Positions 1 through 64,000 of a stretch of DNA of 64,000 nucleotides are shown here, one piece after another. Each line of letters starts with the position of its first letter. The first letter of the stretch is position 1. The position numbers were made by a program, and so were the translations under genes. The stretch comes from Dehalococcoidia bacterium (lineage in GTDB: Bacteria; Chloroflexota; Dehalococcoidia; Tepidiformales; Tepidiformaceae), in NCBI GenBank assembly GCA_020850615.1, contig JADZEI010000002.1:1-64000 (forward strand), read 5' to 3'. Under the pieces are notes generated by a model. The model worked only from the letters and a program-made list of their open reading frames with translations. It did not search any database and was not told the origin of the DNA.

Positions 1-120
1 GCACTCATCGCTGGGTTACCGGACCCCTGTCGAGTACGAAGAGGGCCGTGTCAGCGACGCCGTCGCATCTCTACCGGCCGCGTGAATTCGCGGAAGAAAC
101 GTGTCCGCCATATCGGGGCA
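1..120 (+). mobile_element. 3' end of an IS3-family insertion sequence (transposase C-terminus plus right end)
   Basis: Codons 2-85 encode the last 27 residues of a transposase, beginning HSSLGYRTPVEYE and ending at a TGA at 83-85. The HSxLGYxxPxEYE pattern is the usual C-terminus of IS3-family DDE transposases (orfB). About 35 bases further, 103-120 reads like the right terminal inverted repeat of such elements, ending in the dinucleotide CA at 119-120. The rest of the element lies left of the window, so whether it is intact cannot be judged. Confidence 0.7.
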
Positions 121-144
121 ACCACACCCCCCGCCACCCCCGCC

Positions 145-179
145 CAATCGGCAATCGACAATCGTCAATCGTCAATGTG
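145..179. repeat. Heptamer tandem repeat (CAATCGN)
   Basis: Four perfect-period heptamers (CAATCGG, CAATCGA, CAATCGT, CAATCGT) followed by a degenerate CAATGTG. It lies between the IS end and the next gene. It is one of at least ten period-7 tracts in the window. Confidence 0.85.
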
Positions 180-189
180 CGAGGCCCCC

Positions 190-606
190 ATGAACGCCCC
201 CACCCCCTGCTCCGCCACCACCCGCGCCGGCAACTCCTGCCGCTTCTCCGCCCGCAAAGAGACCGGCCTCTGCATCAACCACGACCCCGCCTACGCCGAA
301 CGCCAGCTCCAGAACCGCCAGCGCGGCACCCGCATCGCCGCCGAAAACCGCGCCAGGCTCCCCATCCGCATCGACGACTTCGACCTCTCCAACCGCTCCT
401 CCGTCCAGGCCCTCGTCGACGCCGTCCTCCGGCTCGTCATCGCCGGCGAGATGACCGAAGCCCGCGCCAGCCAGGTCATCCGCCTCCTCTCCATCGCCGT
501 CCGCAACTTCGGCGCCACCCACACGCAAATCGTCCCCCACCTCAACATCTACGAATACCGCCGCAACCAGGCCATCACCCACCTCGTCCGCATGCTGGAC
601 CGCTAG
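190..606 (+). CDS. Small Cys/His-motif protein of unknown function
   Basis: This 138-residue protein opens with a Cys-X9-Cys-X10-Cys-X2-His arrangement (C7, C17, C28, H31) that looks like a small zinc site. Similar N-termini are common in short bacterial and phage-associated hypothetical proteins. The remainder is probably helical (DDFDLSNRSSVQALVDAVLR...) with no recognisable catalytic motif. ATG at 190 is preferred because GAGG lies just upstream. An earlier in-frame ATG at 175 sits inside the heptamer tract and lacks a ribosome site, and the longer frame to 82 runs into the IS end. Function unknown; codon use is strongly GC3-rich like the rest of the genome, so it is probably a real gene. 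Confidence 0.65.
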   Translation: MNAPTPCSATTRAGNSCRFSARKETGLCINHDPAYAERQLQNRQRGTRIAAENRARLPIRIDDFDLSNRSSVQALVDAVLRLVIAGEMTEARASQVIRLLSIAVRNFGATHTQIVPHLNIYEYRRNQAITHLVRMLDR

Positions 607-765
607 CCCCTCACATGCCCACAAACCACACCACACACCTCCAACCAGTCCCCACCACACCCAAAATCAACCGCGGCACTCAGCACCCAGCACTCCGGCC
701 CCACCCGCCTCTGGGAACCGGGAACTGGGAACCCGGCCCCGCCCCGTCCCAACCCCGCGATCCCG
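607..765. repeat. Gap with two heptamer tracts
   Basis: Between the small protein and ffh. Positions 677-697 hold CACTCAG, CACCCAG, CACTCCG, and 713-733 hold GGGAACC, GGGAACT, GGGAACC. The rest is C-rich sequence without a visible gene. Confidence 0.75.
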
Positions 766-771
766 TACACT
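766..771 (+). promoter_or_regulatory. Candidate -10 element (TACACT) giving a leaderless ffh mRNA
   Basis: TACACT is followed by exactly six bases and then the GTG start of ffh at 778, so transcription starting 7 nt after the hexamer would begin at the start codon. There is no Shine-Dalgarno sequence before this GTG. No clear -35 element is seen in the GC-rich upstream sequence. The same geometry is seen upstream of galU (24571). Confidence 0.5.
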
Positions 772-777
772 GGTCCC

Positions 778-2103
778 GTGTTCGAATCACTCACCGACAA
801 ACTGCAGGGCGCCTTCAAGAAGTTCGGGTCGCGGGGCGTGGTCACCGAGGAGGACCTCGACCAGGCGCTGCGCGAAGTCCGCATGGCCATGCTCGAGGCC
901 GACGTCAACTTCAAGGTCGTCCGCGAGTTCACCTCGCGCGTCAAGGAGAAGGCGCTCGGTGCGGAGGTGCTCCGCAGCCTGACCCCCGCCCAGCAGGTCA
1001 TCGACATCGTCCACGGGGAGCTGGTCGAACTGCTCGGTGGCGCCGCGCCGAAGCTCAACACCGCGAACACACCGCCGACCGTCGTGATGGTGGTCGGCCT
1101 CCAGGGGTCGGGCAAGACAACGAGCATCGCCAAGCTGGCGAACCTGCTCAAGAAGCAGCGCCTCCGCCCGCTGGTCGTGGCCTGCGACATCTACCGCCCG
1201 GCCGCGGTCGACCAGCTGGTCACGCTCGCGAAGCAGCTCGACGTGCCCTACCACGAAGAGGGGACGGCCGCGAAGCCCGCGGTCATCGCCGCGAACGGCC
1301 TGGAGAAGGCGAAGCGGATGGGCATGACCCACGTCCTCGTCGACACCGCCGGCCGCCTGCACATCGACGAAGAGATGATGCGCGAAGTCGCGGACCTGCG
1401 CCGGCAGCTCAACCCCGCCGAGGTCCTCTTCGTCGCCGACGCGATGGCCGGCCAGGACGCGGTCACGGCAGCCAAGGAGTTCCACGACAAGGTCGGGACG
1501 ACAGGCCTGGTGCTCACGAAGATGGACGGCGATGCGCGCGGCGGCGCCGCCCTGAGCATCCGCAGCGTGACCGGCGTCCCGGTCAAGTTCATCGGCGTCG
1601 GCGAGAAGGCGGACGCGCTGGAGCCGTTCTACCCGGACCGGCTCGCGGGCCGCATCCTCGGCATGGGCGACATGCTCTCGCTCATCGAGCGGGCGAAAGA
1701 GCAGATGGGCGACGAGGACACCGACAAGTTCAAGGACAAGCTCAAGAAGGGCACGTTCGACCTGCAGGACTTCGTCGAGCAGCTGCGCAAGGTGCGGAAG
1801 ATGGGCCCGCTGGGCCAACTCGTCGGCATGCTCCCCGGGTTCAACAAGATCAAGGCGCAGCTCGACGTCGACAGCATGGACGACGGCTTCTTCAACCACG
1901 CGGAGGCGATCGTGCTTTCGATGACACCGTGGGAGCGGCGCCACCCGGAGAAGATCGACGGGAAGCGGCGGAAGCGCATCGCCCGCGGCTCGGGGACGGA
2001 CGTGCAGTCGGTGAACCAGCTGCTCAAGCAGTTCTTCGAAGCGCGAAAGATCGCGAAGACGCTGTCGACAGGCAAGTTCCCGGTCCTGCCGGGCATGCGG
2101 TGA
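778..2103 (+). CDS. ffh: Signal recognition particle protein Ffh
   Basis: GTPase subunit of the signal recognition particle, which binds 4.5S RNA and signal sequences and targets nascent membrane proteins to FtsY and the translocon. The 441-residue protein shows the N-domain helical bundle, then the G domain with P-loop GLQGSGKTTS (about residues 103-112), DTAGRLHID (G3) and TKMDGDARGGAA (G4). The C-terminal M domain contains SMTPWERRHPEKI and the RNA-binding stretch RIARGSGTDVQSVNQLLKQF. Length is normal for the family. The start is GTG at 778 with a probable leaderless promoter. It precedes the rpsP-rimM genes, a common bacterial neighbourhood. Confidence 0.97.
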   Translation: MFESLTDKLQGAFKKFGSRGVVTEEDLDQALREVRMAMLEADVNFKVVREFTSRVKEKALGAEVLRSLTPAQQVIDIVHGELVELLGGAAPKLNTANTPPTVVMVVGLQGSGKTTSIAKLANLLKKQRLRPLVVACDIYRPAAVDQLVTLAKQLDVPYHEEGTAAKPAVIAANGLEKAKRMGMTHVLVDTAGRLHIDEEMMREVADLRRQLNPAEVLFVADAMAGQDAVTAAKEFHDKVGTTGLVLTKMDGDARGGAALSIRSVTGVPVKFIGVGEKADALEPFYPDRLAGRILGMGDMLSLIERAKEQMGDEDTDKFKDKLKKGTFDLQDFVEQLRKVRKMGPLGQLVGMLPGFNKIKAQLDVDSMDDGFFNHAEAIVLSMTPWERRHPEKIDGKRRKRIARGSGTDVQSVNQLLKQFFEARKIAKTLSTGKFPVLPGMR

Positions 2104-2113
2104 GGGATGGCCG

Positions 2114-2443
2114 ATGGAGCGCGAAGTCAGCACGCGGCGGTATCGAAGTGAGGCGGCGATGAACCGCGGGGCGGCTGCGATGGCGCGCGACGGCTGGTCG
2201 CTCGCGGGGTGGCGGGAGCTCGGCGCAGGCGACGGCGATGAGCCGGGCGAGCTGTACTTCGCCCAGGCGGCGAAGTCGCGCGACCAGTTCGCGGCCCACG
2301 GTGCGATGCAGATGGACGCGATGCGCGCGACGTTCGAACTGGTGAAGCTGGTTCTGCGGCTCCCCGTCGTGCTCATCCGGGGACGCGAGCGGATCCTGGC
2401 GGTGTACGAACGGGAGCGCACCGGGCAGGAGCACGGCCGGTGA
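2114..2443 (+). CDS. Hypothetical protein
   Basis: A 109-residue protein starting 10 bases after ffh, so probably co-transcribed. It is rich in Ala, Arg and Met and looks helical, with a hydrophobic stretch near the C-terminus (ATFELVKLVLRLPVVLIRG). No family is recognised and there are no Cys/His clusters or catalytic motifs. Several in-frame ATGs (2114, 2159, 2180) make the exact start uncertain. Its position between ffh and rpsP may only reflect read-through transcription. Confidence 0.55.
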   Translation: MEREVSTRRYRSEAAMNRGAAAMARDGWSLAGWRELGAGDGDEPGELYFAQAAKSRDQFAAHGAMQMDAMRATFELVKLVLRLPVVLIRGRERILAVYERERTGQEHGR

Positions 2444-2447
2444 CACA

Positions 2448-2477
2448 TTGGGCGCTAAGCGTGGGACGTCGTAGGAT
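2448..2477 (+). promoter_or_regulatory. Candidate promoter for the rpsP-khpA-rimM operon
   Basis: TTGGGC at 2448-2453 and TAGGAT at 2472-2477 are separated by 18 bases. A small hairpin (GGCTCG/CGAGCC, 2502-2519) follows in the leader, directly before the ribosome site of rpsP. Confidence 0.5.
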
Positions 2478-2531
2478 GAACGGAAGTTTGCCAATTGGGA
2501 CGGCTCGTATGGGCGAGCCGAGGAGTAGTTG

Positions 2532-2927
2532 ATGCTGAAGATCCGCCTTCGCCGCACGGGCAAGACGAAGAAGCCGTACTACCGCGTGGTGGTGGCGCAG
2601 AACGAGAAGAAGCGCGACGGCGCGTTCCTGGAGACGCTGGGGTCGTACGACCCGCACGCCAACCCGCCGTCTGTCCAGCTGGACGAAGCGAAGACGCGGG
2701 AGTGGATGGCGAAGGGCGCGCAGCCTTCCGAAGCGGCCGAGAAGGTGCTGCGGCGCGCGGGCGTGCTGAGTGGCGCGCCGTCGTCGGCGGCAAGCGCTGC
2801 GCCGGCGCCGAAGGCCGAGGCGAAGCCGGCCGAGGCAGCTGCGCCGGCGGCCGAGGTGGTCGCGGAGGCTCCCGCGGATGAGCCGGCAGCAGCGGCAGAG
2901 GAAGCCGCGACCGCGGACGAAGCATAG
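2532..2927 (+). CDS. rpsP: 30S ribosomal protein S16 with long Ala/Glu tail
   Basis: Small-subunit ribosomal protein needed for 30S assembly. The N-terminal ~78 residues carry the family core: MLKIRLRRTGKTKKPYYRVV, then GAFLETLGSYDP and the helix ending KGAQPSEAAEKVLRRAG. From about residue 80 to 131 follows a low-complexity tail almost entirely of Ala, Pro, Glu and Lys, roughly 50 residues beyond many bacterial S16 proteins. ATG at 2532 has CGAGGAG upstream; a TTG one codon earlier is a weaker alternative. It heads an operon with khpA (2 bases downstream) and rimM. Confidence 0.96.
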   Translation: MLKIRLRRTGKTKKPYYRVVVAQNEKKRDGAFLETLGSYDPHANPPSVQLDEAKTREWMAKGAQPSEAAEKVLRRAGVLSGAPSSAASAAPAPKAEAKPAEAAAPAAEVVAEAPADEPAAAAEEAATADEA

Positions 2928-2929
2928 CC

Positions 2930-3172
2930 ATGGCCAGCATGATGGCCGACCTCGTGGAGTACCTCGCCAAGGCGCTCGTGGACAACCCGGACGAAGTTCG
3001 GGTGGAGGAGCGCCAGGACGGTGACCGGGTCGTGATCCGGCTCGACGTGGCCGAGGGCGACTGGGGCAAGGTCATCGGCAAGGGCGGCCGGATCGCGTCG
3101 GCGATGCGGTCGCTGGTGAAGGTGGCGGCGGTCAAGGAAGACGTCCGCGTGAGCCTGGAGATCGGCGACTGA
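2930..3172 (+). CDS. khpA: KH-domain RNA-binding protein KhpA
   Basis: An 80-residue protein made of a single KH domain with the GxxG loop as IGKGGRIASAMR. Members (YlqC/KhpA) bind RNA, pair with KhpB in many Gram-positive-like bacteria, and usually sit between rpsP and rimM exactly as here. The N-terminus (DLVEYLAKALVDNPDEV) is typical. Starts at 2930, 2939 or 2942 are all possible; 2930 is given because it abuts rpsP. Confidence 0.93.
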   Translation: MASMMADLVEYLAKALVDNPDEVRVEERQDGDRVVIRLDVAEGDWGKVIGKGGRIASAMRSLVKVAAVKEDVRVSLEIGD

Positions 3173-3189
3173 CGGACAACGAGGGCGCA

Positions 3190-3909
3190 ATGCCCGGACC
3201 GACGGACGACAGCGATAGAACCCCGCCGGGCGAGGACGCCCCGGCGGCGGCCGCGCCCCCAACAGACGGCGACATCACGGTCGAGCTCCCCGGGACACCG
3301 GGGGAGGGCACGGCGGCGCCCGGCGATGCCCCGGTCGCGCCGTCGCGGCGGCGGCCGGCCCGGACGGGCCCGCCCGCGCCGCAGTGGCCCCAGGAGCCGC
3401 GCGAGGGGTACACCGCGGTGGGCCGCGTGCTCCGCCCGCACAGCCTGAAGGGCGAGCTGCGGGTGCAGTCGTTCGCGGCGAGCGGGGTGAACCTGCAGGT
3501 GGGCGGGCACGTGTACCTCGCCGGCGAACGGCGGCGCATCCTCCGGGCAAGGTCCGACCGGGAGGCGTGGATCCTCAAGCTGCAGGGCCTGGCCGACCGG
3601 ACGGCGGTCGAAGGGTTCCGCGGCGCGCTGCTCGAGGTGCGCGACAAGGACCTGCGCCGGGACGACGATGAGTCGTACTTCATCCACGAGCTACTCGGGC
3701 TGCGGGTGGTGCTGAGCGAGGACGGGCGGGAGCTCGGGCGCGTGGCGGAGGTGCTGCAGCCGGGCGGGAACGACGTCTACGTGGTGCGGGACGATGGGGG
3801 GCGGGAGTACCTGATCCCGGCGGTGGGCCCGGTCATCGATCGCATCGATGTGGGGGAGGGCGTCATGGCTATTACACCTTTGCCCGGTATGGTGGACGAA
3901 CCGAAATAA
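3190..3909 (+). CDS. rimM: Ribosome maturation factor RimM with N-terminal extension
   Basis: RimM binds S19 and helps mature the 30S head. The family region starts near residue 76 (YTAVGRVLRPHSLKGELRV) and continues through a PRC-barrel portion (DESYFIHELLGLRVV, YLIPAVGPVIDRIDVGEG). The first ~75 residues are a Pro/Ala/Gly/Asp-rich segment with no resemblance to RimM, making the protein 239 residues against roughly 170 in many bacteria. No internal start codon would remove the extension, and GAGGG precedes ATG 3190, so the extension is probably translated. Third gene of the rpsP operon. Confidence 0.95.
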   Translation: MPGPTDDSDRTPPGEDAPAAAAPPTDGDITVELPGTPGEGTAAPGDAPVAPSRRRPARTGPPAPQWPQEPREGYTAVGRVLRPHSLKGELRVQSFAASGVNLQVGGHVYLAGERRRILRARSDREAWILKLQGLADRTAVEGFRGALLEVRDKDLRRDDDESYFIHELLGLRVVLSEDGRELGRVAEVLQPGGNDVYVVRDDGGREYLIPAVGPVIDRIDVGEGVMAITPLPGMVDEPK

Positions 3910-3913
3910 CCCA

Positions 3914-3943
3914 TTGAAACCGTCTATGAGAAAGGACTACACT
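3914..3943 (+). promoter_or_regulatory. Candidate promoter for the small zinc-ribbon gene at 4020
   Basis: TTGAAA at 3914-3919 and TACACT at 3938-3943 are spaced by 18 bases, in a locally AT-rich patch between rimM and the 56-codon gene. It would give a leader of about 70 bases. Confidence 0.55.
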
Positions 3944-4019
3944 ACCCCACGGGCTGCCCGGGCGCGAGGGGATTGCATCGGGCCTGCACTCTTGAGAATC
4001 GTCCAGGGAGAACTTGCCG

Positions 4020-4190
4020 ATGTCCAAGGCCGAAGCACTTCAGCTCGTCGGGGATTGTGTCCACCACTGGGTCCTCGAACCCCCGCGTGGGGAGCTCACT
4101 CCGGGACGGTGCAAGAAGTGCGGCAAAGAGCGGGAGTTTACGGGCGAAACGAGCTACCGCATCGGCCGCGGGTCGTCCCACCGGGCCTAA
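4020..4190 (+). CDS. 56-residue protein with a Cys/His motif
   Basis: A short gene with its own promoter candidate upstream and a perfect terminator 26 bases downstream, so it behaves as a single-gene transcription unit. The product (starting MSKAEALQLVGDCVHHW) has Cys13, paired His15-His16, and a CKKCGKEREF knuckle near residue 31, suggesting one small metal site. GGGAGAA precedes the ATG. I recall comparable tiny proteins in Chloroflexota genomes, but no function is known to me. Gene status is supported by the punctuation signals more than by length. Confidence 0.7.
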   Translation: MSKAEALQLVGDCVHHWVLEPPRGELTPGRCKKCGKEREFTGETSYRIGRGSSHRA

Positions 4191-4215
4191 CTGCACCAAC
4201 AACGAAGAACGCGCT

Positions 4216-4242
4216 GGGCCAACCGCAGGGTTGGCCCTTTTG
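4216..4242 (+). terminator. Rho-independent terminator
   Basis: Perfect 9-bp stem GGGCCAACC / GGTTGGCCC with a four-base GCAG loop followed by TTTT. It ends the unit carrying the 56-residue gene and separates the ribosomal cluster from the following island. Confidence 0.92.
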
Positions 4243-4401
4243 CTTGCCCCGGCCGGGGGGAAGGTTGTCACCGAGTGGGACCTCGACATCGCGGGGTGCG
4301 CGGATGAGGATGGCAAACGTGGCACTTCCGTGTGGCGGCGGCGTAGCTTACATGCGTGACCAACGGGGCCACGATGCCAGGCTCCGAGAGAGTCACCACG
4401 C

Positions 4402-4860
4402 GTGTCGTTAAAGCCGCGTCTCAAGTTACCTGCCATCGCCGTCATCGTGGGTCTATTCACGGTAGGATGCGACGATCCAACGCCGAACTTCGGGGTCTTT
4501 CTGAACGCCGATGGACGCGCTGAGGTTGTCTACAAGCCGTGCGACACAGATGCGCTGATCTACCGCTTTGCCATTCAGCGGGATGCCGAGGTGATCTGGG
4601 AGATCGAGTCCCAGGGATCGCAGCACCGAGCTTTCGTACTGGGAGATGCCCCTCCAGGATTCAACGTGGTCGTCCCACTCCAGTCCTCGTTGGAAGGGAA
4701 TCTCAGGATGGTGTTCACCACCTCCGAACTCAAGTCCGATTCCGAAGTCATTGCCTGGTCCGACATAGAGCAGGGACGGGTGCTTGTTCCCCGCCGAGGT
4801 TTCGAGTCGCAGGAGCAGTTCGACCGGCGCGATGGCTGCGAGTCGCGAGGATGCCGATGA
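4402..4860 (+). CDS. Lipoprotein, paralog of the one at 5667
   Basis: A 152-residue protein with an N-terminal hydrophobic helix (LPAIAVIVGLFTVGC) whose Cys fits a lipobox, so it is probably an anchored secreted lipoprotein. It aligns with the product of 5667-6137. Both have CDD/CED at the lipid site, then GV..-D..G, a C-x-TD pair about 40 residues in, and a C-terminal pattern of RGFESQEQFDRRDGC against HGFMSHEDFKQRVRC. The start is GTG at 4402. No known family is recognised. Codon use here is visibly less GC-biased than in flanking core genes, consistent with an acquired or fast-evolving locus. Confidence 0.65.
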   Translation: MSLKPRLKLPAIAVIVGLFTVGCDDPTPNFGVFLNADGRAEVVYKPCDTDALIYRFAIQRDAEVIWEIESQGSQHRAFVLGDAPPGFNVVVPLQSSLEGNLRMVFTTSELKSDSEVIAWSDIEQGRVLVPRRGFESQEQFDRRDGCESRGCR

Positions 4861-4989
4861 GACACCGCTGCGGTTGGACCGGGTCATGAACACGGTGCTT
4901 CCCGGTGGGACTGGCGTGGTCCCGGCGAGCGGCTGTGGCGACAGCGTTCGACTGGCGGGCATGGTGGCGAAAGCCGGCCTGAGACTGCG

Positions 4990-5417
4990 ATGATCCGGAT
5001 GACCGACGAACACATCGGTGGAGGCGGGACAGGTGGAGCGCGCAGGAAGGTTCGTACCGCGCTCTCGCTGTGCATAGCCCTGGCAATCACCTCATCCTTC
5101 GCTTGTGGGGCGTCCGACAGCTCGTTCGATCGCGAGGTGTGGGCCGGTTGGTCGGATGACTATGATGGCCGGCGGGTCGCGATGGTGGACGACATCACCA
5201 GGCGATTCGCGGAACGCGATGCGGAAGAGATCGAGCAGCAGTTGGGTGCCCCCGATCGCCGAGAGTCCGGACAGGACGGCCATTGCCTCAATCTTCAGGC
5301 TGTGAGGTCTGGGTCTACAGAATCGGATACAATGACTGGTTCAGATTCGACGTCCGCGCGTTTTATGTTGTGATTCGCGACGGTCGGAGTACCGATATGT
5401 TCGTGTGGAAGTGGTGA
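4990..5417 (+). pseudogene. BamE/SmpA-like lipoprotein gene with an internal frameshift
   Basis: The first frame (from ATG 4990) gives a signal peptide ending ITSSFACG, then a helix and the turn EIEQQLGAPDRRESG, a pattern seen in SmpA/OmlA-type domains. In that frame the sequence then becomes unlike a protein and stops at 5373. A second frame, from about 5260 to a TGA at 5415-5417, reads PLPQSSGCEVWVYRIG, then WFRFDVRAFYVVIRDG, the expected beta-strand half of the same domain. Joining the halves needs a one-base insertion or equivalent around 5250-5285. Either the gene is broken or the sequence lost one base. The two halves make one coherent ~140-residue lipoprotein. Confidence 0.6.
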
Positions 5418-5421
5418 GGCG

Positions 5422-5670
5422 ATGGCCTTCGTACTCGTGCTACTAGCATGCGTCGCCATCCTCATTGCGATAGCCAGCGCAGACGAACTGCTCGTAGGAG
5501 TTGTGTTTTCCGCTGGATTGTTCGTTCTGTTATCCGCCAGCCTGGTCGTGCGACAACTGGTTCTCCAGCGGCTCTACGGATCGCGGTTTGCCCGGGAGGC
5601 ACGGGATTCCGGGATCCTTCGCCGGTATCCGCTGCTCCGGGTGCTGATGGCCCGGCGACGGAGAGTATGA
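5422..5670 (+). CDS. Small two-helix membrane protein
   Basis: An 82-residue protein with two adjacent hydrophobic segments (about residues 2-20 and 22-46) and a basic C-terminus ending LMARRRRV. It begins four bases after the stop of the preceding broken gene and its stop overlaps the start of the next lipoprotein (ATGA at 5667-5670), so the three are likely one transcript. No family recognised. Confidence 0.6.
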   Translation: MAFVLVLLACVAILIAIASADELLVGVVFSAGLFVLLSASLVVRQLVLQRLYGSRFAREARDSGILRRYPLLRVLMARRRRV

Positions 5671-6137
5671 TGAAGACACACCTCGTGACACTGATCCTGG
5701 CGGCGTTGGTGCTGAGTGGATGCGAGGATCACCCCGCCCGAATGGGTGTCGGCGTGGACCAGGAAGGGGAACTGATTGCGAAGTTCCGCTCATGCAAGAC
5801 GGACACCGTACTCACCTACGCTCGACTCAAAGATCTCCAGGCAACGGCCCGGGACGCTTCGGACGATATCGTCCTCTGGGAGGTGGAAGGCGAAACGGCA
5901 GCGACGACCGAACTGCTGATCGATGAGGAGGCGACGGTCGATGGGCTTGAGGTCATGACGCAGTTCGACGGAAGCGACCTGGCAGGGAAACTCCTTCGAC
6001 TCACGTATCGCACAAGCTCACTGACGAACGGGGAGTCGCTAGACTTCCATTATGACGACTTGCGCGTGGACCAGACGCTGACGCCACACGGCTTCATGTC
6101 ACACGAGGACTTTAAACAGCGAGTGCGTTGTGGATGA
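5667..6137 (+). CDS. Lipoprotein, paralog of the one at 4402
   Basis: A 156-residue protein with signal peptide LVTLILAALVLSGC, a clear lipobox (LSGC). It shares the order of conserved features with the 4402 product: the C-x-TD motif, a mixed beta region, and a final GF-x-S-x-x-x-F followed by a near-terminal Cys. This is direct evidence of duplication within the island. Start at 5667 overlaps the upstream stop by ATGA; an ATG one codon later is equally possible. Function unknown. Confidence 0.68.
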   Translation: MMKTHLVTLILAALVLSGCEDHPARMGVGVDQEGELIAKFRSCKTDTVLTYARLKDLQATARDASDDIVLWEVEGETAATTELLIDEEATVDGLEVMTQFDGSDLAGKLLRLTYRTSSLTNGESLDFHYDDLRVDQTLTPHGFMSHEDFKQRVRCG

Positions 6138-6246
6138 GAACAGCTGAACCTCCCTCGAGTGGAATGACTGTGGCGGCCCTGAGCTGGGACATGGCCGGCA
6201 GTGGAATGGTTCAGTTGCGCCCGCTGCACTGCGGCCGGGTGTTCCC

Positions 6247-6798
6247 GTGAGCATGCGCGGTTGGGTTCGGGACCTGGTCGAGAGCGAGCCGTACAGCCTG
6301 GGCTTTGGTGCGGCGGAGCGAGGCCGCTTCCTCAGCCGGGTGGCGGACCTGGCGACCAATAGCGAGGTGCTGCAGCACCTGTCCGATGAGCTCGCCGACA
6401 GGTTTCTCTGGCGGCTGCAGCAGGGTCTCCATTTCGCCGCCTGGGACAGCCGCATCGACGCCGACCTACGGGTGAGGGCGGTGCGAGCCACCGAACCCAT
6501 CCTCACCACACTCGGGGGACGCGAGCGAGAGCTCCCGGGACTGTTCCAATTCTGGCACGCGCTACTCGTCAGCCCGGAGCGGCCCCATGACCCGGACCCT
6601 GTTTCCAGTGAGATGGTCCGGGTGATCCAGCTCCTGCTGCACGCCGAGTCGCCGCAAGCAGTGCTCTGCGCACTCCACGGCGTCGGCCATTCCGGGGATG
6701 CTTCCCTGCGCCGCGAGGCGGAGTCGCTGAGCGAATTGCATCCGGCCGAGGCCGTCCGCGAGTACGCGATGGAAGTGGCGACGGGAGGCACGCTATGA
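6247..6798 (+). CDS. Hypothetical helical protein
   Basis: A 183-residue, apparently all-helical protein without signal peptide or membrane segment. Repeated amphipathic helices (LSRVADLATNSEVLQHLSDE, then PESPQAV-like turns) might form a small HEAT-like array, but this is only an impression. GTG at 6247 or ATG at 6253 can start it. The neighbouring genes suggest a cytosolic partner in a small accessory operon. No known family recognised. Confidence 0.55.
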   Translation: MSMRGWVRDLVESEPYSLGFGAAERGRFLSRVADLATNSEVLQHLSDELADRFLWRLQQGLHFAAWDSRIDADLRVRAVRATEPILTTLGGRERELPGLFQFWHALLVSPERPHDPDPVSSEMVRVIQLLLHAESPQAVLCALHGVGHSGDASLRREAESLSELHPAEAVREYAMEVATGGTL

Positions 6799-6856
6799 GA
6801 CGAAGGGGCAGAAGATCCGCGACAGGGTATGCGATGACGGCGGAGTGTTCTGGCCC

Positions 6857-7420
6857 ATGAGTGAATTCGGAATCCTAATGCCCCGGTATGTTCGCGGCAT
6901 GCTGATCGTGAGGTGGGCTGCTTCGGAGCCGTGCGATCCGTGGGCGGTGCTGCGCGGCGAGTCCGACCGGTATCCAGCGCAGCTCGCCCGGCACATGGGT
7001 CACCGGGCGTACGATGTTGTACCGGGCTCGCACGTCACTTTGATCCTGATCTCAGGGCGACTGGCGCAATTCCTGGCTGAAAACGAGGTCACCGGATGGG
7101 CGACGTACCCGGTGGAGCAACTGCCACAGTTCGGCGATCGCCAGTACTCAGGGCTGATTATCAGTGGCCGGGGAGGCGACCTGGCGCCCATACGGACCGT
7201 TCGGATGCAAGATCCGTCGTCCCGTGAACCGCGGCTACGCAACGTGACCTTCCACGACACACCAGCCGAGCGGTGGGACGGCTCGGACATCTTCACGACG
7301 ACCCGGGTATCGGCGCATATCTTTCTGTCTGCGCGGGCGCTGGAGCTGCTCCGGGGAGCCAGGAGTCTTACGGGATTCACTGCCATGGAACTCTCCGAGT
7401 TCCCTTACTTCACCGCATGA
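6857..7420 (+). CDS. Putative immunity-type protein (Imm11/DUF1629-like)
   Basis: A 187-residue protein. The C-terminal half (RWDGSDIFTTTRVSAHIFLS, then LLRGARSLTGFTAMELSEFP) resembles the 'sDff...vSer...e...LtGf.f..v' pattern of bacterial proteins I know as Imm11/DUF1629, several of which are immunity proteins of contact-dependent toxins. No toxin gene is present in the window, so that role is not supported here beyond resemblance. ATG 6857 is chosen over the upstream GTG at 6845. A 21-codon reading frame (6795-6860) links it to the previous gene through two ATGA overlaps. Confidence 0.5.
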   Translation: MSEFGILMPRYVRGMLIVRWAASEPCDPWAVLRGESDRYPAQLARHMGHRAYDVVPGSHVTLILISGRLAQFLAENEVTGWATYPVEQLPQFGDRQYSGLIISGRGGDLAPIRTVRMQDPSSREPRLRNVTFHDTPAERWDGSDIFTTTRVSAHIFLSARALELLRGARSLTGFTAMELSEFPYFTA

Positions 7421-7671
7421 TGTGGCGGCACTGGCTTCTCGCAAGGACGAGCCGCTCGGGCCGCCTCGCGAAGGACGGACACGTCGTCGTTGCAGCGCGG
7501 GCGATGGGGCGATGCACCGCGCACCGGGCGGACTGGCCGGCGCGCCCACAGGAACGATGTCTTGACTTCTGGCTAACCTAACTTTAGCGCGTAATCGACC
7601 GGGCAGATTTGACCTTGGGGCGGGTTCGTCCGTACGATCGGGGTCGCCCGTGTGTGGCGGGCGCTTCCTGT
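7421..7671. other. Gap between the island and tRNA-Ala
   Basis: About 250 bases without a convincing gene. A frame beginning MMWRHWLLARTS at 7420 is open for about 50 codons but has no ribosome site and shows no protein-like composition. No promoter or terminator stands out. Confidence 0.4.
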
Positions 7672-7747
7672 GGGGACGTAGCTCAACTGGGAGAGCGCAG
7701 CGTTCGCATCGCTGAGGTCAGGGGTTCGAGTCCCCTCGTCTCCACCA
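7672..7747 (+). tRNA. tRNA-Ala (anticodon CGC)
   Basis: Full cloverleaf: acceptor GGGGACG pairs with CGTCTCC, D arm GCTC/GAGC, anticodon stem CAGCG/CGCTG with loop TTCGCAT, T arm AGGGG/CCCCT with TTCGAGT, then discriminator A and encoded CCA (7745-7747). The acceptor contains the G3:U70 wobble that marks alanine tRNAs. Reads GCG codons, which are very frequent in this genome. Confidence 0.97.
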
Positions 7748-7885
7748 ACCCCACTCCTTCCTCCCTGGATTCCGATAGCCGAGCTGGTGGTGCTCGTGCC
7801 CGCCGCGGGCGCCGCGGTGGCGCGGGCATTGACGCGCGGCTGGACCCGTGGCGTGATCGCCGCGATCGGAGGGATCGGCGTGGGC

Positions 7886-8776
7886 ATGCTCGAAAGCAAA
7901 GTCGTGGTGGTCACGGGCGGCGGGCGCGGGCTGGGGCTGGCGTATTCGCTCCAGTGCGCGGCAGCTGGCGCGGCGGTGGTCGTGAACGACATCAATGCGG
8001 ATGTGGCCGAGGGGACGGCGGAGGCAATCCGGGCCGCCGGTGGGAAGGCGCGAGCGGACGCGGGCTCGGTGGCGGACTGGGAGTACTGCGAGCAGCTCGT
8101 GGAGCGCACTGTGGCGGCGTACGGGCGGATCGACGGGCTGGTGAACAACGCGGGCCTGTACTACGTGAGCCCGGCGTGGGAGGACGACCCGGCACGCGTC
8201 CGGCGCCTCATCGAGGTGAACGTGCTGGGGACGCTGTACTGCGGGGCAGCGGCGTTGCGGCGGATGGTTGCCCAGGGCAGCGGTTCGGTCGTCAACGTGA
8301 CGCCCGGCGCGCACGCCGGGCTGCCGTCGATGCCGGTCTACGGGGCGAGCAAGGGGGCGGTGGCGTCGTATACCTACAACGCGGCGCTGGACGCGATGCC
8401 GTTCGGGGTGCGGGTGAACGCGGTCTCGCCGGTAGCGATGACGCGTATGGGCAGGGCGCAGGATGGGACCGTTTCGGACGAGGTCGCCGACGTCGCGAGC
8501 AGCGGGCCGGCGGAGCTGAGCCCGGCGAACGTGGCGCCGCTGATCGTGTACCTGCTCTCGGACCGGGCGGCGGACGTGACCGGCCAGGTGGTGCGGCTGC
8601 AGGGACGCACGCTGTCGCTCATCGAGCACCCTGTCCCGGCCGGGCCGGCGGTGGAGCGGGAGCGATGGACGGCGGAGGCCATCGGGGAGACGTTCGAACG
8701 GGAGCTGCGTGGGGCGCTGCGGCCGGTTGGCCTGCGTGCGGAGTCCTACGCGTGGGAGCCGGGAACGGCGGTGTAG
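7886..8776 (+). CDS. Short-chain dehydrogenase/reductase
   Basis: A 296-residue SDR oxidoreductase. It has the nucleotide-binding TGGGRGLGLAYS at residues 9-20, NNAG in the central strand, and the catalytic Tyr-X3-Lys as YGASKGA with an upstream Thr/Ser (NVTPGAHAG). The extended C-terminus (WTAEAIGETFERELRG) is like SDRs of the fatty-acid/steroid type in Actinobacteria and Chloroflexota. ATG 7886 is preferred over earlier in-frame starts because GGAGGG lies ~12 bases upstream and the Rossmann strand then starts at residue 4. Substrate unknown. Confidence 0.9.
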   Translation: MLESKVVVVTGGGRGLGLAYSLQCAAAGAAVVVNDINADVAEGTAEAIRAAGGKARADAGSVADWEYCEQLVERTVAAYGRIDGLVNNAGLYYVSPAWEDDPARVRRLIEVNVLGTLYCGAAALRRMVAQGSGSVVNVTPGAHAGLPSMPVYGASKGAVASYTYNAALDAMPFGVRVNAVSPVAMTRMGRAQDGTVSDEVADVASSGPAELSPANVAPLIVYLLSDRAADVTGQVVRLQGRTLSLIEHPVPAGPAVERERWTAEAIGETFERELRGALRPVGLRAESYAWEPGTAV

Positions 8777-8899
8777 CGGCCGCGAGAGCACAGTTGGACG
8801 GGGACTGTGCTGAGTTTGCGGAATCGGTGGCACAGGCACCGCCCGGAGCGGCTGCATCCGATGGTTCCAGTGCTGAGTTCAGATTCAAAGGCGGTGTGA

Positions 8900-8977
<78 letters not shown>

Positions 8978-9250
8978 CACTGCCGGGTGACTGGCCGATG
9001 GAGGGACTCCATGGCGCGGGCCACACCCGAGTATGGTGACGCAAACCGCGGCTACATGGAATGGCCGGACCGCCGCGGAGTGCCGGTACGGTGTGCTGCA
9101 TCTGGCGGCGCCGCGCGGCGGGGAGTGATCCCGACGACGCGGGGAGGTGTACGTTCGAGCGGGGCGCCTCCGTGGTGCGCTTGCGTGCGAAGACGCGGAC
9201 GGGTGAGAGTACGGCGGCGCCTGGCAGGTGGCGAGGAAAAGGAGCACGCA

Positions 9251-10093
9251 ATGTCGTTGGTGGTGATCACGGGTTGCAGCAGCGGGGTTGGATTGGAGGC
9301 GGCGCTCGCCTTCGCGCGCCGGGGCGACACGGTGGTGGCGACGATGCGCGACCTTGGCCGCGGCGGGGAACTCCAGGCACGGGCGAAGGCGGGAGGGCTG
9401 ACTGTGCACGCGCGGGAGATGAACGTGACGAGCGACAGCTCGGTGGCGGCGGCGATGGCGGGCATTGTGGCAGAGTTCGGCCCGGTCGATGTGCTGATCA
9501 ACAACGCAGGCGTGATGATCCAGGGTGCGGTGGAGCAGCTGAGCATGGACGACGCGCGGGCTTCGTTCGAAACCAACGTGTTCGGCCCGGCGCGGACGGT
9601 GAAGGCGGTCGTCGCGTCTATGCGGGAGCGCCGGAGCGGAGTGATCGTGAACGTGGGTTCGGCGGTGACGCGTCCGCCGTCGCTCGCGTGCATGGCCTGG
9701 TACAACGGGAGCAAGATCGCGCTAAGGGCGGTGACGGAGTCGCTCTACTTCGAGCTGCGACCGTTCGGAGTGCGCGTGCATTACGTCGACCTGGGCGGGT
9801 TCGCCACGGGCGTGGTGGGCAAGGGGTACGCGCAACGGGCGCCGATCGACGAAGGGTCGGAGTACGCAGCGGTGGAGCTGCAGATGCGGGCGATATTCGA
9901 CGCGGCAGTCGACACGTCGGCGCCGCCGTCGGTGGCAGCGGCGGGGCTGGTGGCCTGCGTGGAGGACCCGGCGAGCCCGGTGCACGTGCCCATCGGCGAC
10001 GATGTCGCGCGGTACCTGCGCCAGGAGTCGTGGGGGTTCGAGGAGTACGTGCGGCGGATGGACGCAGCGGCGGCGAAAGCGACGCAGGGCTGA
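9251..10093 (+). CDS. Short-chain dehydrogenase/reductase
   Basis: A 280-residue classical SDR with TGCSSGVGLEAA near the N-terminus, INNAG, a serine in NVGSAVTRPP and the catalytic YNGSK. The family includes many oxidoreductases of short-chain alcohols, retinoids and steroids; the motif TGCSSGxG is frequent in the retinol/17-beta type, but the substrate cannot be assigned. ATG 9251 has AAAAGGAG upstream. It is only distantly similar to the SDR at 7886, so the two do not look like a recent duplication. Confidence 0.92.
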   Translation: MSLVVITGCSSGVGLEAALAFARRGDTVVATMRDLGRGGELQARAKAGGLTVHAREMNVTSDSSVAAAMAGIVAEFGPVDVLINNAGVMIQGAVEQLSMDDARASFETNVFGPARTVKAVVASMRERRSGVIVNVGSAVTRPPSLACMAWYNGSKIALRAVTESLYFELRPFGVRVHYVDLGGFATGVVGKGYAQRAPIDEGSEYAAVELQMRAIFDAAVDTSAPPSVAAAGLVACVEDPASPVHVPIGDDVARYLRQESWGFEEYVRRMDAAAAKATQG

Positions 10094-10399
10094 GTCGTAA
10101 CGCATCCGGGCAGTATTGATACGGATTCGAAACCCCGCAGGTGACGGTCATTATCGGGGCTAAAGCGGGTCAGCGTAGGGTTGTGAAGCAGCCCGCGGTG
10201 GGAGCACGCGCCGGCGACACCAGGCACAGGAGTCCGCCTTGGGGACACGGTGGCATTGCTCCGGCCCGGGCCTCTGCGATGAAGACGGGCAGACCCGGCG
10301 CTGCGAAGGCGACCCATCGACGCGGGGACGGCCGTGGCGGGAGCCGGTGCGGCGCGTGCGCATTCCCAACGAATTCCGAACCAGGATGCAAGAGGCTCG
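10094..10399. other. Intergenic leader before the histidine kinase
   Basis: 306 bases with no credible gene. A weak inverted pair CCCCG/CGGGG (about 10131-10160) is visible. I looked for cobalamin, TPP and other riboswitch cores by eye and recognised none. Confidence 0.4.
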
Positions 10400-13138
10400 A
10401 TGAGTGAAGCGATGCCTGCGACGAGCGCTGTGCTGCGGGAACCGGCAGGGGGCCCGGAGACGATGTTCCGTGCGATGGCAGAGGCGGCCCCGGTGATGAT
10501 CCGGGTGACGGACGAAGCGGGGCGGTGCACCTGGCTCAACCGGAACTGGCTGACCTTCACGGGGCGGACACTGAACGACGAGACCGGCGACGGTTGGCTT
10601 TGGGGCGTTCACCCGGACGACCGGTCGCGAGTGGCTGCGGTGTCCCGCGAGCACTTCGAGAAGCGCCAGGCCTTCGATGTGGAGTACCGGCTGCGGAGCG
10701 CGGGCGGGGAGTGGTGCTGGGTGTTCGACCGGGTGGCACCGATCGTCCTGAAGGACGGGGACTTCGCCGGGTTCATCGGATCGTGCATCGACATGAGCGA
10801 GCGGAAGCGTGCGGAAGAAGCGCTGCGGCTACTTTCGGACGCGGGAGCGTATGGAACGGCGTCACTGAACCCGGACGAGACGCCGGCGCGGGTAGCGCGG
10901 CTGATCGTAGAGCGCTTCGCGGACGCCTGCACGGTGACCGTCCTGGAAGCGGATAGCTCGCTGCGGCAGGTGGCGAGCGCGCACCGCGGCGGCGGGGGAT
11001 CGCCGGTGCCCGAATGGCTCAGCGAGTTCGAACCGGGCGAGATCGAGGACGACCACGCGGTGGCGCGGGTGATCCGCTCAGGCGAGGCAGAACTGAGCAC
11101 GCATGATCAGCGCCCAGACAGAACCGACAGTGCCGAGAGTGGGCGGCCCGCTTCGGTGGCTGTGGTCCCGTTGCTGGCGCGCGGGCGGACGATCGGGGCG
11201 ATGGCGTGCATCCGGACGGACGGCAGCACCGGGTTCGACCTGGCGGACCTCACGATTGCGCAGGAGCTGGGGCGGCGGGCCGCGCTGGCAATGGACAACG
11301 GGCGGCTCTACCGCGACGAGGAGCGCGCGAACGCGGCGCTACGGCTGCTGGCGGACGCCGGTGAGCAGCTGGCGTCGTCGCTTTCGCGGGATGACACGCT
11401 GGAGCGGCTGGCGCGGCTGGTGGTCCCGCGGTTCGCGGACTGGTTCAGCATCGACATCCTCGACCCGGACGGGAACGTCCGGCATGTGGCGATGCATCAC
11501 GAAGACCCGACGATGGTGCGCCTGGCGACGGAGGTGCGGGACCGGTACGAACCGGTTTCGGCGCCTGACCCGGAGATGATCAAGCGACTGCGCGAGGGAC
11601 GGCCGATCTTCATGCCCGTCGTTTCGGACGAGTGGCTGGCGGATTCGGCGCAGGACGCGGAGCACCTGGTGCTTCTGCGGAAGCTGGAGGTGCGCTCGGC
11701 GATGGTTGTGCCGTTGACGGCACACGGGCGGACGTTCGGGACGATTTCATTGGCGCGGAGCACGCCGGGACAGGAATACGACGAGGCGGACTTCGCGGTG
11801 GCACAGCAGCTGGGCCGGCGGACGGCGTTGTTCGTCGACAACGCGCGGCTCTATACGGAGGCTCAACGGATCGAAACGCAACTGCTGAAGGCGAACGAGG
11901 CGTTGCGCCTGCTCGCAGATGTGGGTGTGCAACTCGGAAGCTCATTGGAATACGACGAGGCGGTCGCGAGCCTGGCGCGGCTGGCGGTGCCGGCGTTTTC
12001 GGACGCGTGCTGGGTGGACATCCTCGAGGAGGACGGGCGGGTGCGGCGGGCGGCGATCCAGTTCCGCCCGGGGACGGACATGCGGGCGGTGCAATCGTCG
12101 CGGTTCGGTCGGGAACCTGCCGTGGGGACGCTGCGGGTTATCCAGACCGGCGAAGCGCGGCTCTTCGCGAACGTGACGGAAGCGGACATCGCGGCTTCCA
12201 CGGAATCGCCGGACCACCTGGCGGCGCTGCGGGCGATGGGCGTGCGGTCGGCGATGCGGCTGCCGTTGAAGGCGCGCGGGCGAGTGTTCGGTGCAATCAC
12301 GTTCGCGCTGGGCGACGGTGCGCGGCGGTACACGACGGCGGACATGGCGCTGGCATCGGACATCGCGAACCGGGGGGCGCTGTTCATCGACAACGCGCGG
12401 CTGTACACGCGTTCGCAGCGCACAGAGAGCGACCTGCGGCGGGCGAACGAGGCGAAGGACGAATTCCTGAGCATGATGTCGCACGAGCTGCGGACGCCGC
12501 TGACGGTGATCAACGGCGGGGCGCGGATCCTGCGCTCGCGCGGGGGCCAGCTCGATGAGAAGACGCAGGCCTCGATCATCAACGACATCGAGCTCGAGTC
12601 GGACCGGCTGTTCCGGATGGTTGAGAACCTCCTCGCAATGGCGCACATTGAGTTCACGGAGGAAGTCACGATCGAACCGGTGCTGGCGCAGCGTTTGCTC
12701 GACCGGGTTGTGGAGTCGTTCCGGCAGCGGCGGCCCGACCGGAAGGTCGTGCTCGCGGTGGAGCCGGGCATGCCCGCGCTCGGGGCGGAACCGACGTATG
12801 TCGAGCAGGTGGTCCGGAACCTGCTGAGCAACGCGGACAAGTACAGCCCCCCGGGCGAAGAGGTGGAGGTCCGCGTCGAACGCTCGGGCGAGCAGGAGGC
12901 GACGATCCGCGTGCGCGACCGGGGCGTTGGTGTGGAGCCGGAGGAGGTGGAGCGGATCTTCGAGCGGTTCTACCGGTCGGCGAGGACGTCGAAGCTGGCG
13001 GGCGGGTCCGGAGTTGGGCTGGCGTTGTGCCGGCGGCTAGTCACAGCGATGTCGGGGAGGATGTGGGCGAGCCCCCGCGACGATGGCGGCCTGGAGGTCG
13101 CGTTCACTTTGCCCTTGTACGAGGAGGCAATCGCATGA
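10400..13138 (+). CDS. PAS-GAF-GAF-GAF sensor histidine kinase
   Basis: A 912-residue cytosolic two-component kinase. Residues ~20-140 form a PAS domain (WLNRNWLTFTGRTL, ERKRAEEALRLL). Three successive GAF domains follow (~155-310, 335-495, 505-670), each ending in a similar linker LF(V/I)DNARLYT. The HisKA helix carries the phospho-acceptor His695 in SMMSHELRTPLT. The ATPase domain shows NLLSNADKYSPPGEE (N box), RDRGVGVEPEE (G1) and GGSGVGLALCRRL (G2). There are no transmembrane segments. ATG 10400 is used because it starts two residues before the first helix. Its stop overlaps the response regulator start (ATGA), so signal and output are co-translated. Ligands of the GAF domains are unknown. 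Confidence 0.95.
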   Translation: MSEAMPATSAVLREPAGGPETMFRAMAEAAPVMIRVTDEAGRCTWLNRNWLTFTGRTLNDETGDGWLWGVHPDDRSRVAAVSREHFEKRQAFDVEYRLRSAGGEWCWVFDRVAPIVLKDGDFAGFIGSCIDMSERKRAEEALRLLSDAGAYGTASLNPDETPARVARLIVERFADACTVTVLEADSSLRQVASAHRGGGGSPVPEWLSEFEPGEIEDDHAVARVIRSGEAELSTHDQRPDRTDSAESGRPASVAVVPLLARGRTIGAMACIRTDGSTGFDLADLTIAQELGRRAALAMDNGRLYRDEERANAALRLLADAGEQLASSLSRDDTLERLARLVVPRFADWFSIDILDPDGNVRHVAMHHEDPTMVRLATEVRDRYEPVSAPDPEMIKRLREGRPIFMPVVSDEWLADSAQDAEHLVLLRKLEVRSAMVVPLTAHGRTFGTISLARSTPGQEYDEADFAVAQQLGRRTALFVDNARLYTEAQRIETQLLKANEALRLLADVGVQLGSSLEYDEAVASLARLAVPAFSDACWVDILEEDGRVRRAAIQFRPGTDMRAVQSSRFGREPAVGTLRVIQTGEARLFANVTEADIAASTESPDHLAALRAMGVRSAMRLPLKARGRVFGAITFALGDGARRYTTADMALASDIANRGALFIDNARLYTRSQRTESDLRRANEAKDEFLSMMSHELRTPLTVINGGARILRSRGGQLDEKTQASIINDIELESDRLFRMVENLLAMAHIEFTEEVTIEPVLAQRLLDRVVESFRQRRPDRKVVLAVEPGMPALGAEPTYVEQVVRNLLSNADKYSPPGEEVEVRVERSGEQEATIRVRDRGVGVEPEEVERIFERFYRSARTSKLAGGSGVGLALCRRLVTAMSGRMWASPRDDGGLEVAFTLPLYEEAIA

Positions 13139-13842
13139 CCACGCAACCCCTGCTCCTGGCCGTCGACGACGAGGCCGGGATACTTCGATTGATCAAGCTG
13201 GAGCTCACGGCGCAGGGCTTCCGCGTTATGACGGCTTCGAACGGCGAGGAGGCGCTCCGGATCGTGGAAGAACGGCGGCCGGATTGTGTGCTCCTCGACG
13301 TGGTGATGCCGGAGATCACGGGGCTGGAGGTGATGCGGCGGATCCGGGAACGGTCGAACACGCCCATCATCCTCGTGACGGCGAAGGACAAGGACGCGGA
13401 CAAGGTCCGGGGCCTGGAGATGGGCGCGGACGACTACATCGTGAAGCCGTTCAGCCTCGACGAGCTGGGTGCGCGGATCCGGGCGGTGTTGCGGCGGACG
13501 ACGGGCGCGGACACCGAACGGATCGTGCGGGCGAAGAACATCGAGATCGACCTGACGCGGCGGCTGGTGAAGCGGGACGGCGAGCTGGTCTCGGTGACGC
13601 GGACGGAGTGGCTGCTGTTGCAACACCTGGCGGCGAACGCGGGCAAGGTGATACTGAACGCGGAGCTGCTGAGCAAGGTGTGGGGGCCGGAGTACCGGGA
13701 CGACCTGCAGTACCTGCGGGTGTGGGTATCGCGGCTGCGGCACAAGCTGGAGCCGGAGCCGGGGAACCCGCAGATCATCAAGACGCTGCAGGGCATCGGG
13801 TACATGTTCGATGCGGAGCCGGCGGCGGTTCCAGCGCAGTAG
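13135..13842 (+). CDS. OmpR/PhoB-family response regulator
   Basis: A 235-residue transcription factor paired with the preceding kinase. The receiver domain has the acidic pair D11-D12, phospho-acceptor D55 in LLDVVMPE, and the conserved Thr/Lys (LVTAKDKD), followed by GADDYIVKPF. The C-terminal winged helix (residues ~130-230) contains VTRTEWLLLQHLAANAG, VWGPEY and LRHKLEPEPGNPQIIKTLQG, typical of the KdpE/PhoB branch. The gene order kinase then regulator is the reverse of the commonest arrangement. Targets are not evident from the window. Confidence 0.95.
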   Translation: MTTQPLLLAVDDEAGILRLIKLELTAQGFRVMTASNGEEALRIVEERRPDCVLLDVVMPEITGLEVMRRIRERSNTPIILVTAKDKDADKVRGLEMGADDYIVKPFSLDELGARIRAVLRRTTGADTERIVRAKNIEIDLTRRLVKRDGELVSVTRTEWLLLQHLAANAGKVILNAELLSKVWGPEYRDDLQYLRVWVSRLRHKLEPEPGNPQIIKTLQGIGYMFDAEPAAVPAQ

Positions 13843-13897
13843 CCGGGCTGAGTAGACGGCACGGGGGGTTGGCCGCAAGATCGAACGGTCACCCCCT

Positions 13898-14134
13898 ATG
13901 AACACACCTGTCACACCGTACGTCCTCGCGGGGCGCATCCTGTCGATCATCGGGATGGGGTTCTTCGCGGCCTCGGCGATCCTGCTCGCCATCATCCCGT
14001 CGTGGTGGGCCCTGGTGGCTGCCGCGGCGTTCTTCCCGTTCCTGGGGCTGATCGTGCTCGTGGAGCGGTACCAGGCGGCCCACGGGATGATCGGGCCGGA
14101 GTTGCCCGTCACCGAGGATGAGGGCGACGAATAG
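13898..14134 (+). CDS. Small two-helix membrane protein
   Basis: A 78-residue protein with two hydrophobic segments (about residues 8-29 and 33-55) separated by a PSWW turn, and an acidic C-terminus. It overlaps the next lipoprotein gene by 17 bases, implying translational coupling. No family recognised. Confidence 0.6.
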   Translation: MNTPVTPYVLAGRILSIIGMGFFAASAILLAIIPSWWALVAAAAFFPFLGLIVLVERYQAAHGMIGPELPVTEDEGDE

Positions 14135-14753
14135 GGCGATCCTCGGAGCGGCGGTGGCCGGCGCGCTGTGTGCGGGCGGCTGCACCGGGAGCTCGCCGGA
14201 GCTGGACCCCATCGCCGAACAGCTCGTCTGCCTCGACGCCGACGTGCCGGACGGGTACCTGCTGCAGGTGACCGGGACGTTCACCGGCGACGACATTGAG
14301 GAGCTCGTGGCGGACGAGGGGGCGCGTGCGCCGGACGGTCTCGAAGGCGGGACGTTCAGCTACTGGCGCGAGATCGTGTCGCAGCCGCCATTCGACCCAC
14401 CGATCGCGATCCTGTGTGAGGCGCTGCAGTTCGACACAGCGGAGCTGGCGAGCGCCTTCGTGCGCGGACTGCAGCCGGGCGTCGAGATGACGTTGCCGAG
14501 CCTGGTGTGGCTCCCGGACGAGGGTCGCCAGTTCACGGAGGTCCAAGGGGGCGAGGGCTCGCCACCGGGTCGGTTCTTCCGGGTGTCGGCACAGGAAGAT
14601 GGCGCCGAAGTCCACCTCTTCGCGGCGTACGTGACGAATGGCCGGTTCGTGCAGGCGGTATTCGTGGGCGACAAAGAGGGCCGCGCAGGCCTGGATGACC
14701 TGGCGGCCCTCGTCGAGCGGGTCCACGCGCGGGGCGCGGAGCTCCGGCCGTAG
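14118..14753 (+). CDS. Lipoprotein of unknown function
   Basis: A 211-residue secreted lipoprotein: signal helix AILGAAVAGALCAGGC with Cys22 as the probable lipid site. The mature part is a mixed alpha/beta domain with paired regions around YLLQVTGTFTGDD and AEVHLFAAYVTNGRFVQAVFVGD, which suggests a single globular substrate-binding or stress-type domain. The stop at 14751-14753 abuts the stop of the convergent cyclophilin gene. No family recognised. Confidence 0.65.
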   Translation: MRATNRAILGAAVAGALCAGGCTGSSPELDPIAEQLVCLDADVPDGYLLQVTGTFTGDDIEELVADEGARAPDGLEGGTFSYWREIVSQPPFDPPIAILCEALQFDTAELASAFVRGLQPGVEMTLPSLVWLPDEGRQFTEVQGGEGSPPGRFFRVSAQEDGAEVHLFAAYVTNGRFVQAVFVGDKEGRAGLDDLAALVERVHARGAELRP

Positions 14754-15596
14754 TTACTTGTCGCTGAACTCGATCACGATGTCGGTGATGGTCACCGGGG
14801 TCGTGGGCTTGCGGTTCGCATCGACGGGCACCTTCGCGATGGCGTCGAGGACTTCCATTCCGGACGTCACCGTGCCGAACGGGAAGAACTGGTCGGACGT
14901 GGGGTTGTCGAAGTCGAGCGACGTGTTGTCCTTCAGGTTGATGAAGAACTGGCTGCCGAAATTGCTCGCGCCGGAGCGCTTCGCCATCGAGATGGTGCCG
15001 CGCGTGTTGCGGACTTCGTTTGGCTCGTCGGCGGTGGTGTAGCCCGGGTAGGTGCTGGCGCCGGTGCCGGCAGGGTCGCCGGCCTGGACGATGTAGTTGT
15101 CGACGACGCGGTGGAAGGTGATGCCGTCGAAATAGTCCTTCTGGGCGAGGAAGACGAAGTTGTTCACCGTGTTCGGGGCGACCGCCGCGTTGAGCGCGAT
15201 GGTGAAGTCACCCATCGAGGTCTTCACGACGGCGCGGTAGTCCTTCGTCGCGGCGTCGATGACCTGCTCAGCTGCAGTGAAGCGCTTCGGGTCGGGAGTG
15301 GGGGTGGGCGTGGGGGTCGCGTTGGGGTCGACGGTCGGCGTGGGGCTCGGCGTAGCGATGTCGTCGGCGTTGGCATCGTTGTTGGTGCCCTGGCCGGCGA
15401 TGACGGCGGAAACGACCATGATGACCGCGACGACGCCACCGATGATCCAGAACGCGCGCGCGTTCGTGAAGATACTCATCGGGAAGCCGGGCTTGTAGAT
15501 CTCCTGCGGGGTGCTGCCACCGACCTGGTAGGCGCGGCGGCGTGTGCTTTCCTGGCGCAGGTGCTGCTGCTCCCGTCGTTGTTTGCGCTTGGGCAC
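14754..15596 (-). CDS. Membrane-anchored cyclophilin-type peptidyl-prolyl isomerase
   Basis: A 280-residue protein. A basic N-terminus (KRKQRREQQHLRQESTRRR) precedes one transmembrane helix (~residues 48-67), a Thr/Pro-rich linker (TPSPTPTVDPNATPTPTPTP) and a cyclophilin domain with FHRVVDNYIVQAGDP, GTISMAKR, SNFGSQFFI and FPFGTVTSGMEVLD. It should catalyse proline isomerisation outside the membrane. GTG at 15596 is the start. A TATACT at 15650-15655 on this strand could be its -10. Length and layout match extracytoplasmic cyclophilins of Actinobacteria and Chloroflexota. Confidence 0.92.
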   Translation of the reverse strand: MPKRKQRREQQHLRQESTRRRAYQVGGSTPQEIYKPGFPMSIFTNARAFWIIGGVVAVIMVVSAVIAGQGTNNDANADDIATPSPTPTVDPNATPTPTPTPDPKRFTAAEQVIDAATKDYRAVVKTSMGDFTIALNAAVAPNTVNNFVFLAQKDYFDGITFHRVVDNYIVQAGDPAGTGASTYPGYTTADEPNEVRNTRGTISMAKRSGASNFGSQFFINLKDNTSLDFDNPTSDQFFPFGTVTSGMEVLDAIAKVPVDANRKPTTPVTITDIVIEFSDK

Positions 15597-15697
15597 GGGG
15601 AAACCTCGATGTGGGTGGGTCGCCCGGAGATGGGCGATGGAGTACCAGCAGTATACGAACGGGGGATCGTCCGGAAAAACGGGACCTCTACCGTGCC

Positions 15698-17245
15698 TTA
15701 TCCCTGGCCGAACCCAAGGGAAGCCAGTGCGCGGCGCGCGACGTCACGGTCGTCCCAGGGGTGGGCGACGGTGCCGAAGACCATCGACTGCTCGTGGCCT
15801 TTTCCGGCGACAACGACGATGTCGCCCGGGCCGGCGCGGCGCATGGCTTCGTTGATCGCCTCGCCGCGGTCTTCGACCTCGATGAAGTCCTGGCCGCGGA
15901 CACGGCCAGCTCCCTCGGCGTGGCGGCCGATCTCGCGGACGATCTCGGCGGGGTCTTCGGTGCGGGGGTCCTCGTTCGTGAAGATGGCGAAGTCGGCGCC
16001 TTCGGCGGAGGCACGGGCGACACCGAAGCGCCGGCCCGGGTCCCGCTCGCCGGCGGCGCCCACGACGATGATGAGCTTGCCCTTGCAGACCTCGCGGAGG
16101 ACGGCGAGCACCTTGCGGACGGCATCACCGGTGTGGGCGTAGTCGACGATGACCTCGAAGGGCTGGCCGGCGCGGATGCGCTCCATGCGGCCGGGGACGC
16201 CGGGGCAGGCGGCAAGGCCGCGGGCGATATCGGGCAGGGCGGCGCCGGCGGCGTACCCGGCCGCGGCCGCCGCGAGCGCGTTCGAGACGTTGAAGATGGC
16301 GGGCAGGTTGATCGAGGCCTCGGCCATGCCCGACGGGGTTACGATGCGGAAGTCGCTGCCGTCGGGCCGGAGGTTGACGTTGCGGCCGAGGATCTCGGCG
16401 TCGCCCTCGCGGGCTTCGAGGCCAAAGCGGAGCTGGGACGCGCCGGGGGCACGACCGAGCATGAAGTTGGCGGACGGGTCGTCGGCATTGACGACGGCGG
16501 TCTTTCGGATGCCCTTGGCGGCGGCGGTTTCGAGCGCGGCGAAGAGTTCGCCTTTGGCTTCGCGATAGGCCTCGAAGGTCTCGTGGAAGTCGAGGTGGTC
16601 GCCGGTGACATTGGTGAACAGGGAGATGTCGTATTCGACATGGTCCAGGCGGTGGAGCGCGAGGCCGTGGCTCGTGGATTCGACGATGGCCCACGTGCAG
16701 CCCGCGTCGACCATGGCGCGGAGGTGGCGCTGGACTTCGGTCGCCTCGGGGGTGGTCATCCGGTTGCCGACGGTCCCGGACTGTCCCGGGTAGTACACAT
16801 CGACGGTCCCGAGGCGGCCAGCGCGGGCGCCCGCGGCTTCGAGGACGGACGTGAGCATGTGCGACGTCGTGGTCTTGCCGTCGGTGCCGGTGATGCCGAT
16901 CACGCCGAGCTCGCGGCCGGGGTGACCATAGAACCAGGCGGCGGCCGAGGCGAGGGCGGCGCGGGAATCATCGACGACGATGACGGCGGGGCCATGAGGG
17001 ATCGACCGCCAGAGGCGCTCGCGGTCCTGCTGGACGAGGACGGCGGCGGCGCCATGGTTCGCGACCTGTGGCAGGAAGTTATGTCCATCGGTGACAAAAC
17101 CCGGGACGGCGACGAAGAGCGCCCCATTGGCGACACGGCGGCTGTCGGGCTGGACGTCCGTGATGACGGCGGTGGTGTCGCCCCGGACGAGGCGAGCGCC
17201 AGGGATGTCCTGGAGGAGCGAGGCGAGGGTACGCGGTTCGGTCAT
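15698..17245 (-). CDS. murE: UDP-N-acetylmuramoyl-tripeptide ligase MurE
   Basis: Adds the third amino acid to UDP-MurNAc-L-Ala-D-Glu in peptidoglycan synthesis. The 515-residue protein has the ATP-binding loop GITGTDGKTTTSH, TPEATEVQ, the catalytic block ESTSHGLALHRLDHV, and the C-terminal ligand-binding segment TNEDPRTEDP. In E. coli MurE the equivalent is DNPR, which selects meso-diaminopimelate. The EDPR here keeps the Arg but not the Asn, so the acceptor (DAP, Lys or Orn) cannot be assigned by eye. ATG 17245 is preceded by GGGAGA; the frame is open further upstream but that stretch is low-complexity. It stands alone, without other mur genes. Confidence 0.95.
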   Translation of the reverse strand: MTEPRTLASLLQDIPGARLVRGDTTAVITDVQPDSRRVANGALFVAVPGFVTDGHNFLPQVANHGAAAVLVQQDRERLWRSIPHGPAVIVVDDSRAALASAAAWFYGHPGRELGVIGITGTDGKTTTSHMLTSVLEAAGARAGRLGTVDVYYPGQSGTVGNRMTTPEATEVQRHLRAMVDAGCTWAIVESTSHGLALHRLDHVEYDISLFTNVTGDHLDFHETFEAYREAKGELFAALETAAAKGIRKTAVVNADDPSANFMLGRAPGASQLRFGLEAREGDAEILGRNVNLRPDGSDFRIVTPSGMAEASINLPAIFNVSNALAAAAAGYAAGAALPDIARGLAACPGVPGRMERIRAGQPFEVIVDYAHTGDAVRKVLAVLREVCKGKLIIVVGAAGERDPGRRFGVARASAEGADFAIFTNEDPRTEDPAEIVREIGRHAEGAGRVRGQDFIEVEDRGEAINEAMRRAGPGDIVVVAGKGHEQSMVFGTVAHPWDDRDVARRALASLGFGQG

Positions 17246-17430
17246 CGGGTTCTCCCGGCGCGAAGAGGCGGCCGGGGCCATGCTACCGCGAGGGCGCGTT
17301 GGTCTCACCCCCGGCGGGGAGGCGAGCTGGGGTACGGGTGGCGCGGGGGGAATCGGGGCGTAGAATCCTGTGCGGCGGCGTGCGGAGTGCAACAGTGCTC
17401 CCGCGCGGCAGTGCATCGGAAAGGACAGCA

Positions 17431-18837
17431 ATGCGAGGAATCATCGCGTACGGAGCCTACATCCCCAGCCACCGGCTGGACCGCAAGGCGATCGGGGACG
17501 CACTCGGCGCCGGGGGCGGCAAGGGCACCCGGGCCGTCGCCTCTTACGACGAGGACACGACGACGATGGGCGTGGAGGCGGGCCGGATCGCCCTTCACGG
17601 CCAGGAAGCCAACTCGCCGCAGGCGCTCTACTTCGCCACGGCGGAACCGGGATACCTGGACAAGACGAACGCGACGGCGATCCACGCGGCGCTGGACCTG
17701 GAGCCGGGCTGCTTCGTCGCCGACATGCTCGGCTCGGTGCGGTCGGGCGCGGGGGCACTTCGCGCGGCCCTCGATGCGCGCGTGCCGGCGATGGCGGTTG
17801 TCTCGGACATCCGGATCGGCCTGCCGAGCAGCGCGGACGAGGGGAACGGCGGCGACGGGGCCGCGGCGTTCCTCTGCGGTGAATCGGACGGCGTGATCGC
17901 CGAGTACGTCGGCGGGGCATCGGTCTCGGCGGAGTTCCTGGACCGGTACCGGGCGCCGGGCGAGCAGGTCTCGCAGGTATGGGAAGAGCGGTTCGGCGAG
18001 TTCGTCTACGTGCCGCTGGCGCAGAAGGCGTTCAAGGATTCGCTGAGCGCGGCGAACGTGACGCTCGAGCACATCGATCACTTCGTGGTGGCGGGCATGC
18101 ACGGGCGCGCGAACAAGGCGTTCGTGGGCTCTTCGGGCGTGCGCAAGGAAGCCGTGACCGACGATGCGGTGACCGTCATCGGCAACAGCGGCACGGCGCA
18201 GGCGGGGATCATGCTCGCCGACGTGCTGGACCGTGCACAGCCGGACCAGCTGATCACGGTGGTGTTCGTCGCGGACGGCGTGACGGTCATGCACTTCCGG
18301 ACGACGGCGGCGATCGCGTCGTACCAGCGCGCAACGACGGTGGCGGCGCAGCGTGCCGACGGGCGGGCCGTTTCGTACCAGAGCTACCTGACGTGGCGTG
18401 GGCTGCTGAACCGCGAACCTCCGCGGCGGCCGGACCCGGCGCGGCCGGCGGCGCCGCCGTCGTTCCGTTCGGACCAGTGGAAGTTCGGTTTCGAATGCAG
18501 CCGGTGCAAGAACTGCGGGACGCGGCACCTGCCGCCGGCGCGGGTGTGCCTGAAGTGCCACGCGGTCGACGAGATGGAGCGCGAGCGGCTGGCGGACGTG
18601 AAGGCGACGATCGCAACGTTCACGATCGACCGGCTGGCGTTCTCGCCGAGCCCGCCGCTGGTTGCGGCAGTGCTGGACTTCGATGGCGGCGGGCGGTTGC
18701 CCTGCGAGATGACGGACGTTGACCCGAATGCTGTTGCCATTGGTGATAGGGTAGAGATGACGTTCCGCCGGCTTTACACTGCACAAGACGTCCACAACTA
18801 CTTCTGGAAAGCACGTCCGGTCAGGGGAGGCAACTAG
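17431..18837 (+). CDS. HMG-CoA-synthase-like protein fused to an OB-fold zinc-ribbon domain
   Basis: A 468-residue fusion. Residues ~1-320 follow the HMG-CoA synthase/KAS III fold (ASYDEDTTTMGVEA, ATAEPGYLDKTNATAIHAAL, GMHGRANKA, IGNSGTAQAG). Residues ~350-465 form a DUF35-type domain with a four-Cys ribbon (CSRCKNCG ... CLKC) and an OB barrel. Where synthases have the catalytic Cys (AAC-KAGTAA), this protein reads GSVRSGAGA with Val103, so classical condensation chemistry is doubtful. DUF35 proteins commonly bridge thiolases and HMG-CoA synthases into one complex, and the thiolase gene follows by 3 bases. A TAGAAT at 17361-17366 may be its -10. Confidence 0.88.
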   Translation: MRGIIAYGAYIPSHRLDRKAIGDALGAGGGKGTRAVASYDEDTTTMGVEAGRIALHGQEANSPQALYFATAEPGYLDKTNATAIHAALDLEPGCFVADMLGSVRSGAGALRAALDARVPAMAVVSDIRIGLPSSADEGNGGDGAAAFLCGESDGVIAEYVGGASVSAEFLDRYRAPGEQVSQVWEERFGEFVYVPLAQKAFKDSLSAANVTLEHIDHFVVAGMHGRANKAFVGSSGVRKEAVTDDAVTVIGNSGTAQAGIMLADVLDRAQPDQLITVVFVADGVTVMHFRTTAAIASYQRATTVAAQRADGRAVSYQSYLTWRGLLNREPPRRPDPARPAAPPSFRSDQWKFGFECSRCKNCGTRHLPPARVCLKCHAVDEMERERLADVKATIATFTIDRLAFSPSPPLVAAVLDFDGGGRLPCEMTDVDPNAVAIGDRVEMTFRRLYTAQDVHNYFWKARPVRGGN

Positions 18838-18840
18838 CAC

Positions 18841-20031
18841 ATGGGATCCAAGGGCATTTGCGACCGCGTCGCCATCGTTGGCATGGGCTGCACGCCGTTC
18901 GGCGAGCACTGGGACAAGAGCGTCGACGACCTGCTCGTCGATGCGGCGAACGAGGCGGTGAAGTCCGCCGGGATCAAGATGGAAGACATCGATGCCTTCT
19001 GGCTGGGCACGATGGGTTCGGGGATCAGCGGGCTGACGCTCTCGCGGCCGCTGAAGATCGACTACAAGCCGGTGAGCCGGAACGAGAACATGTGCGCGAC
19101 GGGTTCGGAGTCGTTCCGGAACGCGTGCTACGCGGTGGCTTCGGGCGCCTATGACATCGCGATGGCGATCGGCGTGGAGAAGCTGAAGGACTCGGGTTTC
19201 TCGGGCCTGGTGACGGGCGAAGTGCCGAACGACGGCACGGCGGCGGCGGTGACGGCGCCGGCGAGCTTCAGCCTGCTGGCGCCGGCGTACGCCCACAAGT
19301 ACGGCGTCGAGATGGGCGAGCTGAAGGACGTGATGAGCCGGATCGCGTGGAAGAACCACAAGAACGGCGCGCTGAACCCGCGGGCACAGTTCAAGAAGGA
19401 AGTTCCGATCGAGACGATCAAGAACTCGCCGCTGATCGCGGGGCCGCTGGGCATCTTCGACTGCTCGGGCGTGAGCGACGGCTCGGCGGCGGCGATCGTG
19501 GTGCGGGCGGAGGACGCGCACAAGTACACGGACAAGCCGCTGTACGTGAAGGCGCTGTCGTTCGTGGCGGGCCCGAGCCGGGGGCCGCTGGACCCGGACT
19601 ACGACTACACGACGTTCGAAGAGTGCGTCGCGGTGGCGGAGGACGCGTACCAGCAGTGCGGGATCACGAACCCGCGCGAGCAGCTGGCGATGGCGGAAGT
19701 GCACGACTGCTTCACGCCGACCGAGCTCGTGCTCATGGAGGACCTCGGGTTCTCGGAGCGGGGCGAGGCGTGGAAGGACGTCCAGGACGGCAAGTTCGAC
19801 CTGAATGGCGACCTGCCCGTGAACCCGGACGGTGGCCTGAAGTCGTTCGGGCACCCGATCGGCGCTTCGGGGCTGCGGATGCTGTACGAGGCGTGGCTGC
19901 AGCTGCGCGGCGAGGCGGGCCCGCGGCAGATCACGAACGGCAAGAAGCTGGCGCTGACGCACAACCTGGGCGGTTCGCCGGGCAACTGCGTGAGCTTCAT
20001 CTCGATCGTGGGGTCGGAACTGGGCGTGTAG
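18841..20031 (+). CDS. SCP2-type thiolase / acetyl-CoA C-acyltransferase
   Basis: A 396-residue thiolase. The nucleophile Cys85 lies in ENMCATGSE, and downstream are EVHDCFTP and FGHPIGASGLRM, which bring the His and second Cys/His of the active site. This is the lipid-transfer (SCP-x) branch that in bacteria often works with a DUF35 partner on branched or steroid side chains and short acyl-CoAs. It begins three bases after the HMGS-like/OB fusion, so the two are almost certainly translated together and probably form a complex. Substrate not assigned. Confidence 0.93.
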   Translation: MGSKGICDRVAIVGMGCTPFGEHWDKSVDDLLVDAANEAVKSAGIKMEDIDAFWLGTMGSGISGLTLSRPLKIDYKPVSRNENMCATGSESFRNACYAVASGAYDIAMAIGVEKLKDSGFSGLVTGEVPNDGTAAAVTAPASFSLLAPAYAHKYGVEMGELKDVMSRIAWKNHKNGALNPRAQFKKEVPIETIKNSPLIAGPLGIFDCSGVSDGSAAAIVVRAEDAHKYTDKPLYVKALSFVAGPSRGPLDPDYDYTTFEECVAVAEDAYQQCGITNPREQLAMAEVHDCFTPTELVLMEDLGFSERGEAWKDVQDGKFDLNGDLPVNPDGGLKSFGHPIGASGLRMLYEAWLQLRGEAGPRQITNGKKLALTHNLGGSPGNCVSFISIVGSELGV

Positions 20032-20347
20032 GCGGGTTGTCCGTCGCCCGTTGTCCGTTGTCCGAAGCGGGCCGTCGCAGTGATGCGGCGGCCCGTTTGG
20101 TTGTCGGTCGTCGGTAGGGGCTGGGCCCGGGACGTGGAGTACTTGGGGGCGCGCCTAGCCTCCCTGACGGGTCGGGCTACTGATGGCGCGGCACGAGGGC
20201 GCGACATGAGCGCGGGGCTGGCGCGGCGTGGTGTGGCTCGCTGGATCGCGCTGCGGGGAACGTGGGTGCGGGGGTGGCGCCTGCCCTCCCTGACGGGTCG
20301 GGCGACTGATGGTGGTGGCGAGGCTCTCGGGCGTGCGGGGGGCGGGG
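20032..20347. repeat. Repeat-bearing gap: heptamers and two GTAG-type REPs
   Basis: 316 bases between convergent genes. 20036-20063 holds four heptamers (GTTGTCC, GTCGCCC, GTTGTCC, GTTGTCC). 20159-20180 and 20284-20312 hold two copies of a palindromic element (CCCTCCC-TGAC-GGGTCGGG) followed by CTAC or CGAC and TGATGG. No gene is seen. Confidence 0.8.
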
Positions 20348-21349
20348 TTAGCCGCCGAGCATGCGGAGGGCATATTCCATGTTGGGGGTCATGCTGAGGG
20401 CGGTGTCTTCCCACTGGGGGTCGTGGCGCTTGCCGCGGCGGTGGAGCATGAGGTTGAAGCCGGAGATGATGGCGAACTTGTAGACGGCCAGGGCTTTGAA
20501 CCAGGAGATGTCGCCGGGGTTGGAGCCCCAGGCTTCGATGTACATCTGCTCGAGCTCGTCGCCGAGGGGCATGCCGCCTTCGCCGATGGGGCGGTTCGAG
20601 GCCCAGGCGATCGGATCGTTGAACGCGCAGATCCAGCCGACGTCGTTGAGGGTTGCGCCAATGCCGCAGAGCTCCCAGTCGATGACGGCGAGGAGCTTGC
20701 CCTGGGGCGAGTACATGACGTTCTGCCACTGGAAGTCGCCGTGGTAGAGGCCGATGCGGGTGTCCTGGGGGATCTTCTGGAGGAGGAGCTCCTTGACGCG
20801 GGGCTGGAGAGCGAGCCGTTCCTGTTCGGCGCCGCGCTCGTAGAATCGGTCCCAGCGGGTGACGTCGAATTCGAAGCCCCAGAAGTCGCCGAGGTAGGCG
20901 CACTTGGGCTTCCAATCGACGCGGTGGATGCCGGCGAGGGCGGTCATGCCCTGCTTCGCCATGTCGCGGCGGGTGTCGTCTGAGAGCTTGAGGAACCAGT
21001 CGCCGCGGAGGACGTCGCCTTCGATGCGCGGGACGACGAAGTAGGGGCAATCGAACCACTCGAGGTCGTCGCCGGACCAGATGACGGGCGCGTGGGGGAC
21101 GTCTGTGCCTTCGAGCGCGTTGAGGGCGCAGACCTGGCGGAGGACGTCGGCGGTGCCTTCCCACTTCACGCCGGGCGGAGGGAGGCGCATGAAGTAGCGG
21201 CGGAGCTGGCCGCCGGTGGTGACATCGAAGAGGTAGGAGAAGCCGGCGTGGCCGGGGCCGGGTTCGAGGCCGGCGAGCTCGGCCGCGGGGTCGCCCAGCT
21301 TTGCGCGGACGAAGGGGACGAGGCGGGTGCGCATCTCTTCGAGGTCCAT
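20348..21349 (-). CDS. APH-family phosphotransferase (acyl-CoA dehydrogenase-associated type)
   Basis: A 333-residue kinase of the aminoglycoside phosphotransferase/choline kinase fold. It has the catalytic loop YHGDFQWQNVM, with Asp and Asn, and the metal-binding IDWELCGIG. This subgroup commonly sits beside acyl-CoA dehydrogenases, as in the fused eukaryotic ACAD10/11, where it phosphorylates 4-hydroxyacyl-CoAs. An acyl-CoA dehydrogenase lies 98 bases upstream on the same strand, supporting that role by inference. ATG 21349 starts the domain (MDLEEMRTRLVPF). A true antibiotic kinase is less likely. Confidence 0.88.
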   Translation of the reverse strand: MDLEEMRTRLVPFVRAKLGDPAAELAGLEPGPGHAGFSYLFDVTTGGQLRRYFMRLPPPGVKWEGTADVLRQVCALNALEGTDVPHAPVIWSGDDLEWFDCPYFVVPRIEGDVLRGDWFLKLSDDTRRDMAKQGMTALAGIHRVDWKPKCAYLGDFWGFEFDVTRWDRFYERGAEQERLALQPRVKELLLQKIPQDTRIGLYHGDFQWQNVMYSPQGKLLAVIDWELCGIGATLNDVGWICAFNDPIAWASNRPIGEGGMPLGDELEQMYIEAWGSNPGDISWFKALAVYKFAIISGFNLMLHRRGKRHDPQWEDTALSMTPNMEYALRMLGG

Positions 21350-21366
21350 GGCGAGCTCCGTGGTTC

Positions 21367-21394
21367 GTTGTCCGTTGGCGGTTGTCCGTTGTCC
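21367..21394. repeat. Heptamer tandem repeat (GTTGTCC)
   Basis: Four heptamers (GTTGTCC, GTTGGCG, GTTGTCC, GTTGTCC) between the kinase and dehydrogenase genes, related in sequence to those at 20036. Confidence 0.8.
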
Positions 21395-21447
21395 GGGGTG
21401 ACGGCCCCCGCTGCGCAAGGCAGCGGGAGCCGCGAGATGGAACGAGG

Positions 21448-22725
21448 TTACTCGTTGTAGAGGAAGCCGTAGCGGGCGCGGGCTTCTTCGCGCTTGGTGG
21501 GGCGGTAGGCCGAGGGGAAGATCTCGTCGCCGGCCTGGTAGTCGCGGAGGACCTGGCGCGCGACGGTGACCTTGTGCACCTCGGTGGGGCCATCGGCGAG
21601 GCCGACGTGGTAGGAGTTGATGATGAGGTCGGTGAAGGGCATGTCGGTGGAGATGCCGAGGGAGCCGTGCACCTGGAGGGCGGAGGACGCAACGTCGTGG
21701 AGGACCTTCGGCATGATGGCCTTCACGGCGGAGATGTTCTTGCGGACCTTGAGGTAGTCGTTGTGGTGGTCGATGAGCCAGGCGGTTTCGAGGACGAGGA
21801 GCCGGAACTGGCGAAGCTGGATCCATGCGTCGGCGATCATGGCCTGGACGAGCTGCTTCTTGGCGAGCTGCTCGCCCTTGGTGGTGCGGGAGAGGGCGCG
21901 CTCGCAAAGGAGGTCGAAGCAGCGCTGGGCCTGGGCGACGGTGCGCATGGCGTGGTGCATGCGGCCGCCGCCGAGGCGGGTCTGGGCGACGACGAAAGCC
22001 TGACCGCGGCCACCGAGCATGTTCTGGCGGGGGATGCGGACATCGTTGTAGCGCATGTAGGCGTGGACGGGGTCCTTTTCACCGGAGAAGCCGAGGTTGT
22101 GGATGATCTCGATGCCGGGCGTCTCGGCGGAGACGATGAACATGGACATGCGCTGGTGTGGGGGCGCTTCGGGGTCCGTGACGGCCATGGTGATGTAGAA
22201 GGAGGCGTACTTGGCGTTGGAGGAGAACCACTTATCGCCGGTGATGACCCATTCGTCGCCGTCTTCGATGGCCTTGGTGCGGAACTGGGTGGGGTCGGCG
22301 CCGCCCTGGGGCTCCGTCATCGAGAAGCAGGAGACGATCTGGTTGTCGAGCAGGGGCTGGAGGTAGCGCTCCTTCTGCTCGGGGGTGCCGTAGTGGGCGA
22401 GGATCTCGGAGTTGCCGGTGTCGGGCGCCTGGGCGCCGAAGACGACGGGGCCGAAGCGGGAGCGGCCGAACTGCTCGTTCATAAGGGCGAGCTTGACCTG
22501 GCCGTAGCCCTTGCCGCCGAGCTCGGGGCCGAGGTGGCAGGCCCAGAGGCCGCGATCCTTGACCTTGCGCTGGAGCGGGCGGACGAGCTCTTCGTAGTGG
22601 GGTTGCGTGAGGTTGACGGGACTGCCGAGGACGTAATCGAGGGGTTCGATCTCGTCGCGGACGAACTGATCGATCCAGTCGACTTCCTCCTGGAACGTGG
22701 GGTCCGTCATGAATTCCCAACCCAT
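21448..22725 (-). CDS. Acyl-CoA dehydrogenase family protein
   Basis: A 425-residue flavoprotein that should oxidise an acyl-CoA to the enoyl-CoA. Visible motifs: CFSMTEPQGGADPTQF (FAD/substrate), WVITGDKWFSSNA, RARYGFL at the end, and the helical C-terminal bundle (ISAVKAIMPKVLHDVASSALQVHG, split here as ALQVHGSLGIS). It resembles the ACAD10/11-like branch paired with APH kinases. The start at 22725 is chosen because AAGGAGG lies seven bases upstream; the ATG two codons earlier is too close to that site. Probably co-transcribed with the kinase. Confidence 0.92.
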   Translation of the reverse strand: MGWEFMTDPTFQEEVDWIDQFVRDEIEPLDYVLGSPVNLTQPHYEELVRPLQRKVKDRGLWACHLGPELGGKGYGQVKLALMNEQFGRSRFGPVVFGAQAPDTGNSEILAHYGTPEQKERYLQPLLDNQIVSCFSMTEPQGGADPTQFRTKAIEDGDEWVITGDKWFSSNAKYASFYITMAVTDPEAPPHQRMSMFIVSAETPGIEIIHNLGFSGEKDPVHAYMRYNDVRIPRQNMLGGRGQAFVVAQTRLGGGRMHHAMRTVAQAQRCFDLLCERALSRTTKGEQLAKKQLVQAMIADAWIQLRQFRLLVLETAWLIDHHNDYLKVRKNISAVKAIMPKVLHDVASSALQVHGSLGISTDMPFTDLIINSYHVGLADGPTEVHKVTVARQVLRDYQAGDEIFPSAYRPTKREEARARYGFLYNE

Positions 22726-23169
22726 GAACATGCCTCCTTGCGCGAGCACGCGCGGCCCTTTCGGGGCTTCGAAGATTCGGGCGCGCCGCAGCCTGGCACG
22801 CCGGTTGTCGCGAGGGCTCACTATACAGGTGGGTGGCGGATGGTCTCGGGGGAATCGTGTTCGGGTTGGAGTTTTTCGGTCGGGGCGGAGCGGAGTGCCC
22901 AGTGCGCCGTGCCCCGTGCCCAGTGCCCGGGGCGGGTTCCCGGTGCCCAGTTCCCAGTGGCGGGGTGAGCCGTGTCCTGAATCCCGCGTGCGAGCGATTA
23001 CGGGAGGGGCGCACCCTCACCCACGGCCCCTCTCCCGGAGGGAGAGGGGAGTTCTGTTCGGGCGAGATGGGGATGAGTTGTGCGAGCCTGCAGCGTCCGC
23101 CGGTGTTCGGGGATGCGAAAACGCGCCCTGGTGGGCGCGTTTTGTGTGGGGTGCCAGTGACGCGAGGGG
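22726..23169. repeat. Repeat-bearing gap
   Basis: 444 bases without a gene. 22898-22960 is a run of nine degenerate heptamers (CCCAGTG, CGCCGTG, CCCCGTG, CCCAGTG and so on). 23014-23051 is a CCCTCACCC palindrome copy with a 10-bp perfect stem (CCCCTCTCCC/GGGAGAGGGG). 23118-23143 is the rplT terminator. Confidence 0.8.
23118..23143 (-). terminator. Terminator of the infC-rpmI-rplT operon
   Basis: Perfect 11-bp stem AAAACGCGCCC / GGGCGCGTTTT with loop TGGT, 27 bases after the rplT stop. On the minus strand it ends in a TTTT run. The symmetrical A/T ends would also let it act on the other strand. Confidence 0.9.
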
Positions 23170-23526
23170 TCAGGCGAGGGCGGCTTTGGCCTGGTCGGCG
23201 ACCTTCGTGAAGGCGTCGGGGCGGGTGACGGCGAGGTCGGCGAGGGCCTTGCGGTCGAGGTCGATGCCGGCGAGCTTGAGGCCATGGATCAGGCGGCTAT
23301 AGCTGAGCCCGTTGAGGCGGGCTGCGGCGTTGATTCGCATGATCCAGAGCTCGCGGAAGTCGCTCTTGCGGTCGCGGCGGTCGACGTAGTTGTAGCGCAG
23401 CGCGTGGAGCATGGACTCGTTGGCGCGGCGGAAGACGCTGTGGCGTTGCCCGCGATGACCCTCGGTGAGGGAAAGGACCTTCTTATGACGGCGATGGGCG
23501 GTAACGCCCCGCTTGACACGGCTCAT
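23170..23526 (-). CDS. rplT: 50S ribosomal protein L20
   Basis: Binds 23S rRNA early in 50S assembly and represses its own operon in many bacteria. The 118-residue sequence matches the family end to end: [60 protein letters not shown]. Its start overlaps the rpmI stop (23523-23526, ATGA), giving coupled translation. Last gene of the infC operon. Confidence 0.98.
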
Positions 23527-23735
23527 ACCTGGTCTCCACTGCTGCCAGCCAGCATGGTGCGGACGCGCTTCACATTGGGAGCGGCGACGGCGACGGTGCG
23601 GGCGAAGAGCACATTGACGGGGCCGCGCTTCTTCCGGCGGAAGTTGTTGCGGCTGCCACGCATGCGCATGATCTTTCCTCCGCCGGTTACGCGGAAGCGC
23701 GAGGCGGTCCCTTTGTGTGTCTTGAGCTTGGGCAC
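23523..23735 (-). CDS. rpmI: 50S ribosomal protein L35
   Basis: A 70-residue basic protein starting GTG at 23735 ([20 protein letters not shown], then [10 protein letters not shown]). The GGAG before the start lies inside the last codons of infC, with one base between the infC stop and this GTG. The C-terminal part ([17 protein letters not shown]) is slightly longer than usual. Confidence 0.96.
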
Positions 23736-23736
23736 G

Positions 23737-24492
23737 TTAGTCTCCTGCGCGGACGGGCTGAGCGGCATCGGCCGTATCGTCAGCGTCGTCCTCGTTCTCC
23801 TCGTCGTCGTGTTCCTCGTCGTCGTCTTCGCCGACCACGCGGGCGGCAGCAGCGGCGGCGAGGACGGCTTCGTCCTCTTCTTCTTCGACCGGTGGTGCGG
23901 CGCCGGCTGCCTGGGCGGCAGCGGCGGCCTTGGCAGCGGCCGCGATCTTCTTCTTGTCGGGCGAGAGGATCATGGTCATGTGGCGGCCTTCGAGGAGGGC
24001 ATCCTTTTCGAGCAACGCGATGTCATCGAGGCTCTTGAGGACCCGTTCGAGCAGATTCTTGCCGATCTGCGGGTGGGTGATCTCGCGGCCGCGGAACATG
24101 ACGGTGACCTTGACCTTGTCGCCCTGCTTGAGCAGCTTGCGAGCTGTGCGGGTCTTGAAGTCGATATCGTGTTCATCGATTTTCGGCTTCATGCGGACTT
24201 CGCGCAGCTGGACGTTGACCTGGTGCTTCTTGGCCTCGCGCTCCTTCTTGGACTGCTCGTATTTGTACCGGCCAAAGTCCATCAGGCGGGCGACGGGGGG
24301 ACTGGCCTGGGCGGCCACTTCCACGAGGTCGACGTTGCGTTCGCGGGCCATGCCGATAGCCTCGGCGGTCCGGACAACGCCAACCTGGCGTCCTTCTTCG
24401 TCGATCAGCCGCACTTCGGGAACGCGAATGCGTTCGTTGATGCGCGGTTCGGGCGCTACTGGCTTTGGTGGTGGCTTAGGTCGCTTCCTCAA
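23737..24492 (-). CDS. infC: Translation initiation factor IF-3 with long acidic tail
   Basis: IF-3 keeps 30S subunits dissociated and checks start-codon pairing. The core (INERIRVPEVRLIDEEGRQV, RYKYEQSKKEREAKKHQ, RKLLKQGDKVKVTVMFRGRE, GRHMTMILSPDKK) occupies residues ~18-175. It is followed by about 75 residues of Ala-rich then Glu/Asp-rich low-complexity sequence, far longer than the usual family end. The start is inferred: no ATG is in frame nearby, and TTG at 24492 has GGGAAG four bases upstream; unusual starts are common in infC. First gene of infC-rpmI-rplT, divergent from galU. Confidence 0.95.
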   Translation of the reverse strand: MRKRPKPPPKPVAPEPRINERIRVPEVRLIDEEGRQVGVVRTAEAIGMARERNVDLVEVAAQASPPVARLMDFGRYKYEQSKKEREAKKHQVNVQLREVRMKPKIDEHDIDFKTRTARKLLKQGDKVKVTVMFRGREITHPQIGKNLLERVLKSLDDIALLEKDALLEGRHMTMILSPDKKKIAAAAKAAAAAQAAGAAPPVEEEEDEAVLAAAAAARVVGEDDDEEHDDEENEDDADDTADAAQPVRAGD

Positions 24493-24570
24493 ACTACTTC
24501 CCAGGTGAAATCGGACAAGGCTGCATGTTAGCACGGGGATGGGCGCCGTGTACATGTCGGGGTGGCACCG

Positions 24571-24576
24571 TAGGAT
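24571..24576 (+). promoter_or_regulatory. Candidate -10 element (TAGGAT) giving a leaderless galU mRNA
   Basis: TAGGAT is followed by six bases and then ATG 24583, the geometry expected if the transcript begins at the A of the start codon. A partial ribosome-site reading (AGGA within the same hexamer) is the alternative explanation. Confidence 0.45.
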
Positions 24577-24582
24577 GTGGCG

Positions 24583-25458
24583 ATGGCAACCGTTTCGAAG
24601 GCGCTCATCCTCGCGGCCGGGCTTGGCACCCGCATGCTCCCGGCCACCAAGGCCGTCCCCAAGGAGATGCTCCCCATCGTCGACCGTCCGCTCATCCAGT
24701 ATGCGGTGGAGGAGGCGGTGGCGGCGGGGATCGGGCACGTGATCTTCGTGATCGCGGAGGGAAAAGAGGCGATACGGGAGCACTTCGGAAGCAACACGCG
24801 GGCCGATGCGCACGTGGCGGAGAAGGGCGACTCGGAGCTGCTGGAGATCGTGCGGCGGCCGGCGGGGCTGGCGCGGTTCGACTGGGCATTCCAGGACCAG
24901 CCGAAGGGCATCGCCCATGCGGTGGCGTGCGCGCGGCAGTACCTGGAGGGGGAGCCGTTCGCGCTGATCTTCCCGGACGACCTGATCCTTTCGCACCGGT
25001 CGTGCGTGGCGCAGATGGTGGATGCCTACAACGAGACGCGAGGGAGCGTGATCGCGGTGCACGAGGTGCCGCGGGAGGACATCCCGCAATACGGCATCGT
25101 GGACCCGGCGGACGGCGGGAACCCGGCGCGGTTGCGCGGGGTGGTGGAGAAGCCGCGGATCGAGGATGCGCCGTCGCAGCTGGGTATCGTGGGGCGGTAC
25201 ATCCTGAGCGAGACGATCTTCGAACACATCGACCGGATCCCGCCGGGCAAGAACGGCGAGCTGCAGATCACGGACGCGCTGATGAGCCAGATCGCGGCGG
25301 GCGAGGTGGTGTCGGGGCTGCGGTACGAGGGGCAGCGGTACGACACGGGGCGGCCGCTGGGCTACCTGGTGGCGCAGGTGGCGGCGGCGATGGCGCGGCC
25401 GGACATGGCACGCCCGGCGCGGGAACGGCTCGCGGCGGTGCTCGGGGAGGGGATCTGA
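24583..25458 (+). CDS. galU: UTP-glucose-1-phosphate uridylyltransferase
   Basis: Makes UDP-glucose from UTP and glucose-1-phosphate for polysaccharide and glycolipid synthesis. The 291-residue protein has the nucleotidyl-transferase signature LILAAGLGTRMLPATKAVPK, FVIAEGKEAIREHF, LPDD-equivalent FPDDLI, GVVEKPRIEDAPS and the C-terminal GQRYDTGRPLGYL. Length is typical of bacterial GalU. GTG at 24577 is an alternative start. It is followed by a gene of unknown function one base away. Confidence 0.95.
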   Translation: MATVSKALILAAGLGTRMLPATKAVPKEMLPIVDRPLIQYAVEEAVAAGIGHVIFVIAEGKEAIREHFGSNTRADAHVAEKGDSELLEIVRRPAGLARFDWAFQDQPKGIAHAVACARQYLEGEPFALIFPDDLILSHRSCVAQMVDAYNETRGSVIAVHEVPREDIPQYGIVDPADGGNPARLRGVVEKPRIEDAPSQLGIVGRYILSETIFEHIDRIPPGKNGELQITDALMSQIAAGEVVSGLRYEGQRYDTGRPLGYLVAQVAAAMARPDMARPARERLAAVLGEGI

Positions 25459-25459
25459 G

Positions 25460-26812
25460 ATGCGGCTGCTGGCGATCGGATATCCGCTGCCCAATGTGAA
25501 CATCGACAACTACAACGTGCTGACGGCGCCGAGCTACTTCGACTACGACGCGCTGTTCATCGACCCGGCGAGCGTCACGCGGGTCGTGCGGGAGCTGCTG
25601 GAGAACGAGCACGAATTCGAAGCGTTCGACGGGCGGCCGGTGATCAATGGGCCGACGAGCGCGGCGGCGATCTCGGCGGCGGACCAGGTGCGGCGGCGGG
25701 GCGAGGAGGCGCAGCGGCTGCTCGAACGCGGTGGCGTGATCGTGGTGATGGCGAGGCCGAACGCGGTGCAGGCGGGGCTGGTCGGGTTCGAGGGCTGCGA
25801 CCGGTACAGCTGGCTGCCGGCGCCGGCGGGGGCGGCGTGGGGCGTGCCCCTCCTGCGACAGGCCGAGGGCAAGACCGTGCGAATCGCGGACGAGCTGCAC
25901 CCGTTTGCGCGGGTGTTGCGGGAGCAGCGGGCGAACATCCGCTACCGGGCGGCGTTTGACGACCGGCAGGCAGCCGTGCGGCAGGCGAAGATCATCGCGA
26001 CGACGGGGGCGGACGTGCCGATCGGCGTGGAGTTCGCGGTCGCGGGCGGCCGGGTGGTGTTCGTGCCGGCGTTCGGCGACGACTCTGGAAGCTTCCGGAG
26101 CGAGCTGGCCGACCAGCTGGTCGACGGGATCTCGCAGATGCTGGGGACGTCGGTATCGGAGAGCGCGCCGTACTGGGCGCGGTCGCTGGCGGTGCCGGGC
26201 CTGGAGCAGGTCGAAGCGGAGATCGAGGAGGCGGAGGCGGCCGCGCGGGAGTCGTCGGAGCGGGTGGAGACGGCGCGTGCGCGGCAGGACGAGCTCGCGG
26301 GGCACCGGCGGCTGGTGACGGACGAAGGCGGGACGCTGGCGGAGGCGGTGCGCGATGCGCTGGGGCTGTTCGGGATCGCGGTGACAAGCAAGCCGGGCGA
26401 GGCGATGGTGGCGGAAGCGGAGGACCTGGCGGCGCTGGTCGAGACGGAAGGCAGCCGCGAGGAGGTTGTGGAATGGCCGTACGTGCGGCTGCAGCGGCGG
26501 CTGGAGGACCAGCTCCTGAAGTTCGGGAAGCAGTACCGCGGGATCGTGGTGGCGAACGGCAAGCGGTTCTCGGAGCCGGCGTACCGGGAGCGGGAATTCG
26601 CGGACACGCTGCGGATTGCGTGCGAGAACTACGGGTACTGCCTGGTGACGGGCGAGACGCTGTTCACGCTGGTGCAGCGGGCGCTGGGCGGCGCGGAGGA
26701 CGCGATGCTCACGGGCATCCGGCGGCGGTTGTTCTCGACGAAGGGGCTGCTGACGGCGGAGCTGGCGCTGGGCGAGGTAGAGGAGGAGAAGGACACGGGG
26801 CCGATCTTTTGA
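25460..26812 (+). CDS. Unrecognised two-domain protein with central coiled coil
   Basis: A 450-residue protein directly after galU. Residues ~1-230 are an alpha/beta domain (MRLLAIGYPLPNVNIDNYNV ... GVIVVMARPNA ... GVEFAVAGGRVVFVPAF) that recalls a degenerate glutamine-amidotransferase-like fold. Residues ~248-285 (EQVEAEIEEAEAAARESSE...) are a charged coiled coil. The C-terminal part contains LKFGKQYRGIVVANGKRF and CENYGYCLVTGETLFTLVQ, a K-x-I-x-x-N-G ... CLVT pattern similar to restriction-endonuclease-like domains of conserved hypothetical proteins. No signal peptide. Function unknown; pairing of the two ends by the coiled coil is an inference. Confidence 0.75.
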   Translation: MRLLAIGYPLPNVNIDNYNVLTAPSYFDYDALFIDPASVTRVVRELLENEHEFEAFDGRPVINGPTSAAAISAADQVRRRGEEAQRLLERGGVIVVMARPNAVQAGLVGFEGCDRYSWLPAPAGAAWGVPLLRQAEGKTVRIADELHPFARVLREQRANIRYRAAFDDRQAAVRQAKIIATTGADVPIGVEFAVAGGRVVFVPAFGDDSGSFRSELADQLVDGISQMLGTSVSESAPYWARSLAVPGLEQVEAEIEEAEAAARESSERVETARARQDELAGHRRLVTDEGGTLAEAVRDALGLFGIAVTSKPGEAMVAEAEDLAALVETEGSREEVVEWPYVRLQRRLEDQLLKFGKQYRGIVVANGKRFSEPAYREREFADTLRIACENYGYCLVTGETLFTLVQRALGGAEDAMLTGIRRRLFSTKGLLTAELALGEVEEEKDTGPIF

Positions 26813-27134
26813 GGTGGGGCGGCCCTCACCCCCCGGCCGCCTCTCCCGCTGCGGCGGGCGAGGGGGAGCCTGCGGGATTGTCGCGCGGCACGGGGACGAG
26901 AGGGACTGGATGGAGAGAGGGGCGAAGGTGTTCCGAGCGAGCCGGGCGGGCGCTGCGCTGGCGCCCTGGCGGCCGTGGGGGTTGGTGGCGGGCTGCCGCG
27001 AGGCATGGTACCTGGTGCCGCAGAGCCGGTGCTCTGCGACTACGGCTTCGCCCCCGGCCGGCTGCGCCTCGCAGTGCGGACGCGCAGCCTTCTCCCTGCC
27101 CCCTCAGTGCGAGCCGTGAGGCGGGGGAGTAGGC
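26813..27134. repeat. Repeat-bearing gap
   Basis: 322 bases without a gene. 26823-26868 is a CCCTCACCCCCC palindrome copy. 27019-27052 is a GTAG-type REP: stem CGCAGAGC/GCTCTGCG with loop CGGT, then ACTAC, then GGC-TTC-GCC. The intervening sequence resembles the mosaic at 63.6 kb. Confidence 0.8.
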
Positions 27135-27137
27135 GTG

Positions 27138-27647
27138 ATGGATGATGGGCGGCGGCGGTTTTGCCCGGATTGTGGGGCGGAGCTGCGGTTCGAGCTGGAG
27201 GTGGGGCACCGGTATCCGTGGTGTGCGGCGTGCGGGTTCGTGCGGTATCGGAACCCGATCGTGGGGGTGGCGGTGGTGGTGCGGGACGCGGCGGGGCGGG
27301 TGCTGCTGGGGCGGCGGGCGAAGGGCGAGTATGCAGGGCTGTGGTGCATCCCCTGCGGTTACGTCGAGTGGGACGAGGACGTGCGGGCGGCGGCGGAGCG
27401 GGAGTTCGCGGAGGAGACGGGCCTGCGGGTGCGTGCGGGGCGGCCGCTGGCGGTGTATTCGAACTTCCACAACCCGAAGCAGCACACGGTCGGGAACTGG
27501 TTCGAGGGGGAGGTGCTGGGCGGGGAGCTGGCGCCGCTCGATGGGGAGCTGGAGGCGCTGGATTGGTTCGACCCGGCGGCGCCACCGGAGCTGGCGTTCC
27601 CGACGGATGCGCGGGTGATAAGCGAGTTGCCAGGCGTAGAGGCGTAG
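27138..27647 (+). CDS. NUDIX hydrolase with N-terminal zinc ribbon
   Basis: A 169-residue protein. A zinc ribbon (FCPDCGAELRFELE, WCAACGF) occupies residues 8-35. The NUDIX box GYVEWDEDVRAAAEREFAEE gives the G-X5-E-X7-RE-X-X-EE pattern. Family members hydrolyse nucleoside diphosphate linkages (NAD, ADP-ribose, CoA-type substrates); the ribbon-NUDIX layout recalls NudC-like and related enzymes, but the substrate is not assigned. The last three codons and the stop lie inside an octamer tandem repeat (AGGCGTAG). GTG 27135 is an alternative start. Confidence 0.9.
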   Translation: MDDGRRRFCPDCGAELRFELEVGHRYPWCAACGFVRYRNPIVGVAVVVRDAAGRVLLGRRAKGEYAGLWCIPCGYVEWDEDVRAAAEREFAEETGLRVRAGRPLAVYSNFHNPKQHTVGNWFEGEVLGGELAPLDGELEALDWFDPAAPPELAFPTDARVISELPGVEA

Positions 27648-27663
27648 AGGCGTAGAGGGGTAG
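27632..27663. repeat. Octamer tandem repeat at the end of the NUDIX gene
   Basis: Four copies of AGGCGTAG (the last AGGGGTAG). Because the unit is 8 bases, gain or loss of a unit shifts the frame, but each unit carries TAG, so termination is always close. Confidence 0.85.
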
Positions 27664-27689
27664 AGGCTGCGGGGTGCTCAGCGAGCGGG

Positions 27690-28145
27690 CTACGAGGGTC
27701 CCTGCGCGCGGCGACCGATCCGCTTGAGCCTGCTCTCGATCGCTCCGGGGTTGCGTCCAAGGTGGCCGGCGATCTCAACGATGGGCGTGCCAGCATTAAA
27801 CAGGCCGACGATTCGCTCTTCATCGGCCGGCGTCCATGGCTCGTAGGCACGAGGGTACAGGCGCCGGGCTTCCTCGATGTATCCCGGGACCGTCGCCCAC
27901 GGGACGCCAGGCCGCACGGCGGGGGAGGAATCCGAGGCAAGAGCGATTGCGGCTACGCGCGCTGCTCGTCTCACGTCGTCGTGGGTTACCCGATAGTCAG
28001 CCAGGATCTCATCGATGCTCCTCCCGTCCGCCAGTGATGTGAGGATGACGATGTCGATTGGTCGGGCATGGTGCTCCACCGGCGCATAGTAGTGATTGGG
28101 CCCTCGTCCGACAATGGACTCACCGATGTCTTCGGTGCCCGCCAA
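27690..28145 (-). CDS. DUF433-like protein with C-terminal helix-turn-helix
   Basis: The N-terminal part reads ARPIDIVILTSLADGRSIDEILADYRVT in two halves (first half before DGRS, then IDEILADY), which matches the compact HTH-like fold of DUF433, often found as antitoxin-type proteins. The C-terminal ~50 residues (AYEPWTPADEERIVGLFNAG ... LGRNPGAIESRLKRIG) look like a SANT/Myb-type helix-turn-helix. The start is uncertain: TTG 28145 is one option, overlapping the sodX end by 26 bases. In-frame ATG 28280 lies within the sodX coding region. No toxin partner is adjacent. Possibly a regulator, unproven. Confidence 0.55.
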   Translation of the reverse strand: MAGTEDIGESIVGRGPNHYYAPVEHHARPIDIVILTSLADGRSIDEILADYRVTHDDVRRAARVAAIALASDSSPAVRPGVPWATVPGYIEEARRLYPRAYEPWTPADEERIVGLFNAGTPIVEIAGHLGRNPGAIESRLKRIGRRAQGPS

Positions 28146-28545
28146 CAGGCCAGTAGCGCCAGCGGGCGCGGGCGATGATGGATTCGACGGGGATGGGGCC
28201 GAAGTGGCGGCTGTCGCGGCTGTGGGCGGCGTTGTCGCCTTCGAGCCAGGCCTGACGGTGGAGGTCGATGCGGACGACACGCTTGAGCAGCGTCCGCGTG
28301 GGGTCGGTGGGGTCGGGGGCGATAACGGCGTGGCTGGGTGCGGGGAGGCGCCGGCGGTAGGCGTGGCGGTCGGCGATGAGCCAGTCGCCGTGGCGGTAGG
28401 CGGGATACATGCTCTGGCCGGAGACTTCGTAGCGGATGAAGCGGTACTTCGCCCAGACGAGGAAGGCGGCGAGCTCGATCGTTATGGCGAGGACAGCAAG
28501 AAGCGGGGCCAGCCGCACGTGCGATTGGCCCCGCTTCGATGTCAT
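28120..28545 (-). CDS. sodX: Signal-peptidase-like protease, probable Ni-SOD maturation protease
   Basis: A 141-residue S26-family serine protease with one membrane helix (~residues 13-31), catalytic Ser45 in SGQSMYP and Lys88 in TLLKRVVRID. The closing block EGDNAAHSRDSRHFGPIP is typical of signal peptidase I relatives. It starts 10 bases after sodN; in Ni-SOD operons the adjacent small S26 protease removes the SOD propeptide so that His1 and Cys2 can bind nickel. Codons 3-15 form a perfect 12-bp hairpin (28500-28537), which may limit its expression. Confidence 0.9.
   Translation of the reverse strand: MTSKRGQSHVRLAPLLAVLAITIELAAFLVWAKYRFIRYEVSGQSMYPAYRHGDWLIADRHAYRRRLPAPSHAVIAPDPTDPTRTLLKRVVRIDLHRQAWLEGDNAAHSRDSRHFGPIPVESIIARARWRYWPVGGHRRHR
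28500..28537 (-). promoter_or_regulatory. Strong hairpin at the sodN/sodX junction
   Basis: A perfect 12-bp inverted repeat (GAAGCGGGGCCA / TGGCCCCGCTTC) encloses a 14-base loop that itself contains the palindrome CGCACGTGCG. It starts six bases inside the sodX start codon (28545), so it lies in coding sequence. It could stall or terminate transcription or block ribosomes between SOD and protease. Confidence 0.65.
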
Positions 28546-28555
28546 GGCGCCGGGA

Positions 28556-29002
28556 TCAAGCGGGGTTGGCGAGGTAGAAGGGGACTTCGCGGCCCTTGGT
28601 GGCCCAGAAGATGTCGTGCACGTCCTTCACGGCGTCGAGGAGGGCCTGGCCGTTGGCGGGGTCGATCTCGTGCTTGTTCTTGGAGGCGAGCTTGGTGGCC
28701 TTCCAGAACTTGTCGTGGAGGTCGGGGTACTTCTCGAGGTGCTCGGGCTTGAAGTAGTCGTGCCAGAGGACGTCGAGCTCGTGCTTCACGACGTCGGCCT
28801 GCTGCTCCTTGATCTGGATGAAGCGGGTGCGGGTGTTGACGGTGGCGGGGTCCATGGCGTCGCCGAGGGCGAGGGCCTTCTTGGCCATGGAGAGGACGGC
28901 CTCGGCGGCGATGCGGGCGGACGCGGGGTCGTAGACGCCGCAGGGGCCATCGCAGTGGGCATGCGCGACGTTGGCGGGGCGCAGAAGACGAGCGAGGAAC
29001 AT
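28556..29002 (-). CDS. sodN: Nickel superoxide dismutase precursor
   Basis: Ni-SOD converts superoxide to oxygen and peroxide. The 148-residue precursor has a short propeptide (MFLARLLRPANVAHA) followed by the nickel hook HCDGPCGVYDPA. After cleavage His16, Cys17 and Cys21 become His1, Cys2 and Cys6, the nickel ligands. The rest matches the four-helix family (IKEQQADVVKHELDVLWHDY, FKPEHLEKYPDLHDKFWK, DVHDIFWATKG). AAGGAG precedes the ATG by eight bases. It is downstream of a perfect TATAAT and followed by its protease. The hook's third loop residue is Gly rather than the commoner Leu. Confidence 0.97.
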   Translation of the reverse strand: MFLARLLRPANVAHAHCDGPCGVYDPASARIAAEAVLSMAKKALALGDAMDPATVNTRTRFIQIKEQQADVVKHELDVLWHDYFKPEHLEKYPDLHDKFWKATKLASKNKHEIDPANGQALLDAVKDVHDIFWATKGREVPFYLANPA

Positions 29003-29068
29003 GGTGGGGACTCCTTCTCAGGTGATGGCGGCCGGGGGGCCGACCCTTGTGGTGGGTGCGAAGGATGA

Positions 29069-29074
29069 TTATAC
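29069..29074 (-). promoter_or_regulatory. sodN: Candidate -10 of sodN (TATAAT)
   Basis: A perfect consensus TATAAT on the minus strand about 67 bases before the sodN start, rare in such GC-rich DNA. No good -35 is visible at 17-18 bases, so an activator or extended recognition may be involved. Confidence 0.55.
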
Positions 29075-29169
29075 GCGAGTGGGCGATCTGCTACGCGTGG
29101 ATGTGCGTACAAGAGCGTTGCAGAGATGCGGGAGTCGCGGGCTGGCGCGGGGCGTGGTTCGGACAATCC

Positions 29170-29278
29170 CGCGGAGCGGTGCTCGGCGGCCACGTTGGCG
29201 GCGCGGGAATCGTACGGGCTACCGCGCGGCATGATCCTGGGAGCCGCAGAGCCGATGCTCTGCGACTACGGCTTCGCC
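29170..29278 (-). repeat. Two GTAG-type REP copies
   Basis: 29245-29278 has stem CGCAGAGC/GCTCTGCG, loop CGAT, then ACTAC and GGC-TTC-GCC. 29170-29197 is a degenerate copy (CGCGGAGC/GCTCGGCG, then CCAC). The flank GTGGTTCGGACAATCC at 29154 recurs at 59375. Confidence 0.75.
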
Positions 29279-29988
29279 TCTGGTTCGTACCAGCGGGCGG
29301 GTGGGGCGGCGAGGGCGTGGGCGAGGCGGCGGTAGTAGGTGGTCCGGGGGATCTCGGTGGCGCCCATGCTGAGGGTGTGGGGGGTGGCGACCTGGATGTC
29401 GACGAGCTCGATGCCGATGGCGCGGGCGTGCTGCATGAGGGCGACCATCGCGACCTTCGAGGCGTCGGTAACGCGGTGGAACATGGATTCGGCACCGAAC
29501 ATGGCGCCGACGCCGACGCCGTAGAGGCCGCCAGCCAGGACGCCGTCGCCGGTCCAGACTTCGATGCTGTGGGCCCAGCCGAGCTGGTGAAGTCGGACGT
29601 AGGCACGGAAGAGGTCCGGGGTGATCCAGGTGCCCTCGCCGGGGCGGACGGCGCAGAGCGACATGACCTTCGGGAAGGCGAGGTCGACGGTGGCGTAGAA
29701 GCGGCCGGAGCGGATGGTGCGGGCGAGCCGGCGGGAGACGTGGAGGCCGTCGAGCTCGATGATGCAGCGGGGGTCGGGGGAGAACCAGAGGAACTGTTCG
29801 CCGGCAGTGGGCCAGGGGAACGCGCCGGCGGTGTAGGCACCGATGATGGTCGAGGGTTCGAAGTCGCCGCCGGCACCGACGAGCCCGCGGTCGTCGCCGC
29901 GGCGGGGGTGGGGGAACTCGTAGCGGCAGGGCAGGAGGGGCTGCGGGGCAAGGGCGGTGTGGACCGCGAGCCGCACCTCGGGGAGCAT
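29266..29988 (-). CDS. aat: Leucyl/phenylalanyl-tRNA-protein transferase
   Basis: Transfers Leu or Phe from tRNA to N-terminal Arg/Lys of proteins, marking them for ClpS/ClpAP degradation. The 240-residue protein shows YRRGIFPW-equivalent AYTAGAFPW, FLWFSPDPRCIIELD, TWITPDLFRAYVRLHQLGWA, HSIEVW, GVGVGAMFGAESMFHR and the C-terminal DIQVATPHTLSMGA. The start at 29988 overlaps the stop of the upstream thioesterase (ATGA). Its 3' end runs into a REP copy. Confidence 0.95.
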   Translation of the reverse strand: MLPEVRLAVHTALAPQPLLPCRYEFPHPRRGDDRGLVGAGGDFEPSTIIGAYTAGAFPWPTAGEQFLWFSPDPRCIIELDGLHVSRRLARTIRSGRFYATVDLAFPKVMSLCAVRPGEGTWITPDLFRAYVRLHQLGWAHSIEVWTGDGVLAGGLYGVGVGAMFGAESMFHRVTDASKVAMVALMQHARAIGIELVDIQVATPHTLSMGATEIPRTTYYRRLAHALAAPPARWYEPEAKP

Positions 29989-30419
29989 CAGTCGAGGCGG
30001 CGCCGGGAGTGGCTCGTGCCGATGACGAAGGTGACGTTGCCGCGGGCGACCGGCTGGCCGCGGTCGTCGCTGATCTCGACATCGACGAAGAAGGCGGTGC
30101 GGCCGGCCTTGATGACGTGGGAGCGGCCGACGAGCTCTGTGCCGCGGGCGGGCGAGAGGTACTGGATGTGGAGGTTGCTCGTCGCGTGCGGGCGTTCGCG
30201 GATTTCGGACGCGGGACGCAGCGAGCGGACGGCGAGGCCGGCGACGGAATCGACGAGGCCGGAGATGACGCCGCCGTGGACGACGTCGTTGTAGTTGAAG
30301 TGGTGTTCCTGGAGGCGGATGCGGGTGTGGCAGCGGCCTTCCGCGACCTCCACGACTTCGATGCCCATGTGGGCCCAGAAGCGGCCGGTGTAAATCGCCT
30401 TCAGTTCGTCTTCGGTCAT
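29988..30419 (-). CDS. PaaI-type hotdog thioesterase
   Basis: A 143-residue single hotdog-fold protein with the motif NYNDVVHGGVISGLVDSVAG (HGG plus helix) and a central beta-sheet ending GNVTFVIGTS. Family members hydrolyse aryl- or acyl-CoA thioesters. ATG 30419 gives a normal-length protein; longer frames upstream are not protein-like. It is co-translated with aat but has no obvious functional link with it. Confidence 0.88.
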   Translation of the reverse strand: MTEDELKAIYTGRFWAHMGIEVVEVAEGRCHTRIRLQEHHFNYNDVVHGGVISGLVDSVAGLAVRSLRPASEIRERPHATSNLHIQYLSPARGTELVGRSHVIKAGRTAFFVDVEISDDRGQPVARGNVTFVIGTSHSRRRLD

Positions 30420-30471
30420 CGTCACGGAGGGAACGTTGCCCGAGGGCGGGCGCGCGCGCAACCCGGCGGGG

Positions 30472-31743
30472 CTACGCGCGCGGGGTGATGCGGTCGGTGC
30501 GCATGTAGGGGCGGAGGACTTCGGGGACGGTGATGGTGCCGTCGGCCTCCTGATAGTTCTCGATGACGGCGATGAGGGCACGGACCATGCCGAGGCCGGA
30601 GCCGTTGAGCATGTGCGGATAGCGGGGCGGGCCGTCGGCCTTTTCGCGGTAGCGGATGTTCGCGCGGCGGGCCTGGAAGTCGAGGCAGTTGGAGATGGAA
30701 CTGACTTCGAGCCACTCGTTGACGCCGGGCGACCACATCTCGATGTCGAAGGTCTTCGTGGAGTTGAAGCCGAGGTCGCCGGTGCAGAGCTGGAGGACGC
30801 GATGGGGGATGCCGAGCTTCTCCGGGAGGGTGCGGGCGTGCTTCACCATGAAGTCCAGCATCGCCTCGCTCTCTTCCGGCGCGCAGTAGACGAACATCTC
30901 GACCTTTTCGAACTGGTGGCCGCGCTTCATGCCGCGGACGTCGCGGCCGGCGCTCATCTTTTCGCGGCGGAAGCAGGGGGTGTGCGCGACGAGCCGCTGG
31001 GGCAGTGAGCCGGGCGGCATGATCTCGTCTTTGTAGAGGTTGACGAACGCGACTTCGGCCGTAGGAATGAAGTAGTAGTCCTCTTCGGCGTCGCGGTAGA
31101 GGTTGTCGCGGAACTTAGGGAGCTGGCCGGAGGCGTAGAGCGAGGCCTCGGAGAGCATGTAGGGCAGGTAGCACTCGGTGAAGCCGGCTTCGGCGTGCTG
31201 ATCCAGGCACCACTGGATGAGCGAGCGGTAGAGGCGGGAGATGCCGCCTTCGAGGACGTAGAAGCGGGAACCGGACATCTTGGCGCCACGGGGGAGGTCG
31301 ATGCCGCCGAGGGCTTCGCCGAGCTCCCAGTGGGGCTTCGGTTCGAAGTCGAAGGTGCGCGGCTGGCCGACGGTGTGGACAACGACGTTCGAGCTGTCGT
31401 CGGGGCCCTTCGGCACCGAGGGGTCGACGATGTTGGGAACTTCGAGGAGCTTGTCGTTGAGCTCGGACTGGACGGCCTTGAGGCGGCCGTCGAGGCGGTC
31501 GATCTCATCGCCGACGAGGCGCATCTCGGTGATGCGGACTTCGCGCTCCTGGGGGTCCTTCGAGGCGCCGATCGCCTTGCTGACGGTGTTGCGCTTGGCG
31601 CGGAGCTGTTCGACCTGGCCGAGGAGGAGGCGGCGCTCGTCGTCGAGCTGGATGATGCGGTCGATGGGGGCGGAGGAGTTGCGCAGCACGACATCCCGTT
31701 TCACACGTTCGGTGTTCTCGCGGATGAACTGGATGCTGAGCAT
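30472..31743 (-). CDS. serS: Seryl-tRNA synthetase
   Basis: Charges tRNA-Ser (and tRNA-Sec) with serine. The 423-residue class II enzyme starts with the long antiparallel coiled coil (residues ~28-100). Class II motifs follow: GSRFYVLEGG, TPCFRREKMSAGRDVRGMKR (motif 2) and LNGSGLGMVRALIAVIENYQ (motif 3). The start ATG 31743 is two bases before the NUDIX stop, suggesting read-through from that gene. Confidence 0.98.
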   Translation of the reverse strand: MLSIQFIRENTERVKRDVVLRNSSAPIDRIIQLDDERRLLLGQVEQLRAKRNTVSKAIGASKDPQEREVRITEMRLVGDEIDRLDGRLKAVQSELNDKLLEVPNIVDPSVPKGPDDSSNVVVHTVGQPRTFDFEPKPHWELGEALGGIDLPRGAKMSGSRFYVLEGGISRLYRSLIQWCLDQHAEAGFTECYLPYMLSEASLYASGQLPKFRDNLYRDAEEDYYFIPTAEVAFVNLYKDEIMPPGSLPQRLVAHTPCFRREKMSAGRDVRGMKRGHQFEKVEMFVYCAPEESEAMLDFMVKHARTLPEKLGIPHRVLQLCTGDLGFNSTKTFDIEMWSPGVNEWLEVSSISNCLDFQARRANIRYREKADGPPRYPHMLNGSGLGMVRALIAVIENYQEADGTITVPEVLRPYMRTDRITPRA

Positions 31744-31745
31744 GG

Positions 31746-32243
31746 TTACTCCTGTTCGGCCTGGATGGCGCGGATGCCGAGAAGGCGAACGTCTTCGGCG
31801 ACCGCGACGAGGGTACCATCGGGGGCGGGGAGGGAGAACGCAGCGGCGAGCTCGGCTTCGGTGGCCCAGTAGTGGGCGCCGTGGGGGATGGGGGCCTCGA
31901 AGGAGGCGGGGCGGACGGGGCGCGTGAAGTAGACGTGGTCGATGTGCTGATGGAAGGGCTGGTCGGCGCGGACGATGTCCTCGACGAGGATGACGGCGGG
32001 CGGGGGGAGGACGCGGGGGCCTTCGCACGCGAGCAGGCCGGGCGGGGGGATCACGCGGACGTCGTGGCCGAACTCCTCGAGGGCTTCGCGCTCGGCGCCC
32101 TCGACGGGGTCCTCGTTGGGTTCGAGGTGGCCGCCGGGGGGGAGCCACATGCGGAGCTTGTGGTGCCAGAGCAGGAGGGTGCGGCCGCGGGTGGAGACGT
32201 AGGCGGTGGCGGTGTGGTGGCGGTCGAAGGGGCGGAGGGACAT
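31746..32243 (-). CDS. NUDIX hydrolase
   Basis: A 165-residue NUDIX enzyme with the box GGHLEPNEDPVEGAEREALE followed by EFG. It begins HHTATAYVSTRGRTLLLWHH, a pattern of small nucleotide or dinucleotide pyrophosphohydrolases. It has no zinc ribbon, unlike the NUDIX at 27138, and is not closely similar to it. It precedes serS. Substrate not assignable. Confidence 0.9.
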   Translation of the reverse strand: MSLRPFDRHHTATAYVSTRGRTLLLWHHKLRMWLPPGGHLEPNEDPVEGAEREALEEFGHDVRVIPPPGLLACEGPRVLPPPAVILVEDIVRADQPFHQHIDHVYFTRPVRPASFEAPIPHGAHYWATEAELAAAFSLPAPDGTLVAVAEDVRLLGIRAIQAEQE

Positions 32244-32374
32244 TTGCGATTGCCGATTTTCGATTTTCGATTTTCGGTGGGGTGACGGTGGTGGAGGCTG
32301 CCGTGGGGCGGGGTGGTGGGGGAGGGGGCCTGCCCTCCCTGATGGGTCGGGCTACTGATGGCGCGGGGTGGCCC
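32244..32374. repeat. Heptamer tract and GTAG-type REP
   Basis: 32248-32275 holds GATTGCC and three GATTTTC heptamers, strikingly AT-rich for this genome. 32333-32360 holds the CCCTCCC-TGAT-GGGTCGGG palindrome plus CTAC and TGATGG. The sequence then runs into the repeat that ends lysS. Confidence 0.8.
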
Positions 32375-33955
32375 TCACCCCCCGGCCCCCTCTCCCGCTG
32401 CGGCGGGCGAGGGGGTGGTGGGTCCGGCTGTCTCGGCGGGCGAGGAGGTGATGGCGGTGTCGCTGGGGGTAGGTTGGGTGTCGGGTTTGAGGGATTTGAG
32501 CTGGGGGAAGAGGATGACTTCGCGGATGGTGGGTTGTTCGGTGAGGATCATGATCAGGCGGTCGATGCCCATGCCGAAGCCGCCGCAGGGGGGCATGCCG
32601 TGTTCGAGGGCGAAGAGGAAGTCTTCGTCCATGAGCTCGGCTTCGTCGTCGCCGGCGGCGCGGAGGCGGAGCTGCTCTTCGAAGCGCTCGCGCTGGTCGA
32701 TGGGGTCGTTGAGCTCGGTGTAGGCGTTGCCGGCTTCGAAGCCGCCGATGAACACCTCGAAGCGCTCGACGAGGCGGGGGTTGCCGGGCTTGCGCTTGGC
32801 GAGCGGGGAGAGCTCGATGGGGTAGTCGAGGAGGAAGGTTGGGTTTTGGAGGTGGGGCTCGACGTAGAAGCTCATGGCTTCGTCGGCGAGCTTGCCGTAG
32901 CCGGCGGTTGGGGGGACATCGAGGCCGCGGCGTTCGAGCTCGGCGCGGAGCGTCTCCGCGGTGGGGAAGGCTTCGAGGTCGAGGTCGGCGTACTGGCGGA
33001 GGGCGTCGTGGAAGGTGATGCGGCGCCAGGGGCGGGCGAGGCTGATCTCGTGGCCGCGGAAGACGAAGGTGTCGCGGCCGATGGCCTCGGAAGCGACGGT
33101 GCTGACCATCTCTTCGACCATGTCGGCGACCTGGAGGTAATCGCCGTAGGCCTCGTAGGTTTCGAGCATGGTGAACTCGGGGTTGTACTTCAGGCCGAAG
33201 CCCTCGTTGCGGAAGATGCGGCCGAGCTCGTAAACCTTTTCGAAGCCGCCGACGACGAGGCGCTTGAGGTGGAGTTCGAGGCTGATGCGGAGGAAGCGGT
33301 CTTCGTCGAGGGCGTTGTAGTGGGTGACGAAGGGGCGGGCTGCGGCGCCTCCGGCGGCCTCCTGGAGGACGGGCGTCTCGACTTCGATGAACCCGCGGGC
33401 ATCGAGGAAGCGTCGGATGCCGGAGACGACCTTGCTGCGGAGCTTGAACCGCTCGCGGCTCTCTTCGTTGCCGAGGAGGTCGAGGTAGCGGCGGCGCTGG
33501 CGGATCTCGGGGTCGGCGAGGCCGTGGTACTTCTCGGGCGGGGCATGGAGCGCCTTCGAGAGCATGGCCCAGGTGGTGGCGCCGACGGTGGGCTGGCCGG
33601 TGCGGGTGCGCATGGGCATGCCCGTGGCTGAGATGAAATCGCCGAGGTCGATAAGCTTGAGGGCGTCGTAGAGGCCTTCGGCGAGGGTATTCTGGCGGAG
33701 GAGCACCTGGATGCGGCCGGTGCCGTCGAGGAGGTCGATGAAGGTGGCCTTGCCCATGTCCCGGCGGGCGACGACACGGCCGGCAACCTGGGCGACGACG
33801 CCTTCGGCCTCGGAGACGCCTTCGGGGAGGGCGTCGACGAGGGCGTTGGCCTCGGCAGCGGTGTGGGTGCGCGTAGCGCGGGTGGGATAGGGGTCCATGC
33901 CGAGAGCGCGGAGCTGGTCCAGCTTGGCCACGCGCTGGGCCATGAGTTCGTCCAT
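32375..33955 (-). CDS. lysS: Lysyl-tRNA synthetase (class II)
   Basis: Charges tRNA-Lys. The 526-residue enzyme has the OB anticodon-binding domain (GVVAQVAGRVVARRDMGKAT), then class II motif 2 (FRNEGFGLKYNPEFTMLETY) and motif 3 (GGFGMGIDRLIMILT). The last ~15 residues (TTPSPAAAGEGAGG) are read from a copy of the interspersed CCCTCACCCCCC palindrome, which also supplies the stop, so the original terminus was probably replaced by repeat insertion. GGAGG precedes ATG 33955. Confidence 0.97.
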   Translation of the reverse strand: MDELMAQRVAKLDQLRALGMDPYPTRATRTHTAAEANALVDALPEGVSEAEGVVAQVAGRVVARRDMGKATFIDLLDGTGRIQVLLRQNTLAEGLYDALKLIDLGDFISATGMPMRTRTGQPTVGATTWAMLSKALHAPPEKYHGLADPEIRQRRRYLDLLGNEESRERFKLRSKVVSGIRRFLDARGFIEVETPVLQEAAGGAAARPFVTHYNALDEDRFLRISLELHLKRLVVGGFEKVYELGRIFRNEGFGLKYNPEFTMLETYEAYGDYLQVADMVEEMVSTVASEAIGRDTFVFRGHEISLARPWRRITFHDALRQYADLDLEAFPTAETLRAELERRGLDVPPTAGYGKLADEAMSFYVEPHLQNPTFLLDYPIELSPLAKRKPGNPRLVERFEVFIGGFEAGNAYTELNDPIDQRERFEEQLRLRAAGDDEAELMDEDFLFALEHGMPPCGGFGMGIDRLIMILTEQPTIREVILFPQLKSLKPDTQPTPSDTAITSSPAETAGPTTPSPAAAGEGAGG

Positions 33956-33977
33956 GGGCGATACCTCCGGGAAATGC

Positions 33978-33999
33978 AAAGGCCGCCCTCCCGGCGGCC
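33978..33999 (-). terminator. Terminator between greA and lysS
   Basis: On the minus strand GGCCGCC / GGCGGCC with a five-base loop is followed by TTTGCATTT. It lies just after greA and 23 bases before the lysS start, so it may separate the two units or attenuate read-through. Confidence 0.75.
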
Positions 34000-34025
34000 T
34001 GCAGCGGCGGCGGGAGGGCGAGCGG

Positions 34026-34487
34026 TCAGTCGACCTTGAGCACCTTCACCTTGATGACGCCCTTGGGGACGTTGACATCGACGATGTCGCCGACAGCGCG
34101 GCCGATGAGGGCGGCGCCGACGGGGCTTTCGTTGGAGATCTTGCCGTGGGTGGGGTCTGCTTCGGGAGCACCGACGATCTTGTAGTGGTGCTGCTTGCCG
34201 TCCTGTTCGACGTCGACGGCGGAGCCGAGACCGACGCGGCCGGTCTTCGGGGCGCCCTCGATGATGGTGGCGCGGCGAAGGATGTCCTCGATTTCGAGGA
34301 TGCGGCCTTCGACCATGCCCTGCTCCTGCTTGGCGTCGTCGTATTCGGCGTCGTTCTGGCTGGTGCCCTGTTCCTGGGCGTTGTGGATGCGCTCGGCAAC
34401 GATGCGGCGCTCGTTGCGGAGCTCTTCGAGCTCCTCTTCGAGCTTTGCCTTCCCTTCACGCGTGATGGGAACCTGCTTGTCGGTCAT
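34026..34487 (-). CDS. greA: Transcription elongation factor GreA
   Basis: Rescues backtracked RNA polymerase by stimulating transcript cleavage. The 153-residue protein has the N-terminal coiled coil with the tip sequence EQGTSQNDAEYDDAK (the DAEYDDAK matches the family acidic tip; the commoner GDLSENAEY is altered here to GTSQNDAEY). The FKBP-like C-terminal domain carries SNESPVGAALIGRAVGD. It has its own promoter candidate and a terminator. Confidence 0.95.
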   Translation of the reverse strand: MTDKQVPITREGKAKLEEELEELRNERRIVAERIHNAQEQGTSQNDAEYDDAKQEQGMVEGRILEIEDILRRATIIEGAPKTGRVGLGSAVDVEQDGKQHHYKIVGAPEADPTHGKISNESPVGAALIGRAVGDIVDVNVPKGVIKVKVLKVD

Positions 34488-34561
34488 GTCGTACCCTAGT
34501 GCCTGTTCGCGGCGAAAAAAGAAAACGACCGAGAGGGCACAGGCCTCCTCAGTCGAGCCGC

Positions 34562-34591
34562 AGTATACGTTGCGTGTTGTGAGAGCCGCAA
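34562..34591 (-). promoter_or_regulatory. greA: Candidate promoter of greA
   Basis: On the minus strand TTGCGG (34586-34591) and TATACT (34562-34567) are separated by 18 bases, about 75 bases before the greA start. It lies in the divergent region shared with the HtrA-type gene. Confidence 0.6.
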
Positions 34592-34612
34592 TTCGCGGTG
34601 TCAGGAGTACGG

Positions 34613-35848
34613 ATGGGCTACCCAGACGACGGGGGGCGCGAACGGCGGGCGACCGATGGGCTCGATTGGCGGCGGGCGGCGCCTCCCGGTGAGCCTTCGC
34701 CAGCTGGCGAGACGCCGCCCGCGGCGCCGGGCCCGGGACCGGGAGCTTCGGCGCGGCCGGGGCTGGGGCTCATCGCGGGCGTTGCGCTGGTGGCGGCGGT
34801 GGTTGGCGGGGCGGTCTCGGGTGGCGCGGTGGCGCTGCTGGTGGGCGGCGACGACGATGGCGAGACGGCGGTGAGCTCCGGGGCGACGCCAGCCGCGGGC
34901 GGGAGCGTGACGGTCGAGCAGACCACAGCGATCGCGGATGCGGCATCGAAGGCGCGGCCGAGCGTGATCAAGATCCAGAGCACGCGGCAGACCGGGAACG
35001 TGGTGGAGCAGGAGGTGGGCAGCGGCGTGGTGCTGGACCGCGAAGGCCACATCCTGACGAACGCGCACGTGGTGCTGGGCACGGAGACGCTGAAGGTGTT
35101 CCTCGCGGACGGGACGGAGCGGCCGGCCATCCTTGTGGGGCACGACTTCCCGTTCACGGACCTGGCGGTGCTGCAGGTGGGCCCGGTGGGCATCTCGCCG
35201 CTCGAGGTGGGGGACTCCGGGGCGCTGCAGCTGGGCGAGACGGTGATCGCGATCGGGAACCCGCTCTCGGACTTCGAAGGGACGGTGACGGTGGGCGTGG
35301 TGAGCGGGCTGAACCGGCTGCGCCACTTCGACGGCGTGAACCAGGAGGACCTGATCCAGACGGACGCGGCGGTGAACAGCGGGAACAGCGGCGGGGCGCT
35401 GATCAACCTGCAGGGGCAGTTCATTGGAATGCCGACGGCGGTGCTGCGGGAATCGAACGGCGGTGCGAGCGTCGAGGGGATCGCGTTCGCACTGCCGAGC
35501 GGGCGGGTGCTGGAGATCGCGCGAGGGATCATCGAGGCGGGCGGGAACTACCCGCGGCCGACGCTAGGGCTGGACCACATCGACATCAGCGAGAGCACGC
35601 CGGGGCGGGCGCGGCTGGCGGTGACGCAGGGCGCGCTTGTGACGCAGGTGACCGCGGGGGGCGCGGCGGAGGCAGCGGGGATCGTGCCCGGCGACATCAT
35701 CATGGCGGTGGGCGAACTGGACATCGACGAGTCGCGCCCACTGCTGAACGGGCTGCTGCCGCACGTGCCGGGGGACACGGTGAAGGTTGTCCTCAACCGG
35801 AACGGCCGGATAATCGAGGCGCAGGTGCGACTTGGCGCACGTTCCTAG
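34613..35848 (+). CDS. HtrA/DegP-type serine protease with PDZ domain
   Basis: A 411-residue envelope protease. A Pro-rich cytosolic stretch is followed by one membrane helix (~residues 51-78), then a trypsin-like domain with His152 (LTNAHVV), Asp183 (FTDLAVL) and Ser259 (NSGNSGGAL). A C-terminal PDZ domain (~residues 315-408) contains GGAAEAAGIVPGDIIMAVG. It should degrade or refold damaged extracytoplasmic proteins. AGGAG lies five bases before ATG 34613. It is followed 30 bases later by a secreted GH18-like protein. Confidence 0.94.
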   Translation: MGYPDDGGRERRATDGLDWRRAAPPGEPSPAGETPPAAPGPGPGASARPGLGLIAGVALVAAVVGGAVSGGAVALLVGGDDDGETAVSSGATPAAGGSVTVEQTTAIADAASKARPSVIKIQSTRQTGNVVEQEVGSGVVLDREGHILTNAHVVLGTETLKVFLADGTERPAILVGHDFPFTDLAVLQVGPVGISPLEVGDSGALQLGETVIAIGNPLSDFEGTVTVGVVSGLNRLRHFDGVNQEDLIQTDAAVNSGNSGGALINLQGQFIGMPTAVLRESNGGASVEGIAFALPSGRVLEIARGIIEAGGNYPRPTLGLDHIDISESTPGRARLAVTQGALVTQVTAGGAAEAAGIVPGDIIMAVGELDIDESRPLLNGLLPHVPGDTVKVVLNRNGRIIEAQVRLGARS

Positions 35849-35878
35849 GAGTCGCGAGGGCGGGACAGGGGAGAGGGG

Positions 35879-37558
35879 ATGACGCGTCGGAGCAGCCAGC
35901 TCCCGTGGAGCGGGCGGAGCACGGGCAACCTGTACGGCGGCCCGCGCCATTCCGGTATCGGGCGGCCGGTCGCGCTCGGGCTGATCGTGCTGGGCGTGGT
36001 GGCGCTGCTGGTATTCCTGTTCATGCGGATGTGCGGCGGCGAGAGCTGCACGGAGGAGTACTGCGCTTCGGGCACGGCGGTGGCGCCGCCCGAGGGGTAC
36101 GAGCTGGTCACGAAGGTGTACGAATACCAGCGGGACGAGCCGATCCCGGCGGGCAACAGCTTCACGATTTCGCTGGAGCTGACGAAAGAACTGGAAGATT
36201 CGCGGAATCTGAGCTTCTACCAGTACCTGCCGGAGACGGAGGTGTGGGAGCCACTCGCGCCGGCGACGCTGGAAGGCGAGCACGCGGTCGGGAGCCTGGC
36301 GTCGAGCCCGTTGCAGATCGCGGTGCTGCGGCGGCTTTCGCAGGCGGGGCACGTGGTGGCGTACCTGCCGAACGGGGGGACGCTGCACCCGTCGGCCATG
36401 GGGAAGATCACCATCCTGCACACGCGGGACTTTAAACCGGCGGCGGACGGAGCGATCGAGGGGACGCGGTCGCAGGTGCAGGTCGACAAGAGCGTGGCGT
36501 GGTACCCGGTGATCTCGGCGGATGCGCGGGACCAGAGCGCGATCCCGATCGTGAACGGGATCCTGAGCTCGGCGGGGAGCCGTTCGAACCATGTGCAGCA
36601 GATCATGAAGCTGGTGACGGAGAACCAGTTCGCGGGGATCGACATCGCGTACCTGGACCTGCAACCGGGCGACCGCACGGGGTTCACGCTGTTCGCGATC
36701 GACCTGGCGAACGCACTGCACGCGCAGGGGAAGATCCTGACGCTGACGCTGCCCGCGCCGGTGAAGGCGCAGGACCGGATCGACGAAGGGGCGTACGACT
36801 GGGCGCAGCTGGGCAAGGCCGCGGACGTGGTGAAGATCAACCCGTATCGCGACCAGAGCACGTACCGGCAGGTGATGCCGGAAGTGCTGGAGTACCTGCG
36901 CAGCGTTGTCGAACCGACGAAGCTGGTGCTGACGGTGTCGCCATATGCGACGGAGAAGGCGGTCGACGGCATCCGGACGATGTCGCTGACCGAGGCGATG
37001 GTGATCGCGACGAGCCTGGGACTGCGGGCCGGGGCGGACGGCAAAGTGATGACGAGCTCGAACATCACGATCGTGGCGACGAATATCGACCGGGACGAGA
37101 ACCTGAGCGGGGTGAAGTGGTCGCCGGAGACGGCGAGCGTATTCTTCACGTACAAGCTGCAGACCGGGCGGACGGTGTGGATCGAGAACTTCTATAGCAT
37201 CGGGTTCAAGCTGGAGTTCATCTCGCGGTACGGACTGGGCGGTGTCGGTGTCGAAGATGCGAGCGGGAACGAGACGCTGGGGAACATCTGGACGGCGCTG
37301 GACCCGTTCATCACGAGCGGGCAGCCGGTGCTGATGCAGCCGAACCCGCAGGACCTGGAGCCGCAGTGGGCGGTGAGCGCGGGGACGGCGGAAGGCGGGG
37401 CCGACGGTTCGATGGACTGGGCGACGCCGGCGCAGCCGGGCACCTACACGGTGACGCTGACGCTTTCGGACGGCGTGGCGCTGTTCGAGAACCAGATCCC
37501 CGTGGACGTGCAGGCGCGGCCTGCCGCAACGGCGACGGCGACGCCGGGGACCGGCTGA
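35879..37558 (+). CDS. Membrane-anchored GH18-like protein lacking the catalytic acid
   Basis: A 559-residue protein. A membrane helix (~residues 29-50) anchors it. A middle region (~80-190) is an Ig-like domain. Residues ~200-460 follow the TIM-barrel pattern of glycosyl hydrolase family 18/YaaH proteins (FAGIDIAYLDL, then GKILTLTLPAP, DVVKINPY, LVLTVSPYA). The GH18 signature DxxDxDxE should fall at FAGIDIAYLDL, but Ala and Leu replace the catalytic Asp-Glu, so hydrolysis is unlikely. A final Ig/PKD-like domain (GTYTVTLTLSDG) and a Thr-rich end follow. Probably a cell-wall-binding protein. Confidence 0.78.
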   Translation: MTRRSSQLPWSGRSTGNLYGGPRHSGIGRPVALGLIVLGVVALLVFLFMRMCGGESCTEEYCASGTAVAPPEGYELVTKVYEYQRDEPIPAGNSFTISLELTKELEDSRNLSFYQYLPETEVWEPLAPATLEGEHAVGSLASSPLQIAVLRRLSQAGHVVAYLPNGGTLHPSAMGKITILHTRDFKPAADGAIEGTRSQVQVDKSVAWYPVISADARDQSAIPIVNGILSSAGSRSNHVQQIMKLVTENQFAGIDIAYLDLQPGDRTGFTLFAIDLANALHAQGKILTLTLPAPVKAQDRIDEGAYDWAQLGKAADVVKINPYRDQSTYRQVMPEVLEYLRSVVEPTKLVLTVSPYATEKAVDGIRTMSLTEAMVIATSLGLRAGADGKVMTSSNITIVATNIDRDENLSGVKWSPETASVFFTYKLQTGRTVWIENFYSIGFKLEFISRYGLGGVGVEDASGNETLGNIWTALDPFITSGQPVLMQPNPQDLEPQWAVSAGTAEGGADGSMDWATPAQPGTYTVTLTLSDGVALFENQIPVDVQARPAATATATPGTG

Positions 37559-37559
37559 A

Positions 37560-38120
37560 GTGGCGAACACACGACTGCGCATCAGCGGCGGTTCGGCGCG
37601 GGGGCTCCCGCTGACGGAGCCGAAGGGGATGCGGCTGCGGCCGACCTCGGGGCTCGTGCGCGAGGCGATCTTCAACATCCTGGGCGACCGGGTGGAGGGC
37701 GCGCGTGTGCTGGACCTGTACGCGGGGACCGGTGCGCTGGGGATCGAGGCGCTTTCCCGCGGAGCTGCGCACGCGACGCTGGTGGAGGGCGAGCGGGCGG
37801 CGTGCGATGCGATACTGCAGAGCCTGGGGCGTGCGGGGTTCACCGCGCAGGCGACGGTGATCCGGGGACGGTTGCCTTCGGCATTGAAGTCGGTGAAAGG
37901 GCCGTTCGAAATCGTGTTGATGGACCCGCCGTATAACGAAGAGACCGCGATCGAAACACTGAACGGAGTTGGGGAGCTGGTGGCGGAGGGCGGAGTGATC
38001 GTCTATGAGCACGGGAGCCGCTACAATCCGCCCGGACGCCCTGAGGGCCTGGAGATGCAGGAGCGTCGAACGTACGGTGACAGCGCAATAGCACTCTACG
38101 GCCCGCGGGAGGGTGAATGA
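37560..38120 (+). CDS. rsmD: 16S rRNA (guanine(966)-N2)-methyltransferase RsmD
   Basis: Methylates G966 of 16S rRNA using S-adenosylmethionine. The 186-residue Rossmann methyltransferase has SGSARG-like ISGGSARG, RPTSGLVREAIFNIL, the SAM loop VLDLYAGTGALGIEALSRGA and catalytic MDPPY. GTG 37560 starts one base after the previous stop. It overlaps coaD by ATGA, the widespread rsmD-coaD pairing. Confidence 0.96.
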   Translation: MANTRLRISGGSARGLPLTEPKGMRLRPTSGLVREAIFNILGDRVEGARVLDLYAGTGALGIEALSRGAAHATLVEGERAACDAILQSLGRAGFTAQATVIRGRLPSALKSVKGPFEIVLMDPPYNEETAIETLNGVGELVAEGGVIVYEHGSRYNPPGRPEGLEMQERRTYGDSAIALYGPREGE

Positions 38121-38608
38121 GGATCGCAGTATTCCCGGGGGGATTCGACCCGGTAACGAACGGGCACCTGGACCTGGTGCGGCGGATGACGCACCTGTTC
38201 GACCGGGTGATCGTGGCAGTGGTGCGTGGACGGGATAAGGTCGGGATGTTCACGTGGGAAGAGCGGCAGGAGCTGTTCCGCAAGGCTGTGGCGGACCTTC
38301 CAACGGTAGAGGTGGAAGGGTTCGACGAGATGACGGTGGAATTCGCGCGGCGAAAAGGGGCGGTGGCGATCGTCCGTGGGATCCGCGCGGTGAGCGACTT
38401 CGAAGCGGAATTCGACATGGCGCTGATGAACCGGAAGATGGCGCCGCACCTCGAGTCGGTGTACCTGATGGCGAACCAGGAGTTCCTGTACATCAGTGCG
38501 AGCCGGATCCGTGAAGTTTCCCGTTTGGGATACGACGTGGCGGACCTCGTGCCGCCGCATGTCCGGACGGCGATCCGCGAAAAGCTGAGCCAGGCAACAG
38601 GGCAGTAG
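38117..38608 (+). CDS. coaD: Phosphopantetheine adenylyltransferase
   Basis: Fourth step of coenzyme A synthesis: ATP plus 4'-phosphopantetheine to dephospho-CoA. The 163-residue protein begins MRIAVFPGGFDPVTNGHLDL with the T/HxGH nucleotidyl motif, then IVRGIRAVSDFEAEF and LYISASRIREVSRLG. Length and layout are standard. Coupled to rsmD upstream. Confidence 0.97.
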   Translation: MRIAVFPGGFDPVTNGHLDLVRRMTHLFDRVIVAVVRGRDKVGMFTWEERQELFRKAVADLPTVEVEGFDEMTVEFARRKGAVAIVRGIRAVSDFEAEFDMALMNRKMAPHLESVYLMANQEFLYISASRIREVSRLGYDVADLVPPHVRTAIREKLSQATGQ

Positions 38609-38620
38609 GCCCGAGGGACC

Positions 38621-39133
38621 GTGGAAATACTCGAGCTCATCGACAGTCTGGAGGAACTGGTCGTCCAGGCGCGGCGGCTGCCGGTGGGCGGAAACCTGGT
38701 GGTCGACCGAAAGCGGATGCTGGACGTGATCGACCAGATGCGGCTGGCGATCCCGGCGGATGTACGACAGGCAACGCAGATCATCGAGTCGCGGGAGCAG
38801 TTGCTGGAAGAAGCGCACGCAAGCGCGCAGGAGACAAAGCGGCGGGCGGAAGCCGAGCGGGCGCGGCGGCTGGACGAGAACTCACTGGTGCGGGAAGCGC
38901 AGGAGCGGAGCCAGCACATGTTGATGGACGCGGAAGCGCGAGCGCGGGAAACGATCGCGGAAGCGGACAACACGGCAGCGGCACACCTGAGCGAAGCAGC
39001 GGAAGCGGCGGCGAAACAGTTGGACGACGCGGACCAGTACGCACTAGAAGTATTGCGGCGGCTCGATCACCAGCTGCAGGCGTTCCTGGAATCGATCCGG
39101 ATGAGCATTGGCAGCCTCGAGGAAAAGCGGTAA
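38621..39133 (+). CDS. Coiled-coil protein following coaD
   Basis: A 170-residue protein. The first ~55 residues (LELIDSLEELVVQARRLPVG ... VIDQMRLAIPADVRQA) form a compact start. Residues ~58-165 are a continuous charged coiled coil reminiscent of ATP-synthase b subunits or DivIVA. No membrane segment. Genes of this type often follow coaD in Chloroflexota and Firmicutes. GTG 38621 is the start. Role unknown, possibly scaffolding in division. Confidence 0.75.
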   Translation: MEILELIDSLEELVVQARRLPVGGNLVVDRKRMLDVIDQMRLAIPADVRQATQIIESREQLLEEAHASAQETKRRAEAERARRLDENSLVREAQERSQHMLMDAEARARETIAEADNTAAAHLSEAAEAAAKQLDDADQYALEVLRRLDHQLQAFLESIRMSIGSLEEKR

Positions 39134-39208
39134 TACAAACCCTCTGGCACATTTGGGCGGGGGTGTGTACCGTACGGCCTGATTTGTCTCCATCAGGAGG
39201 GTTATTCG

Positions 39209-39469
39209 ATGGCGAAGTTCTCGAAGGTGAAGAAGGGTGACATGCCGAAGGTTCGGCGGCAGGGCGGCCGTCTTGCTGCGCGGATGCGCGAATATGACGA
39301 GTACATCCTGAGTTTGAAGCCGGATGAAGCGGGAATGCTGGAACCGGGAGACGACGAGGAGTCGGTGCGCGGCCTGGCATTGCGGATCAGCCGCGCGGGC
39401 AAGCGCCTCGGTAAGAAGCTTGACGTTCGTTCGACCGAGAAGGCCGTGTACTTCAGCCTGCTGGACTGA
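39209..39469 (+). CDS. Small basic protein of unknown function
   Basis: An 86-residue soluble protein (MAKFSKVKKGDMPKVRRQGG...). The second half, DDEESVRGLALRISRAGKRL then LDVRSTEKAVYFSLLD, looks like a small alpha/beta fold that could bind nucleic acid. AGGAGGG lies seven bases before the ATG, and the bases CCTGAT/ATCAGG (39178-39197) can pair and cover the first part of this ribosome site. A strong terminator follows the stop by 21 bases. Confidence 0.7.
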   Translation: MAKFSKVKKGDMPKVRRQGGRLAARMREYDEYILSLKPDEAGMLEPGDDEESVRGLALRISRAGKRLGKKLDVRSTEKAVYFSLLD

Positions 39470-39490
39470 GGTTACGGGGCAGAAACGACG

Positions 39491-39518
39491 AAAGAGCCGG
39501 CGAGTACGCCGGCTCTTT
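39491..39518. terminator. Bidirectional terminator
   Basis: Perfect 12-bp stem AAAGAGCCGGCG / CGCCGGCTCTTT with loop AGTA, between the convergent small gene and bactofilin gene. The A-rich and T-rich ends suit termination on both strands. Confidence 0.93.
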
Positions 39519-39544
39519 CGTTTGTTGGCCCGTTCAAGTGGTGG

Positions 39545-40234
39545 TTAGTTGCGTTCGAGTGGTGCGCCGGCGCGCTCTTCGGCGGACACGAGTGCGAACG
39601 ACGGGACCTCGCGGGTGGTGCGGTTCCAGCGGCCAGAGCCACGGGACGGCTCGTCGTCGGACGCGGCCGGGGCTTCCTTCTCCGTTGCGCGTTCCTTCCG
39701 GCTGGTGATGGACGCGGGCGGTGCGGCGGGAGTGTCGAGGGAGGCCGAGGCATCGGTCTCGACGCTGCCACGGAGGGTGGCACCTTCTTCGACGACGAGA
39801 GTGGCGGCCTTGATGGTGCCGCTGACGACGCCGGTGGAGGTGATGGTGAGGCGGCCGCTGCAGACCACATCGCCTTCGATGCGGCCGCGGACGGCGAGGT
39901 CCTGGGCCTGGATCTTCGCGTGGGCGGAGGCGTCCCGCTCGATGGTGAGAAGGCCGCGGCAGATGATCTCGCCGCTGACGCTGCCGAGGATCCGCAGGTC
40001 CTGCCCGGTTTCGTAGCGACCATCGAAGGAAGAGCCGGCATCGACAACGCTTTCGGCGGCGGCGACGGGCTGCGCGCGGGTTACGGTAGTAGGTTCAGTG
40101 TCCGTGTCGAAATCCCTCCGGTTGGGGCGCGGGGCGGGCGGCGCCTGGTCGTACTCGGGCGCGGCATCCATCTGTTCCGCATAGACGCCGGTGAGGTCGG
40201 CGTAGCGGTCGTCGCGCTGCGTCTTCTTCAGCAT
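39545..40234 (-). CDS. Bactofilin
   Basis: A 229-residue cytoskeletal protein that should polymerise without nucleotides. The central beta-helix (residues ~78-160) shows the regular strand repeats GQDLRILGSVSGEIICRG, IQAQDLAVRGRIEGDVVCSG, and LTITSTGVVSGTIKAATLVV. Long disordered Pro/Asp-rich and Ser/Glu-rich tails flank it, longer than in many bactofilins. AGGAGGGCACT precedes the ATG. Such proteins guide cell-shape or envelope enzymes. Confidence 0.92.
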   Translation of the reverse strand: MLKKTQRDDRYADLTGVYAEQMDAAPEYDQAPPAPRPNRRDFDTDTEPTTVTRAQPVAAAESVVDAGSSFDGRYETGQDLRILGSVSGEIICRGLLTIERDASAHAKIQAQDLAVRGRIEGDVVCSGRLTITSTGVVSGTIKAATLVVEEGATLRGSVETDASASLDTPAAPPASITSRKERATEKEAPAASDDEPSRGSGRWNRTTREVPSFALVSAEERAGAPLERN

Positions 40235-40379
40235 AGTGCCCTCCTGGATGGTGGCCGGCTGGTGGCAACCGGGGGGCGGACCAGCCTTGTTCGCACCTTA
40301 GTCCCGCTGTTAAGCGGGTGTCCAGCGAAGGGTAAAGGCTGGCGCGGCCCCACGAAAGCAAACTTGAGCGCGAAGTTCG

Positions 40380-42818
40380 TTAAACAACCACGTTCAACAA
40401 GCGGCCCGGGACGTAAATCACGCGTTTCGGATCCCTGCCATCGATGAGCTCGGCGACCTTGGGGAGGGCGCGGGCGGCGGCGAGGGCGTCGGCTTCGCTG
40501 GCATCGGCCGGGAGGGTGATGCGGTCGCGGACCTTGCCGTTGACCTGGACGACGATCTCGAGCTCGTCGTCGCGGGCGAGCTCGTCGTCGGCAGTGGGCC
40601 ATGCGGCGAGATGGATGCTGTAGGGATGACCGTGGCGCTCCCAGAGCTCCTCGGTGATGTGCGGGGCAAGGGGGGCGGTGAGGAGGAGGGCGGTCTCGAG
40701 GGCCTCCTGCCAGGCACCGCGGTCGACGTTGCCGGCTTCGCGGGCGCGGCCCATGGCGGAGCTGTGCTCCATCAGGCGGGCGATCATGGTGTTGAAGGAG
40801 AACTCCTCGATGTCCTTCGTGACCTGGCGGATGGTCTTGTGGGTGGCGCGGCGGAGGGCGCGGGTGGCCGCGGAGGCGGAGGCATCCACGAGGGTTGGGG
40901 GCTCGGTGCCGAGCGACCAGAGGCGGTTGAGCCAGCGTTCGATGCCGGCCATGCCGGTGGGGTTGTAGGGACCGCCCTGGTCCCAGGGGCCGACGAACAT
41001 GAGCTGGCAGCGGAAGGCATCGGCGCCATACTTCTCGACCTGCTCATCGGGGGCAACGACGTTGCCGCGGCTCTTGGACATGCGGTTGCCATCGGGGCCG
41101 AGGATGACGCCCTGGTTGAACAAGCGGAGCATCGGTTCGTTGCCTTCGACCAGGCCCATGTCGCGCGCGGCCTTCCAGAAGAAGCGGGTGTAGAGCAGGT
41201 GCATGACGGCGTGCTCGGCGCCGCCGGTGTACTGGTCGACGGGGAGCCACTTGCGGGCAGCTTCGCTGGAGAAGGGGCGCTCGGGGTTGTGGGGGTCGGC
41301 GTAGCGCATCTGGTACCAGCTGGAGCACATGAAGGTGTCCATGGTGTCGGTTTCGCGGCGCGCAGGGCCGCCGTCCACGGGGCAGGTGGTGTTCACCCAG
41401 CTCTCGATCTGGGTGAGCGGCGACTGGCCGGTGGGGAGGAAGGTGACCTTTTCGGGCAGGAGCACCGGGAGCTGGTCTTCGGGCACGGGGACGATGCCAT
41501 GGGTCTCGCAGTGGACCATGGGGATGGGCGCACCCCAGTAGCGCTGGCGGGAGATGAGCCAGTCGCGCAGGCGGTAGGTGACGGCGGCCTCGCCAATGCC
41601 GTGTTCGGCGGCATAGGCGGTGACGCGGGCGATCGCCTGGTCGTAGGGCGTGCCGTCGAAGGGGCCGGAGTTGATCATGCTGCCGCCGTACGTGACGGCG
41701 CGTTCCATGGGCTTCGTGGTGTCGACGACGTCGTAGACGGGGACGATTTCGAGGCCAAACTTTAGCGCGAACTCGAAGTCGCGCTGGTCGTGTGCGGGGA
41801 CGGCCATGACGGCGCCGGTGCCGTAGGTGACCAGGACGTAGTCGGCGATCCAGATCGGGATGCGCGAGCCGGTGAAGGGGTTCACGGCATAGGCGCCGGT
41901 GAAGACGCCCGTCTTCTCCTTCTCGGTCGAGAGGCGCTCGATCTCGGACTGGCGGGCAGTGGCGGCGCGGTAATCCTCGACGGCGGCGCGCTGGTCCGTG
42001 GTGGTGATGCGCTCGACGAGCGGGTGTTCGGGCGCGAGGACCATGAAGGTGGCGCCGTAGACGGTGTCGGGGCGGGTGGTGAAGACGGTGAGCTTCTCTT
42101 CGACGCCGGGGACATCGACGGCGAAGTGGAGGCGCGCGCCTTCGCTGCGGCCGATCCAGTTGGTCTGCATGTTGCGGACGCGCTCGGGCCACTCGATGCC
42201 TTCGAACCTGAGGAGCTCGTCGGCGTAGGCGGTGATCTTGAAGAACCACTGGGTCAGGAAGCGGCGCTCGACAATGTCGTCGGAGCGTTCGCATTTGCCA
42301 TCAATGACCTGTTCGTTGGCGAGGACGGTCTGGCAGCCGGGGCACCAGTTGGCGGCGGCGCCGGCGCGGTAGGCGAGGCCCTCCTTGTAAAGCTGCAGGA
42401 ACCACCACTGGGTCCACTTGTAATACGAGGGGTCGGCGGTGACGACCTCGCGGTCCCAGTCGAAGCCGGCGCCCATCAGGCGGAGCTGCTCACGCATGCG
42501 CTCGACGTTGGCGAAGGTCCACTCGGCGGGGTCGATGCCGCGCTTGATGGCGGCGTTTTCGGCGGGGAGGCCGAAGGCATCGAAGCCCATGGGGAACATG
42601 ACGTTGTAGCCCTGCATGCGGCGGTAGCGGGCGGCGGCGTCGCTGGGGGCCATGGCGTACCAGTGGCCGGTGTGGAGGTCGCCGGAGGGGTACGGGAACA
42701 TGGTGAGGGCGTACCACTTGGGGCGGGGGTCGTCGTCGGGGGCGTGGTAGATGTCCTCCGCTTTCCAGCGGGCCTGCCACTTCTTTTCGATCGCACGGGG
42801 TTCGTAGCGGTCGGCCAC
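40380..42818 (-). CDS. leuS: Leucyl-tRNA synthetase
   Basis: Charges tRNA-Leu. The 812-residue class I enzyme has the HIGH-type motif in YPSGDLHTGHWYAM and KMSKS-type NRMSKSRGNVV. The editing domain (TRPDTVYGATFMVLAPEHPL) and the C-terminal domain (VQVNGKVRDRITLPADAS) are present. GTG 42818 is preferred: a strong GAGGTGA site lies five bases upstream, whereas the earlier TTG (42842) has none. A GC-rich leader with two hairpins precedes it, but the T-box core was not found. Confidence 0.97.
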   Translation of the reverse strand: MADRYEPRAIEKKWQARWKAEDIYHAPDDDPRPKWYALTMFPYPSGDLHTGHWYAMAPSDAAARYRRMQGYNVMFPMGFDAFGLPAENAAIKRGIDPAEWTFANVERMREQLRLMGAGFDWDREVVTADPSYYKWTQWWFLQLYKEGLAYRAGAAANWCPGCQTVLANEQVIDGKCERSDDIVERRFLTQWFFKITAYADELLRFEGIEWPERVRNMQTNWIGRSEGARLHFAVDVPGVEEKLTVFTTRPDTVYGATFMVLAPEHPLVERITTTDQRAAVEDYRAATARQSEIERLSTEKEKTGVFTGAYAVNPFTGSRIPIWIADYVLVTYGTGAVMAVPAHDQRDFEFALKFGLEIVPVYDVVDTTKPMERAVTYGGSMINSGPFDGTPYDQAIARVTAYAAEHGIGEAAVTYRLRDWLISRQRYWGAPIPMVHCETHGIVPVPEDQLPVLLPEKVTFLPTGQSPLTQIESWVNTTCPVDGGPARRETDTMDTFMCSSWYQMRYADPHNPERPFSSEAARKWLPVDQYTGGAEHAVMHLLYTRFFWKAARDMGLVEGNEPMLRLFNQGVILGPDGNRMSKSRGNVVAPDEQVEKYGADAFRCQLMFVGPWDQGGPYNPTGMAGIERWLNRLWSLGTEPPTLVDASASAATRALRRATHKTIRQVTKDIEEFSFNTMIARLMEHSSAMGRAREAGNVDRGAWQEALETALLLTAPLAPHITEELWERHGHPYSIHLAAWPTADDELARDDELEIVVQVNGKVRDRITLPADASEADALAAARALPKVAELIDGRDPKRVIYVPGRLLNVVV

Positions 42819-42842
42819 GGCGGTCACCTCGATTCGGGACAA

Positions 42843-43065
42843 GTATTGGGGGATGCGGCGAAGGGCCGCGCGGGAAACGGGAAGCCCCGCCGGCTATGCG
42901 CCGCGGGGCGGGGTAAGGGCGAGCCGAAGCGCCCGCGCGGGATGGCGGTGGCTGCTTCGTGCGGTGGAGCTCCTGGTCACGAGCTCTGCCCTCCCTGTTG
43001 GCGCGCGCGGGGTGGCGCGCGAAGTCGTAGGGGAATGGTAGTCAATCGCGGCGGGGTGCGTCATC
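42843..43065. other. GC-rich leader of leuS
   Basis: 223 bases between leuS and the MgtC-like gene. On the minus strand CCCCGCGGC/GCCGGCGGGG (about 42885-42910) and GGGCG/CGCCC can form hairpins. It may be a leader, but no known riboswitch motif is recognised. Confidence 0.35.
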
Positions 43066-43545
43066 TCAGGGGTGGCGGACGTGGCCCTTGGGCTCGGGTT
43101 GCTGGTCCTTGGGCGCGTCGGGCTCGCCGGCGTGGCGGCGGCCGTTGCGATAGACCCAGTCGGAGAGGGGCGAGAGCTCGAGCATGAGGACGACCATGAA
43201 GGTCAGGAGGAGGGCGGTGAGCCAGAGCTCGGCGGCGACCATGAGGCCGAGGCCGGCGAGCACCCAGGTGGTGGCGGCGGTGGTCACGCCGCTGATGGCG
43301 TCTTCGCGTTTGAAGATGAGGCCGGCGCCGAGGAAGCCGATGCCCTGGACGACGCCGGCGGCGATGCGGCTATCGCCGAAGAGCGAGCTGACTTCGCCGA
43401 AGGCGGCGGCGCCGAGGCAGACGAGGGAGCTGGTGCGGATGCCGGCTTCGTGGCCGCGGAACTCGCGTTCGAGGCCGACGAGGGAGCCGAGGGCAGCGGC
43501 GAGCAGCAGGCGCCAGAAAAGGTCGAGTTGCTCGGCTTCGCTCAT
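43066..43545 (-). CDS. MgtC/SapB-family membrane protein
   Basis: A 159-residue membrane protein with four to five helices and the signature GLEREFRGHEAGIRTSSLVC near the N-terminus, then GIGFLGAGLIFKREDAISGV. Family members act in magnesium limitation or as regulators of ATP synthase; exact role here unknown. The C-terminus (KDQQPEPKGHVRHP) is a hydrophilic tail. Its start overlaps the stop of the upstream gene (ATGA, 43542-43545). Confidence 0.9.
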   Translation of the reverse strand: MSEAEQLDLFWRLLLAAALGSLVGLEREFRGHEAGIRTSSLVCLGAAAFGEVSSLFGDSRIAAGVVQGIGFLGAGLIFKREDAISGVTTAATTWVLAGLGLMVAAELWLTALLLTFMVVLMLELSPLSDWVYRNGRRHAGEPDAPKDQQPEPKGHVRHP

Positions 43546-44105
43546 TCGGGGCGCCTCCGGTAGTGGGCGGCGATGAGGGTCTCGAAGTTGCGCTCGGTGG
43601 AGCAGACGCGGCAGGTGAGATACCAGACGTAGGTGTCGTCGGGCTTCCTGCCGTAGCGGCGGGTGGCCTTGAGCGCGGTCTCTTCGGCGACGCGGGCGAG
43701 CTCGCCGTAGGAAGCGGGGACGATGCGGGTGTAGGCGATGCCGCCGGGGCGTTCGATGCCCTTCGTGCCGGGCGGGACGTCTTCGACTTCGAGGAGGAGG
43801 GGGCGGCGGAAGCGGCCGTCGCCCATAAGGAGCATGGCGTCGTCGGGGACGGTGGCGCCGAGGGCGCGGGCCTTCGCGGCGAGGTCCTCGCGGGCGGAGG
43901 CGTAGCCGACGGGGACGCCCATGACGGCGTTGGTCATGGTCTTGAGGAAGGTGATGTCGGACCAGTCGGACTCGACGTCGTCCCAGTCGTCGGGATCGAG
44001 GTGGGGGCAGCCGCAGGCCTCGGGCTCGGGCGTTATGTCCGGCTCGATGGTGGGCTGGATGGTGGCGCCCTGGTCGGTGACTTTGACTCGGCGGCGTTCG
44101 GTCAC
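43542..44105 (-). CDS. Conserved-looking protein with paired Cys motifs
   Basis: A 187-residue soluble protein starting GTG 44105. It contains an early CGCPHLDPDDW motif and a late LTCRVCSTERNFETLIAAHY motif, which could together hold one metal ion. Between them is an alpha/beta core (AMLLMGDGRFRRPLLLEVEDV). I do not recognise the family. It is coupled to the MgtC-like gene by ATGA, so the two may be functionally linked. Confidence 0.65.
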   Translation of the reverse strand: MTERRRVKVTDQGATIQPTIEPDITPEPEACGCPHLDPDDWDDVESDWSDITFLKTMTNAVMGVPVGYASAREDLAAKARALGATVPDDAMLLMGDGRFRRPLLLEVEDVPPGTKGIERPGGIAYTRIVPASYGELARVAEETALKATRRYGRKPDDTYVWYLTCRVCSTERNFETLIAAHYRRRPE

Positions 44106-44265
44106 GGGAGGAGGATAGCAGGCCGCCCGGCCACCGCCACGCCCCGGTGCCCGGTGCCCGGTGCCCACAGGGGCGTGCGGCGGGGAAACGCCTGAGCTTC
44201 GTGGCACGCGCGGGCCCTCACCCCCTGCCCCTCTCCCCCCGGGGGAGAGGGGAGTTCATTGGGGA
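44106..44265. repeat. Heptamers and CCCTCACCCC palindrome
   Basis: 44144-44164 holds three CGGTGCC heptamers. 44215-44254 holds a palindrome copy with stem CCCCTCTCCCC/GGGGAGAGGGG. No gene is seen. Confidence 0.75.
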
Positions 44266-45900
44266 TCAGGCGAGCCAGGCGGCGGTGAGGGGGGGGAGGT
44301 TGAGGCGGCCGCGGGGGGGGGGGGCGGGGAGGGGGGGGTCGGAGGCGAGGAGGATGGTGCTGAAGGCGGGTGGGATGGGGAGGGCGAGGGGTTCGGTGGC
44401 GGTGCTGAGGGCGACGAGGATGGGGCGGTGGCCTTCGGCGCGGCGGACGAAGAGGACGGTGCCGGGCGGGGATTCGAGCAGCTCCATGGTGCCGGAGTGG
44501 AGGGCGGGCTCCTGCTTGCGGATGCGGATGGCGTCGCGGTGGAGGGCGAGGATGGAGGCGGGATCGTCGACCTGGGCGGCGACGTTGATGGACGGGGGGC
44601 CGTAGGGGAGCCAGGGCTCGGCGGTGCTGAAGCCGCGGCCGGGGGTGGCGTCCCACTGCATGGGGGTGCGGGCGGGGTCGCGACCGATGGAGCGGAAGCG
44701 GGCGGGGTCCTGGAGGCGGTCCTCGGGGATGTCCACGTCGGTCATGCCGATCTCTTCGCCGTAGTAGAGGAAGGGTACGTTGCGGGCGCCGAGGAGCAGG
44801 AGGACGGCGGCGCGTGCGCGTTCGAGACCGCGGCCATCTTCGTTATGACGTGAGATGAAGCGCGGGCGGTCGTGGTTGGCGAGGGCGTAGCAGGGGAGGC
44901 CGCCGGGGGGCACGGCCTGTTCGGCGCCGAGGAGAATGCCGCGGATGGTGGCGGCATCCCAGGGGGTGTAGCCGTCGCGGCGGTCGGTGTCGTGGATGAA
45001 CTTGAAGTTGAAGGCGAGGTGGAGGCCGTCGAGGGCGTCGCCGCCGTAGTAGCGGGCGATCTCGTCGTGGGTGCCGAAGACTTCGCCGACGGCGACGCGG
45101 CCGGGGTATTCGTCGATCACACAGCGGATGCGGCGGACGGCATCGTAGACGTCGTGGTAGTTCTGGTTGTTCTTGCGGGAGAAGCCGATCGCCTGGCCGG
45201 CGGGGTCCCGGTAGAGCGTGTCGACGGGGTTATCAGCGAGCTCGGGGTGCTTGACGATCATGCCGACGACGTCGATGCGGTAGCCGTCGATGCCGCGGTC
45301 CATCCAGAAGCGGAGGACGTCGTGCATGGCGCGCTCGACCTCGGGATTGCGCCAGTTGAGGTCGGGCTGCTCCGTGAGGAAGGAGTGGAGGTAGTACTCG
45401 CCGGTGGCGTCGTCGAAGGTCCAGGCGGGGCCGCCGAAGGCGGAGAGCCAGTTGTTCGGGAGGGCGCCGCCGGGGCCGGGCGGGCGCCAGATGTACCAGT
45501 CGCGCTTCGGGTTGTCGCAGGAGCTGCGGGATTCGCGGAACCAGGGGTGCTGGTCGCTGGTGTGGTTCGGCACGAAGTCGAGGAGGACGCGGACGCCGCG
45601 GTGGTGGCATTCGGCGATGAGGCGGTCCATGGCGGCCATGTCGCCGAAGTCGGGGTGGACGCCGCGGTGGTCGGAGACGTCGTAGCCGAAATCCTTCATC
45701 GGCGAGGGGAAGGTGGGGGAAAGCCAGATGGCGTCGATGCCGAGGGAACGGTGGGTGCCGTCGTTGAGGTAGTCGAGGCGATCGATGATGCCCTGGAGGT
45801 CGCCGATGCCGTCGCCGTTGGTGTCCTGGAAGCTGCGGGGATAGACCTGGTAGACGACGGCGCGGCGCCACCAGTGGGGGTCGGCGGAGGGAGTGGTCAC
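44266..45900 (-). CDS. GH13 alpha-glucosidase-type enzyme
   Basis: A 544-residue glycoside hydrolase family 13 protein that should cleave alpha-1,4 or alpha-1,6 glucosides. It begins WWRRAVVYQVYPRSFQDTNG. DFVPNHTSDQHPWF gives the substrate loop. Nucleophile Asp210 lies in GYRIDVVGM, acid Glu273 in VAVGEVFG and stabiliser Asp344 in ANHDRPRF. No signal peptide, so cytoplasmic. GTG 45900 starts it. The C-terminal 15-20 codons run through three G/C homopolymers of 8, 12 and 8 bases. Confidence 0.93.
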   Translation of the reverse strand: MTTPSADPHWWRRAVVYQVYPRSFQDTNGDGIGDLQGIIDRLDYLNDGTHRSLGIDAIWLSPTFPSPMKDFGYDVSDHRGVHPDFGDMAAMDRLIAECHHRGVRVLLDFVPNHTSDQHPWFRESRSSCDNPKRDWYIWRPPGPGGALPNNWLSAFGGPAWTFDDATGEYYLHSFLTEQPDLNWRNPEVERAMHDVLRFWMDRGIDGYRIDVVGMIVKHPELADNPVDTLYRDPAGQAIGFSRKNNQNYHDVYDAVRRIRCVIDEYPGRVAVGEVFGTHDEIARYYGGDALDGLHLAFNFKFIHDTDRRDGYTPWDAATIRGILLGAEQAVPPGGLPCYALANHDRPRFISRHNEDGRGLERARAAVLLLLGARNVPFLYYGEEIGMTDVDIPEDRLQDPARFRSIGRDPARTPMQWDATPGRGFSTAEPWLPYGPPSINVAAQVDDPASILALHRDAIRIRKQEPALHSGTMELLESPPGTVLFVRRAEGHRPILVALSTATEPLALPIPPAFSTILLASDPPLPAPPPRGRLNLPPLTAAWLA

Positions 45901-45933
45901 GGGGCGGGCATCCTGCTGGGGATGCCCGCCAGT

Positions 45934-46758
45934 CTACGGCGTCCGGGGGGTGGCCCGCGCCTCGGGGCCTTCGTAGCGTTCGTCGTGCTTCGCTTCTTCG
46001 CGGGCGCGGAGCTCATCGGACATGCCCCAGATGTCCCACTTGTGCGAATCGGACTCGGGCACGAAGAGCTCGTCGTTGCGGAGCTGGTCGATGGAGGTGC
46101 TGCCGGGGACGAGCGACTTGAAGTACGACGCCAGGCCGTCGTCTTCGGGCAGGAAGGTGAAGTAGACGCTGGTGATGGTTGTGGTGGTGACGTCGCTGGG
46201 TACCTCATCGAGGGCGAAGCTCACGGCGACGCGGCCATCGTCGCGTTTGGCGATGAGCTCGAGGCGAGCCTTCCCCTGCTCGATGTAGGTGCGGAACAGG
46301 GCGAGGACGTTTGAGCGCTCTCGCAGGAGCTCGACGCCCATGTCCTCGGAGAACGCCTCGACGAGGGTGCCTTCGGGGACGCCGAGGATGGAGCAGAGAA
46401 GGGAGCGCGGCGCGCGCCGCAGACCGTCGGGGAAGCACACCAATTGGTCCCATGTGAGCCCGGCCATGACGGTGTCCAGGTCGCCGGCGGCGAAGGCGGC
46501 GGTGGTTTCAGCGATGCGGGGGTGTTCCTGCTGGAGCCGTGCGAGGGCATCGTCCAGGGGGAGCTGAGGGGCGACGGTGGGAGTCGGGCCGAAGCGGGGG
46601 CCCGGGTCATCCGCGGCCGGGCTACCGCCGGAGCTGCCTGGCGTGGCGGCGTCCGCGCAGGATGATGCGACCGCGGCAAGGGCTACCGCGATCAGGAGGG
46701 CAGCGAGGGACGCGCGGAGTCGTCGCGCGCGGGCGTTGGGTGAGTTTGCCGGGGTCAT
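45934..46758 (-). CDS. Lipoprotein of unknown function
   Basis: A 274-residue secreted lipoprotein with signal helix LRASLAALLIAVALAAVASS and the lipobox Cys34, then a Ser/Gly/Pro linker. The mature domain mixes helices (DDALARLQQEHPRIAETTAA) with a beta region (GRVAVSFALDEVPSDVTTTT). AAGGAG precedes the ATG. It lies 33 bases before the GH13 gene on the same strand. No family recognised. Confidence 0.7.
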   Translation of the reverse strand: MTPANSPNARARRLRASLAALLIAVALAAVASSCADAATPGSSGGSPAADDPGPRFGPTPTVAPQLPLDDALARLQQEHPRIAETTAAFAAGDLDTVMAGLTWDQLVCFPDGLRRAPRSLLCSILGVPEGTLVEAFSEDMGVELLRERSNVLALFRTYIEQGKARLELIAKRDDGRVAVSFALDEVPSDVTTTTITSVYFTFLPEDDGLASYFKSLVPGSTSIDQLRNDELFVPESDSHKWDIWGMSDELRAREEAKHDERYEGPEARATPRTP

Positions 46759-46995
46759 CGGACCGCTCCTTCCCGCCGGGGTGAGGATACCAGAGACGGG
46801 GGGGCAAGTGGTGGGTGGCGCGGTGGTAAAGGGGCGAGGCGGGGGCCAGCGCGGGGCATGCGTTGGGCTGACCCGCCGCCGAGGCTGGGCTCGGCGGACT
46901 ACCCCGCTGCGCGGGCGGGGTGCGTGCCCTCACCCCCGGCCCCTCTCCCGGAGGGAGAGGGGAGAACGGCGTGTGCGTGTCGTGCGCCTCGGGGG
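46759..46995. repeat. GTAG-type REP plus CCCTCACCCC palindrome
   Basis: 46876-46914 has stem CCGCCGAG/CTCGGCGG, then ACTAC, then CCGC-TG-CGCGG. 46927-46964 is a palindrome copy with a 10-bp perfect stem. The two elements lie in tandem in this gap. Confidence 0.8.
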
Positions 46996-47340
46996 TCAGG
47001 CGGGGACGAGGGCGAGTTCGCGGTGGGCGCGGGTGATGAGATCGGGGTGGGCCTGGAGGGTGGCGCGGGAGATGACGATCGAGGTGGGGATGTGCTTTTC
47101 CGCGGCAAGGAACTGTTCGATGCAGGCGAGGCCGACGGCGCGGACGACGGCGTCGTTGAAGCCGGGGAGGCTGGCTTCTTCGCGGTCGGCCGCGAGCATT
47201 TCGAGGGCGGGTTCGTTGACGAAGACAGCGATCTCTTTGGCGTGCTGACCGGGGAGGGTGACGCTGAAGTAGCCCATCACGCTGCCCATGATCTCCATGC
47301 CGGCGGAGCCGACTCCTTCGTAGCGCACGATGCCTTCCAT
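46996..47340 (-). CDS. Small protein of unknown function
   Basis: A 114-residue soluble protein (MEGIVRYEGVGSAGMEIMGS...). Middle part EIAVFVNEPALEMLAADREE and a helix-rich end are seen; no catalytic motif. AGGAGG lies five bases before ATG 47340. It follows argG on the same strand with a 101-base gap. Function unknown. Confidence 0.6.
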   Translation of the reverse strand: MEGIVRYEGVGSAGMEIMGSVMGYFSVTLPGQHAKEIAVFVNEPALEMLAADREEASLPGFNDAVVRAVGLACIEQFLAAEKHIPTSIVISRATLQAHPDLITRAHRELALVPA

Positions 47341-47441
47341 GCCATCCTCCTGGGGGGAACGTTGCCCCTTCATCATCCCTGGTGCGCCGCCGGTGTGAAG
47401 GGCCGCCGGGGCTGCGGGGCGCGGGTCGAGGGTCGCTTCGG

Positions 47442-48680
47442 TCACGCGTCTTCGCGGGGCATCGCGATCTTGAGGGCTTCGGGGAGCTCGCCGAGGAGCT
47501 GCTTACGCGCCTGGACGCGCGTCTGGAGGCCCCAGATGTTGATGAACCCGACGGCGGCCGACTGGTCGTACGTGTCACCGCGATCGTAGGTCGCGAGGGC
47601 GCGGTCGTAGAGGGACTCGGGTGCCTGGCGGCCGACGACGGCGGCGTGGCCGCGGTGGAGGCGCACGCGGATCGTGCCGCTGACGTGGCGCTGAGTGCTC
47701 GCGACGTAGGCGGCGATGTCCTGGTGGTGCGCGCTGAACCAGAGCCCGTTGTAGATGAGCTCGGCGTATTCCTGGGCGACGTGCTTCTTGAGCTTGATCT
47801 GCTGCTTGGTGAGGGTCATCCCTTCGAGCGCGCGGTGGGCGGTGTGGAGGATGACGGCTGCGGGGGCTTCGTAGATCTCGCGGCTCTTGATGCCGACGAG
47901 GCGGTCTTCGATGTGGTCGATGCGGCCGACGCCGTGGATGCCGCCGAGCTCGTTGAGGCGGTCGACGAGGGCGAGCGGGGCGATTTCTGCGCCATCGAGG
48001 GTGACCGGGAGGCCGTGCTGGTAACCGATCTCGAGGTAGGCAGGCTCGGAAGGCGCGTCTTCGGGCGAGCGGGTCCACTCGTAGGCTTCGGCGGGTGGTT
48101 CCTGCCAGGGGTCTTCGAGCACGCCGGCTTCGGCGCTGCGGCCCCAGACGTTCTCGTCGATGCTGAAGGGGCCCTTGGCGGCCCAGGGGATGTCGACGCC
48201 GTGCTGCTTGAGGTACTCGATCTGGAAGTCGCGGGCCATGGCGTTTTCGCGGGTGGGGGCGACGATCTGGAGCGCGGGGTCGAGCGTCTGGATGCCGACA
48301 TCGAAGCGGACCTGGTCGTTGCCCTTGCCGGTGCAGCCGTGGGCGACGGCGGTGGCGCCTTCATCGTGGGCGACATCGACGAGGAGCTTGGCCATGAGCG
48401 GGCGGGCGAGCGCGGTCGCGAGGGGATAGGCGTCCTGGTAGACGGCGCCGGCGGCGAGCGCGGGGAAGGCGAAGTAGCGGATGAAGTCCTCGCGGGCGTC
48501 GATGACGCGGACCTTCGAGGCGCCTGCGGCGATGCCGCGGGATTCGACGACGGGCTGCTCGCGACTCTTGCCGAGGTCGATGTTGAGGGCGACGACTTCG
48601 TAGCCGCGTTCGATGGTGAGCCATTTGATGGCGGTGGTGGTATCGAGACCACCGGAGTACGCGAGGACCAGCTTGGGCAC
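47442..48680 (-). CDS. argG: Argininosuccinate synthase
   Basis: Joins citrulline and aspartate with ATP in arginine synthesis. The 412-residue protein has the P-loop AYSGGLDTTTAIKWL, GCTGKGNDQVRFD, WGRS (ENVWGRSAEAG), EPAYLEIGYQHGLPVTLDG and GIGR-like HGVGRIDHIEDRLVGIKS. GTG 48680 is the start with GGAAGAG upstream. It is one of five arginine genes on this strand between 47.4 and 61.7 kb. Confidence 0.97.
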   Translation of the reverse strand: MPKLVLAYSGGLDTTTAIKWLTIERGYEVVALNIDLGKSREQPVVESRGIAAGASKVRVIDAREDFIRYFAFPALAAGAVYQDAYPLATALARPLMAKLLVDVAHDEGATAVAHGCTGKGNDQVRFDVGIQTLDPALQIVAPTRENAMARDFQIEYLKQHGVDIPWAAKGPFSIDENVWGRSAEAGVLEDPWQEPPAEAYEWTRSPEDAPSEPAYLEIGYQHGLPVTLDGAEIAPLALVDRLNELGGIHGVGRIDHIEDRLVGIKSREIYEAPAAVILHTAHRALEGMTLTKQQIKLKKHVAQEYAELIYNGLWFSAHHQDIAAYVASTQRHVSGTIRVRLHRGHAAVVGRQAPESLYDRALATYDRGDTYDQSAAVGFINIWGLQTRVQARKQLLGELPEALKIAMPREDA

Positions 48681-48750
48681 GAGCAGCTCTTCCGGGTTCA
48701 GTGTTCCAGCAGGTGAGTATGGGGCATGGGGGGCGATGGGTCGAAGGCGG

Positions 48751-48827
48751 GTTGGCCGTTGTCCGTTGACCGTTGACCGTTGTCTGTTGGCTGTCGGCTG
48801 TCGGCTGTCGGCTGTCGGCTGTCGGCC
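48751..48827. repeat. Longest heptamer tract (11 units)
   Basis: Eleven consecutive 7-base units running from GTTGGCC, GTTGTCC, GTTGACC (twice), GTTGTCT, GTTGGCT to five GTCGGCT/GTCGGCC units. The sequence drifts along the tract while the period stays 7. Confidence 0.92.
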
Positions 48828-48868
48828 GGGATTGTGGTGCAGCGGCGGATGAATGACGCGGTCGGTCT

Positions 48869-49234
48869 TTAGCCGTTGTCAGTTGTGGCGTGGCGTTTGG
48901 CGGCGGCGGTACCGACGAGGAGGCTGCCGATGGCGCCGGTGAACAGGAGGCCGGCCTGGACGATGGCGACGATGCCGGCGAGGGTGGGGCCGACTTCGCC
49001 GGCGATGGCGAAGGGGAGGAAGGCGAGGCCCGCCATGCTGGCGGCGATGCCGGTGAAGATCATGAGAGGCGCGCCGGCGCGGTGGGTCCGGTACCAGTTC
49101 TCCGGGCTGCGCATGGTGTAGGGCGTGCGGATACCGGCCCAGCCGTTCGGCGGGAGCTTCTCGAGGAGGGCGAGGAAGCCGATGACGGTGACGAGGATCG
49201 AGCCGAGGGTGGTAATAAGCAGGACAAGCGCCAT
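48869..49234 (-). CDS. SdpI-like membrane protein
   Basis: A 121-residue protein with three or four membrane helices and the motif NGWAGIRTPYTMRSPENWYR, matching the SdpI/YhfL immunity-type pattern (GIRTPxTxxSxExWxxTHR). Family members include the Bacillus toxin-immunity protein SdpI, but most homologs have no known toxin. ATG 49234 has GTGAGG upstream and is preferred over 49246. Confidence 0.8.
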   Translation of the reverse strand: MALVLLITTLGSILVTVIGFLALLEKLPPNGWAGIRTPYTMRSPENWYRTHRAGAPLMIFTGIAASMAGLAFLPFAIAGEVGPTLAGIVAIVQAGLLFTGAIGSLLVGTAAAKRHATTDNG

Positions 49235-49360
49235 GGGCGGCCTCACTCAGCGGGAGGGGCCGCTGGTGGGCGGCCCTGCGGTGAAGTTTGGAGACCGCGG
49301 CAATACGCGCCACCAGGGCGGGACAGGCTGTAAGCCCACGATCCGCGTCGCGCGGTGGGG

Positions 49361-50389
49361 TCAGGTGCGGGGCGCGAGGTCTTCGAAGGCGCCGGCCAGG
49401 TCCTGCGGGCTGCGGATGTCGCCGGCGTGGATGCCGTTGCGGAGCTGGCGGGCGGCGGCATCGAGCTCGCCGTCGTCGAAGCGGGCGACCAGCTTCGGGC
49501 GGCGGTTCACGCGGAAGTCGAAGACGTCGGGGCGGGTGTAGTGACCGGCGTGGTCGGCGATCATCTTCTGGAGCATGACGGTACCGAGATTCGCCGTGGC
49601 GGTGAGGATGCCCTCTTCGCCGATGAGTGGCCCGGCGAGGATCTCGCCGTCGGGGCCGATGATGGCGGAGTGGCCGTTCTGTTCGTGCATGAGGGGCTGC
49701 ACGTCGGCGGGCATGTCGGACTTGCGGACGAGGCCGCCGGTCATGACGACGTAGGCGGCGGCCTGCATGGCGAAGGCGCGAGAGAGGACCTCCTGGCGGG
49801 TGGAGGTGCCGCCGGGCCAGGCGCCGGCGTGGACCTGGAGGCCCTGGGCGATGAGGGCGTAGCCGGGGAGAACCATCTGGTGCTCCCAGCAATTCAGCCC
49901 GCCGAGGCGGCCGTAGGGACGGTCGTAGAGCCGGAGGGAGCTGCCGTCGCCTTCGCCCCAGACGGTGCGCTCGTAGAAGGTGGGCTTGAGCTTGCGATGC
50001 TTGCCGAGGAGGACGCCTTCGCGGCCGATGAACAGCAGCGTGCAGTAGATCGTGCCGTGGGTAGTGCTGTCGCGCTCGGCGACGCCGATGACGACGTCGG
50101 TGCCGGCGAGGCGGGCGGCGCGACAGAGGGCATCGGTCGCGGGCGAGGGCACTTCGACGCCGTTGGCGATGAAGCGGCGGAGGAGCGGGCCGATCCGCTC
50201 GTTACCGGGGCGCTCGGCCCAGCCGGCGTAGCCCGGGACCCAGGTCTCGCCGAAGACGGCGAGGTCCGAGCCCTTCGCGCCGGCCTCGGCGATGAGCGCG
50301 CAGGCCTTATCGACGCTGGCGTCGCGGTCGAGGAAGACCGGCGCCGCCTGGACGGCTGCGAGGGTGAAATCGGCGAATTCGTCGGCCAT
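49361..50389 (-). CDS. Nitrilase-type carbon-nitrogen hydrolase
   Basis: A 342-residue enzyme of the nitrilase branch. The catalytic triad is Glu48 (FGETWVPGY), Lys133 (GKHRKLKPTFYE) and Cys167 (LNCWEHQMVLP). The NCWEH context marks true nitrilases rather than amidases, so nitrile-to-acid hydrolysis is likely. No neighbouring aldoxime or amide genes hint at the substrate. It lies between argG and argD without clear link to arginine. Confidence 0.92.
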   Translation of the reverse strand: MADEFADFTLAAVQAAPVFLDRDASVDKACALIAEAGAKGSDLAVFGETWVPGYAGWAERPGNERIGPLLRRFIANGVEVPSPATDALCRAARLAGTDVVIGVAERDSTTHGTIYCTLLFIGREGVLLGKHRKLKPTFYERTVWGEGDGSSLRLYDRPYGRLGGLNCWEHQMVLPGYALIAQGLQVHAGAWPGGTSTRQEVLSRAFAMQAAAYVVMTGGLVRKSDMPADVQPLMHEQNGHSAIIGPDGEILAGPLIGEEGILTATANLGTVMLQKMIADHAGHYTRPDVFDFRVNRRPKLVARFDDGELDAAARQLRNGIHAGDIRSPQDLAGAFEDLAPRT

Positions 50390-50434
50390 GGCTACGCCTC
50401 CGGAGATGCGGAGGATAGCACCAGGCGCACGGCG

Positions 50435-51634
50435 CTACTTCGCGGGCGCGAGGACGGCGGTGAGCGCGGCTTCGATGATGTCGCAGGCGCGGTCGATCTC
50501 GTCGTCCGTGACGTTGAGCGGAGGCATGAGGCGGATGGCGTTGGGGCGCACGTTGTTCACGAGGAGCCCGCGCTGGCGGCACTGGGTGACGACTTCGACG
50601 GCGATGTCCTTCGAGAAGGCGAGGGCGAGGAGGAGGCCGCGGCCACGGACCTCGGTGACCTCTTCGAAGCGGTCTTCGAGCGAGCGGAGGCGGGACTGGA
50701 GGTGGTCGCTGGCCTTCGCGGCGCGGGCGGGGAGCTGCTGTTCGATGACGTAGTTGAGGGTGGCCAGGCCGGTGGCGGTGGCGAGCGGGTTCGCGCCAAA
50801 GGTGGTGCCGTGGTCGCCGGGGACGAGATGCGCGGCGATGGCTTCCTTCGCGAGCATGGCGCCGATGGGCACCCCGCCGGCGAGGCCCTTGGCGAGCGCC
50901 ATGATGTCGGGTTCGATGCCCTCCTGCTCGTAGGCCCAGAGGGTGCCGGTGCGGCCAACACCGGTCTGGACTTCGTCGAGGATGAGGAGGATGCCCTGTT
51001 CGTCGCACCAGGCGCGGATGGCCTGGAGGTAGCCGGGGGTGGGCATGTTCACGCCGCCTTCGCCCTGGATGGGTTCGAGGAGGACGGCGACCGTCTTCGG
51101 GTTGGTGGCGGCCTTGATGGCGTCGATGTCGTTCCAGGGGACATGGACGTAGCCGGGCGCGAGCGGTTCGAAAGGTTCGCGGTAGCGGGCGGTGCCGGTG
51201 GCGCCAAGCGCGCCCATGGTGCGGCCGTGGAAGCCGTCGAGGGTGGCGATGACCTCATGGGCGCCGTTCTTCGTATCGTGGCCCCAGCGGCGGGCGAGCT
51301 TGATGGCGGCTTCGATGGCTTCGGCGCCGGAGTTGCAGAAGAAGACGCGGTCGAGGGCGCTGTTCTCCACGAGGAGCTTCGCGAGCTCGATCATGGGCTC
51401 GGTGTAGTAGAGGTTCGAGGTGTGGATGAGGGTGCGGGCCTGCTTCGCGAGAGCTTCGGCGACGACGGGGTGGGCGTGGCCGAGGACGTTGACCGCGAGT
51501 CCGCCAACGAAATCGAGGTATTCGTTGCCATCGGCGTCCCAGACGCGGGTGCCTTCGCCACGTTCGAGGACCACCGGCTGACGCCCGTAGTTCTGCACGA
51601 GGTAGCGTCGTTCGTCGGCGATCCAGTCGGTCAT
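50435..51634 (-). CDS. argD: Acetylornithine aminotransferase
   Basis: Converts N-acetylglutamate semialdehyde to acetylornithine with glutamate and pyridoxal phosphate. The 399-residue class III aminotransferase has FCNSGAEAIEAAIKLARRWG, GFHGRTMGALGATG, LLEPIQGEGGVNMP and the PLP-lysine in MALAKGLAGGVPIGA. GGGAG lies six bases before ATG 51634. It could also act on succinyldiaminopimelate, as ArgD often does. Confidence 0.95.
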   Translation of the reverse strand: MTDWIADERRYLVQNYGRQPVVLERGEGTRVWDADGNEYLDFVGGLAVNVLGHAHPVVAEALAKQARTLIHTSNLYYTEPMIELAKLLVENSALDRVFFCNSGAEAIEAAIKLARRWGHDTKNGAHEVIATLDGFHGRTMGALGATGTARYREPFEPLAPGYVHVPWNDIDAIKAATNPKTVAVLLEPIQGEGGVNMPTPGYLQAIRAWCDEQGILLILDEVQTGVGRTGTLWAYEQEGIEPDIMALAKGLAGGVPIGAMLAKEAIAAHLVPGDHGTTFGANPLATATGLATLNYVIEQQLPARAAKASDHLQSRLRSLEDRFEEVTEVRGRGLLLALAFSKDIAVEVVTQCRQRGLLVNNVRPNAIRLMPPLNVTDDEIDRACDIIEAALTAVLAPAK

Positions 51635-51900
51635 GCGGAGCTCCCTGGCCACGGAATGAGTGGCGATGGTACGCGGCTGCGGGCGATGTGTCAGTCGCGG
51701 CGACCAAACGGGCGGGATAGCGGCGTGCGAATGGGGAAGCAACGGCACCCCGGCCGGCCCTTGCGGAAGGAGATGGCGGCGCCGAAGTTCACCACTCCGG
51801 GGCACGAAAAACCGAATTGCACTCGTGTCCCGGTGGGGAGCTGCGCCCGGACGACAGGCAACGCGGCGGGTGGGGACTCCAACGGTGTGGAGGCTGACGG

Positions 51901-53376
51901 ATGACTCGTGTTGTGGTGGTCGGGGGCTCGATTGCGGGCCTGGTGAGCGCACTCGCCCTGGCCCGGAGCGGCCAGCAGGTCACGATCCTGGAAAAGGACC
52001 CGATGCCCCTGCCGGCGACGCCGGACGACGCGTTCGATGCGTGGACGCGGCGGGGGTCGCCGCAGGTGCGGCATTCGCACGCGTTCCTGGCGCGGATGCG
52101 CAACCTGATCCGGGACCGGGAGCCAGGGCTGCGCCAGCGGCTGCTGGACGCGGGCGCTGAAGAGATCACGTTCAAGGCGCAGGCGCTGCGGTACTTCCCG
52201 GACGCGGAGTTCGAGCAGGGCGACGAGGACCTGACGCTGCTGGCGTGCCGGCGGGTGACGTTCGAGTGGGCGTTGCGGCAGCACGTGCTGGAGACGGGGC
52301 TGGTCGAATACCGCGACGGGAACGAGGTTACCGGGTTCCTTTCGGACGCGAGCTGGCCGCCGAAGGTGACCGGCGTGTGCACGCGCGGGCCGGATGGCGA
52401 CGAAGGATCTGTGCCGGCGGACCTGGTGGTGGTCGCGAACGGGCGGCGGACGCACCTGGACGACTGGCTGCAGGCGATCGGCGCGCCGCGGCCACGTCAG
52501 CTGCGGCAGCCGTGTGGGATCTACTACAGCTCGCGCTTCTATCGCTTCCTCCCGGGCCAGGGGCGGCCCAGCCCGGACGCGGTCATCGGCGCGGACTACG
52601 GTTACGTGAAGTGCGGGATCTTCCCGGGCGACAATGGCACGTTCTCGATCACGCTGGCAGCGGCGCCGGACGACGAGAAGATGCGGGTCATCCTGAAGAC
52701 GCCGGGATTCGATGCGGCGGCGAAGGCGCTGCCGATCGCGGCGGACTGGATTCGCCCGGACGTGGCGACGCCGATTTCGGACGTCGCCGGGATGGCGGAC
52801 CTGAACGACGTGCGGCGGTTCCTGGTGGAGGATGGCGAGCCGGTCGCGCTGGGCCTGGTGGCGATTGGCGATGCGCTGGCGCATGCGAACCCGATCACGG
52901 GGCGGGGCTGCTCGCTGGCGTGGATCGAGGCCTACGCGCTGGCAGATGCGCTCGCGAAACACCCGGATGACCTGCGGGCGATGGCACTCGAGCTGGAGGC
53001 GTCGGTGGAGCAGCAGTGCGGGCCGTGGGTACGGGCGCAGATCGCGCAGGACGAGGACGCGCTGCTGGTGAACCAGGCGATCCGGCGTGGTGAAGACCCG
53101 TACGCGTTCGAGCGGCCGGACGGGACCACGGACCCGGTGGCCTATACGCGGAGCGTGGTGCGGGAGGGGCTGCTCGCGGGGACGCGGGAGGACATCCACC
53201 TGATGCGGGCGTCGATGCGGGTGGCGCACATGCTGGAGGCGCCGCAGGACCTGATGACGCGGCCGGACCTGGCAGTGCGGGTGCTGGCCTCGCACGCGCG
53301 GCGGGGCGAGCGGCCGCCGGCGGTGGAAGGTCCGACGCGGGCGGAGATGGCGGAGCTGCTGGCGGGGGTGAGTTAG
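51901..53376 (+). CDS. FAD-dependent oxidoreductase (monooxygenase-like)
   Basis: A 491-residue flavoprotein with the FAD-binding start VVVVGGSIAGLVSALALARSG, then EKD, an early VRHSHAFLARM segment, and the second FAD motif IGDALAHANPITGRGCSLAW. This is the layout of p-hydroxybenzoate-hydroxylase/halogenase-like enzymes; the GWGxxG site of tryptophan halogenases is absent. GGAGG lies seven bases before ATG. It is the only plus-strand gene in a minus-strand arginine region. Substrate unknown. Confidence 0.88.
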   Translation: MTRVVVVGGSIAGLVSALALARSGQQVTILEKDPMPLPATPDDAFDAWTRRGSPQVRHSHAFLARMRNLIRDREPGLRQRLLDAGAEEITFKAQALRYFPDAEFEQGDEDLTLLACRRVTFEWALRQHVLETGLVEYRDGNEVTGFLSDASWPPKVTGVCTRGPDGDEGSVPADLVVVANGRRTHLDDWLQAIGAPRPRQLRQPCGIYYSSRFYRFLPGQGRPSPDAVIGADYGYVKCGIFPGDNGTFSITLAAAPDDEKMRVILKTPGFDAAAKALPIAADWIRPDVATPISDVAGMADLNDVRRFLVEDGEPVALGLVAIGDALAHANPITGRGCSLAWIEAYALADALAKHPDDLRAMALELEASVEQQCGPWVRAQIAQDEDALLVNQAIRRGEDPYAFERPDGTTDPVAYTRSVVREGLLAGTREDIHLMRASMRVAHMLEAPQDLMTRPDLAVRVLASHARRGERPPAVEGPTRAEMAELLAGVS

Positions 53377-53657
53377 CCCTCACCCCCCGGCCCTCACCCC
53401 CCGGCCCCCTCTCCCGCTGCGGCGGGCGAGGGGGAGATCACGGCGTAGTGGTTGGGACGGGATCCTGGGGGGCCGGGCGGGTGCTGCGCTGCCGCCCTCG
53501 GCCAGGGGCTGCCGTGGGGCATGGGTTGGGCTGACGCGCCGCCGAGGCTGGGCTCGGCGGACCACCCCGCTGCGCGGGTAGACGGGCGCGGGCGGGTGCT
53601 GCGATGCTGGCGCCCTCGGGCGGGGGCTGCCTGTAAGGACGGATAGGTGGCATCAGC
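53377..53657. repeat. Repeat-bearing gap
   Basis: 281 bases: 53377-53434 is a CCCTCACCCCCC palindrome with its first part duplicated; 53539-53578 is a GTAG-type REP with stem CCGCCGAG/CTCGGCGG followed by ACCAC and CCGC-TG-CGCGG. A third heterogeneous stretch resembles the 63.6 kb mosaic. Confidence 0.8.
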
Positions 53658-54020
53658 GTGGTCGTAACAACGGAACCCCAGACGTTTCATATTGAACGGG
53701 TCCTGCAGAATGGTGAACGAACGGTGACGGTGCGCCTGGGGCTGCCACGGCCGAACCCGGGCGATCCTGAAGAGTGGCTGTGTGCTTTCCAAATCACGGG
53801 GATTGGCCGCCAGGCCGTGCATCTGGTCTCTGGCGTGGATGGATTTGCCGCGCTCTTCGCGGCCCTGGGAACGATCGCGGTCCATCTTCGAACCGCACCA
53901 AGCGCCGAGCTCAGTTGGCTGGGCACCTCGGACCTCGGCTTTCCCATCATCTTTGGCCCGCGTTCGGACGGGGACTTCCTACAGCGCACGGACGCCCCGG
54001 GCGACGACGACGGGGTCTGA
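53658..54020 (+). CDS. Small beta-rich protein, tandem paralog 1
   Basis: A 120-residue protein (MVVTTEPQTFHIERVLQNGE...) very similar to the next gene's product. The pattern ERxLxxxGxxxVxVRLG...CxFQIxGIG...GVDxxxALFxALGTIAVHL with the shared end GFPIIFGPRSDxDFLQRTDA defines the family, which I recall as DUF6968 but cannot verify. GTG 53658 starts it, matching the second copy's MVVT. No signal peptide or metal site. Function unknown. Confidence 0.68.
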   Translation: MVVTTEPQTFHIERVLQNGERTVTVRLGLPRPNPGDPEEWLCAFQITGIGRQAVHLVSGVDGFAALFAALGTIAVHLRTAPSAELSWLGTSDLGFPIIFGPRSDGDFLQRTDAPGDDDGV

Positions 54021-54142
54021 GAAGTGAAGAGCAAGTGTGCTCGGGCGAACTCGCAGTTCGGTCCGCGGCCTCACGTCGCGTTATGCGGCGGTTATCCACA
54101 CCGCGCCTGGCGCAGAGAACGAAGTCCCACATTACGGGGCGA

Positions 54143-54191
54143 GCTAACGGCGCCAATCGCACTGATGACGGGGGCCTCTAAGGCCGTTAGC
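54143..54191. repeat. attC-like inverted repeat between the tandem paralogs
   Basis: Perfect 9-bp arms GCTAACGGC (54143-54151) and GCCGTTAGC (54183-54191) with 31 bases between. The outer parts (GCTAAC ... GTTAGC) resemble the ends of integron attC sites, but the consensus is only partly met and no integrase gene lies in the window. Confidence 0.35.
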
Positions 54192-54227
54192 CAGTCAGCC
54201 GCGCGCTAGCTACACGGAGGAAGCACC

Positions 54228-54602
54228 ATGGTGGTCACAAAGGAGCCCCAGGACTTCGTCTACGAACGTACGCTGGAGCTGCACGGGAACGAACCAGCGA
54301 AGGTTTTGGTACGCCTGGGGGTGGCCCGAGAGGATAGCGTTAATCCAGGGCTTTGGTTGTGCCCCTTCCAGATCGTCGGCATCGGAGACGGAGACGTGCA
54401 CCTGGTGTCGGGGGTTGATGGCATCGACGCGCTCTTTACGGCACTCGGGACCATCGCGGTCCACCTTCGGGCAGCCCAGCGTCGCCACAACCTGACCTGG
54501 TGCGGGATGGCGGACGTCGGCTTTCCCATCATCTTTGGCCCGCGTTCGGACAGGGACTTCCTACAGCGCACGGACGCCGCGGAGGACGACGACGGGTCCT
54601 GA
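54228..54602 (+). CDS. Small beta-rich protein, tandem paralog 2
   Basis: A 124-residue paralog of the 53658 product, nearly identical over GFPIIFGPRSDRDFLQRTDA and the middle GVDGIDALFTALGTIAVHLR. The 5' part differs more (LELHGNEPAKVLVRLG). GGAGGAAGCACC precedes the ATG, a better ribosome site than copy 1 has. The two copies are separated by 207 bases that hold the attC-like inverted repeat, so duplication by cassette-type movement is possible but unproven. Confidence 0.72.
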   Translation: MVVTKEPQDFVYERTLELHGNEPAKVLVRLGVAREDSVNPGLWLCPFQIVGIGDGDVHLVSGVDGIDALFTALGTIAVHLRAAQRRHNLTWCGMADVGFPIIFGPRSDRDFLQRTDAAEDDDGS

Positions 54603-54644
54603 CGGCCGTTTCGCGAGCGCCCAGCCCCGAAACTCTTAGGCGCT

Positions 54645-54682
54645 CCGCCGAGGCTGCGCTCGGCGGACTACCCCGCTGCGCT
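54645..54682 (-). repeat. GTAG-type REP
   Basis: Stem CCGCCGAG/CTCGGCGG, loop GCTGCG, then ACTAC and CCGCTGCG, in the gap before ppk1. Confidence 0.75.
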
Positions 54683-54792
54683 GGCGCCGCGGTGGGCACT
54701 GGTGGCGGGCTGCCGCGAGGCATGGCACTGGGGGCCGCGGGCCGCGTGGGCCACGCCGCCGGTGGGATCCACCGCGCCCTCTGGCTGGCGGA

Positions 54793-56874
54793 TTAGCTGA
54801 AGGGGGCGCGGGCCAGGAGCTCGAGGTGGGTGCCGGGGGTGGTGGCGGCGGGGCTGCGGGCCCAGGTGCTGTCGTGGAGGCGCCAGCCCTGGCGTTCGTC
54901 GTTCAGGAGGAGCTCGAGGAGGTCGCGGAGCTGGGCCTGGAGCTCGGGGCTGCGGACCGGTGCGAGGACTTCGATGCGGCCGTCGAGGTTTCGCTTCATG
55001 ATGTCGGCGCTGCCGATGAAGTACTCGGGTTCGCCGCGGTTTTCGAAGTAGTAGATGCGGGAGTGTTCGAGGAAGCGGCCGATGACGCTGACGACGCGGA
55101 CGGTTTCGGAGAGGCCGGGGATGCCGGGGCGGAGGCGGCAGATGCCGCGCACGACGAGGTCGACCTGGACGCCTTCCTGCGAGGCTTCGTAGAGGAGCCG
55201 GGTGAAGTCGCGGTCTTCGAGGGCGTTAATCTTGAAGGCGACGCGGGCAAAGCGGCCTTCGCGGGCGTTGGCGATTTCGCGGCGGACGCGGCGTTCGAGC
55301 TCGGAGCGGAGGTTCGTCGGTGCGACGAGGAGGTGGGTGCTGTCGAGCCGGTCGGCGTAGCCAGTGAGCAGGTTGAAGACGTGGACGAGGTCGGCGCAGA
55401 TGCCGGCGTCGGAGGTGAAGAGGCCGAGGTCGGTGTAGATGCGGGCGGTGCGGCTGTTGTAGTTGCCGGTGCCGATGTGGGCGTACATGGTCACGCCCAT
55501 GGCCTCTTCACGGACGATGAGGGCGATCTTGCTGTGGATTTTGAGGTTGGGGTTGCCGTAGGCGACGTGGACGCCGGCGTTTTCAAGGCGGCGGGCCCAT
55601 TCGATGTTGTTGGCTTCGTCGAAGCGGGCGGTGAGCTCGACGAGGACGGCGACCTGCTTCCCGCGGCCGGCGGCGTCGATGAGGGACGCGAGGATCGGCG
55701 AGTCGGGTGAGGTGCGGTACATCGTCATCTTGATGGCGAGCACGGAGGGGTCGTCGGCAGCCTCGTCGATGAAGCGGGCGACGGTCTGGTCGAACGACTC
55801 GTAGGGGTGGTGGACGAGGACGTCGCGTTCGCGGATGGCGGTGAAGAGGGCGTGGGCGTCGTTGCCGGCGGCGAAGACGGACGGGACGGCCGGGGTGAAG
55901 GGCCCGTCGGCGATGTCGGGCAGGGGGATGGCGGCGATCTGCATGAGGTCGGCCATGCCGAGCAGGCATTCGGTGTGGTAGACGTCCTGCTCGCCGAGCT
56001 CGAGCTCTTCGAGGAGGAGCTCGAGGCGGGCCTCGGGGAGGTCGCCGGCGATGGCGCAGGTGACGGCGCCGGCCATTCGGCGGCGGCGGAGCTCGCTCTC
56101 GATCAGCTCGAGGAGGTCGTCGGATTCTTCGCCGGGGCTGCCGATCTCGGCGCTGCGGATGACGCGGAGGACCTGCCTGTCGGTGATATCCATGCCGGGG
56201 AAGAGCATGTGGACGTGGGCGGCGATGACTTCTTCGAGGAGGACGAAGCGGTTTTCGCCGGCATCGACGAAGCGGGGGCGGTTCTGCGGGACCTTGATCC
56301 GGGCGAAGCGGTCCTGGCCGCTCACGGGGTGGCGGACGTTGAGGGCGAGCGAGAGGCTGCCGCTGGAGATGAACGGGAAGGGATGCGCGGGGTCGACGAC
56401 GAGCGGCGTGAGGACGGGGAAGATGGCGCGCTCGAAGTAGGCGGTGATCTGGGCGCGGGCGGGCTGGTCGAGGGCCTGGAAGGGGACGATGCGGATGCCG
56501 CGCTCGGCGAGGGCGGGGGCGAGCTCCTGTTCCCAGCAGCGCTCCATCTCGCGCTGCATGGCGAAGCAGCGGGCGTTCACGAGGGCGAGCTGCTCGGCGA
56601 TGGTGAGGCCGTCGACGGTCCAGGTGTTGGGGTCGGTCTGCTGGACGCGGCGCATCCAGCCGATGCGCTTGGCGTAGAACTCGTCGAGGTTGCTGCCGGT
56701 GATGGCGAGGAACTTGACCCGCTCGAGGAGGCGGTTGCGGGGGTCGTGGGCTTCTTCGAGGACGCGCTGGTTGAACTCGAGCCAGGAGAGCTCGCGGTTG
56801 AGGTAGAGCTTCGGGTCGTCGAGGTCGAAGGTGGGTGCGGGCGTGGCCGGCGGGGCGAGCTCTTCGAGGTCCAA
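54793..56874 (-). CDS. ppk1: Polyphosphate kinase 1
   Basis: Makes long-chain polyphosphate from ATP. The 693-residue enzyme carries FLAITGSNLDEFYAKRIGWM, the head domain, catalytic His447 in NPNLKIHSKIALI, TGNYN (HIGTGNYNSRTARIYTDLGL), and the C-terminal ENRGEPEYFIGSADIMKRNL. TTG 56874 starts it with GGAG seven bases upstream; no ATG is nearby in frame. It stands between argB and the tandem paralogs, with no phosphate regulator genes adjacent. Confidence 0.95.
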   Translation of the reverse strand: MDLEELAPPATPAPTFDLDDPKLYLNRELSWLEFNQRVLEEAHDPRNRLLERVKFLAITGSNLDEFYAKRIGWMRRVQQTDPNTWTVDGLTIAEQLALVNARCFAMQREMERCWEQELAPALAERGIRIVPFQALDQPARAQITAYFERAIFPVLTPLVVDPAHPFPFISSGSLSLALNVRHPVSGQDRFARIKVPQNRPRFVDAGENRFVLLEEVIAAHVHMLFPGMDITDRQVLRVIRSAEIGSPGEESDDLLELIESELRRRRMAGAVTCAIAGDLPEARLELLLEELELGEQDVYHTECLLGMADLMQIAAIPLPDIADGPFTPAVPSVFAAGNDAHALFTAIRERDVLVHHPYESFDQTVARFIDEAADDPSVLAIKMTMYRTSPDSPILASLIDAAGRGKQVAVLVELTARFDEANNIEWARRLENAGVHVAYGNPNLKIHSKIALIVREEAMGVTMYAHIGTGNYNSRTARIYTDLGLFTSDAGICADLVHVFNLLTGYADRLDSTHLLVAPTNLRSELERRVRREIANAREGRFARVAFKINALEDRDFTRLLYEASQEGVQVDLVVRGICRLRPGIPGLSETVRVVSVIGRFLEHSRIYYFENRGEPEYFIGSADIMKRNLDGRIEVLAPVRSPELQAQLRDLLELLLNDERQGWRLHDSTWARSPAATTPGTHLELLARAPFS

Positions 56875-56997
56875 CGGGTGGCTCCGGGTGGGATGCGATG
56901 CAGCCAGGCCGAGGCGGCCGGCGCTGTTGAGGGCACAGTCTCCCAGATCCGGGAGCGAACGGCGTTAACGCGTCATGCGGGGCGGGACAGCGGCATC

Positions 56998-57765
56998 TCA
57001 GGCGGGCTGGAAGAGCGTGCCGTTGCCGGCGAGGTCGAGGAGCATGTGCGGCTGGCGGCCGTCGACGACCTGGACGGCGACGCCCATGGCGACAGCGCCG
57101 AGGCAGGCCTCGACCTTGGGGATCATCCCGCCGGCGATGGTGCCATCGGCAATGAGGGCGCGGGACTCGGATTCGGTGAGGGTGGGGAGGACGGTGCCGG
57201 CGGGCCCACGGACGCCTTCAACGTCGGTGAGGAAGACGAGCTGGCGGGCGCCGACGGAGCGGGCGACGTAGCCGGCGATCGTGTCGGCGTTGACGTTGAC
57301 GAGCTGGTCGGCGGTGTCGCCGGGGACCCAGCCGATGGAGCTGATGACCGGGATGATGCCGGCTTCGCGGAGGGCGAGGACGGCGGCGGGGTGGGCGGCG
57401 ATGGGCTCGCCGACGAAACCGAGCGCGGGGTCGGCGAGGCGGCACTCGAGGAGGCGGCCATCGGCGCCGGAGAGGCCGACCGCGCTGGCGCCGGCGGCGT
57501 TGATTGCGGCGACGATGCGCTTGTTTACGAGCCCGGAGAAGACGGCGACGACGACGGGGAGGGCCTGGGCATCGGTGACACGGAGGCCGCGTTCGAAGCG
57601 GGAGGGGATGTTCATGGCTTCGAGCCAGCGGCTGGCCTCGGCGCCGCCGCCGTGGACGACGATGGGGACGTCGCCGGACTTCGCGAGGGTAGCGACATCG
57701 GCGAAGGTGGTGTCGGCGGACCCGAGGGTGCTGCCGCCGATCTTGATGACGAGTGGTGCGGACAT
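56998..57765 (-). CDS. argB: Acetylglutamate kinase
   Basis: Phosphorylates N-acetylglutamate in arginine synthesis. The 255-residue amino-acid kinase has VIKIGGSTLGSADT, VHGGGAEASRWL, GLSGADGRLLE, VNVNADTIAGYVA and AGGMIPKVEACL. GGAGG lies just before ATG 57765 (GTG 57771 is too near). Between this gene and the next plus-strand gene are three repeat units. Confidence 0.96.
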   Translation of the reverse strand: MSAPLVIKIGGSTLGSADTTFADVATLAKSGDVPIVVHGGGAEASRWLEAMNIPSRFERGLRVTDAQALPVVVAVFSGLVNKRIVAAINAAGASAVGLSGADGRLLECRLADPALGFVGEPIAAHPAAVLALREAGIIPVISSIGWVPGDTADQLVNVNADTIAGYVARSVGARQLVFLTDVEGVRGPAGTVLPTLTESESRALIADGTIAGGMIPKVEACLGAVAMGVAVQVVDGRQPHMLLDLAGNGTLFQPA

Positions 57766-58066
57766 GCTCACCTCCGGGCCCTCACCCCCTGTGAGTCGGT
57801 GCGTGGCGGTACGGGGGGGCCCTCACCCCCTGCCCCTCTCCCGCTGCGGCGGGCGAGGGGAGAACTGCCGTGCGTGGGGCGGAGCATCAGTGTAGGGGGA
57901 GCGTGGCTTGTCCTCACGTGGCCCCTCACCCCCCGCCCCTCTCCCGCTGCGGCGGGCGAGGGGAGCTGCGCGCCGTGCGTTGGGTGGATGTGAGTGCAGG
58001 GAAGGCAGCTTCGACCATTGCCGCCCCTTTATGCTGAGGGCGTCCCGCCTGGGGCGAGGAGGCTGC
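57766..58066. repeat. Cluster of CCCTCACCCC palindromes
   Basis: 301 bases without a gene: a partial copy (57777-57791) and two full copies (57819-57861 and 57921-57964), each with the CCCCTCTCCCGC-TGC-GGCGGGCGAGGGG core. Three units within 190 bases is the densest array of this repeat in the window. Confidence 0.85.
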
Positions 58067-59365
58067 ATGAACCTGAAGCTCACGGCGCTCAGAGAGCGAT
58101 TGCGGTCGAGCCTCTGGTTCCTGCCTGCGGCCTGCGCGGCGGGTGCGTTCATCCTTGCCGAGTCGGCGGTCCGTATCGACCGGACGCTGGACGGCGACCG
58201 CAGCAACTGGTTTCTCTTCGGCGGCGGAGTGGAGAGTGCGCGCGCGGTGGTGAGCACCATCGCGACGTCGATGCTGACGTTCACCGGGCTGGTGTTTTCG
58301 GTGACGATGCTGGTGCTGCAACTGGCGAGCAACCAGCTATCGCCCCGGGTGATGCGCACGTTCTTAAGGGATCGAGCAAACCAGCTGGTCCTCGGCGTGT
58401 TCGTTGCGACGTTCCTGTATTCGTTACTCGTGCTACGAAGAGTCACCAATGAACCGGAAGCGGAGCCGTTTGTGCCCGCGCTATCGGTATGGCTTGCGTT
58501 GCTCCTCGTGCTTCTGAGTCTCGCTACCTTCATCTACTACATCGATCATGTGGCGCAGTCCATCAAACCCGTGGCGGTCATGCAGCGCGTGACATCCGAA
58601 ACCACCGACGCTATCAGACGCCTGTACCCGGACTCGATCGGGGAGAGTGTCGAAGAGCCGCGGCCGGTGCTTTCCGTACCGGTGAGCGCGGTCGTCCTTT
58701 CGATGCGTTCCGGCGTGGTCACCGGTGTCGACGAAGACCGGATCATCGCAGCGGCCCGCGAGACGGGTTGTGTCGTGGGATTGCGGGCGTGCGTGGGCGA
58801 CTTCGTGAGGGAGGGAGCTGCGCTGTTCGAAATTCGGGGCGAGTGGGATGGGACCGGGGAGGCGAGTCTCCAGGAGTCGGTCAGCTTCGGTCCGGAGCGG
58901 ACGATGGAGCAGGACGCCGCATTCGGGATACGGCAGCTCGTTGACATCGCCGACCGGGCGCTCTCGCCGGGGGTGAACGACCCAACGACTGCCGTCCAGG
59001 TGATTGACCACATCCACGAGATACTTGGCCACCTCGTGTCACGGTCGATCCCGGGAGCTACACGCGAAGTCGACGGTAGCGTGGTCGCGATCCTCCCACG
59101 CCCGGGGTGGGACGACTACGTGGCGTTGTCCTGCGACGAGATCCGCCGCGCGGGGCGGGGGCAAATGCAGATCCAGCGTCGAATGCGGGCGATGCTGGTG
59201 GACTTGCTGACCGTGGCACCACCGGGACGCAGAGGGGCTCTCGAGGAGCAGCTCGCGCTGCTGGATGCGGACCTCGGAGATGGCTTTGCTGACGTGGAAG
59301 CGGCGCGGGCGACCACGCCGAGCGCCCAGGGGCATGGGCCGATTGGGGTGGGTGGAACGGAGTGA
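58067..59365 (+). CDS. DUF2254-type membrane protein
   Basis: A 432-residue membrane protein. Four hydrophobic segments lie in the first ~160 residues (LWFLPAACAAGAFILAESAV, VVSTIATSMLTFTGLVFSVT, VLGVFVATFLYSLLVLR, WLALLLVLLSLATFIYYIDH). Then a soluble domain follows with FGIRQLVDIADRALSPGVND and TAVQVIDHIHEIL, the hallmark of the DUF2254 family. AGGAGG precedes ATG 58067. Function unknown; no operon partner. Confidence 0.85.
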   Translation: MNLKLTALRERLRSSLWFLPAACAAGAFILAESAVRIDRTLDGDRSNWFLFGGGVESARAVVSTIATSMLTFTGLVFSVTMLVLQLASNQLSPRVMRTFLRDRANQLVLGVFVATFLYSLLVLRRVTNEPEAEPFVPALSVWLALLLVLLSLATFIYYIDHVAQSIKPVAVMQRVTSETTDAIRRLYPDSIGESVEEPRPVLSVPVSAVVLSMRSGVVTGVDEDRIIAAARETGCVVGLRACVGDFVREGAALFEIRGEWDGTGEASLQESVSFGPERTMEQDAAFGIRQLVDIADRALSPGVNDPTTAVQVIDHIHEILGHLVSRSIPGATREVDGSVVAILPRPGWDDYVALSCDEIRRAGRGQMQIQRRMRAMLVDLLTVAPPGRRGALEEQLALLDADLGDGFADVEAARATTPSAQGHGPIGVGGTE

Positions 59366-59389
59366 GCCCTCAGCGTGGTTCGGACAATC

Positions 59390-59423
59390 CCGCGGAGCAG
59401 TGCTCCGCGGCTACGCCTGCGGC
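59390..59423 (-). repeat. GTAG-type REP
   Basis: Stem CCGCGGAGC/GCTCCGCGG with loop AGT, then CTAC and GCC-TGC-GGC, in the 80-base gap between the DUF2254 gene and argJ. Flank GTGGTTCGGACAATCC matches 29154. Confidence 0.8.
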
Positions 59424-59446
59424 GCCGGATGGGCCCAGTTCGACCG

Positions 59447-60649
59447 TTATGTGTGGTAGTCGGCGTTGATGTGGACGTATTCGGCGGTGAGATCGCAGCC
59501 CCAGCCGGTGGCGTGGCCGGGGCCGGTGCCGAGGCTGACTTCGATGGCGATGTCGGTGCCTTTCATGGCTTCGGCGAGGGTTTCGAGGGGGAACTCGGTG
59601 GGGCGGCTGTGTTCGAAGACACGGATGCCGCAGATGGAGACGGTGACGGCGTCCTCGTCGTAGGCGGCGCTGGAGCGGCCGATGACCGCGACGACGCGGC
59701 CCCAGTTAGGGTCGGCGCCGTGGACCGCGCTCTTGAGCAGGTAAGAGGTGGTGAGGAGGCGGACGAGCTCGCGGGCGTCGGCGGTGGTTGCGGCGCCGGT
59801 GACGGTTGCTTCGAGGAGCCGGGTCGCGCCCTCGCCGTCGCGGGCCATCTCCTTCGCGAGGTGGACGCAGAGGGCTTCGACGGCGGCGGCGAACTCGATG
59901 GCGTAGGGCGTGCCTTCGCGGATCTCTTCGCCGCCGGCGGCGCCGTTCGCGAACAGGAGCGCGGTGTCGCTGGGGCTCGTGTCGCCATCGACGCTGACGA
60001 GGTTGAACGACTTCTCAACGGCGTCGGAGAGGCAGCGCTGGAGGTAGGCGGGCTGGACAGGTGCGTCGGTGCCGAGGAAGGCGAGCATGGTGGCCATGTT
60101 CGGGTGGATCATGCCGCTGCCCTTGGCGGCGCCTCCAAGGGTGTAGGGGCCGAAGCGGACGGCGCCGTGCTTCGGGCGCGTGTCGGTGGTCATGATGGCG
60201 CGGGCGAAGTCGAGGCCGCCGAGGGGGGTGGGCTCGACCGCATTGACGCCCGCTTCGAACTTCTCCATCGGGAGGAAGTGGCCGATCACGCCGGTGCTGC
60301 AGATGAACACATCATCGGCGGCGACGCCGAGTTTGCGGGCGGTCCATTCGGTGACCGTGCGGGCGTCATCGAGACCGCGCTGGCCGGTGCTGGAGTTCGC
60401 GCAGCCGGCGTTCACGACCACGGCCTGGCCCCGGCCGCGGGTGCCGAGCTTCGCGCGGTTCACATCGACGGAGGCGGAGTGGAGGCGGGTCTTCGTGAAG
60501 GTGGCGGCGACGGCGGCGGGGCGGTCGCTGGCGAGGATCGCGACATCGAGCTTGCCATCGCCGTAGGTCTTGATGCCGGCGTAGACCGCGCCGGCGACGA
60601 AGCCGAGGGCGGAGGTGACGCTGCCGGTGGGGTCGACTTCGAGGGTCAT
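59447..60649 (-). CDS. argJ: Bifunctional glutamate N-acetyltransferase/ornithine acetyltransferase
   Basis: Transfers the acetyl group from acetylornithine to glutamate, recycling it in the cyclic arginine pathway. The 400-residue precursor self-cleaves; the nucleophile Thr187 lies in KGSGMIHPNMATMLAFLGTD. Other motifs: NAGCANSSTGQRG, STGVIGHFLP, SVDGDTSPSDT and HGADPNWGR. Its start overlaps the argC stop by ATGA. With ArgJ the cyclic route is present, so an ArgE would not be needed. Confidence 0.96.
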   Translation of the reverse strand: MTLEVDPTGSVTSALGFVAGAVYAGIKTYGDGKLDVAILASDRPAAVAATFTKTRLHSASVDVNRAKLGTRGRGQAVVVNAGCANSSTGQRGLDDARTVTEWTARKLGVAADDVFICSTGVIGHFLPMEKFEAGVNAVEPTPLGGLDFARAIMTTDTRPKHGAVRFGPYTLGGAAKGSGMIHPNMATMLAFLGTDAPVQPAYLQRCLSDAVEKSFNLVSVDGDTSPSDTALLFANGAAGGEEIREGTPYAIEFAAAVEALCVHLAKEMARDGEGATRLLEATVTGAATTADARELVRLLTTSYLLKSAVHGADPNWGRVVAVIGRSSAAYDEDAVTVSICGIRVFEHSRPTEFPLETLAEAMKGTDIAIEVSLGTGPGHATGWGCDLTAEYVHINADYHT

Positions 60650-61671
60650 GGGTACACCGCCGGGAGATCCAGCCCGGCCGCCTGGGGCAGGCCGAGCATG
60701 AGGTTCATGTTTTCGATGGCCTGGCCGGCGGCACCCTTCACGAGATTGTCGAGCACACCGACGGCGACGAGCATGCCGTTGCGCTCATCGACGACGGGAT
60801 GGACCAGGCACATGTTGTTGCCGAGGGTGTGCTTGGTGTGGGGCGGCGTTGCGACGACCTCCGTGAAGGGCGCGTCGTTGTAGAAGTCGCGGTAGATCTC
60901 GCGGACCTCGGCGGTAGAGACGGGGCGGGCAAGGGGCGCGTAGCAGGTGGCGTGGATGCCGCGGGTCATCGGGACGAGGTGGGGGACGAAGGTAACCGGC
61001 GGGCGGACGCCGTCGCGCAGGGCGCCGAGCTCCTGGGCGATCTCGGGCTGGTGGTTGTGGTTGGCGATCTTGTAGGCGGAGACGTCTTCGTTGACTTCGC
61101 TGTAGCCGAAGCCGCCGCCACTGCCGCGGCCGGCGCCGGAGATGCCGGACTTCGCGTCGACGACGATCGGGCCATCGACGAGACCGGCGGCGACGGCCGG
61201 CGCGAGCGCGAGGATCGAGGTCGCGGGGTAGCAGCCGGGGTTCGCGACGAGCTTCGCGGCCTGGATGGCGTCGCGCTTGAGCTCGGGGAGGCCGTAGACC
61301 GCGCGGGGGAGGAGCTCGGGGGCGGGATGGGGCTTGCCCATCCAGGCTTCGAACTCGGCCGGGTCGGTGAGGCGGAAATCGGCGGCGATGTCGATGACGG
61401 GGATGCCGGCATCGACGAACGGGGCGCAGGCTTCGGCGCTGGCGGCCGTCGGGAGCGCCGACATGACGATGTCGACATCGCCGGCGATCTCGGCGTCGAT
61501 CTTCATGTCGCCGTAGACGGCGAGGTGAGGGAAGGCGTCGCCGAGACGCTGACCGGCGAGGGAACGGCCCGTGATCGAGGTGATACGGGCAGCTGGATGC
61601 TTCCAGAGAAGGCGGGCGGCTTCCATGCCCGCGAAGCCGGTGACGTTGATGATTCCGACGCGGTAACTCAC
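60646..61671 (-). CDS. argC: N-acetyl-gamma-glutamyl-phosphate reductase
   Basis: Reduces N-acetylglutamyl phosphate to the semialdehyde using NADPH. The 341-residue enzyme starts GTG 61671 (SYRVGIINVTGFAGMEAARL). It has VANPGCYPATSILAL with catalytic Cys147, GISGAGRGSGGGFGYSE, and GNNMCLVHPVVDERNGMLVA near the C-terminus. No in-frame ATG precedes the fold. Coupled to argJ downstream. A 6-bp inverted repeat at 61788-61807 in its upstream region could be a regulatory site. Confidence 0.95.
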   Translation of the reverse strand: MSYRVGIINVTGFAGMEAARLLWKHPAARITSITGRSLAGQRLGDAFPHLAVYGDMKIDAEIAGDVDIVMSALPTAASAEACAPFVDAGIPVIDIAADFRLTDPAEFEAWMGKPHPAPELLPRAVYGLPELKRDAIQAAKLVANPGCYPATSILALAPAVAAGLVDGPIVVDAKSGISGAGRGSGGGFGYSEVNEDVSAYKIANHNHQPEIAQELGALRDGVRPPVTFVPHLVPMTRGIHATCYAPLARPVSTAEVREIYRDFYNDAPFTEVVATPPHTKHTLGNNMCLVHPVVDERNGMLVAVGVLDNLVKGAAGQAIENMNLMLGLPQAAGLDLPAVYP

Positions 61672-61787
61672 CCGTGCATTGTGGGGCGAGCGGGTGCAGC
61701 AAGCCAACGCGTGCGGTGGGATCGACAAGCGTGGATCGGCATAGCGAGGCTGTCGGGTCGTGGCCGCGTCGAGGAATGCAAGAGCCC

Positions 61788-61807
61788 GTGTGAGAGGTAG
61801 TTCACAC
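61788..61807. promoter_or_regulatory. Candidate operator between argC and the MBL gene
   Basis: Inverted repeat GTGTGA-N8-TCACAC in an AT-richer patch of the divergent region. It does not match the ArgR box that I know, and the target gene is uncertain. Confidence 0.35.
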
Positions 61808-61843
61808 TGGGCAAAAGGTTGCGGCCGTACGATCCTCTGATAC

Positions 61844-62578
61844 ATGCATGAACTTCGGCTGACCTTCATCGGCAGCGGGAACGCGTTTTCCCCGGCCGGC
61901 CTCTGTTGCAACGGGTTCCTCGTGAACGATCGCTACCTGTTCGAGGCGCCTCCGCAGGCGCTGAGCTCGCTGAACACGCTGAAGATCGACCCGAACACGA
62001 TCGAGGCGGTGGTGTTGAGCCACCACCATGGCGACCACTTCCTGGGGTTGCCGTTCCTGCTGCTGCACTGGAAGTGGCAGGGGCGGACGACGCCGGTGCT
62101 GATCATCGGGCCGAAGGCGACGGAGCTCCTGGGCAAGGACATCGCCGAGAAGGTGTTCCCGGGGGTGCTCGCGGACACGGGCTATGAGATCGAGTGGGTG
62201 GAGATGACGCCGGGCACGCCGTACCGGCAGGGCGGGCTCGAGCTCGAGGCGTACGACGTCGAACACGACGACAAGCTGGCAGCGACCCTGGGGTACGCGA
62301 GCCGGGTGGACGGGCGCCGGCTGGGGTACACGGGCGATACACGGCTCTGCCAGGCGGTGTACGACATCGCGAAGGACGCGGAGGTGCTGGTGAGCGAGTG
62401 CGCCTCGCGGGCGGACCAGGTGCCGATCCACATGAACCTGGTGGACGACATCCCGCGGGTACGGGCGGCGATGCGGCGGGATGCGGACCTGATCCTGAGC
62501 CACATTTCGCCGGACGTGGACGCGAACGGGCTGGCGTGCACGCAGATCGCGCGGGATTTCGAGACGTACCGGTTTTAG
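61844..62578 (+). CDS. Metallo-beta-lactamase-fold hydrolase (RNase Z-like), paralog 1
   Basis: A 244-residue MBL-fold enzyme. GSGNAFSPAGLCCNGFLVND and LSHHHGDHFLGLPFLL give the HxHxDH zinc motif, then LGYTGDTRLC with the metal-bridging Asp and SECASR further on. The shape is that of ribonuclease Z/arylsulfatase-like proteins but lacks the long tRNase Z arm, so the substrate is unknown. It is close to the paralog at 62776 throughout. Confidence 0.85.
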   Translation: MHELRLTFIGSGNAFSPAGLCCNGFLVNDRYLFEAPPQALSSLNTLKIDPNTIEAVVLSHHHGDHFLGLPFLLLHWKWQGRTTPVLIIGPKATELLGKDIAEKVFPGVLADTGYEIEWVEMTPGTPYRQGGLELEAYDVEHDDKLAATLGYASRVDGRRLGYTGDTRLCQAVYDIAKDAEVLVSECASRADQVPIHMNLVDDIPRVRAAMRRDADLILSHISPDVDANGLACTQIARDFETYRF

Positions 62579-62580
62579 GC

Positions 62581-62694
62581 GGCTGTTGGCTGTTGGCTGT
62601 CGGCTGTTGGTGCGGCGCTTCGCGGCGGCCCTCGGGTGTAGGGCTGACGCGGACGCGCCGCCGAGGCAGGGCTCGGCGGACTACCGCTGCGCGG
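62581..62694. repeat. Heptamers plus GTAG-type REP
   Basis: 62581-62608 has four heptamers (GGCTGTT, GGCTGTT, GGCTGTC, GGCTGTT). 62658-62694 has the REP stem CCGCCGAG/CTCGGCGG, then ACTAC and CCGC-TG-CGCGG. A half copy of the other palindrome (GGCGGGCGAGGGGG) lies at about 62704-62720. Confidence 0.85.
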
Positions 62695-62763
62695 CTGGGG
62701 TCCGCGGCGGGCGAGGGGGAGTTGCGAACGCCGCAGGGGGTCGATTTGTTGGGCGGGCGGGGA

Positions 62764-62769
62764 TAGCCT
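62764..62769 (+). promoter_or_regulatory. Candidate -10 (TAGCCT) six bases from the MBL paralog 2 start
   Basis: TAGCCT-N6-ATG, the same geometry as at ffh and galU. The intervening GAGGGG could instead be a ribosome site, so leaderless transcription is uncertain here. Confidence 0.35.
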
Positions 62770-62775
62770 GAGGGG

Positions 62776-63507
62776 ATGGGGGAGCTCGCGCTTTCGTTGA
62801 TCGGGACGGGGAACGCGTTCGCGCCGGGCGGGTTGTGCTGGAATGGGTTCGTGGCGAACGGGTCGGTGCTGTTCGAAGCGCCGCCGCAGGCGCTGATGGC
62901 GCTGAACCGGCTGGGCATCGGCGTGGACGACATCGAGACGGTGGTGATCAGCCACCACCACGGCGACCACTTCCTGGGGCTGCCGTTTCTGTTGCTGCAG
63001 TGGAAGTACCTGGGGCGGACGCGGCCGGTGCGGATCGTGGGGCCGCGGGACACGGAGGCGATCGCGCGGCAGGTGTGCGAACGGACGTACCCGACGGTGT
63101 TCGATTCGCCGGTGGCGATCGAGTGGGTGGAGGCGCGGGCGGGCGAAGGGCTGCAGCTCGGGGCGCTGCGGCTGGAGCCGGTTGAGGTGAAGCACGACAC
63201 GAAGCTGGTCGCGAACTTCGGGTACCACGCGGAGCTGGGCGGGCGGCGGTTCGCGTATACGGGGGATTCGGCGCTCTGCGAGGGGGTGCTGGACCTGGCG
63301 CGGGGCGCGGAGGTGCTCGTGAGCGAGTGCAGCTCGCGGGCGGACCGGCACGACACGCACATGAACCTCGTGGACGACATGCCGGCGGTGCGGGCGGCGA
63401 TGGGCGCGGAGGCAGAGCTGGTGCTCACGCACATCGACGCAGGGGTGGACACGGGTGGGCTGGCGCGGACGCGGGTGGCGGAGGACTTCGCGACGTACCG
63501 GTTTTAG
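62776..63507 (+). CDS. Metallo-beta-lactamase-fold hydrolase, paralog 2
   Basis: A 243-residue MBL-fold enzyme that aligns with the 61844 product along its whole length: GTGNAFAPGGLCWNGFV, ISHHHGDHFLGLPFLLLQW, FAYTGDSALCEG and SECSSRADRHDTHMNLVDDM. All zinc-binding residues seen in copy 1 are kept, so both copies are probably active. The sequence after the stop (four heptamers and GGTGCGGCGCTTCGCGG) is also shared with the first copy, showing the duplicated unit extended past the gene. Confidence 0.85.
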   Translation: MGELALSLIGTGNAFAPGGLCWNGFVANGSVLFEAPPQALMALNRLGIGVDDIETVVISHHHGDHFLGLPFLLLQWKYLGRTRPVRIVGPRDTEAIARQVCERTYPTVFDSPVAIEWVEARAGEGLQLGALRLEPVEVKHDTKLVANFGYHAELGGRRFAYTGDSALCEGVLDLARGAEVLVSECSSRADRHDTHMNLVDDMPAVRAAMGAEAELVLTHIDAGVDTGGLARTRVAEDFATYRF

Positions 63508-64000
63508 CGGCTGTTGGCTGGTGGCTATTGGCTGTTGGTGCGGCGCTTCGCGGTGGCGTATCGCCACGGCCGGTGGGCGGCGGTTGGTGGCGGTGGTTCT
63601 GCGGGCCGGGCGGGCGCTGCGCTGCCGCCCTCGGAGCGGTGGGACGTGGTCGCGGACTACCGTGCAGCAGGGTCCTGGGGGCCGCAGAGCCGATGCTCTG
63701 CGACTACGGCTTCGCCTCGGGCTGCCGCGGGGCATTCATCTGGCTGGCGCGCCGCCGAGGCTGGGCTCGGCGGACTACCGCTGCGCGGCTGGGCATGGTC
63801 TGCGGAGGCCGGGCGGGCACTGCGCTGCCGCCTTCGGAGCGGTGAAACGTGGTCGCGGGCTACCGTGCGGCAGGATCCTGGGGGCGGCAGAGCCGATGCT
63901 CTGCGACTTCCATGAGAAGGCCAGCCTGGATCAAGCCGCGCCTTTAGCGGGCGCACCAGCTGGGATGTCGTTTCGAAGCTCCGCTTCCATCCGCACTCTT
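63508..64000. repeat. Repeat mosaic at the right edge
   Basis: 493 bases without a gene. 63509-63536 is a four-unit heptamer tract (GGCTGTT, GGCTGGT, GGCTATT, GGCTGTT). 63604-63705 and 63807-63908 are near-identical 102-base segments. REP copies lie at 63683-63716, 63752-63789 and 63887-63908 (last one truncated before the CTAC). Positions 63910-64000 show no clear feature. Confidence 0.8.

Follow-up and report, generated by a model that had tools for sequence, protein, structure and literature searches.

The question raised by this locus is why the gene for a putative maturation protease of nickel superoxide dismutase (Ni-SOD) should carry a long, perfect hairpin within its first codons, directly behind the gene for the enzyme itself. 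An earlier note had placed a 12-bp hairpin at 28500-28537, inside the start of sodX, and had proposed that it acts by termination, ribosome blocking or mRNA processing. We addressed this question in the whole 64,000-nucleotide stretch of DNA that contains the locus (the window), and by comparison with related loci, all of them from the Chloroflexota.

Layout of the sodN-sodX locus

The first gene, sodN (28556..29002, minus strand), encodes a nickel superoxide dismutase of 148 amino acids that scored 178 bits against TIGR02753 (cut-off 90). It is preceded by the Shine-Dalgarno (SD) sequence AAGGAG (29011..29016, minus strand; -8.8 kcal/mol). Further upstream, a TATAAT (29068..29073, minus strand) is by its sequence a possible -10 element of the sodN promoter; it has no good -35 element, and a promoter consensus scan listed none at this position. 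The second gene, sodX (28120..28545, minus strand), encodes 141 amino acids and was identified by profile matches and adjacency to sodN as a putative Ni-SOD maturation protease of the S26 signal-peptidase type. It scored 60.2 bits against signal peptidase I (TIGR02227), above the cut-off of 47, and 50.4 bits against the sod_Ni_protease profile (TIGR02754), below the cut-off of 63.25, and the name sodX is putative, being based on genomic context and a partial profile score.

The sodN stop codon is followed by a spacer of 10 nt (TCCCGGCGCC; 28546..28555, minus strand) and then by the sodX ATG, with the hairpin starting 18 nt past the sodN stop. No SD sequence is present in this spacer, whose best anti-SD pairing was -1.7 kcal/mol. 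The two genes are co-directional and functionally linked, which is the setting that an internal operon terminator requires.

A hairpin in the first codons of sodX

Stem enumeration reproduced the coordinates of the earlier note exactly. The hairpin (28500..28537, minus strand) has the sequence GAAGCGGGGCCA-GCCGCACGTGCGAT-TGGCCCCGCTTC, with a perfect Watson-Crick stem of 12 bp and a loop of 14 nt, and this loop does contain the inner palindrome that had been described (CGCACGTGCG). It occupies nt 9-46 of sodX, from the end of codon 3 into codon 16. Among perfect stems with loops of at most 20 nt, only one in the window is longer (15 bp, at 39488-39521). The 44-nt fold within the 90 nt past the sodN stop was stronger than those of all 36 control windows (36/36) from the same locus. 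When sodX was recoded synonymously with local codon usage, none of 500 recodings reached the observed folding energy (z = -6.0), and none of 20,000 gave a 12-bp stem, the maximum being 11 bp. Judged from these sequences, the hairpin is either under selection at the nucleic-acid level or an extraordinary accident, and the comparison with relatives presented below decides for selection.

The genome carries a dispersed palindrome, CCCCTCTCCC-n-GGGAGAGGGG, at 75 places, against none for a reversed control pattern. Its copies in the window lie at 23027-23049, 44228-44252 and 46940-46962; copies are often paired, about 80-180 nt apart, and the element looks like a REP- or MITE-like repeat. Given such a family, the sodX hairpin could in principle be a further dispersed repeat, or a mobile palindrome inserted into the gene. 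Unlike the CCCCTCTCCC palindrome, however, the hairpin is single-copy (every other genome site has at least two mismatches to its arms), and the stems that relatives carry at the same place are unrelated to it. Weaker arm matches were not enriched either, with 26 genome-wide against 38 for a reversed-pattern control. On the grounds of its single copy we rejected an origin from a repeat, to which we assign a negligible probability. A search of Rfam gave nothing above the gathering score, the best match being ar35 on the opposite strand (18.3 of 45 bits).

Terminator properties of the hairpin

Terminators were scored with the d'Aubenton-Carafa discriminant (d), which, as implemented here with ViennaRNA energies, combines stem energy per nucleotide with a weighted T-tail. 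The core stem-loop, GCGGGGCCAAUCGCACGUGCGGCUGGCCCCGC (28503..28534, minus strand; 32 nt, -25.8 kcal/mol), had d = +29.8, a value reached by none of 24 local controls. Among 1080 controls from the same loci, 18 were above d = 0, one was above 20 and none was above 25. The foot of the core stem-loop consists of nine perfect G+C base pairs, a stable hairpin of the kind that intrinsic terminators have, and its start 21 nt past the sodN stop is a position suited to such a terminator. Behind the stem lies a U-tract, UUCUUGCUGU (28493..28502, minus strand), with 6 U in 10. The start of this tract falls within the 12-bp stem described above (GCGGGGCCA...UGGCCCCGC, then UUCUUGCUGU): the outer three pairs of that stem (GAA/UUC) arise where the first U-tract bases fold back on GAA at the base of the 5' arm, and the core stem itself extends only to 28503. 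The same bases encode part of Leu-Leu-Ala-Val, the opening of the sodX transmembrane segment, and the U content of the 9 nt past the stem was above synonymous expectation (20/500 recodings). A U-tract is thus present, though modest beside those of loci L006 or L002, so that the efficiency of termination may be low.

A scan of the whole window on both strands found 13 sites with d > 15, of which most follow a stop codon on their own strand by 19-42 nt. Within this stop-proximal, terminator-like group, only the sodN site lay inside a downstream same-strand gene, in a comparison for which genes were called crudely, by codon GC bias. A simple terminator scan of the window missed the 28500-28537 site because its loops were limited to 3-8 nt. 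On the plus strand, the palindrome at 28503-28534 also scores as a weaker terminator (d = 17.5), which may halt antisense transcription from the sodX side.

Comparison with relatives

The family of the window genome comprises 38 genomes in our working taxonomy, and the near relatives include Dehalococcoidia MAGs and Tepidiforma. The window genome is the only one of its genus among the genomes compared, so that relatives of its sodX are only about 40-53% identical. As hairpins were selected as hairpins, counts of compensatory pairs would be circular, and we took position, controls and recoding as the evidence. The check proposed in the earlier note, namely whether a hairpin is kept despite codon changes at the sodN-sodX junctions of relatives, was clearly positive in position, recoding and terminator score.

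Twelve of the 14 sampled family loci with an adjacent sodX had d of at least 15, with hairpins at +17 to +37 past the sodN stop and stems unlike one another. The exceptions were L007, with no terminator-like hairpin, and L008, whose hairpin lacks a good tail (d = -3.6). The stem reads GCGGGGCCA in the window, CGGGGCAGGC in L002, CAGGGGTGGCA in L011 and CGGGGGAG in L010, and is different again in L023 (CGGGGCGG), L020 (GGGTGGCC), L026 (GAGGGGCGGC) and L003 (GCCCCGTGACTC). Canonical U-tracts were found in L006 (UUUUUUUG), L002 (UUUUUC), L020 (UUUUUG) and L011 (UUUUCC).

In 11 of the 14 loci the first codon of sodX lies ahead of the hairpin or inside it, and the frame runs open through it. Under Fisher p-values that assume independent loci, and that kinship makes optimistic though the stems share little sequence, the in-frame hairpins of these 11 loci were stronger than their recodings (p = 8.5e-12), and the U content after their stems was above synonymous expectation (p = 1e-3); 12 distant Chloroflexota loci (sodN about 50% identical) also showed fold strength beyond recoding (p = 1.4e-6), and U enrichment after the stem was not found in them (p = 0.998). 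These recodings bear on the idea that the hairpin is a by-product of the protein, in which a need for N-terminal Arg-Gly...Ala-Pro would be served by CGG GGC...GCC CCG, complementary by chance. Patterns of the type RG...(L)AP/TP/PL are indeed repeated in many sodX N-termini, but recodings almost never fold in this way, in the window or in the family. Moreover, coding does not explain the hairpin, because L003 and L004 carry it outside the sodX frame, and it is found in loci without an adjacent sodX as well. We regard a by-product of the protein as exceedingly improbable and rejected it, since synonymous recoding contradicts it.

Where sodX is not adjacent, as in family loci L036, L037, L040, L044, L045, L066, L116 and L124, d was positive in all eight (7.7-30), with the hairpin at an equal distance past sodN. 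The SAR202-type loci L068, L072 and L075, in which the protease gene lies upstream of sodN, likewise have a terminator-like hairpin behind sodN. Because the hairpin is present also where sodX lies elsewhere, it belongs to sodN and not to sodX; by the evidence of these loci, the conserved property is that sodN ends with a hairpin, rather than that sodX begins with one.

The same comparison bears on a processing or stabilising element, by which the sodN-sodX transcript would be cut, the stem would shield the sodN 3' end and the sodX part would decay. A strong stem near a stop codon suits a 3' protector, and the internal terminators of cellulolytic clostridia likewise stabilise the upstream mRNA (PMC9045158). 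However, the family's U enrichment beyond codon expectation and the terminator scores indicate termination, and protection of the 3' end would add to termination, not replace it. We therefore consider processing in place of termination to be improbable.

Other arrangements were seen among the relatives. One whole genus of the family, g17 (L015-L019, L022, L025 and L028), lacks a convincing terminator: it has only a G+C-rich fold at +34 to +77, without a good tail, which speaks against the terminator reading there. L193, L195 and L198, from other families of the class (sodN identity about 50%), have terminator-like hairpins across the sodX coding start (d = 21-30), and a hairpin at this place may thus be older or may have arisen repeatedly. 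In genus g16, apparently Tepidiforma, sodN and a sodX homologue lie about 27-30 kb apart (G021:C1:1999433 and 2029171, and other g16 genomes), so the overlapping arrangement is not universal in the family.

Translation signals at the sodX start

The sodN SD sequences of six relatives (-7.9 to -10.2 kcal/mol) were similar in strength to that of the window. Overlapping sodX starts had little or no SD in the nine family loci scored, including the window (+1.0 to -4.3 kcal/mol), whereas the sodX starts beyond the hairpin region had strong ones, at -9.5 in L003, -10.7 in L004 and -13.9 kcal/mol in L007; this contrast has n = 3 on one side, and the position scored in L003 (+75) reads ACA, the true start being a few bases off. 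To judge by this contrast, overlapping sodX genes seem to be served by ribosomes arriving from sodN. In the window, the sodX start cannot be shifted past the hairpin, because ATG, GTG and TTG are all absent between the hairpin and the membrane segment.

It is conceivable, though unlikely in our view, that no termination takes place, and that the hairpin instead folds over the sodX initiation region, so that SodX would be made only by ribosomes coming from sodN. Counted from the A of the sodX ATG, the hairpin starts 8 nt downstream, a distance that an initiating 30S subunit could span; 2-13 nt separate start and hairpin in most compared loci, and sodX has no SD. Against a purely translational block, the hairpin stays at the same place where sodX is absent, and U-tracts of the terminator type, which such a block would not need, are present.

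Unusual starts were observed in some relatives. L026 has an open sodX frame past the sodN stop that contains no ATG, GTG or TTG. The only possible starts ahead of its hairpin are CTG codons at +12 and +15, which again hints that weak starts are common in overlapping sodX genes. In g17, sodX is in frame with sodN, with a single stop codon between them, and no usable ATG, GTG or TTG start precedes the membrane segment (the one such codon in L016 and L025, a GTG at +58, falls inside the segment). An ACG stands three codons past the sodN stop in all eight of these loci, and their single length difference, of 3 nt, preserves the frame. Initiation at ACG and read-through of the stop codon, which would give a SodN-SodX fusion, are both possible.

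The tail of sodN also contains CCCCGCTT (28558-28565), which is complementary over 8 bp to AAGCGGGG of the hairpin's 5' arm (28529-28536), and the sodX start codon would fall within the loop closed by this alternative pairing. We dropped this pairing as a candidate antiterminator, as it is absent in relatives and occurs in this genome only.

A probable terminator of sodN embedded in sodX

Our preferred explanation, which we hold to be probable, is that the hairpin and its U-rich tract form an intrinsic (Rho-independent) terminator of sodN that is leaky or overridden by translation and is embedded in sodX, with read-through giving sodX. The comparison with relatives supports the functional reading of the earlier note, and of the three possibilities named there the evidence favours termination. 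As only 8 nt of the sodX frame precede the terminator, the terminator would double as codons 3-16 of the protease. Most polymerases that pass sodN would stop at about 28490-28500, so that short sodN transcripts, shielded at the 3' end by the hairpin, would be abundant, and a minority would read through to yield a sodN-sodX mRNA. Because this terminator would lie downstream of the sodX start codon, full-length sodX mRNA would all be read-through RNA, with no bypass by a private promoter, and some read-through is logically required if SodX is made.

Since sodX has no SD sequence, its translation is probably the work of ribosomes that finish sodN and start again 10 nt further on. When bound at the sodX start, a 30S subunit would have a footprint that extends over the 5' arm of the hairpin, and sodX initiation and hairpin formation should for that reason exclude each other: read-through would be favoured by a restarting ribosome, and restart would be prevented once the hairpin had formed. 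The need to read through the terminator probably holds protease levels low in comparison with the SOD, its substrate, so that the purpose of the arrangement would be little protease and much enzyme. More tentatively, it is possible that the arrangement works as a translation-gated switch, in which a ribosome restarting at sodX occupies the 5' arm while the 3' arm has yet to emerge from the polymerase, and the protease gene is transcribed only with a closely following ribosome. The terminator, the missing SD and the weak starts would then together fix the ratio of enzyme to protease, and this might have been kept across the Chloroflexota while the stem drifted.

Relation to known systems

Like ordinary intrinsic terminators, the sodN element combines a G+C-rich stem with a U-rich tail and follows a stop codon at about 20 nt; unlike them, it also serves as codons 3-16 of a second gene, one whose expression SOD maturation requires. 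In ribosome-mediated attenuators, of which bmrCD of Bacillus subtilis is reportedly an example, translation decides whether a terminator hairpin forms, as it could here, but sodN-sodX lacks both a leader peptide and a conserved antiterminator pairing; the 8-bp pairing described above was the only alternative found and is confined to this genome.

Internal intrinsic terminators that set stoichiometry, with long stems and weak U-tracts, have been described in the ABC-importer operons of cellulolytic clostridia (PMC9045158). The sodN hairpin resembles them in lying right behind the abundantly needed first gene and before its partner gene, and in its long G+C-rich stem, weaker U-tract and expected partial read-through (PMC9045158). 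However, the clostridial stem-loops are intergenic by that search's own definition (PMC9045158), whereas the present hairpin lies inside codons 3-16 of sodX and the overlap is found in 11 of the 14 family loci; at this place the terminator could not be bypassed by an internal promoter and would compete with translation initiation. In Streptomyces coelicolor, the available part of one report describes regulation of Ni-SOD by Nur and by the sRNA s-SodF, which derives from the sodF 3' UTR and pairs with sodN mRNA (PMC3919588). The 3' hairpin terminator and the post-transcriptional control of SOD genes are features that the two systems appear to share, but a terminator within sodX is not among the features described in that part of the report (PMC3919588). 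Internal terminators that set stoichiometry are thus known; in the open-access literature we found no report of a conserved terminator that occupies the first codons of its own target gene, nor of any such element in sodN-sodX.

For annotation, the locus is a warning that a strong terminator is not always the end of a coding sequence. Under the termination reading, one short stretch of DNA would be selected simultaneously as transcription terminator and as protein-coding sequence, and sodN-sodX would be a natural case of competition between translation initiation and intrinsic termination. A terminator placed past the start codon would offer an operon a simple way to fix an unequal ratio of an enzyme and its maturation factor.
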